Below are positions 1 through 26,448 of a stretch of 26,448 nt of DNA, piece by piece. The first letter of the stretch is position 1, and each line of letters opens with the position of its first letter. The translations under genes were made by a program, and so were the position numbers. The notes under the pieces were generated by a model. That model was not told the origin of the DNA. It made no database searches and saw only the letters and a program-made list of their open reading frames with translations. Source of the DNA: a virus; the IMG/VR virus record IMGVR_UViG_3300035698_002038, positions 1 to 26,448 of that record. The stretch is one strand, 5' to 3'.

Positions 1-93
1 CATCCTGATTATGTTATTAAGATCATACGAGAACACATCCCGCCGATAAAGCGCAGTTATTATGATAAAATCAGGGTAGAATTGGGGCTATAA
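1..93 (+). CDS. C-terminal end of an unidentified protein (5' partial)
   Basis: An open frame enters from the left edge and runs 30 codons to a TAA at 91-93. The readable tail is rich in Ile, Lys, Arg and Tyr. The next gene has a strong SD (AAAGGAGGT) that begins inside this stop codon, so the two are probably co-transcribed. Nothing in the 30 residues identifies a family. The call rests on the open frame and the tight spacing to the next gene. Confidence 0.5.
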   Translation, partial: HPDYVIKIIREHIPPIKRSYYDKIRVELGL

Positions 94-106
94 AGGAGGT
101 CAGGCA

Positions 107-340
107 ATGTCGAAACGGACAACCCGGCAGCACATAAGCGATAGCACAGAGGATAATTTAACCGGCATTGAATGTGATCAGGCCATATCATGTGGCATCG
201 TGAGTGAGGGGGCCTGTTTAGAATGCTATCACGAGCGCATGGCAGATGATCTTGACGATTTTTTATTTTATGATTTTGATGAATGGTGCCAGGACTTTTG
301 GGAAAGTGAGGGGGTGATTAATGGCAGACCAATTTCATAG
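107..340 (+). CDS. Small acidic phage protein with four Cys, unknown function
   Basis: This 77-residue protein starts at an ATG preceded by AAAGGAGGT at 92-100, which makes the start secure. Four Cys are spread through the first two thirds (C-x5-C, then C-x2-C near residue 40), followed by a very acidic, aromatic C-terminal half. A metal-bound fold is possible but not proven. Its end overlaps the next gene by 20 nt, typical of compact phage early regions. I do not recognise a named family. Confidence 0.6.
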   Translation: MSKRTTRQHISDSTEDNLTGIECDQAISCGIVSEGACLECYHERMADDLDDFLFYDFDEWCQDFWESEGVINGRPIS

Positions 341-515
341 GGTTGCTTATCTGTGCCAATGGTGTGGATTAGATTTTCACGATCCGACAGACGATGACCA
401 TTCAGCACACCCAAGGGCAATTTATAATGACTATGACGGGAAGCAATATTGTTCGCCGTTCTGTGTTAAAAATGGATATGAATATTATAACCAAGAGGGG
501 GTGATGCCGGAATGA
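321..515 (+). CDS. Small zinc-ribbon-like phage protein
   Basis: The 64-residue product has a C-x2-C pair near residue 12 and a C-x3-C pair near residue 45, about 30 residues apart. That spacing suits a single zinc ribbon. Several His and Asp lie between the pairs. The start overlaps the previous gene, and GGGGGTGA upstream can act as SD. The stop overlaps the start of the lipoprotein gene (ATGA). Small zinc-binding proteins of this kind are common in phage early regions, usually of unknown function; a nucleic-acid or protein-binding role is inference. Confidence 0.6.
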   Translation: MADQFHRVAYLCQWCGLDFHDPTDDDHSAHPRAIYNDYDGKQYCSPFCVKNGYEYYNQEGVMPE

Positions 516-616
516 GGACACAAACTGCAACGATCCTAATATTGTTTGCCTTGGTAACGTTTATTGGATGCGTCCAAGCTGTGAATCCGAACCGGGGGGC
601 TGCGCGATCCCGTTAA
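512..616 (+). CDS. 34-residue predicted lipoprotein
   Basis: An ATG at 512 overlaps the previous stop (ATGA) and GAGGGGGTGATG lies just upstream. The peptide has a short positive N-terminus, a hydrophobic run around residues 7-18 and a lipobox-like FIGC ending at Cys20, then a 14-residue polar tail ending in several Arg. This is the layout of a bacterial lipoprotein that matures to about 15 residues. Known phage parallels are Rz1-type outer-membrane spanin subunits and small exclusion lipoproteins. No Rz partner is seen nearby, so the role is open. Confidence 0.5.
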   Translation: MRTQTATILILFALVTFIGCVQAVNPNRGAARSR

Positions 617-650
617 ATTATAAACGCAGGAAAGAGTGTTGTCATGATAA

Positions 651-992
651 ATGCAAGAACTGAATTCAAGAATAGACGATTTTGGAACTATGCAATTTGC
701 ATCCCTGAACACAGGACAGGGGAAAGGCGGCAACGTGATACCGGCATTAGAAATCGAGAAGGTCGAAGCATTGCAGCAACCCGACATCATGTTATGCACA
801 CGATATCATTGCAGGCTTTCGGAAAAGGCTTGCGTCAAACGCATAATGAGAGCGCATAGATACCAAGAGAAATATCATGGGGCCTTACCCCTGGGCGGCA
901 ATACCGACCTGTTTTGCCTGCGGTGCGACCAGGGAGACATCAATCTGGCAGCGCGGGGCATCGTGTTGACACAGATTGGGAGTTGGCATTGA
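651..992 (+). CDS. Small Cys-rich (probable zinc-binding) phage protein
   Basis: The C-terminal two thirds of this 113-residue protein carries C-x4-C, then ACVKR, then CLRC about 35 residues on, followed by QG. This pattern recurs in small phage proteins of unknown function located near nucleases and replication genes. The frame opens at 651 directly after a TAA. The SD-like AGGAAAG at 628-634 is rather far from this ATG, so initiation could be at Met14 (690). The stop overlaps the next gene by one base (TGATG), supporting translational coupling to the VRR-NUC gene. Confidence 0.6.
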   Translation: MQELNSRIDDFGTMQFASLNTGQGKGGNVIPALEIEKVEALQQPDIMLCTRYHCRLSEKACVKRIMRAHRYQEKYHGALPLGGNTDLFCLRCDQGDINLAARGIVLTQIGSWH

Positions 993-1297
993 TGACACCA
1001 GAAACCAGACTAAAGCGGGCAGCATCGCAAATGATGAAAACGTTTGGCATATTTTCATATCATGTTTTGCAGGGGCTTGGGGCATATCCTGGCATACCCG
1101 ACCGGATAGCGCACCATCGGGGGCAGGCGATTTATTTGGAATTTAAAGCACCCAAGGGCCGTATGTCCGAAAAGCAAAAGGAGTTTCAGGCCCGCTGCAA
1201 GCATGATGGGATAAGATACGAGGTTGTTAGGTCATTGGAAGATATTGAAGATATATTTGAATTGCCGGTATTTGGGCGAAAAATAAAAAGGGGGTGA
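992..1297 (+). CDS. VRR-NUC domain nuclease
   Basis: The 101-residue product is essentially one VRR-NUC domain, the PD-(D/E)XK-superfamily nuclease found in FAN1 and as stand-alone phage proteins. PDRI near residue 37 supplies the catalytic Asp and EFKAPKG near residue 51 supplies the E-x-K pair. SEKQKEF and a C-terminal EVVRSLEDIE segment complete the usual phage form. Stand-alone VRR-NUC proteins can cleave branched DNA such as Holliday junctions, so a role in recombination or packaging-intermediate resolution is likely. I chose ATG 992 because it overlaps the previous stop and begins at the conserved region; an open extension to 914 overlaps the Cys-rich gene and looks unlike protein. Confidence 0.85.
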   Translation: MTPETRLKRAASQMMKTFGIFSYHVLQGLGAYPGIPDRIAHHRGQAIYLEFKAPKGRMSEKQKEFQARCKHDGIRYEVVRSLEDIEDIFELPVFGRKIKRG

Positions 1298-1302
1298 ATG
1301 AA

Positions 1303-1412
1303 AACAAACCGAAACTTAACCAAACGCAACGAAACTAAACGAAACGAAGCATATCCTAACAAAACGGAACTAAACGGAACAAAACGAAACACAACCCAAC
1401 TAAACTAAACTA
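1303..1412 (+). repeat. ANCNN pentamer array 1 (22 units)
   Basis: Starting just after the VRR-NUC stop, 22 consecutive 5-bp units all have A at position 1 and C at position 3. Position 2 is mostly A, and positions 4-5 vary among units such as AACGA, AACTA, AACGG and ACCGA. The array ends in three AACTA units and is followed by an A-rich stretch and the SD GAAAGGAGAAT. It is a degenerate, strictly phased array rather than a simple tandem repeat. Confidence 0.9.
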
Positions 1413-1451
1413 AAACCCGAATATCAACCCACAGCGAAAGGAGAATCTATT

Positions 1452-2018
1452 ATGTTAAAAGTATTATGCGAATTAAAGGGAGTCACACCGGTAACATTTA
1501 ACAAAAAACTCAGATCCGAGAAAGGGCCAAACGAATCATATGACGAGTTTGAAAATCGCATATGGCGCGAAAGGTGCGATTGTAACGAAAAGGATGAACT
1601 TGTCCTAAGGGCCGCGCGGTTCAAAAAATCAATATGCCTGGGGGCGCAATGGCTGAATATGCAAATACCAGGAGAGGGCAAGGCCACATATACCAAACAT
1701 TTCAAGGGTGGCGTTATTGTTATGAATTCAATATCGCTTGATGTAAAGCGAAAGGATGCCAAGTTCGCAGACGAACCGGACGGGATTTATACGGCACCAA
1801 GAAAGGGCCAGGGCAAGCGATGGATACATTTCCCAATCGTGGAGCAATGGAAAGGCGAGTTACAGATCAACATCCTTGACGAGAAAATAACAGAAGGCGT
1901 TTTTGAAAAGGTTATCAATTACGCAGGCATGGCGGTCGGCATTGGTTCATGGCGTCCAGAAAATGCAGGCGAAAACGGTCGATATGAGTGTGTAGATATT
2001 GCTTTTGAAAAAGTATAA
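1452..2018 (+). CDS. Unrecognised phage protein lying between two ANCNN arrays
   Basis: A 188-residue soluble protein with SD GAAAGGAGAAT about 8 nt before the ATG. The N-terminal half has many charged residues and an R/W/C-rich patch (IWRERCDCNEKDE near residues 37-49). The middle has a hydrophobic strand-like segment (GGVIVMNSISLDV), and the C-terminal half has aromatic and Gly-rich stretches (KRWIHFP, GIGSWRPENAG). No signal peptide or membrane segment is visible. I do not recognise the family. Its position between arrays 1 and 2 makes it a candidate ligand or product of that system, which is inference only. Confidence 0.7.
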   Translation: MLKVLCELKGVTPVTFNKKLRSEKGPNESYDEFENRIWRERCDCNEKDELVLRAARFKKSICLGAQWLNMQIPGEGKATYTKHFKGGVIVMNSISLDVKRKDAKFADEPDGIYTAPRKGQGKRWIHFPIVEQWKGELQINILDEKITEGVFEKVINYAGMAVGIGSWRPENAGENGRYECVDIAFEKV

Positions 2019-2131
2019 CGCAACGCAACGAAACCGAACCAAACAGAACGAACCAAACCAAAACCGAACTTAACGGAACTCAACGAAACGAATCTCAGCG
2101 TAACATATCGCATCTAAACTAAACTAAACTA
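2017..2131 (+). repeat. ANCNN pentamer array 2 (23 units)
   Basis: The array begins on the last two bases of the preceding gene's TAA stop and contains 23 consecutive 5-bp units with A at position 1 and C at position 3. Units include AACGC, AACCG, ACCAA, ATCTC, AGCGT and ATCGC. It ends, like array 1, in three AACTA units, then an A-rich stretch and an SD (CAAAGGAGAATC) for the next gene. The shared flank with array 1 suggests duplication of a whole array-plus-SD module. Confidence 0.9.
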
Positions 2132-2159
2132 AATAAAAACAACAGCAAAGGAGAATCAA

Positions 2160-2681
2160 ATGGAAATCATAAATAAATTTAAGCCATTTAGGCTAAGCCC
2201 GTTGACAAAAGATATCGAAGATTTCATGAAAGAATTCGGCGAGGGTGAAGTCGTGGGATATGAAGACTTGGCAGATGTGATAGAAATGGGCTGCGAACCA
2301 GGGGAAAAAGGTTACAGTTATGTGATATCGGCAATCAAGCGGCTTGAACGATCAGGATGCAATTTTGCAAATATTCCTAATGTCGGGTATCGCAAGTTAA
2401 ATCCTAATGAAACGGTCGAGGATAATCACCGGCGCATATCAAACTCAAGAAAGCAGATCGGCCGCACATTAAAGCGAAACGAAGCCCTTGACTATAAGCG
2501 GCTCGGCGAGGTTGAAAAGATAGAATGGCAAGCCGCAACGGTATTCGGCAAATTAGCGGGGCGCATTCTGTCAGGCCGTGCCAAGGCCAAGATGATCGAA
2601 GCCATAAAGAAACAGCCGGATCGGGACAAGATTGACTACGATGGTCTGGCCGAAATATATTTGAGAAAAAAGGGTGTGTAA
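2160..2681 (+). CDS. Probable winged-helix DNA-binding protein, unknown role
   Basis: This 173-residue product starts at an ATG 6 nt after GGAGAATC. Residues about 15-80 look like a winged helix: a short helix, then GEVVGYEDLADVI (first helix), a turn, GYSYVISAIKRLERSG (recognition-helix position), and an aromatic/Gly wing ending GYRKLNP. The pattern resembles phage proteins with 'E-v-v-x-y-e-d-L' and 'G-y-x-x-L' signatures. The C-terminal half is basic and helical. Arrays 2 and 3 flank it, making it a candidate regulator or array-binding protein. The fold call is moderate; the function is unknown. Confidence 0.6.
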   Translation: MEIINKFKPFRLSPLTKDIEDFMKEFGEGEVVGYEDLADVIEMGCEPGEKGYSYVISAIKRLERSGCNFANIPNVGYRKLNPNETVEDNHRRISNSRKQIGRTLKRNEALDYKRLGEVEKIEWQAATVFGKLAGRILSGRAKAKMIEAIKKQPDRDKIDYDGLAEIYLRKKGV

Positions 2682-2684
2682 TAT

Positions 2685-2804
2685 ATCACAACCGAACGCA
2701 GCGAATCGTAACCGAGCGAAACTAATCCTATCATAACTCAACAAATCGCAACGTAACCAAACTGACCGAAGCATAACTCATCGAAGCAAAACAGAACTTA
2801 ACAA
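2685..2804 (+). repeat. ANCNN pentamer array 3 (24 units)
   Basis: Immediately after the winged-helix gene, 24 consecutive 5-bp units all keep A at position 1 and C at position 3. This is the most degenerate array at position 2 (A, T, G and C all occur: ATCAC, AGCGA, ACCGA, AACTG), which shows that A1 and C3 are what is conserved. It stops 12 bp before the -35 box of the promoter at 2817. Confidence 0.9.
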
Positions 2805-2816
2805 ACAACATTTCCC

Positions 2817-2846
2817 TTGACAAAAACATCGACCCGACCACATAAT
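2817..2846 (+). promoter_or_regulatory. Predicted sigma70-type promoter of the late operon
   Basis: A perfect TTGACA (2817-2822) is followed after 18 bp by CATAAT (2841-2846), five of six matches to the -10 consensus. It lies in the longest gene-free gap of the window, just after array 3 and upstream of the long operon beginning with the ParB-methyltransferase gene. Expected transcription start is near 2852-2854. Confidence 0.7.
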
Positions 2847-2967
2847 GTAGTCTCTGGCGGGGTTGATGGCCCGCCAAAAGGCCAGTCTACTGCGTAGAAT
2901 ATGGTCTCTTTTCCTAACCCTGTCCTGGTTGATGAGAGACAACCAGGGCGGGGCTTCAAGGGTGCTT
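2847..2967 (+). promoter_or_regulatory. Structured 5' leader with paired hairpins
   Basis: Between the promoter and the first ATG the sequence forms TGGCGGG/CCCGCCA (2855-2861 with 2870-2876, 8-nt loop) and CCTGGTTG/CAACCAGG (2924-2931 with 2940-2947, 8-nt loop). Both contain GGTTGATG. Alternative pairings exist: CTGGC with GCCAG (2881-2885), GTAG with CTAC (2887-2890), and two copies of GTCTCT (2850-2855, 2904-2909) that could each pair with AGAGAC (2935-2940). Such exclusive pairings are typical of attenuators or riboswitch-like leaders. No known riboswitch class is recognised. Confidence 0.45.
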
Positions 2968-4161
2968 ATGATAATTGAAACGGTGGACATAACCAAACTC
3001 AATCCGGCACCATACAACCCGCGTAAAGACCTGTCACCTGAAGACCCTGAATATCAGAAACTAAAGAAATCCATACTTGAATTCGAATATATTGATCCCC
3101 TGATCGTGAACAAAAGGGGTTTGGTAGTTGTCGGCGGGCATCAACGATTGAAGATCCTGAAAGAATTGGATTACAAGGAAATCGATGTCAGCATGGTCGA
3201 TCTGGAACCCGTCAAGGAAAAGGCGCTCAATATTGCCCTGAACAAGATCGGCGGCGAATGGGATTACCCGAAGCTGAAAGACCTGATCGTGGAGATCGAC
3301 ACAGGGGATATCGACATAGAGGTTACGGGGTTTGACCAGGCAGAGCTTGACGACATATTCGGGCATATTGGCCCGCCGCCATTGGTTGACGATGACGATG
3401 TGCCAGAAGTGCCAGACGAACCCACGACCATGCTCGGCGATCTGTATGTCCTGGGCGATCATAGGTTGTTATGTGGGGATGCCACGAAGCAAGAGGATGT
3501 CGCGTTATTGATGGATGGCGAAAGGGCCGATATGGTTTTTACTGACCCGCCTTATGGCGTGAATTACAAGGGTGGCCAATTTAATCCGAACCGTAAAAAG
3601 ATGATAGCAGACGATTCAACAGCGATTTACAATCTATTCCTGCCTGTCCTTTTGCCGTTTGTGACCGGCCCGATTTATATGTGGTTTGCAGACATAAGAG
3701 GGTATGAGGTATATAGGGCAGTTGTTGAAAGCGGATGCGAAATTCATGCGCTGATAATATGGCACAAGACCAATGCGACTTATGCAGCCATGAACGCACA
3801 GTACAAGCAACGGCATGAGCCTTGTCTATACTTCAAGCCGAAGGGCAAAACGCTGAAATGGTGTGGGGCTTCCACAGAAGCGACCCTATGGGAAATGAAG
3901 CGCGACCCCGCCAATGATATGCATCCAACGCAGAAACCGGTCGAGTTGGCAGAGAGGGCCATAAAAAACCATAAAGCAATGTCAGTTCTCGACCTGTTCG
4001 GCGGCTCAGGCTCAACCCTGATTGCCTGTGAAAAGATAGGAAGGCAATGCTATATGATGGAAATTGACCCGCATTACACAGATGTGATCGTAAAGCGGTA
4101 TGAAGACTACACCGGCAACAAAGCAGAGCTACGAGGGCCGAGAGCAAGGCAGGCGGCATAA
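2968..4161 (+). CDS. ParB-like domain fused to DNA adenine (N6/N4) methyltransferase
   Basis: The 397-residue protein has an N-terminal ParB/Srx-like domain (residues about 1-100, with NPRKD and GGHQRL) and a C-terminal amino-methyltransferase domain. The catalytic DPPY is at residues 193-196, and the SAM-binding FGGSGST begins at residue 344, so the order DPPY then F-x-G-x-G marks a beta-class enzyme. HPTQKP precedes the SAM motif as in the YhdJ/CcrM type. It probably methylates adenine in phage DNA to evade restriction or mark packaging. I placed the start at ATG 2968 because the conserved domain begins there and the 5' extension runs through the hairpin leader. Its stop overlaps the terminase small subunit start (TAATG). 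Confidence 0.88.
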   Translation: MIIETVDITKLNPAPYNPRKDLSPEDPEYQKLKKSILEFEYIDPLIVNKRGLVVVGGHQRLKILKELDYKEIDVSMVDLEPVKEKALNIALNKIGGEWDYPKLKDLIVEIDTGDIDIEVTGFDQAELDDIFGHIGPPPLVDDDDVPEVPDEPTTMLGDLYVLGDHRLLCGDATKQEDVALLMDGERADMVFTDPPYGVNYKGGQFNPNRKKMIADDSTAIYNLFLPVLLPFVTGPIYMWFADIRGYEVYRAVVESGCEIHALIIWHKTNATYAAMNAQYKQRHEPCLYFKPKGKTLKWCGASTEATLWEMKRDPANDMHPTQKPVELAERAIKNHKAMSVLDLFGGSGSTLIACEKIGRQCYMMEIDPHYTDVIVKRYEDYTGNKAELRGPRARQAA

Positions 4162-4535
4162 TGACCAAGAAGAAAACCGGACCTAAAAAAAAGGTGGGCA
4201 GGCACACAGTCATGACCGAAGCAGTGGTCAAGCAATTGGAGGGCGCATTCGCAATGGGATGTACTGACCTGGAAGCCTGCTTAGTGGCGAATATATCTAA
4301 ACAATCCCTGTATAATTACCAGGATGACAACCCGGGGTTTATCGACCGGAAAGAACAGCTTAAGGCAAACCCTGTATTGAAAGCCCGTAAAACCCTGTTC
4401 AACGCATTGGGAGAAACAGAGAACGCCAAGTGGTTCTTGACCAGGAAACGTAAGAAGGAATTCGGGTCGACCGGAGATATCGGCATAGGTGACAAGGAGA
4501 TCACTATCACGGTTACGGATCTTGAGGATAAATAA
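4161..4535 (+). CDS. terS: Terminase small subunit-like HTH protein
   Basis: This 124-residue protein has a basic N-terminus (TKKKTGPKKKVGR) and an HTH region (GCTDLEACLVANISKQSLYNYQ, residues about 34-55). The family's IDRKEQLKANPVLKARKTL stretch follows, then a tail ending in acidic residues. These features match small DNA-binding proteins encoded upstream of terminase large subunits, which recognise the packaging site and form oligomeric rings. It is coupled to the upstream methyltransferase by a one-base overlap. A gene for a one-TM protein separates it from terL, which is less usual. Confidence 0.78.
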   Translation: MTKKKTGPKKKVGRHTVMTEAVVKQLEGAFAMGCTDLEACLVANISKQSLYNYQDDNPGFIDRKEQLKANPVLKARKTLFNALGETENAKWFLTRKRKKEFGSTGDIGIGDKEITITVTDLEDK

Positions 4536-4555
4536 CAAGCCGAGGGATATGGGAC

Positions 4556-4599
4556 GGTGTCAGGGGACACCTTGACAAGGGTTGATTCAATGCCATATG
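4556..4599 (+). promoter_or_regulatory. Palindrome plus weak candidate promoter before the TM gene
   Basis: GGTGTC/GACACC (4556-4561 with 4566-4571) is a perfect six-bp inverted repeat with a four-base centre. A perfect TTGACA (4572-4577) follows directly, but the best -10 sixteen bp on (CATATG, 4594-4599) matches only half the consensus. The palindrome could be an operator or an RNA hairpin; it lacks a T-run, so it is not a terminator. Confidence 0.3.
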
Positions 4600-4644
4600 G
4601 GCGAATCGTGTAGGCTTGTGATAAATGAAAGGAGATACCCGACA

Positions 4645-4860
4645 ATGAATAACAGAATGGTTTATGCACTCTTTATCGTACTGATAGCAATCCTGGTGGT
4701 GAATGGTGGGTGTTTGATACTGTTAGGCCGTATCAGCATCGATTCACAGCGAGAAACAGCCCGAAGGGTCACAGAGATATACCATCAGCAGTATGATGTC
4801 GCAGCATACGGCCCTGTCAATTTACTGGAAACTGCGAATGGCATTAATGACCCACGATGA
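4645..4860 (+). CDS. Small single-TM protein between terminase genes
   Basis: From ATG 4645, with SD GAAAGGAGAT at 4628-4636, the product is 71 residues. A polar start MNNRM is followed by a hydrophobic segment of about 24 residues (residues 6-29) and a polar, partly helical tail. It looks like a type-II-anchored inner-membrane protein. A longer open frame to 4582 lacks an SD. The stop overlaps the terminase large subunit ATG (ATGA). Phage membrane proteins of this size include holins, spanin components and exclusion proteins. None can be chosen here. Confidence 0.6.
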   Translation: MNNRMVYALFIVLIAILVVNGGCLILLGRISIDSQRETARRVTEIYHQQYDVAAYGPVNLLETANGINDPR

Positions 4861-6143
4861 CCGGCTACAACATAGGAATCGGCAGGAGCGTCTTCAATGA
4901 CATATACTGGAAGCAGCGCGACCTACAAACAAGGCTACAGATATATTTTGGGGGGTCGAGTTCTGGTAAGTCGGTCTTTGCGGCTGAACGTTGCGTTAGG
5001 GATATGCTACATGGGGGCCGCAATTATCTATGTGTACGAAAGACTCGCAAGTCGATCAAGCGGTCACAGTTCGCAGAGATAATTGCAGCCATTGATCGAT
5101 TCGATGTGGTGGGCTTATTCAAAACGAACCTATCCGATCTGACAGTGACATGTGTAAACGGGTACCAGATATTATGTGAAGGGCTGGACGATGTTGAGAA
5201 GATCAAGTCGATCAGGCCCGTCAAGGGAGTCATAACAGACATATGGATCGAGGAAGCAACACAGATTACCCAGGACGATTTCACACAGTTAAAAAAGCGG
5301 CTAAGAGGGCTTGCCCCTGGTATTGTAAAGCGCATCACCATGACGTTCAACCCGATATTGAAAACACACTGGATTTATCGCACGTTCTTTTCGGGCAGAT
5401 GGAACGACCAGGAAACAGAATACCATGATGACAAACTATTCATTTGCAAAAGCACTTACCTGGACAATCGATTCCTTGAGCCTGACGATATCGAAAACCT
5501 TCTCGATGAATCAGACGAGTATTATTTCAAGGTTTACACACTTGGCGAATGGGGCATCCTCGGCGATCTTGTTTTTCGTAACTGGCGCATTGAAAGCGTT
5601 CTCGATGATCCTAAGTTTATTGGCTTTGATATGTTTCGTTGTGGGCTTGACTTTGGTTACAGCAATGACCCTACTGCCCTTAGTCGGTCTTATTATCACA
5701 GGGCAAGCAGAACGATTTATATTACGCACGAATACCATGAGGTCGAGGTAACTAATGATATTATTGCATCTGATATCAAAGATTTGGTGGGCGTTGATCC
5801 GGTCATATGTGATTCAGCCGAGCCTAAGTCAATTCAGGAATTGTGCAATCATGACATCAATGCGACAGGGGCCAGGAAAGGCAAGGACTCGATCATGCAT
5901 GGCATTCAATGGCTTAATCAGCAAACCATTGTCATTGATCGGTCATGCATCAACACCATCGCGGAATTTGAGCAATATCATTACACCAAGAACAAGGATG
6001 GTGAAGTCTTGAACACACCGGCAGACAGGGATAATCACCACATAGATGCCCTGCGTTATTCATACGAATCAGAAATGCTGACAGATACCACAGGCAAGGT
6101 GCAGGCGGTCGGCGAAACTATATCGAGCATGGTGGATTGGTAA
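4857..6143 (+). CDS. terL: Terminase large subunit
   Basis: The 428-residue protein has the two-domain terminase layout of the PBSX/Terminase_3 type. The Walker A motif GGSSSGKS is at residues 32-39, a Walker B (VITDIWIEEATQ) is near residues 125-136, and the RNase H-fold nuclease begins at CGLDFGYSNDP (Asp near 265). A second acid is in ICDSAEPKS and the last in DNHHIDALRYS (near 397). It cuts concatemeric DNA and pumps it through the portal, powered by ATP. The ATG overlaps the stop of the TM gene. Length and motif order are normal for the family. Confidence 0.93.
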   Translation: MTGYNIGIGRSVFNDIYWKQRDLQTRLQIYFGGSSSGKSVFAAERCVRDMLHGGRNYLCVRKTRKSIKRSQFAEIIAAIDRFDVVGLFKTNLSDLTVTCVNGYQILCEGLDDVEKIKSIRPVKGVITDIWIEEATQITQDDFTQLKKRLRGLAPGIVKRITMTFNPILKTHWIYRTFFSGRWNDQETEYHDDKLFICKSTYLDNRFLEPDDIENLLDESDEYYFKVYTLGEWGILGDLVFRNWRIESVLDDPKFIGFDMFRCGLDFGYSNDPTALSRSYYHRASRTIYITHEYHEVEVTNDIIASDIKDLVGVDPVICDSAEPKSIQELCNHDINATGARKGKDSIMHGIQWLNQQTIVIDRSCINTIAEFEQYHYTKNKDGEVLNTPADRDNHHIDALRYSYESEMLTDTTGKVQAVGETISSMVDW

Positions 6144-6145
6144 CG

Positions 6146-6772
6146 ATGAAACTACTTGACTTATTTTGTGGTGCGGGCGGTGCTTCGATGGGGTACCATC
6201 GGGCAGGCTTTGAGGTTGTGGGCGTTGATATAAACCCGCAACCGCGCTACCCATTTGAATTTATTCAGGCCGATGCCATGACGTACCCACTTGATGGGTT
6301 TGCTGCAATCCATGCGAGTCCGCCATGTCAACAGTACTCCAAGGCATCAAAGCAATGGCGAAAAGAGGGGCGGGTTTATCCTGACCTTATCGCAAAAACC
6401 AGGGACAGGCTCTTATTCTCCGGTTGTCAGTATGTGATTGAAAACGTGCCAGGATCGCCATTGATAGATCCTGTTTATCTAAATGGGTCTGTTTTTGGTT
6501 TACTTGTTCATCGTATGCGGTTTTTTGAGTGTAGTTTTTTCGTTAATCAACCCATCGTTCCAAAAACAAAGCCTGCAATAAAGATGGGAAGACCTGTCCA
6601 TGCCGGAGAGATCATTCAACCCGTTGGGCATTTTTCTGGTGTTCCATACGCACAAAAACAAATGGGCATATCATGGATGGGACAAAAAGACTTAGCCCAG
6701 GCAATACCGCCTGCCTATACTGAATACATCGGCTCGATGCTGATAAAACACTTATACCAGGATGCCGCATGA
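6146..6772 (+). CDS. DNA C5-cytosine methyltransferase (short phage form)
   Basis: The 208-residue protein opens with motif I (LDLFCGAGGAS, residues 4-14). Motif II-like VVGVDI follows, then the catalytic SPPCQ with Cys near 61, VIENVPG (motif VI) near residue 98, and an HRMRFFE motif VIII-like stretch. The conserved C-terminal Y-x-x-x-I closes the fold. It is shorter than host Dcm and has little room for a target-recognition domain, as in many phage C5 enzymes. ATG 6146 is just after the terL stop; a TTG at 6137 is also in frame. It lies between terL and the portal and probably protects packaged DNA. The target sequence is unknown. Confidence 0.88.
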   Translation: MKLLDLFCGAGGASMGYHRAGFEVVGVDINPQPRYPFEFIQADAMTYPLDGFAAIHASPPCQQYSKASKQWRKEGRVYPDLIAKTRDRLLFSGCQYVIENVPGSPLIDPVYLNGSVFGLLVHRMRFFECSFFVNQPIVPKTKPAIKMGRPVHAGEIIQPVGHFSGVPYAQKQMGISWMGQKDLAQAIPPAYTEYIGSMLIKHLYQDAA

Positions 6773-8976
6773 ATTTCTTAAACATATTCAAAAAAGCACC
6801 AATACCCGAAGCCCCGCCGAAGGGTGATATCGGGGTCGCGTGGTCGAACCTGTATCTGACATCCGATTTCACAAGATACAACCCCGATGAATTGCTGATC
6901 AAGAAAGGCAACAGGGTATATGCCCGTATGCTGTACGATGATCAGATCAAAGCATCCATGGTGCTTAAAAAAGACGCGGTCATATCAAGGGGTTGGTTTT
7001 TCGATGTGCCGACAGACGATGACACCGGCGAACCGGATCCAGATCAGCAGATCATGGCAGACTATTTCAAGTTCATGCTTGACGAGATATCCGGCACCTG
7101 GACATCGAAGCTAAAGGCGATCATGAGCGCATTCCAGGCGGGGTTCAGCGTGTCTGAGTTCGTGATTGATAACATCGAGTTTGACGGCAAAACACAATGG
7201 GGCGTGACCGATATCAAGCTGCGGCCTTTCGAAACCATATCGTTCACGACGGATAAACACGGCAACCTGATCGAAGTCACCCAGGGGTCAGTGGGTGACA
7301 CAATCACCCTGCCATTGGACAAGGTGATCCATTTCGTATATCAACCCGATGTCGACCCGCACTATGGCGAGTCGGATCTGCGGGCAGCCTATCGCGCATG
7401 GTGGTCAAAGGATGTCGCTATTAAGTTCCAGAACATACACCTTGAACGGCATGGCAGCGGGTTCCTGAACGCCCATATTACCGAGGGCGTATTGTCAACC
7501 GATGATCGTGCCGATCTGCAGGACGTTATCGAAAACCTGTCAGCCCGCACTGGTATTATCACACCGGCGAGCATTGATATGAAGGTCGAGCAACCCACCA
7601 GGACAGACGCATACGACAAAGCCCTGATACAGCACAACAAAGCGATATCGCGGGCGTTGCTTATGCCGAACCTGTTAGGGTTATCAGAGCAGGGGGCCAC
7701 CGGATCGTATAGTCAATCACAGACGCAGCTTGAAGCGTTCTTTTGGATATTAGACGAGATCGCCAGGGAGTTACAGGAAACCGTAAACGACCAGTTGATC
7801 AGGCCGGTCGCGTGGTGGAATTATGCCACAACCGAATATCCCAAGTTTAAATTTGAGCCGATCAGCGACACGAAAAAGATGGAGATTGCCAAGAGTTGGG
7901 CAGAGTTGATCAAGGGCGGTGCCGTCACCAAGACCGATGCCGATGAACGATGGATCAGGCAGACGGTCGGCGCACCCGAGAAACCCGAGGACGAGGAAGA
8001 CATCGAGGGCGATCCAGGCGCGATCACTCCTGATGACATCCTGCCGATAGAAGATCCCGAGAATGAAGAATGGATATCGGCCCAGGGTGACATCGAAATG
8101 ATACGCAAAGAGTTCGCAGACAAGCCCTGGCTGAACAGGGTAAATTTCGCAAGGCTTGAAGCGGCCCTGGACGATCACGAAGATGTGTTCGGGAAAGAGC
8201 TTGCCGATGTGATGGCGGGCGTAAAGCTATCATTTGAAAAACAGATCCAGAAAATCATGGGTGTAAGATCCGGCGCGAATGTCAAGCCTGTTGAGATCGC
8301 GGGCATAGTCATACCCAAGGTGCTGTTGAAACGGTACCGCATGGCGATATGGGATAACCTCAAGCGGGCTTTAGATGAAGGGTACGACGCTGCAAGCAAG
8401 GAATTACCACGGAAAACATTAGCAGCCGGAAGCACGCGGGTCGGTATGGATAAGACCCAGGCCGATAAATTTATGCAGAGTAGGTCGGTCAAGATAACGG
8501 GTGTCATGGATAAGGCAACAGTCGATGCTGTTTATACCGTCATGGAAAACGCACTTAAATATGATAAAACTTTAAAGCAAACCGTTGACGCGATATCCAC
8601 CGACACGAATCTGGTATCTATGCTACCCGAAGTCGATGCCGCAGGTCGAGCCATAAACATACCGGCCCGCATTGAAAATATCGTGAGGACGAACACCGCA
8701 GACGCATTGAACCAGGGCAGGCAAGCCCTGTTCGGATCACCTGACATGAAAGGGTTCGTGATTGCATACGAGTACAGCGCGGTGTTGGATGATCGCACAT
8801 CGGGCGTATGTGAAGCGTTACACGGCCTTATCCGCAAGGATTGGTCAGATAGGACACCGCCGAATCATTATCAATGTCGGTCGATCCTGGTGCCTGTTAC
8901 CGTGGTTGATGACGAATGGAATGGCAAGGAATCGCGCATACCGGCAGCGGGTACGCCACAAGAGGGATTCAAGTAA
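6769..8976 (+). CDS. Portal protein (DUF935/Mu gp29-like) fused to MuF-like minor head domain
   Basis: Residues 1 to about 400 of this 735-residue protein match the Mu-type portal family (ISRGWFFDVP, YGESDLRAAYRAWW, LSEQGATGSYSQSQTQ). After an acidic Pro-rich linker (about 408-440) comes a helical region. Residues about 630-710 form a Mu gpF-like minor head domain with NIVRTNTADALNQGR, YSAVLDDRTSGVCEALHG and PPNHYQCRSI. The portal forms the dodecameric packaging ring, while MuF domains act in head morphogenesis or enter the cell. In Mu these are two genes; here one frame carries both, with no internal stop. The start overlaps the methyltransferase stop (ATGA). Confidence 0.9.
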   Translation: MNFLNIFKKAPIPEAPPKGDIGVAWSNLYLTSDFTRYNPDELLIKKGNRVYARMLYDDQIKASMVLKKDAVISRGWFFDVPTDDDTGEPDPDQQIMADYFKFMLDEISGTWTSKLKAIMSAFQAGFSVSEFVIDNIEFDGKTQWGVTDIKLRPFETISFTTDKHGNLIEVTQGSVGDTITLPLDKVIHFVYQPDVDPHYGESDLRAAYRAWWSKDVAIKFQNIHLERHGSGFLNAHITEGVLSTDDRADLQDVIENLSARTGIITPASIDMKVEQPTRTDAYDKALIQHNKAISRALLMPNLLGLSEQGATGSYSQSQTQLEAFFWILDEIARELQETVNDQLIRPVAWWNYATTEYPKFKFEPISDTKKMEIAKSWAELIKGGAVTKTDADERWIRQTVGAPEKPEDEEDIEGDPGAITPDDILPIEDPENEEWISAQGDIEMIRKEFADKPWLNRVNFARLEAALDDHEDVFGKELADVMAGVKLSFEKQIQKIMGVRSGANVKPVEIAGIVIPKVLLKRYRMAIWDNLKRALDEGYDAASKELPRKTLAAGSTRVGMDKTQADKFMQSRSVKITGVMDKATVDAVYTVMENALKYDKTLKQTVDAISTDTNLVSMLPEVDAAGRAINIPARIENIVRTNTADALNQGRQALFGSPDMKGFVIAYEYSAVLDDRTSGVCEALHGLIRKDWSDRTPPNHYQCRSILVPVTVVDDEWNGKESRIPAAGTPQEGFK

Positions 8977-8997
8977 TGAAAGGAGAAACCGACAATC

Positions 8998-9714
8998 ATG
9001 TATAAGACCCTACAAACCATAACCACAATCGAGTTGGCAAATATCTGCAATCTGTCATGCTTGTATTGCGTCAATCGGTTCCTGGTGAAGCACCCGAGTC
9101 GATCACCTGGGATAATGGACAATGACGTATTTGACGCGGCCCTGGATGTCCTGGGGCAGCTATGCAAGGCAGGCACCCAGGCCGAGATAAACATGAACGG
9201 CACCGGCGAATCGTGTCTTGACCCGCAGCTGCCCAGGCGGTTGCGCAGGGTCAGAGATATCATGGGTTCAGGACAGGTGCAATTTTGCACAAACGGCGTG
9301 AATATGACCAAGATCCTGGCAACCAAGCTGAAAGATGCGGGTATCGACCGGATCGATATATCAATACACAACCCGTATTATGCCCGAAGGTGTGCGGATC
9401 TGCTTATGGATGTTGGTATCACAGGCATATTTTCAACCGGCGCATTGACGAGTCAGCATTCGTGGGCCGGTCAGTTGCCGCCAGAGGACACAGTTAAAAA
9501 GATTATACCCTATCAATGTGACCCGATTATTCAGGGCCGTGGGTACGTTCAGAAAGAGGGCGATATCACACCATGTTGTTTTGATTATCGATCCCTGGGC
9601 GTGTTCGGTACGGTGTTTGATGAGGATGTTTTAGCCCGATTGGTGGTGCCATACGCATTATGTGAAACATGCCATATGGTATTGCCGGAAACAGGAAAGG
9701 AGAAAGCAGCATGA
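8998..9714 (+). CDS. Radical SAM protein with C-terminal twitch/SPASM-like Cys cluster (copy A)
   Basis: The 238-residue protein has the radical SAM motif C-x3-C-x2-C at Cys17, 21 and 24 (CNLSCLYC), which holds the 4Fe-4S cluster that cleaves S-adenosylmethionine. GTGES near residue 66 replaces the usual GGEP, and a QFCTNG strand and DRIDISIHN follow. The C-terminus has Cys174, Cys193-194 and CETC (222, 225), suited to an auxiliary cluster as in twitch or SPASM domains. Such enzymes modify peptides, sugars or other small substrates; the substrate here is unknown. The SD is AAAGGAGAAA (8979-8988). The stop overlaps the next start (ATGA). It is a paralogue of the gene at 10600. Confidence 0.85.
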   Translation: MYKTLQTITTIELANICNLSCLYCVNRFLVKHPSRSPGIMDNDVFDAALDVLGQLCKAGTQAEINMNGTGESCLDPQLPRRLRRVRDIMGSGQVQFCTNGVNMTKILATKLKDAGIDRIDISIHNPYYARRCADLLMDVGITGIFSTGALTSQHSWAGQLPPEDTVKKIIPYQCDPIIQGRGYVQKEGDITPCCFDYRSLGVFGTVFDEDVLARLVVPYALCETCHMVLPETGKEKAA

Positions 9715-9920
9715 GGCACAATATAACACAAGAAGATTACCCGACCCTTTATGAAAAAATGGAATGGATCAAAGCGAGAGATGAGCGAATAAGAAAACTC
9801 AAAACATATCGAAAAGCAGATATGGCAGAGTTGACAATCGCCGCCGAAGTTATTTTTGGCAAGCACCCATTTTTCATTGATATTGAAGGAATGGAAATCA
9901 ACTATAAGGGCAAACATTGA
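9711..9920 (+). CDS. Small protein of the radical SAM cassette
   Basis: This 69-residue protein has SD AAAGGAGAAA (9696-9705) ahead of ATG 9711. The first two thirds is charged and helical (residues about 10-45, many Lys, Arg and Glu). It ends in a short hydrophobic/aromatic strand (HPFFIDIEG) and a basic tail. There are no Cys and no membrane segment. It sits between a radical SAM gene and a methyltransferase gene with overlaps at both ends, so it may be a partner, carrier or substrate of those enzymes. That is inference; no leader-peptide signature is evident. Confidence 0.6.
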   Translation: MRHNITQEDYPTLYEKMEWIKARDERIRKLKTYRKADMAELTIAAEVIFGKHPFFIDIEGMEINYKGKH

Positions 9921-10603
9921 CCGATAACACCCGATACATGAACGGCGAATGGTATGAAATGGAATATTCACACGGATGGTATCGCAAGATGTATATTGAC
10001 GGGGTCATGCCCAGGCACGCGCTCGCGTCATATCGGTACAATGTTGATATGGCGATTGCGATGACCGGCGTAAATCGTGACGCGACGATCCTCGACTTGG
10101 GCAGCGGTGTGGGGCATTCCATGAAAATCTGGAAAGCCCGGGGGTTTATCAATGTGTCAGGAATAGAGATCAGCCCGACCGCGGTTAGGGCATCCGGCAA
10201 TCCGAAGATCGCGCTCGGTTCAATCGCGGATATGCATATGTATAAAGATAAACAATTCGACATCGTGACATCCACAGCGGTTTTAGAGCATATCGATAAG
10301 AGCCAGGAAGTCGCGGCGATACAAGAAGCGATCAGGGTCGGGCATAGACAGGTTCACTATGTCGGCTTGGATGCCGGTCAAGATCCGAGCCATATCAATA
10401 TCAAAACGATTGACGAATGGGCCGAACTGTTTACCCGATATTTTGACGGCATGACGGCAGTAATACCCGATGACATAACCGGCGATCCGATCCTGTTGTG
10501 TGTGCCTGACAATCTGCTTATATACCCGATGCGGCGGTGCGTGAAATGGCCCCTGCAAATACAGGCCAACGGAATGATCGATGAAAAAGGAGAGAGGATA
10601 TGA
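9917..10603 (+). CDS. Class I SAM-dependent methyltransferase
   Basis: The 228-residue protein has the class I motif I ILDLGSGVGHSMK (residues about 58-70), a GIEIS post-I acid, and STAVLEHI (near 117-124) typical of motif IV in small-molecule and sugar methyltransferases. It then has GHRQVHYVGLD in place of a usual motif V-VI. The frame starts at TTG 9917, which overlaps the previous stop and has AAGGG at 9906-9910 at good distance; ATG 9938 (MNGEW) is the alternative. It overlaps the second radical SAM gene (ATGA). The N-terminal W/Y-rich stretch resembles methyltransferases of polysaccharide clusters. The substrate is unknown. Confidence 0.82.
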   Translation: MTDNTRYMNGEWYEMEYSHGWYRKMYIDGVMPRHALASYRYNVDMAIAMTGVNRDATILDLGSGVGHSMKIWKARGFINVSGIEISPTAVRASGNPKIALGSIADMHMYKDKQFDIVTSTAVLEHIDKSQEVAAIQEAIRVGHRQVHYVGLDAGQDPSHINIKTIDEWAELFTRYFDGMTAVIPDDITGDPILLCVPDNLLIYPMRRCVKWPLQIQANGMIDEKGERI

Positions 10604-11295
10604 AACCAACCACGATAAACACAATCGAATTATCGAGCAAGTGCGACAACACGTGCGAATACTGTTGCGCCCCTGTTCAACACAAATATCGTGAAACCGG
10701 CTTCATGGCCTGGGAAGTGTTTGAGAAAGCAATCGAGTGGGTCAAGTATTATTGCAAACGGCGCACACAGCTTGAATTGAACCTGATGGGTGTCGGCGAA
10801 TCGACCCTGCATCCCGATCTGATCGACATGGTGCGATACGCATATCAGCAGTTACCGTTTCGTCAGTTGCTTCATATAAGCACAAACGGCAATACCCTGA
10901 CTATGGATATGGCAAAGGGGCTGAAAGACGCAGGAATTAGCCGCATACACGTTTCAGGACACAAACCCAGATCAATTGCCAGGGCGTTGCGGATATTACA
11001 GGACGCAGCAATCCCGACAGGGTACAGCGTGGATTTCATGACCCGACCGAATGATTGGGCCGGTCAAATAAAGTGGTTCCCGAGCCGCGAGCATTACCCC
11101 TGCCCCTGGTTGGAGAAAGGGCAGTTGGCTGTTTTGAGTTCAGGCCATATCACCCGATGTTGCACAGATGCATTTGCCAAGGGCATATTGGGAACTATTG
11201 ACGATGACATAAAAGATTTCGATATCGTGCCGTTTGAGTTGTGCGAAACTTGCCACCAGACGGTACCGGAAACGCATGTAATACCGATAATATGA
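10600..11295 (+). CDS. Radical SAM protein with C-terminal twitch/SPASM-like Cys cluster (copy B)
   Basis: The 231-residue paralogue of the 8998 product has radical SAM Cys15, 19 and 22 (CDNTCEYC, with an extra Cys23). GVGES stands in place of GGEP, followed by ISTNGNTL and RIHVSGHKP. The C-terminal set Cys168, Cys187-188 and CETC (215, 218) has the same 19-residue first spacing as copy A and shares the ending LCETCH-x3-PET. The pair therefore arose by duplication and has diverged in the central part, which suggests related but distinct substrates. It is the last gene before the terminator at 11402. Confidence 0.85.
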   Translation: MKPTTINTIELSSKCDNTCEYCCAPVQHKYRETGFMAWEVFEKAIEWVKYYCKRRTQLELNLMGVGESTLHPDLIDMVRYAYQQLPFRQLLHISTNGNTLTMDMAKGLKDAGISRIHVSGHKPRSIARALRILQDAAIPTGYSVDFMTRPNDWAGQIKWFPSREHYPCPWLEKGQLAVLSSGHITRCCTDAFAKGILGTIDDDIKDFDIVPFELCETCHQTVPETHVIPII

Positions 11296-11364
11296 AAGGG
11301 TTGACCGAGTGGGGAGATTGAAAAATTGAGAGAACCGCACAGAATTAAATAAAAACACAGACAA

Positions 11365-11389
11365 GATGCTGATCTGATCCATTAGCATC
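11365..11389 (+). other. Stem-loop upstream of the terminator
   Basis: GATGCTGAT (11365-11373) pairs with ATTAGCATC (11381-11389) over nine positions with one G-T wobble and a 7-nt loop. It lies in the 170-bp gap between copy B and the protease gene, 12 nt before the terminator stem. It could be an operator, an mRNA 3'-end stabiliser, or part of a short terminator-ended RNA. Confidence 0.4.
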
Positions 11390-11401
11390 CAGACAATTCA
11401 A

Positions 11402-11442
11402 GGGGCCATGTGGGGCCACATTCCTACACGGCCCCTTTTTTT
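11402..11442 (+). terminator. Rho-independent terminator after the radical SAM cassette
   Basis: GGGGCCATGT (11402-11411) pairs with ACACGGCCCC (11426-11435), nine of ten positions paired around one A-C mismatch, and seven T follow directly (11436-11442). This is a classic intrinsic terminator on the + strand. Only 23 nt separate it from the next ATG, so the downstream capsid genes need read-through, antitermination or an unseen promoter. Confidence 0.85.
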
Positions 11443-11465
11443 GTCGCTCAACAGGAGATCGAATT

Positions 11466-12773
11466 ATGGGTACAAGGGAACAAGATTATTCATTGTGGAC
11501 ATCGATGAAGTCGCGTTGCACAAACGAGAACGATAAAAACTATGATCGTTACGGCGGGCGGGGCATATCGGTTTGCGACCGGTGGCGAAAGTCGTTTGAG
11601 GACTTCATGAAAGATATGGGGCCGAGGGCAGAGGGTATGACCCTGGATCGGGTCGATAACGATGGAAATTATGGCCCTGATAATTGCAAATGGGTTGACC
11701 GAAAGACCCAGGCGAACAATCGGTCATCAAGCAAACATGCCGCAAGCAAACAGCACGAATTCGATGCAGAGATATTCAGCGTTGGCACATGGAATGGTGA
11801 CAAGTTCACGGCAGCGCATCTTGACGCAATGGTACGGAACTTTGAAGCCCTGGGGGGTCTTGTCAAGCCGCCGGTCAAGTTGGGGCATAACGACAAGCAA
11901 AAGATCGCTGATGGATTACCGTCTTTGGGTTGGGTAACGGCCCTACGGCGTGTCAAAGATAAATTGATAGCAACCCTGTCAGATGTGCCGGATATCTTAT
12001 ATCGGGCGATCAAGGCGGGTCTATATAAACGTGTGAGCTCTGAGATATGGTTCACATGGAAACAGGGAGATAATGTCTATAAGCGGGTACTGACCGGTGT
12101 GGCCTTGTTAGGCGCAGATATTCCGGCGGTTACAGATCTTGCTGATCTAACAGCGTATTTGACTCAATCCACCGAGGGATCGGGATCGTTTGGGAAAGTC
12201 GCATGTTTTGAGATCGATGAGCCGCAGAAAAAAATCTCCAATATACCACAACAGAAGGAGGTTAATAAGATGGCCGAAAATGAGTTTGAGAAAAAATACA
12301 ATGACGAAGTCGCTGAAAAAGAAGCGGCCCTGGCAGAAGCCAAGAAGTACAAATCAGAACGCGATGCCGACCGTAAAGCCCAGGCCGAGAAAGATCAGGG
12401 TGAGCGAGAAACAAGCCTGCTGGCATTCTGTGAAACTGAGGTCAAGGAAAAACGCATGACACCGGCAGGGCGTGATGTGATCGTGGAAGCATTGAAAACC
12501 GATGCCCACGTTTACACCGATGACAAGGGGTTCACGGACATTTTCAAAGCGTTCGTGGCGACCTATAAAGACGTTATCGACCCCACGGAAAAAGGCAAGG
12601 GCGGCGAGAACAAAGACTCCTTTGAGGATGTCCAGGTCGAGGTCGATATCAAGACCAGGGCGTATATGGACAAACACGAAAAGGTTGACTACCAGACCGC
12701 ATTGGCACGAGTTTTCACAATCGAGCCGGATCTGGCAAACAGGTATAAAGACGATACAAGCCCGTCAGCATAG
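11466..12773 (+). CDS. HNH/AP2-type domain fused to prohead protease and scaffold
   Basis: The 435-residue frame has three parts. Residues 1-86 match the small phage/cyanobacterial HNH- or AP2-like endonuclease domain ([27 protein letters not shown]-x-NNR). Residues about 97-235 look like a head maturation protease ([32 protein letters not shown]). Residues 268-435 are a Lys/Glu/Ala-rich scaffold. There is no stop and no in-frame start codon near the HNH-protease junction. ATG 11466 has AGGAG at good distance, so the fusion should be translated. The HNH part probably derives from a homing endonuclease; the protease cleaves scaffold and capsid during maturation. Confidence 0.8.
12255..12262 (+). 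promoter_or_regulatory. Internal Shine-Dalgarno for a nested scaffold start
   Basis: AAGGAGGT lies inside the protease frame, 7 nt before an in-frame ATG at 12270. It is one of the strongest SD sites in the window, and its placement fits independent initiation of the scaffold. Confidence 0.8.
12270..12773 (+). CDS. Scaffolding protein from an internal start of the protease gene
   Basis: Starting at ATG 12270 with an excellent SD, this 167-residue product is the C-terminal part of the 11466 frame. It opens [14 protein letters not shown], then has a long charged helical, probably coiled-coil, stretch (residues about 5-60), a small globular segment ([13 protein letters not shown]) and an acidic tail. 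Nested scaffold genes in the same frame as the protease are known in lambda (C/Nu3) and Mu (I/Z). The scaffold would outnumber the protease and be digested after capsid assembly. Confidence comes from the SD and the domain boundary coinciding. Confidence 0.8.
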
Positions 12774-12802
12774 TGAGTCGGGCGAAAGAGAGGTAATTTA
12801 AA

Positions 12803-13510
12803 ATGGCAATAGACAATGTAAGTTTTGCTTTTACGTTGAAAGCCGCCGAGGATCTTTCAGGTTCACAGTATAAAGCTGTGGCATTGAATGACGGTCTGGT
12901 GGCAAACAACGGTGAGGAAGCAAGCGGGATAATCTACAACAAGCCAGAAAGCGGCGAAATGGTCGAAATGCACAATATCGGCCTGATGAAATATGCTGCT
13001 GGTGGTGCGATTGTGAAGGGTGCCAAATTGACAGTCACGACCTCGGGGTGGTTTACCACGGCGGGTTCCCTTGAGGCTGTGGTCGGTGAGGCACAATTGG
13101 CGGTCACATCCGGTTCAATCGGTTCCGGCGTGTTCAGTTTTCCGAATGCTCAATCACCGGCGACCGGTGTGGTTTATCCGGTTACGGCGTTATGCGCCCT
13201 GCTTAACGGCATCGCGTATTCGCTCGATGACAATCTTGTTGCAGACAACAGCGAGGAGTGCAATGGGGTTGCCCCTGCTGCGGTCGCTTCTGGCAATACC
13301 GGCAACATCGTGGTGTCAGGTCGTTGCAACGTCCATATCGACCCTGCCAAGGTAGCATCGGCGGGCGATTGGTTGGCAGCTACCACAAGCGGTTATTTTC
13401 AACCCACAGATAGTGGCTACTACTGTTCAGCGTTTGCCCTGGCAAACATCGGTTCTGACGCGGTTGGTGCTGCAATCTTTACAGGCCCAGGTGGATACCT
13501 GGCCATATAG
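12803..13510 (+). CDS. Capsid decoration (cement) protein with an internal duplication
   Basis: The 235-residue protein lies just upstream of the major capsid gene, the usual site of a head decoration protein (DUF2190-like). It is rich in Gly, Ala, Ser, Val and Thr with short strands. Two halves (residues about 10-110 and 125-232) align: LVANNGEEASGI with LVADNSEECNGV, and VTTSGWF with ATTSGYF. The gene therefore arose by tandem duplication into a pseudo-dimer. Only the second half has several Cys. It would stabilise the expanded capsid at symmetry axes. Confidence 0.75.
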   Translation: MAIDNVSFAFTLKAAEDLSGSQYKAVALNDGLVANNGEEASGIIYNKPESGEMVEMHNIGLMKYAAGGAIVKGAKLTVTTSGWFTTAGSLEAVVGEAQLAVTSGSIGSGVFSFPNAQSPATGVVYPVTALCALLNGIAYSLDDNLVADNSEECNGVAPAAVASGNTGNIVVSGRCNVHIDPAKVASAGDWLAATTSGYFQPTDSGYYCSAFALANIGSDAVGAAIFTGPGGYLAI

Positions 13511-13526
13511 TGAGGGGGTGATTTGA

Positions 13527-14489
13527 ATGGGTTCAACAGGACGAGATGTTCATATTGACGTACCCCTGAGTAACATCGCTATCGGGTACAAACCCACCGG
13601 TTTTATCGGTGAAGCACTGGCACCTATCGTTCCGGTTAAGAAACAGTTTGATTCTTATCCGGTATGGTCTGTTGCGGATGCGTTCAGGACAGAGGAAGAT
13701 TATCGTGCACCGAAAACCGAAGCAAACGTGATGGAGTACAGAGTTTCATCGGACAAGTTTTTCTGCGATAATTACGCATTGAAAGATCGCATTTCATACG
13801 AGGATCTTAAAAATGCAGACGGTTCCTGGGATTTCACACAGCGTGGAGCCAGGGCCGAACGTATCAAAGACAAGTTGTATCTGAACTGGGAGTATCGTGT
13901 TTCCCAACAGGTGACATCTGGAACCAACATCGGATCTTATACCCAGGTCGCATCGGGTTGGACGGATTACACCAATGCAACACCATTGGACGATGTGCAA
14001 TCAGGGATCAATGTTGTTCTGGACACTACGGGATATCGCCCGAATCGCCTGATTTTTGGCGAGTATGCATGGCGGCATTTCAAGGAAAACATTGCGATCC
14101 ATAACCGCCTTTACGGTACGGCGGGGCCTATCAACACACCTGGGCGTATGGTAACACAGGCCCAGGCAGCGGCATTGCTCGAGGTCGATCAGGTGCTTGT
14201 GGGTAAAGCGTATTACAACTCAACTGAGGAAAATCAAACCGCATCGCTGGCACAGGTGTGGAATGACAATGTTCTGGCATATTACTGCCCCTTGACCCCA
14301 CGAAAGGACGTACCAAGTTTTATGTACTCTTTCAGGTGGGATCAGGTTCCTGGCATGAATATGCAGGCAGAAGTTTTTAACCTGCCCAGGGCCAAGGCCG
14401 AGGAAGTTCAACTCGGTTATTTTCAGGCTGAGAAAATTACTGCTTCGACTCTTGGATTTCTGATTCAAGGTGTTGGGTCGAGTCAGTAG
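13527..14489 (+). CDS. Major capsid protein (HK97 fold, Mu-like)
   Basis: This 320-residue protein follows protease/scaffold and decoration genes in canonical order. Its N-terminus (LSNIAIGYKPTGFIGEALAPIVPV) is the conserved opening of Mu/T-type major capsid proteins. RPNRLIFGEYAWRHFKEN and the C-terminal strand-rich region (FMYSFRWDQVPGMNMQAEVF) fit the A-domain and P-domain of the HK97 fold. There is no long N-terminal delta region, agreeing with a separate scaffold. The SD is GAGGGGGTGA before ATG 13527. A structured RNA element follows the stop. Confidence 0.88.
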   Translation: MGSTGRDVHIDVPLSNIAIGYKPTGFIGEALAPIVPVKKQFDSYPVWSVADAFRTEEDYRAPKTEANVMEYRVSSDKFFCDNYALKDRISYEDLKNADGSWDFTQRGARAERIKDKLYLNWEYRVSQQVTSGTNIGSYTQVASGWTDYTNATPLDDVQSGINVVLDTTGYRPNRLIFGEYAWRHFKENIAIHNRLYGTAGPINTPGRMVTQAQAAALLEVDQVLVGKAYYNSTEENQTASLAQVWNDNVLAYYCPLTPRKDVPSFMYSFRWDQVPGMNMQAEVFNLPRAKAEEVQLGYFQAEKITASTLGFLIQGVGSSQ

Positions 14490-14496
14490 GTAGTCG

Positions 14497-14575
14497 GGTG
14501 CCTAATGGCTCAAATCAGGGGCCGAGGTTTTTGTTTCTCCTTTCCTCGGCCCCGCATACCCAATAAACAGGCACC
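14497..14575 (+). other. Nested two-stem RNA element after the capsid gene
   Basis: An outer perfect 7-bp stem GGTGCCT/AGGCACC (14497-14503 with 14569-14575) encloses an inner perfect 10-bp stem GGGGCCGAGG/CCTCGGCCCC (14518-14527 with 14544-14553). The 16-nt pyrimidine loop includes TTTCTCCTTT. No T-run follows, so it is not a standard terminator. It may protect the capsid mRNA 3' end or act through its anti-SD-like loop. Confidence 0.55.
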
Positions 14576-14624
14576 AGAACACGCACAAGCCGATTGTCAA
14601 GGAGATCAAGAGGGGGTGAATAGT

Positions 14625-14855
14625 ATGTTGACGGGTCAAGTTATAGAACTGGCAAGAATCAAGGCTGAAAAGGGAAAACCGGCACCGAGCGCGGTCGATC
14701 CAGAGGTCGGGATTGTTGCAGGCGTTGAGATCGTCACCGCTGATTTCACAGCCTGGAAATATAACGCATTGAGGAAGTACGCGAAGGCTAAAGGCATAAA
14801 GGTTCCCAGGGGAACAGACAAACCCGAATTAATCGCAATCTTACAAGGAGAATAA
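14625..14855 (+). CDS. Small protein with C-terminal SAP/HeH-like domain
   Basis: From ATG 14625, with GAGGGGGTGA about 6 nt upstream, the product is 76 residues. The last 35 residues (YNALRKYAKAKGIKVPRGTDK-x-ELIAIL pattern) form the helix-extended loop-helix seen in SAP, LEM and Rho N-terminal-like domains, which bind nucleic acid or proteins. Small proteins with this C-terminal motif are frequent just after major capsid genes, where they are annotated as head or head-tail proteins. A longer open frame from 14505 would translate the RNA stem and is rejected. Confidence 0.7.
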   Translation: MLTGQVIELARIKAEKGKPAPSAVDPEVGIVAGVEIVTADFTAWKYNALRKYAKAKGIKVPRGTDKPELIAILQGE

Positions 14856-14860
14856 CTAAA

Positions 14861-17749
14861 ATGTTTATATGTATACATGCATCCGGCCTGCCATTCAACG
14901 GTAACACCATACCTTCCGGCGAAAGCCTGGGGGGGAGTGAATCGGCAGCATATTACATGGCGCGAGAATTGGTGGCATTGGGCCACAAGGTATATGTGTT
15001 TACAAACTCAAAACATTCCGGCGTATGGGATGGGGTCAATTACGAATGGTCTGGTACTCCTACCCAGGAAAACCCGATGGGTGATCGATTCGATTATGTC
15101 ATGCGCACACCCTGGGATGTCTTGATTTGTCAACGGCATCCCCTGGCGTTCGTTAAAAAGTACATTACTAAGCTTAACATCTGGTGGCTGCATGATCTGG
15201 CATTAAAGCGGTTCCTGGGCCTTGCTCAACCGAGTTTTGTGAACATCGATAAGGTGTTCTGCGTGTCCGAGTTTCACCGGCAACAGGTGTCAACGGTGTA
15301 TGGTATTGATGAAAGCCATATCATAGCAACAAAAAATGGAGTTGATTACACACAATTTGAAGGGCTTGACGAATTCCAGAGAGAACCCAATTCGTTAGTG
15401 TTTGCAGCGCGACCAGAACGCGGGCTTGCCGAGTTGGTGGGCGAGGGTGGGATTATGGAAAGTCTGCCAGAACAGCATTTATATGTATGCGGGTATGACA
15501 ACACGGTTCCGCAGATGCGCGAGTATTACAGAATCTTATGGGATCGATGCGAAAAACTACCCAATGTCACGAACTGCGGGGCGTTAGGTAAGCGCGACCT
15601 GTACGAATTATTTGCACGATCCATGCTGTATGTTTACCCGACCACGTTTGAAGATACGAGCAATATCGTGGCGATGGAATCCAATGCAGCAGGCACGCCG
15701 TTCCTGTCGATGGCACATGCAGCATTACCGGAAACCATCGGGCATGACGGCGCGATCCTCTTGCCGTTCAAGGACGAGAAAAACAAAGTAGTTGATATCC
15801 CGTTGTTTGCCAAAACGGTCAAGGACATCCTGGGCGATCAAGCGAAGTGGGAACGCCTACACACCAAAGCAGTTTCAAAATATCAATCATGGCCCGACAT
15901 TGCAAAGGGCTGGTCTGAGCAGTTCACACAGTTGATGCAGGAGAAATCCGCAGGAAAGGAACGGCTTGCGCGTCATCTGGTTAAGCACAGCGATATCGTG
16001 GCCCTGAATCATTTATACCAGAACGACACAGATGCAATCAACGAGGTCATACCCGATTACAAAACCAATTATGATATGTATATCAACAACGATTATACTG
16101 CGTATCTCAACAGATATTATGATCATGAAGCGGCAAAGGGCGTTCTTTACGGCCCCGAATCCTTAGACGGCAAGGGCCGGTTTGAATCGATTTCAGACAT
16201 GGTCGGCAAGATCAACCCGAAGTCGTTGCTTGATTATGGTTGCGCACATGGCCCTATTCTGATGAATCTGGCGGGCCGGTATAAAGACATTGCGTACACC
16301 GGATATGATATCAATGAATCCAATATCGATAAAGCAATCGCATGGGCGGCAAAAGAGCAGGAACACATTACGCACCCTGTTAAATTTTTCACCGGAGAGC
16401 ATACCGATGTCGAGGGAATGTTCGATTGCATCCTGTTGACCGAGGTCCTTGAGCATGTTCCAGATCCGGTCGGGTTGGTCGAGGAGTTGCGCAAACACCT
16501 GAACCCCGAGGGAACAATGGTTATCGGCACACCATACGGCCCCTGGGAAGCATTGGGGTATGATGAGAACCCAGGATGGCGGGCACATATACACCATTAT
16601 GCACGGCCGGATCTATTTGAACTGTTCGGCGATCAACCCGAATATTATATTATCGCAATCCCCTGGAGCCTACACGGTTTAGGGCATTTTATGGTGACGT
16701 TCAAGAATTCAGATATACCGATAGGCCAGATCAATTACGACCGCAAACTGCGGGAACAGGCACCGAGGGAAACGGTATCGCTATGCATGATCGTGAAAAA
16801 TGCCGGTAAAAGCCTGTCAAAGACGCTTTCCAAGTGCGCGGCGTATGTGGACGAGATCATAATCGGCGTTGACAACACGACAACGGACGATACGAAGGAC
16901 ATCGCGGCACAGTATGGGTCAATCATCATTGATATCGAAAGCCCCTTTAAAATCGGATTTGACGGGGCCAGAAACGCCACGGTTGATACGGCTTCAATGG
17001 ATTGGATATTGTGGATCGATGACGATGAACTGTTAGAGTATGCAGACACGTTGGAATATTATCTGCGCCCGAATGTTTACGATGGTTATGGGATCAATCA
17101 GCACCATTTCGCAACGGAGCCGGCAGCGTTATTCAAAACTGATATGCCGATCCGGTTGTTTAGGAATGTCGGCGATGTGCATTTCAAGGGGTTCGTGCAT
17201 GAGCATCCGACCAAGGATGACGATATCAATGCCGGAGTCGGGCGCATATGGGTACTTCCAGAAGTAGCGATAATGCACACCGGATATCCGACCGAGGAAA
17301 TCAGGCGGGAACGGTTCAAAAGAAATTGGCCCTTGATCAATGAGGATCATAAACGATACCCCGACCGGCACCTGGGTAAAATGTTATGGATCAGGGATCT
17401 TGCACATATGATCAAGTACGAGTTAGAGCGCACCGGCGGGCAACCGTTTGAGGAGATGAGAACAATGGCGACCCTGATCGTTCAGGGATGGATCGAGTTG
17501 ATTGATTTGAAACAGGGCCGGATGGCGATAGAAACCCTGCCATATTATTCCGAAGCGGTATCAGTATTGGGCAACGGCGGGATTGACTTTGCAATGGCCC
17601 ACGACATGATCATGGGCAACAACGGACAGCGGGCGAACCCTGCGGCCCAGGAAATCGCGGGCCTGTTCCAGAACGGCGATCATATCAGAAGATTCACTGC
17701 CATGTTGATCAACGAATCCGCACAACGATACGAGGGAGATTACGTCTAA
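14861..17749 (+). CDS. Three-domain GT4 glycosyltransferase / SAM methyltransferase / GT2 glycosyltransferase
   Basis: The 962-residue protein joins three enzymes. Residues 1 to about 380 are a GT-B, GT4-like glycosyltransferase (GGSESAAYYMARELVALGH, FCVSEFHRQQ, YPTTFEDTSNIVAMES). Residues about 450-620 are a class I methyltransferase (LLDYGCAHGP, LLTEVLEHVPDPVGL). Residues about 637-870 are a GT-A, GT2-like transferase (SLCMIVKNAGKSL, then WIDDDE near 717 as the metal-binding DxD-like motif). There is no membrane segment. Such multi-domain proteins build or cap glycans. It lies between a small head gene and a connector gene, with a TAATG overlap downstream, so it is expressed with virion genes. 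Virion glycosylation or host-surface remodelling is possible. Confidence 0.85.
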   Translation: MFICIHASGLPFNGNTIPSGESLGGSESAAYYMARELVALGHKVYVFTNSKHSGVWDGVNYEWSGTPTQENPMGDRFDYVMRTPWDVLICQRHPLAFVKKYITKLNIWWLHDLALKRFLGLAQPSFVNIDKVFCVSEFHRQQVSTVYGIDESHIIATKNGVDYTQFEGLDEFQREPNSLVFAARPERGLAELVGEGGIMESLPEQHLYVCGYDNTVPQMREYYRILWDRCEKLPNVTNCGALGKRDLYELFARSMLYVYPTTFEDTSNIVAMESNAAGTPFLSMAHAALPETIGHDGAILLPFKDEKNKVVDIPLFAKTVKDILGDQAKWERLHTKAVSKYQSWPDIAKGWSEQFTQLMQEKSAGKERLARHLVKHSDIVALNHLYQNDTDAINEVIPDYKTNYDMYINNDYTAYLNRYYDHEAAKGVLYGPESLDGKGRFESISDMVGKINPKSLLDYGCAHGPILMNLAGRYKDIAYTGYDINESNIDKAIAWAAKEQEHITHPVKFFTGEHTDVEGMFDCILLTEVLEHVPDPVGLVEELRKHLNPEGTMVIGTPYGPWEALGYDENPGWRAHIHHYARPDLFELFGDQPEYYIIAIPWSLHGLGHFMVTFKNSDIPIGQINYDRKLREQAPRETVSLCMIVKNAGKSLSKTLSKCAAYVDEIIIGVDNTTTDDTKDIAAQYGSIIIDIESPFKIGFDGARNATVDTASMDWILWIDDDELLEYADTLEYYLRPNVYDGYGINQHHFATEPAALFKTDMPIRLFRNVGDVHFKGFVHEHPTKDDDINAGVGRIWVLPEVAIMHTGYPTEEIRRERFKRNWPLINEDHKRYPDRHLGKMLWIRDLAHMIKYELERTGGQPFEEMRTMATLIVQGWIELIDLKQGRMAIETLPYYSEAVSVLGNGGIDFAMAHDMIMGNNGQRANPAAQEIAGLFQNGDHIRRFTAMLINESAQRYEGDYV

Positions 17750-18189
17750 TGGCACTTGTAAGCGAAGCCGAATTATTGGCCCGATATAATTATTTTAATA
17801 CGATGTCCTCGACCAATATCACCGATGACCTGATTTATTATGCCGAGGCGGAAATCAATGCGCGGTTATCGTCTGCATTTGATACGCCGTTCACAGCAGG
17901 GCATCCGACCGTCAAGGATCTGATCATCGATCTGGCATACGCGAAAGGTGGTAAGGTTGCGGATCGGGCCGGCCTACGGAAAGAGGTTTACGCCAGGATC
18001 GAGGATATCAAAAAAGGCAATGAATATATCTACACCGGCAGCGGCACGACCATTGCGCCATTGTCAGGAACAGATCGGGTGTGGTCGAACACGAAAGGTT
18101 ATCATCCAACCCATTCGATGCTCGATGCCGAGGACAGCATGGTGTCAAGCAGCCGGATCGAGGACTTAGAAGATGCGAGGGGCATTTAA
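17749..18189 (+). CDS. Head-tail connector/adaptor protein (DUF1320/gp6-like)
   Basis: The 146-residue protein is mostly helical in its first half (SEAELLARYNYFN, DDLIYYAEAEINARLSSAF, VKDLIIDLAYAKGG). This is the signature of connector proteins that bind under the portal, as in Mu gp36-type DUF1320 proteins. Its position just before a tail-completion gene agrees. The C-terminal quarter is polar and probably extended. The start overlaps the glycosyltransferase stop, and its own stop overlaps the next start. Confidence 0.75.
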   Translation: MALVSEAELLARYNYFNTMSSTNITDDLIYYAEAEINARLSSAFDTPFTAGHPTVKDLIIDLAYAKGGKVADRAGLRKEVYARIEDIKKGNEYIYTGSGTTIAPLSGTDRVWSNTKGYHPTHSMLDAEDSMVSSSRIEDLEDARGI

Positions 18190-18680
18190 TGTCTGATTTT
18201 ATAATCAAGGTTATCGGTTTGAACCTTCTGCAAAAGCGCATGATGGCCCGCAAGATGAAACTGTCGGGCGGGCAGCGGTCGGGCGTGAGCCGGAAAGCCA
18301 ATGCCCAGGCGATTGCTATCGTTGACCGGTGGGTGCAAAAGAACTTTGAGGGCGAGGGCAGGCTTGCTATGGGCGGCGGCGGTGGATGGAAGCCGTTAGC
18401 ACCCGCGACATTGATCGCAAGGGAAAGAGGGTATGGAATTTACAAGCACCACGAAACCAAAGACCCCAGGGTGTTGATAAATGTCGGCAACTTGAAAAAC
18501 GAGTGGAAGCATTATTATAATTCCAGAACAGGCAAACTGCAATCGCAAATGGATTATGGTGAACCGCACGAAAAGGGGTTAGGGTCATTACCGGTTCGGC
18601 GCATCCTGCCCCTGGACAGGCAAATCAAGCCGAAGTTGGCGAAACATTATAACTGGTTTATTAGGCAGGCGATCAGATGA
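18189..18680 (+). CDS. Phage virion morphogenesis / tail completion protein
   Basis: From ATG 18189 (TAATG overlap) the protein has 163 residues. It has a short amphipathic start, a basic region, the GGGGGWKPLAPATLIARERGYG signature (split by about 80 residues from the N-terminus), a VLINVGNLKNEW stretch and an RRILPLD motif near the C-terminus. This order matches Mu gpG-like virion morphogenesis proteins that finish the tail top or head-tail joint. An earlier in-frame start at 18081 would overlap the connector gene and is unlikely. Confidence 0.78.
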   Translation: MSDFIIKVIGLNLLQKRMMARKMKLSGGQRSGVSRKANAQAIAIVDRWVQKNFEGEGRLAMGGGGGWKPLAPATLIARERGYGIYKHHETKDPRVLINVGNLKNEWKHYYNSRTGKLQSQMDYGEPHEKGLGSLPVRRILPLDRQIKPKLAKHYNWFIRQAIR

Positions 18681-19105
18681 TAAATTTAAAAGATATCACC
18701 CAGGCGGTCGAAACACTCCTGGGAACCGTAACGGGGGCCGTGACGATACAGCGCAACCCGATGCGCAACGATGATCCGAGTCGGGCGGTGGATGGATGGA
18801 TCGGTATTTATCGCGGGTCGGTCGATTACGAACCACATGCCACCGGCAAAAATTGGATGGCATTGGTCGATGTCCTGATCGAAATACAATCCGCGTCACA
18901 CGATTCGGGGGCCGATGCCGAGGACAAATTGCAGGATCTTGAAAAACAGGTGATCGACATCCTGAACGACAACCCGACCTTGTCCGGTACGGTTCAAATA
19001 CCCCTGGGATATTCAATCGAGTATCAATACAATGCCGATGAAGAAAGCGGTATCAGTTTTCATGCGGCAATAATTACAATACATTCGGGAGTGAGAGCGT
19101 CATGA
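18677..19105 (+). CDS. Tail terminator-like protein
   Basis: This 142-residue protein opens with a helix (INLKDITQAVETLLG), has alternating beta segments (WIGIYRG, WMALVDVLIEIQSAS), then a helix (AEDKLQDLEKQVIDIL) and a final strand with GYSIEYQYNADEESG-x-S. This is the small alpha/beta fold expected for tail terminator proteins (lambda gpU-like). Gene order between tail completion and tail tube supports it. The start overlaps the previous stop (ATGA). Sequence similarity to named members is not obvious, so the call leans on position. Confidence 0.65.
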   Translation: MINLKDITQAVETLLGTVTGAVTIQRNPMRNDDPSRAVDGWIGIYRGSVDYEPHATGKNWMALVDVLIEIQSASHDSGADAEDKLQDLEKQVIDILNDNPTLSGTVQIPLGYSIEYQYNADEESGISFHAAIITIHSGVRAS

Positions 19106-19269
19106 TGAAAATTAGGTGGGTTGACGATGAAGAAAAAGAGATCCCATATGTCGGTATCATGCGACCTAATGGGGTTTATGCGGTCGAAACGGATCTGGCA
19201 TTGAGCCTGATCGAGCAGGGGCAGGCCGAGAAATACAAGAAACCAAAAACTAAAAAAGCAGCGGGGTGA
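19102..19269 (+). CDS. 55-residue protein before the tail tube gene
   Basis: Two tandem ATG codons (19102, 19105) overlap the previous stop; the frame ends in TGA at 19267. The peptide has an acidic/aromatic start (IRWVDDEEKEIPYVGIMRP), a helix (ETDLALSLIEQGQAEKY) and a basic, Lys-rich tail. A small protein at this place is common in Mu-like tail modules (DUF2635 type), and the 'v-x-x-x-x-a-x-x-L-i-x-x-G-x-A' shape is similar. Homology is not established. Confidence 0.6.
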   Translation: MMKIRWVDDEEKEIPYVGIMRPNGVYAVETDLALSLIEQGQAEKYKKPKTKKAAG

Positions 19270-19274
19270 TTTGA

Positions 19275-20246
19275 ATGTACGGAATGAAAGGACATTTAGG
19301 TATCTGCTTTCAACAGAGCTTCGGAACGGCGTACACCAGTTCAATGCATTGGTTCCCGCTGATCAACGAAAGCCTGAAAGAAGATATCCCATTGATTATG
19401 GCAGAGGGTATTCGGGGCCGGTTTGAGGAAGGCCCGTCACACGAAGGGCCGCACGCAATCGCGGGTGATATCACGGTTGAAGCACACCCTATTTTGTCGG
19501 GTAAGTTGTTCACGGCATGGTTCGGTCAGTCAACCGGTACTGTGTTGGGGTCCAGCTATGTGCATAACTTTATACCGAAGACCACGGATTTTGACGCAAT
19601 GGCAGCGGTGCCGCCTATGACCATACAGGTGTATCGTGATGGTGGATCGGCGCATCAATATTATGATTGCCTGTGCGACCAGTTGGTGACTGAGATTACC
19701 CACGGTTCTATCGTGCGGCATACCATGAGCGTGATCGGTGGCAAGTTTGCCAAGGTTGCCAAGGGTACCCCATCATACCTTGCCGGTTCAGAATTCACAT
19801 GGGATCAGGCATCGATCAGCTTCCAGGGATCGGCAGGCGGGGCGATTGACGATGTAAGCCAGTTGACCATTACCCTGAACAATGCGTTAGAGGGCAGGGG
19901 AACCCTGGATGGTACCAAGACCCCTAACCGTGTCAAGCGGTCGGGCTTTCGTACTGCTGAGATCGCAGGCACCATGTTTTTCTTGAACGACAACGAGTTC
20001 GATCATTGGAGAAATCATGCATCACAACCGATTATCGCAACTATCGAGGGTGCCGACATTTCAAGCGGGTACGAGGGCTACATCGAATTTGATATGCCTG
20101 GGGTAAAATATAGCGATGTCACAGTCAACCTCGGCGGGCCTGGGATTGTGGAAGCTTCGTTCACTGGCAAGATCGAGTACCACAGCACATCGGCAACCTT
20201 GCTTGAAGTCACGATGCAGAACACTTGTTTGCAGTATCTTGAATAA
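19275..20246 (+). CDS. Major tail tube protein
   Basis: The 323-residue protein is rich in beta strands and Gly, with no coiled coil. It is placed between the terminator-like gene and the tail chaperones, which is the tail tube position. Its features fit long tail tube proteins of siphoviruses: an N-terminal GICFQQSFGTAYTSS loop, EGPHAIAGDITVEAHP, and a C-terminal half with LTITLNNALEG, followed by GYIEFDMPGVKYSDV and VEASFTGKIEYHS. SD AGCGGGGTGA precedes ATG 19275. No sheath gene accompanies it, which argues for a non-contractile tail. Confidence 0.75.
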   Translation: MYGMKGHLGICFQQSFGTAYTSSMHWFPLINESLKEDIPLIMAEGIRGRFEEGPSHEGPHAIAGDITVEAHPILSGKLFTAWFGQSTGTVLGSSYVHNFIPKTTDFDAMAAVPPMTIQVYRDGGSAHQYYDCLCDQLVTEITHGSIVRHTMSVIGGKFAKVAKGTPSYLAGSEFTWDQASISFQGSAGGAIDDVSQLTITLNNALEGRGTLDGTKTPNRVKRSGFRTAEIAGTMFFLNDNEFDHWRNHASQPIIATIEGADISSGYEGYIEFDMPGVKYSDVTVNLGGPGIVEASFTGKIEYHSTSATLLEVTMQNTCLQYLE

Positions 20247-20275
20247 GTGAACCCAACGTAAAAGGAGAAACGAGC

Positions 20276-20677
20276 ATGGAAATTATTTTAGGATGGCAGA
20301 GGTACGAAACCGAGTTCCAGGGTGGCATGGTGTCAATGGATCTGAAATCTTTATCACGGAAAGCCATGTTGTTGACATCGCCGCAGATGGGATATTTTAC
20401 ACAGTTCAAAGACAAGACACCGGACGAAACCGAAAAGATGGCAGAAACAGACGGGTTTGAAAAGTTGCTTGAGTTGCAGGGCGCATGTTCAAAGATATTC
20501 CCTGATCATGTAAAAGATATTGCGGGTATCATGGTCAAGGAGTCAGCAGAGGCCCAGGCGGTGCCGGTCACGGTTGAGCAAATCACGGATGAATCGGTGT
20601 TTGCGGTATTGTGTGCTGATATAATGACCCGCTTATTTACGATGTCGGTTATCAGTAAAGGACAAGCAAAAAACTAA
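20276..20677 (+). CDS. Tail assembly chaperone, gpG-like zero-frame product
   Basis: The 133-residue protein has SD AAAGGAGAAA (20261-20270) before its ATG. It is mainly helical and acidic (DETEKMAETDGFEKLLELQGACSKIF pattern, split here by family convention) and lies between tail tube and tape measure genes, the fixed place of lambda gpG/gpGT-type chaperones. It binds the tape measure protein during tail assembly. The final codons GCA AAA AAC TAA contain the slippery heptamer, so a share of ribosomes should continue into the next frame. Confidence 0.82.
   Translation: MEIILGWQRYETEFQGGMVSMDLKSLSRKAMLLTSPQMGYFTQFKDKTPDETEKMAETDGFEKLLELQGACSKIFPDHVKDIAGIMVKESAEAQAVPVTVEQITDESVFAVLCADIMTRLFTMSVISKGQAKN
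20668..20674 (+). other. Programmed -1 frameshift site A AAA AAC
   Basis: A AAA AAC is in the correct zero-frame phase (gcA AAA AAC TAA) right before the stop of the first chaperone frame. After a -1 slip, reading continues CTA AGG TTG into the frame ending at 20964. This is a strong X XXY YYZ heptamer at the conserved place for tail chaperone frameshifting. The fusion would be 229 residues. Confidence 0.85.
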
Positions 20678-20679
20678 GG

Positions 20680-20964
20680 TTGGCAATCCATAAGCCCTGG
20701 AAATACGGCTTGAAAATATTGAATGGGTTGCCGGTGATCGAATGGATAAACTTATTTGAGTGCTGCCATGAATGGCGATGGTACGGAGAACGAGAAATAC
20801 CGACCGACAAGCGGCATGTTAAGATAATACCAATGGGGTATTATTCGCGGCTTGAATGGCCCGATGGCAAATCACTTCTGGAACAGGCGAATGTTATGAT
20901 TGAAATATTTGCGATCATAAAAGATGAGAATGCACGAATAAGCGCAAGGCGATCAAATGGCTGA
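20680..20964 (+). CDS. Tail assembly chaperone, gpT-like frameshifted part
   Basis: This frame is -1 relative to the gpG-like gene and has only a TTG codon at 20680 as possible start, with a weak AAGG 3 nt away. It is therefore best read as the C-terminal part of a gpG-gpT fusion made through A AAA AAC at 20668. The 94-residue part is rich in Trp and aromatic residues at its start (HKPWKYGLKI, CCHEWRWYGE) and ends in a charged helix. The T part recruits the tube protein to the tape measure. It overlaps the tape measure start by 8 nt. Confidence 0.75.
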   Translation: MAIHKPWKYGLKILNGLPVIEWINLFECCHEWRWYGEREIPTDKRHVKIIPMGYYSRLEWPDGKSLLEQANVMIEIFAIIKDENARISARRSNG

Positions 20965-22738
20965 AAACTTAGAATTTATCATTGGGGCAAAAGATCGGTT
21001 TAGCAGTAAATTTGCGAAGCTGCAAAGTGCATTGCCTGGGATCGGCAGGCTTGCGAAAACGGCGGCGATTGCATTTGCGGGGTTGGGTGCGGCGATATTT
21101 GCGATGGCGAAAACGACTGCCACGGCATATGACAAGATCCAGAAGATGTCAGATCGCACAGGGTTGGCAACCGAGTTTCTATCCAAGATGGCTTTTGCCG
21201 CAGACATTGCAGGCATTAAAGTCGAGAGCATGAACAAAGCGGTTGAAATGTTGGCGGTGCGCATACAGGAAGCCAACAAGGGAACCGGCCTTGCGGTTGA
21301 AGCCTTTGACCTGTTGGGTGTTTCATTGACCGATATCAACGGACAGTTGAGAACGTCAGAAGATATCATGCCCGATATTGCAGAAGCATTCGGGAACATC
21401 ACCAATGCGACTGAGAAAACAGCGGCGGCATACCAGATATTCGGGATGCGCGGCACGACCATGCTGCAAATGTTCAAGGATGGGCGCGAGGGCTTTGAGC
21501 AGATGACATCGGAAGCTGAAAGGTTCGGGCTTGTGATATCGGCCCAGGCCGGTGCAAACGCCGCCGAGTTCAATGACAGTATGACCCGCCTAACCGGTTC
21601 AATGAAAGGGGTAAAAAGCCAATTCGCAGAACAATTATTTCCGGTATTAACCGAAGGATTTAACAATCTTGCCAGCATTATAGCATACAATCGTGATGAC
21701 ATCGTTGATAGTTTCGCTTCTATTGCAAATGGGATGGTGGGGTTTGTAGATATCATGTTGCAGGGCGCGGCGTTGTCGGTGGTCGGGTTGCAGGGGTTGT
21801 TTTGGAGCATCGACAAGGTGCTGTTTGCATATCAAAAGATTAATGAACTTGGTGGAAAGGTTGCCGGTGTGTTGTCCGATGATCTTGCTTGGGCGTTTGA
21901 GGACACAGGAAAAAAAACGACCGAATTATTGGTCGCAATAAACGCCACCGCAGATGGATTGCCTGATTTTGAGGATAAGATAAAAAGCCTGCGCGGAACC
22001 CTGTCGAACTTCTTTTCTGAAATTAGAGCCGGTGCTGGTGATGCCCCGATAATCCCTGGCCTGACTGACGAGGACGAAGCGAATGCGGCTTATGAGATAG
22101 CAGCGGCCCGACACCAACAGTATCTTGATGTGGTCGCGGCCCTGAATTCAGAGTATGGCGAACTGGCGATACAGAACGCGATATATGTTGCCGAGCGCGA
22201 AAAAGAAATCGAGCAGCTAAAGTCGGATGCGGTACAGGATATAATGTCGAACCTGTATTCAGCAGCGGGCAGTTTAGGCAAGGACTTTTTCGAGTTGATG
22301 AAAAACGTTCATACGATTGACGCGATCATAAGCACGATATCATCGGCGCAGAAAGCGTACGAGTCGGTCGTTTGGATTCCAGGGGTTGGGCCTGCCCTGG
22401 CGACAGCGGCGGCGGCAGCGGCGATCATCGCGGGCATGGGACGGGTTGCACAGATCAGGGCACAGAGCTATCCGGCGGCGCATGGTGGCATGTCGAGCGT
22501 ACCCAGGGAACAGACATATTTACTTGACCAGGGCGAGCGTGTTTTATCGCCTAACCAGAACGCGGATCTGATCGAGTTCATGCAATCTGGTGGCGCGGGC
22601 GGCGGCGCACAGATAACAGCGACATTGAATTTCCCGAATACGGATTTGTCAGGAATGAGTAAATCAGAGGTCGAGGATTTCGCGGAGCAAAAGATCGCAC
22701 CGGCCTTGAATAAACTTGCGGCCCAGGGGTTGTACTAA
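20957..22738 (+). CDS. Tape measure protein
   Basis: The 593-residue protein starts LEFIIGAKDRFSSKFAKLQ, like many tape measure N-termini, and has Ala-rich hydrophobic segments (AAIAFAGLGAAIFAM near residues 36-50 and an Ala-rich stretch near 490-505). The long helical middle has the TP901-type pattern (TGLATEFLSKMAFAADIAG, MFKDGREGFEQM). The C-terminus has the common GGMSSVPREQTYLLDQGERVLSPNQ motif, split over residues about 513-535. It sets tail length and may help genome entry. At about 0.15 nm per residue in known siphoviruses, the tail would be roughly 90 nm. Confidence 0.9.
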   Translation: MAENLEFIIGAKDRFSSKFAKLQSALPGIGRLAKTAAIAFAGLGAAIFAMAKTTATAYDKIQKMSDRTGLATEFLSKMAFAADIAGIKVESMNKAVEMLAVRIQEANKGTGLAVEAFDLLGVSLTDINGQLRTSEDIMPDIAEAFGNITNATEKTAAAYQIFGMRGTTMLQMFKDGREGFEQMTSEAERFGLVISAQAGANAAEFNDSMTRLTGSMKGVKSQFAEQLFPVLTEGFNNLASIIAYNRDDIVDSFASIANGMVGFVDIMLQGAALSVVGLQGLFWSIDKVLFAYQKINELGGKVAGVLSDDLAWAFEDTGKKTTELLVAINATADGLPDFEDKIKSLRGTLSNFFSEIRAGAGDAPIIPGLTDEDEANAAYEIAAARHQQYLDVVAALNSEYGELAIQNAIYVAEREKEIEQLKSDAVQDIMSNLYSAAGSLGKDFFELMKNVHTIDAIISTISSAQKAYESVVWIPGVGPALATAAAAAAIIAGMGRVAQIRAQSYPAAHGGMSSVPREQTYLLDQGERVLSPNQNADLIEFMQSGGAGGGAQITATLNFPNTDLSGMSKSEVEDFAEQKIAPALNKLAAQGLY

Positions 22739-23103
22739 TGGCATTAGTCTATGAGATCGGGCCGTCATCGGCGACAGCGGTCACTATATATCCCGAGTAC
22801 GATTATGACCGGCACGTTGTTAAAAACGAGGTCAAGCACCGCACTCTTTCCGGCAAACAGTACACATATAAATGGGGATCGTTTACTGAGTTCAAGTTTT
22901 CGGTGTCCTGGGTGGCAGCGGGTGACGCGGCAATCGTGAACTCTTGGTTCAGCAGCAACACGGATCTGTTGCTCCTGGTCACATCGTCCACGGCAACCGA
23001 GGTCAACAGCGTTAGAATACAGGGTGACGAAGCCCCGTTAAATCAATACAACAAACCTTATGATGATTATTATAAGGGCAAAATGGAACTGGCGACTTAC
23101 TGA
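22738..23103 (+). CDS. Tail tip protein (distal tail-like), 121 residues
   Basis: The start overlaps the tape measure stop (TAATG), and the stop overlaps the next start (TGATG). The protein has beta-strand segments around aromatic residues (YEIGPSSATAVTIYPEYDYDR, TYKWGSFTEFKFSVSW) with a Gly/Asp turn and ends DDYYKGKMELATY. Small proteins between tape measure and hub genes usually form the distal tail ring or its adaptor. The call rests on position and beta character. Confidence 0.6.
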   Translation: MALVYEIGPSSATAVTIYPEYDYDRHVVKNEVKHRTLSGKQYTYKWGSFTEFKFSVSWVAAGDAAIVNSWFSSNTDLLLLVTSSTATEVNSVRIQGDEAPLNQYNKPYDDYYKGKMELATY

Positions 23104-24818
23104 TGACGGTAAACACGGTCATATTTGAACCATCGACATCTTTTGACGATGGTTATTGGTCTGAATCAAGCTATGTCGGATCAAGCAACCTGATGCTGTT
23201 TGGTGATTATGGGAATTCATTTTCAAATATGTGGATCAACTTTCGCGACATTACAATCCCGCCGAATGCGAATATATTATCAGCGCAAATATTAAGCTAT
23301 CCACATTATACATGGTCAAACGACCGTGTGAATGCGACCATACACGCGGTTGACGAGGTAAGCCCGACCCCACCGGTATCAATCGAATCGTGCGATAATT
23401 TGGTATATATTGCAAATGAGGTTGTTTGGAACGGGCAAACATCTTCCGTTACATCCGGCGCGGCATGGACTCCCGACCTAAAAGATTTGGTCAAGGATGT
23501 CATAGACAAAGACGGTTGGGCATCCGGCGAAAATATACTGTTTTCATTCCTTGTTACGAGCGCATCGGCGGGTGATTACAGGTCGTTGATATCATGGGAT
23601 GGCAGAAGTTCAAGGCCGGATTGGTCATATAACGGGTCATATTTTCCGCGACTATATATATCATACGAGGTCGCAACCGTGGCCCCACAACCCTCGGGAT
23701 CGTTTTCGATAGGAACCTCTGATTATACCGACCGCGTGATCAAATACGGCAAGATCAAACGCACAGCAAACGATCTGCGCCCAGGCAAGATGACGGTCGA
23801 ATTGGCGAACACGGATCAACATTTTAACGGACTTCACTCAAATTTATACACCACGGCGAAAAAAACCGGCACGTTCCAGGTCGGGTTTGCAGACGCGGGC
23901 AGCAGCACACCATCGGTTCGTGATGTATTTGTCGGCACCCTGCGCGAGTTGAAATATGAAGATGCCAAGGTCGTGATGACGTTCAAGGATCGGCTTTTCA
24001 ATCTGGCGACTCTCAAAGTCGGCGACAATGAAACACCGGTCACGTTTACGGGTATTATCCCGTCAGATATCGCATGGACATTATGCACCTGTTATGGAGG
24101 GCTTGATTCGACATCTGGCACAGGCAACACAGATATTGACTGGACGAAGTGGCTTGCATGGGCAGCGGCGTTTAGCGGTGACTCGATCCTGAACGATGCC
24201 AATTATGAGGGCTTTAAGGTTACAAAAGCATTGACAGAATTGACAGAACTAAACGCATCGGTCGTTTTTTGCGATGGTTCTGGCAAGCTTGTATTTGAAC
24301 GGTTTTATGAAGCATCCGCAGAAGATTCTTTGTTGACCCAGGATGAATATGTCGGGTTTGAGCTTGATGTTGATGCTCAAAGGCTAATCAATACGCAATG
24401 GGTGTTCACGGATTACAACAAAACCACGGACGTTTTTGATATTATTTGTGTTGATTCGGACGCAACGAGTGTCAACACGTTTGGTATGCACGAGGGCGTT
24501 CTCGATAAAAAATCATGCTCATTCACAACATCAGTCAATGCGATAAATCGGGCGCAGCGCGAAGTGTTTTTGTATAACGAACCACCGAGGGTGTTCAATA
24601 TTGAAACAGGGCTGTTCGGTCTTAATCGTGACATCGGGGAAACGATACGTGTCGTGAATTCGTTTCATTCGGTTACAAGCGAGTCTGCGTTCAGGATAAC
24701 TGAGTATGGTCTTGATATGAACACCGGCTTGATTTCGGTTGAATTAGATACGGCGGCAGCACAAACCGCATTTACTCTTGATGTTTCACTTCTGGATTAT
24801 AACGACAGGCTATTATGA
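23103..24818 (+). CDS. Tail hub-like protein with N-terminal jelly-roll (DNRLRE-type) domain
   Basis: This 571-residue protein has two parts. Residues about 5-190 resemble DNRLRE/galactose-binding-like beta-sandwich domains (MWINFRDI, PPNANILSAQILSYP, VNATIHAVDEVSPT, WTPDLKDLVKDVI, WDGRSSRPDWSY, FPRLYISYE). Residues about 200-571 look like a tail hub or baseplate protein with repeated strands (YTDRVIKYGKIKRTANDLRPG, TMELAN-like, LVFERFYEASAEDSLLTQDEY, GLDMNTGLISVELDT). The hub holds the tip together, and the sandwich could bind sugars on the host. The stop overlaps the next start (ATGA). Confidence 0.68.
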   Translation: MTVNTVIFEPSTSFDDGYWSESSYVGSSNLMLFGDYGNSFSNMWINFRDITIPPNANILSAQILSYPHYTWSNDRVNATIHAVDEVSPTPPVSIESCDNLVYIANEVVWNGQTSSVTSGAAWTPDLKDLVKDVIDKDGWASGENILFSFLVTSASAGDYRSLISWDGRSSRPDWSYNGSYFPRLYISYEVATVAPQPSGSFSIGTSDYTDRVIKYGKIKRTANDLRPGKMTVELANTDQHFNGLHSNLYTTAKKTGTFQVGFADAGSSTPSVRDVFVGTLRELKYEDAKVVMTFKDRLFNLATLKVGDNETPVTFTGIIPSDIAWTLCTCYGGLDSTSGTGNTDIDWTKWLAWAAAFSGDSILNDANYEGFKVTKALTELTELNASVVFCDGSGKLVFERFYEASAEDSLLTQDEYVGFELDVDAQRLINTQWVFTDYNKTTDVFDIICVDSDATSVNTFGMHEGVLDKKSCSFTTSVNAINRAQREVFLYNEPPRVFNIETGLFGLNRDIGETIRVVNSFHSVTSESAFRITEYGLDMNTGLISVELDTAAAQTAFTLDVSLLDYNDRLL

Positions 24819-25015
24819 TATTGGCAACCATACACTGTGATGTTCCTGGGTGTAATGCATCCTGCGCCGAGAAAGCCGATGGACAGGGCTTTCCAGGCTG
24901 GGGCCATGTGGTAGGGTTGGTTGACCTTGAAACAGGGGCAGAACGGGCGCACGTTTGCCCTGAATGTAACAAACGGATCATGGAGGTATTAACAAAATGG
25001 CATGGACAGCGTTAA
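24815..25015 (+). CDS. Small zinc-binding protein in the tail module
   Basis: The 66-residue product carries Cys at residues 8, 13 and 17, and CPEC near residue 48 after an AHV segment: C-x4-C-x3-C then C-x2-C. That suits one zinc site. A W/G-rich centre (GFPGWGHVVGLVDLE) lies between. It overlaps the hub gene (ATGA) and the following fibre gene (19 nt). Small zinc proteins are common in early regions but odd between hub and fibre genes. Function unknown. Confidence 0.65.
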   Translation: MILATIHCDVPGCNASCAEKADGQGFPGWGHVVGLVDLETGAERAHVCPECNKRIMEVLTKWHGQR

Positions 25016-25674
25016 CATTTGCATATGGGTCTAAATTGACATCGACAAAGATGACCCAATTACAAGCCAATATATCAGCATTGGCGGCGGGTGATTCTGG
25101 ACATCCCGAGATTAAGCCTCTTGCATTAAGCACCGATACGGGCACGGGATCAGCAGATCTTGCGGCATCAACCACGGTCGATATAGATATGCAAGCCTAT
25201 TCTTTTTTCCCGCATATATACGGCGAGGATGAGAATATCATGGTCATGGGCAACACTGACAGCACAACCGATCAGATCGCCATGATTGCGATCAGGAATA
25301 CACTTGTCGTGAACGGTGATACCAATAGGAATTATGCTGTCGGGTGGCGCTATATCAAGGCATCCGATGAACCTTTTATCTATGCCCTGGTGAATAAAGA
25401 TACCGGCAAAGTTCAGTATTTATGGGCTTGCGGAGATCCACCGCCACGATATTTTGGCCTTGACGAAAAGCCGGATGACTTTATCCCGCCTATCCGATTG
25501 AACCCTGCGGGCGATTATGACGAAATTGTGTTGTTCAAGCAGGATCGGGAATTCCTGAAACTCATGGACGAAAAAGCCCAGGCCGACAAGAAATTGACAT
25601 ATCAGGTATTGAACGAGTTTGATTTCGATAAATCCAAAAAGCTATTCAAACCAAAAAATCTGTCACAAATTTAG
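24997..25674 (+). CDS. Probable tail fibre or tip-associated protein
   Basis: The 225-residue protein opens WTALTFAYGSKLTSTKMTQLQANISALAAGDSG, here abridged by pattern: an 'aTsTkmnql-x-N-i-x-A' module common at the start of phage fibre proteins that attach to the tail tip. Beta-rich segments with alternating Val/Ile follow (IAMIAIRNTLVVNGD, FIYALVNKDTGKVQYLWACG). The C-terminal 70 residues are charged (LKLMDEKAQADKKL, FDFDKSKKLFKPK). SD GGAGG lies before ATG 24997 within the zinc-protein gene. The fibre role rests on the N-terminal pattern and position. Confidence 0.6.
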   Translation: MAWTALTFAYGSKLTSTKMTQLQANISALAAGDSGHPEIKPLALSTDTGTGSADLAASTTVDIDMQAYSFFPHIYGEDENIMVMGNTDSTTDQIAMIAIRNTLVVNGDTNRNYAVGWRYIKASDEPFIYALVNKDTGKVQYLWACGDPPPRYFGLDEKPDDFIPPIRLNPAGDYDEIVLFKQDREFLKLMDEKAQADKKLTYQVLNEFDFDKSKKLFKPKNLSQI

Positions 25675-25685
25675 GGGGTGATGTC

Positions 25686-26105
25686 ATGAAAAAAGAACGA
25701 ATTGTATGGGCAGCAATATTGATCGTATTACTTTTTGCCGGTGGTATTTATGCCACGGTCACGGAAAAACTTGAAGTCGCATGGGATAAGAAAGGCCCGA
25801 TTTATGCCATTCCGACATGCTCCCATGTTGACGCGAAAGTTTTAGCAGCCACAGTTGCAGAAACGTTCACGGTTCCTGATGATGCAAAATACGTGATGTT
25901 TGGATGTGTCACGACAACCGGGGCCGCCGCATCGTTCTATGCTGACTTCTCGACAACGGCAGCAGCACCGGCAGCGGACATCACGAATGGGTCAGGGGCT
26001 GAGCTTAACCCGTATATTCGGGCCATCGGTGCAGCAACCACGATTAGTGTGGTGGCACCGGCCGCTTGCATCGTAACCGCACAATATTATATGAGTTCAT
26101 TCTAA
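25686..26105 (+). CDS. Exported protein with Sec signal or N-terminal anchor
   Basis: The 139-residue protein has an N-terminus MKKERIVWAAILIVLLFAGG: positive start, about 15 hydrophobic residues and Gly/Ala near a possible cleavage after IYA at residue 26. The mature part is Ala/Thr-rich with short strands (MFGCVTTTGAAASFYADF, TISVVAPAACIVTAQYYM), resembling a beta-sandwich or fibre-like module. Two Cys in the mature region could form a disulfide. The SD is TTAGGGGGTGATGTC. A virion tail protein would not normally need Sec export, so its site of action may be the host periplasm or surface. Confidence 0.65.
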   Translation: MKKERIVWAAILIVLLFAGGIYATVTEKLEVAWDKKGPIYAIPTCSHVDAKVLAATVAETFTVPDDAKYVMFGCVTTTGAAASFYADFSTTAAAPAADITNGSGAELNPYIRAIGAATTISVVAPAACIVTAQYYMSSF

Positions 26106-26114
26106 GGTGGTGAT

Positions 26115-26448
26115 ATGAAAAAACTATTGTTTATATTATTTATTATTTCGTTATTTGCGGGGCCTGCGTGGGCGCAGTTCACGGTTCGGCCCGGTACAGA
26201 TTATGATGTGCCTATCGGGGCAACCATAACCGTTGGAGCTTCAGGGGCCGATTATACCGACCTGTCCACAGCGGTAACCGCGGCAAGTGCCAACGACACG
26301 ATCCTGGTTTATCCTGGCACCTATACTGAGACAGCGGCTATCACCTTCGCTGCGAATAACATTACAGTTCTCGGTATGGGAAAATCTAATAATATTATTT
26401 TGCGAAGAGCAAATGGTAATGTTGTAGATTTTAACACTCGTACCGGTA
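26115..26448 (+). CDS. Secreted beta-helix-type protein (3' partial)
   Basis: The ATG at 26115 follows AAGGTGGTGAT, and the frame stays open to the window edge (111 codons). It starts with a clear Sec signal peptide, MKKLLFILFIISLFAGPAWA, with predicted cleavage AWA|QF. The mature start has IGATITVGASGADYTDLSTAV, then NDTILVYPGTYTET, then NNITVLGMGKSNNII, here abridged to motifs: the first turns of a right-handed parallel beta-helix as in pectate-lyase-like and CASH-domain proteins. It may be a secreted polysaccharide-active enzyme or a surface-displayed adhesin. A tailspike is the alternative, but the signal peptide argues against it. Confidence 0.7.
   Translation, partial: MKKLLFILFIISLFAGPAWAQFTVRPGTDYDVPIGATITVGASGADYTDLSTAVTAASANDTILVYPGTYTETAAITFAANNITVLGMGKSNNIILRRANGNVVDFNTRTG

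Follow-up and report, generated by a model that had tools for sequence, protein, structure and literature searches.

Genes and arrays at the locus

The stretch of DNA analyzed here, referred to below as the window, is a 26,448-bp virus record from IMG/VR. Within it, two genes on the plus strand alternate with three arrays of tandem pentamers, each made up of an ANC triplet followed by a dinucleotide (ANC/NN). Array 1 (1303..1412, plus strand) holds 22 units, lies upstream of the first gene, a vipr homologue, and ends in three units that all read AACTA. Array 2 (2017..2131, plus strand) holds 23 units between vipr and the second gene, a vap homologue; its first unit begins in the vipr stop codon, and it too closes with three copies of AACTA. 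Array 3 (2685..2804, plus strand) holds 24 units and starts 4 bp past the vap stop codon. The A at position 1 and the C at position 3 are invariant in all 69 units, position 2 is mostly A (A 49, T 10, G 6, C 4), and positions 4 and 5 vary. The coordinates, unit numbers and A1/C3 invariance given in a preliminary description of this DNA were exact on recount, and a search of both strands of the whole window found no further ANCNN run of six or more units. That description had also held that neither chance nor simple slippage could give such arrays, and it named equally long runs in shuffled sequence as a result that would speak against it. None appeared: with 5000 mononucleotide shuffles and as many Markov shuffles per array, the longest ANCNN run was six units, which upholds the claim. 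A microsatellite or coding-repeat origin of the window arrays was considered and rejected, as the units are diverse and only A1 and C3 are fixed.

The preprint that reported VIPR in 2026 describes, in its main text, a virus-borne system of noncontiguous RNA-guided DNA recognition, a relative of CRISPR thought to be older than CRISPR, made up of the small RAMP protein Vipr, an accessory gene vap, and guide RNAs called vrRNAs (PMC13142463). Escherichia phage SUSP1 carries one of its type II systems, as does a Pseudomonas fulva prophage (PMC13142463). The SUSP1 proteins used here were picked by position, as the sole SUSP1 gene pair between long intergenic arrays, where the preprint places vipr and vap; they correspond to 28474-29061 (vipr) and 28031-28471 (vap), and the GGY arrays that flank them run on the same strand.

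The first gene of the window (1452..2018, plus strand) encodes 188 amino acids and is preceded by an AAAGGAG ribosome-binding-like site, read directly from the sequence, at 1437..1443, between array 1 and vipr. The stretch ACAGC(G)AAAGGAGAATC is in common with the corresponding site after array 2. With phmmer, the protein matches open reading frames adjoining arrays in more than 30 loci and matches SUSP1 Vipr directly (E 2e-4). The family PHROG 4652 (phrog_4652) matches the window protein at 3.9e-8 and SUSP1 Vipr at 7.9e-96 and covers 45 of 46 aligned homologues, while an HMM of Vipr built without SUSP1 had SUSP1 Vipr as its sole match (4.9e-48). Toward the C-terminus, the alignment shows the glycine-rich loop of RAMP proteins, which in the window protein reads AGMAVGIGSWRPENAGENGRY. 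An AlphaFold (AF2) model of the gene product has a pLDDT of 91.9, and the solved structures listed as matching it are Cas7/Csm3/Cmr RAMPs, including chains of Csm3 and of type VII Cas7, and VIA Z scores reach 11.7 over 158-162 residues. Judged by profile, alignment and predicted fold, gene 1452 is a homologue of Vipr and thus a small (about 20 kDa) member of the RAMP family.

The adjacent gene (2160..2681, plus strand) has its own AAAGGAG ribosome-binding-like site at 2147..2153, again by direct reading, and encodes a 173-amino-acid, phrog_5926-like protein with a profile match to SUSP1 vap; an HMM of the family built without SUSP1 found the SUSP1 gene at 5e-21. The protein is predicted to consist of a winged helix and long helices. 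The N-terminal domain has a weak Foldseek match to winged-helix folds (E 0.1, prob 0.98), so that Vap probably contains a winged-helix domain. After array 3, a promoter-like TTGACA-18-CATAAT (2817..2846, plus strand), recognized by consensus match only, points into the next gene and probably marks the right border of the locus. That gene (2962-4161), directly past the border, encodes an N6/N4 DNA methyltransferase that carries a fused ParB-like domain. Elsewhere in the window, the phage structural region encodes two radical SAM proteins (8998-9714 and 10600-11295) with a methyltransferase between them, and 14861-17749 encodes a 962-amino-acid protein composed of a glycosyltransferase, a methyltransferase and a second glycosyltransferase domain.

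Association of phased arrays with Vipr

The preliminary description had proposed searching phage sequence sets for such arrays and inspecting the neighboring genes, a route that did yield the explanation. A scan of IMG/VR viral contigs for 14 consecutive ANCNN units returned at least 120 stretches. About half of the listed matches were microsatellites or 15-bp coding repeats. Among the matches listed, 61 loci, the window counted, carried arrays of diverse units, often several per locus and with a second letter specific to the locus. Vipr was present in the fetched stretch of 49 of these 61 loci versus 0 of 60 microsatellite or coding-repeat loci (Fisher 1e-22, among the matches listed), and a search of whole records placed Vipr elsewhere in the record for two more. 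In seven records with diverse phased arrays (L011, L072, L080, L116, L120, L122 and L128), Vipr was not detected anywhere; either the arrays are orphans or of satellite type, or the contigs are incomplete, or the protein is more divergent. Seven bacterial genome matches of the array pattern likewise contained no Vipr match.

The reverse, unbiased search gave the same association. When Vipr sequence was the sole criterion for choosing loci, phased arrays were present in 69 of the 80 fetched; as in the window, they usually lie ahead of vipr, in the gap between the two genes, and after vap. The ANCNN arrays are not an orphan motif. Array number varies widely, with as many as 16 near one vipr in L054, 11 in L104 and 10 in L031, some of them overlapping or back to back. 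One record (L067; G004:C1:7522-8127) has a good Vipr match (1.4e-37) with a single in-frame TGA; the virus may be recoded, or the gene disrupted.

Variation of the scaffold triplet

The nearest relative of the window is L129, whose Vipr is 69-70% identical to that of the window and forms a fully supported pair with it on the Vipr tree (100/99). L129 has three arrays in the same places, built of A-N-Y units in which A1 is kept and C3 becomes C or T; in its array 2, A1 is present in 24 of 24 units and position 3 is C in 16, T in 6 and A in 2. More distant relatives have a different triplet and retain the five-nucleotide phase and flanking genes. Since C3 is relaxed in L129 and the triplet is swapped farther out while phase and genes stay, it is the phase that is conserved, and the letters are lineage-specific. 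Loss of the A1/C3 phase in homologues that keep the flanking genes had been named as grounds for abandoning selection on the arrays. As it turned out, the five-nucleotide phase persists along with the genes, and only the letters give way. The statement that A1 and C3 must be selected stands for the window, but the two letters are a choice made in this lineage and not universal contacts.

How far the letters vary was surveyed in 65 distinct loci of the Vipr-fetched set, among them the window and L129. On the vipr strand, the majority triplets were CGC and GGC (24 loci each), GAC (8), AAC, AGT and CTC (2 each), and GTC, GTT and GAT (1 each), with the window and L129 as the two AAC loci; earlier locus sets add the classes GGT, AGC, GCT and CGA. 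Position 3 was a pyrimidine, C or T, in all 65 loci. The CGA/NN arrays that adjoin Vipr in L138, L139 and L141, outside the 65-locus set, have a purine there and are an exception to this rule. They were recovered by a CNANN scan that had been intended as a control and, as it finds Vipr loci, is not a negative control. On the Vipr tree the triplet label is clustered but has switched many times, with 14 changes for 9 labels versus a shuffled mean of 32. The window shows noncoding pentamer arrays flanking the genes, with a conserved triplet and a hypervariable NN (ANC/NN in 69 of 69 units), and relatives in the same clade use GGC, GAC and CGC, among other triplets.

We consider it probable that Vipr and the VIPR scaffold triplet evolve together, the triplet being a recognition code that changes fast and differs by lineage: position 3 is a pyrimidine, position 1 is G, C or A, and position 2 is loose. 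The window phage would then have an A-N-C version with exceptionally long guides of 22-24 steps. The nine majority triplets among the 65 surveyed relatives of the window Vipr make plain that the repeat code varies. They offer a natural alphabet for studying how RAMP proteins read a scaffold per five nucleotides, and long phased pentamer runs provide a simple route to such systems from raw sequence. If the code does co-evolve with Vipr, many of the Vipr/vrRNA pairs in nature would potentially be orthogonal, and combined sequence and motif data could expose the residues that determine the code.

Proposed function and alternative readings

The locus, with its order of array, vipr, array, vap and array, is very probably a VIPR locus. 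Because the first gene is a Vipr homologue and the second a vap homologue, the three arrays are most likely vrRNAs, a reading drawn from homology. Transcription along the vipr strand would turn each array into a guide RNA, on which Vipr subunits would polymerize, one per five nucleotides, each gripping an A-N-C trinucleotide. In this lineage the scaffold code, A-N-C with AAC preferred, would replace the published GGY, with A1 and C3 as the gripped scaffold and NN as the guide. The 22-24 exposed dinucleotides may then pair with double-stranded DNA over about 66-72 bp, one base being skipped per dinucleotide, so that the three arrays would provide three guides of 44-48 read bases. Binding, probably aided by a DNA-binding Vap, would repress genes that belong to a rival phage or mobile element. 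The preliminary description had favored a protein repeating every five nucleotides, and on RNA this is now the best explanation. Positions 4 and 5, which it had called free, probably hold functional information as guide dinucleotides, to judge from VIPR homology.

The guides could instead be read from the opposite strand of the same kind of locus, which would give the code GNT/NN (mostly GTT), closer to GGY. Fairly close relatives do carry GTT, GAT and GGT arrays on the vipr strand, and there are a few weak minus-strand promoter-like sites, at background frequency. However, several observations favor transcription of the arrays on the vipr strand. Position 3 on that strand is the pyrimidine found in 65 of 65 loci, where AAC is a near variant of GAC, GGC and CGC, and strands are never mixed within a diverse-array locus among the matches listed. 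In related loci, NN reads AA in 8% of the first three units and 38% of the last three on the vipr strand, a rise toward the 3' end that is mirrored by the constant AACTA ends of window arrays 1 and 2. ACC-type arrays were nearly absent from the vipr strand in the first locus set; they would be expected there if GGT arrays could lie in either orientation. Finally, since arrays 2 and 3 start in or 4 bp past stop codons, a tail on the opposite strand would have no intergenic space. Taken together, these make reading from the opposite strand unlikely. Somewhat less likely still is that the arrays are autoregulatory sites on the vipr and vap mRNAs, similar to a TRAP-bound leader, rather than guides. 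Arrays 1 and 2 do lie just upstream of the vipr and vap ribosome-binding-like sites, as in many relatives, but array 3 lies past vap with no such gene start directly after it. Hypervariable NN and multiple arrays per locus (16 in L054, 11 in L104) fit guides better than a single regulatory site, and the main text of the preprint describes the arrays of the published Vipr homologue as guides (PMC13142463).

Very improbable, by comparison, is a filament site for RecT or another annealing protein, a partition or replication site, or a loading site for Rho, all of which the preliminary description had entertained. The five-nucleotide spacing and G-poor strand are in keeping with such sites, but the neighboring protein has a CRISPR-type RAMP fold rather than that of a TRAP-, RecT- or Rho-like protein, and the arrays track Vipr across viruses. 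A partition or replication site is unsupported. The letters also differ by lineage, and the GC-rich CGC, GGC and AGC arrays are not G-poor.

Regarding the vrRNA reading, the folding of arrays or tails as RNA was no better than that of shuffles, and no hammerhead ribozymes were found between arrays with Rfam in the window and 13 relatives. Searches for targets gave little. Three IMG/VR scans with exact 9-unit xNN patterns returned 0 or 1 match each, without convincing extension, and a fourth returned none; tblastn of phage genomes with three decoded-peptide queries produced nothing convincing. The best candidate target, in L145, agrees at 29 of 44 positions, 18 of which were required by the seed, and is not significant, and all-against-all target matches among the fetched loci equaled shuffled controls. 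These results weigh little, as the competitors of an environmental phage may be absent from the collections. In the window, each of the three arrays fits codon positions 1-2, as would agree with skipping of the wobble base, and the test was also positive in the first GNT/ANC set; the signal was not reproduced in the wider clade set, which was mixed, and is therefore given little weight.

Comparison with known systems

TRAP, which binds NAG-repeat RNA, contacts conserved triplets set five nucleotides apart, with two unconstrained spacer bases between them. The spacers carry no information, and the ring site has eleven repeats. The window arrays are analogous in their triplet every five nucleotides with two spacer bases, but the fold of the window Vipr is unrelated to TRAP. 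A closer likeness is to the Cas7/Csm3 backbone of Class 1 CRISPR-Cas systems, with which the window protein shares the RAMP fold and glycine-rich loop (Z up to 11.7) and, by our reading, the formation of a protein polymer on a guide RNA. Unlike those systems, the window has a period of five instead of six and one small RAMP protein only. A tandem-repeat scan found no CRISPR repeat-spacer array in the window, and neither cas1 nor another cas gene was seen beside the locus, where the neighbors checked are a nuclease, the ParB-methyltransferase and a terminase.

The main text of the preprint describes vrRNAs that alternate GGY with a hypervariable NN over 9-16 pentamers, the NN dinucleotides recognizing double-stranded DNA with one base skipped each, and an invariable structured 3' tail on type II vrRNAs (PMC13142463). 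Compared with type II as described there, the window differs in its triplet, which is ANC, or GNT on the opposite strand, where just 4 of 69 units have G at position 2, and in its 22, 23 and 24 repeats. Its Vipr sits in another clade than that of SUSP1. No structured 3' tail was recognized; arrays 1 and 2 end in constant AACTA units, and a short stretch is shared by the sites that follow them. Given the other triplet and repeat number, and with no structured tail found, we do not claim membership in the type II GGY class as described there. The preprint words the array consensus as "GGY/NN or a related consensus" (PMC13142463). GGY/NN is the form given in its main text, and the ANC code may already figure among the related consensus motifs of its fig. 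S17. With the VIPR loci of SUSP1 and P. fulva, as the main text presents them, the window shares a phage-borne small RAMP gene next to vap, arrays on the vipr strand, and flanking intergenic tandem pentamers that combine a conserved triplet with a hypervariable NN.
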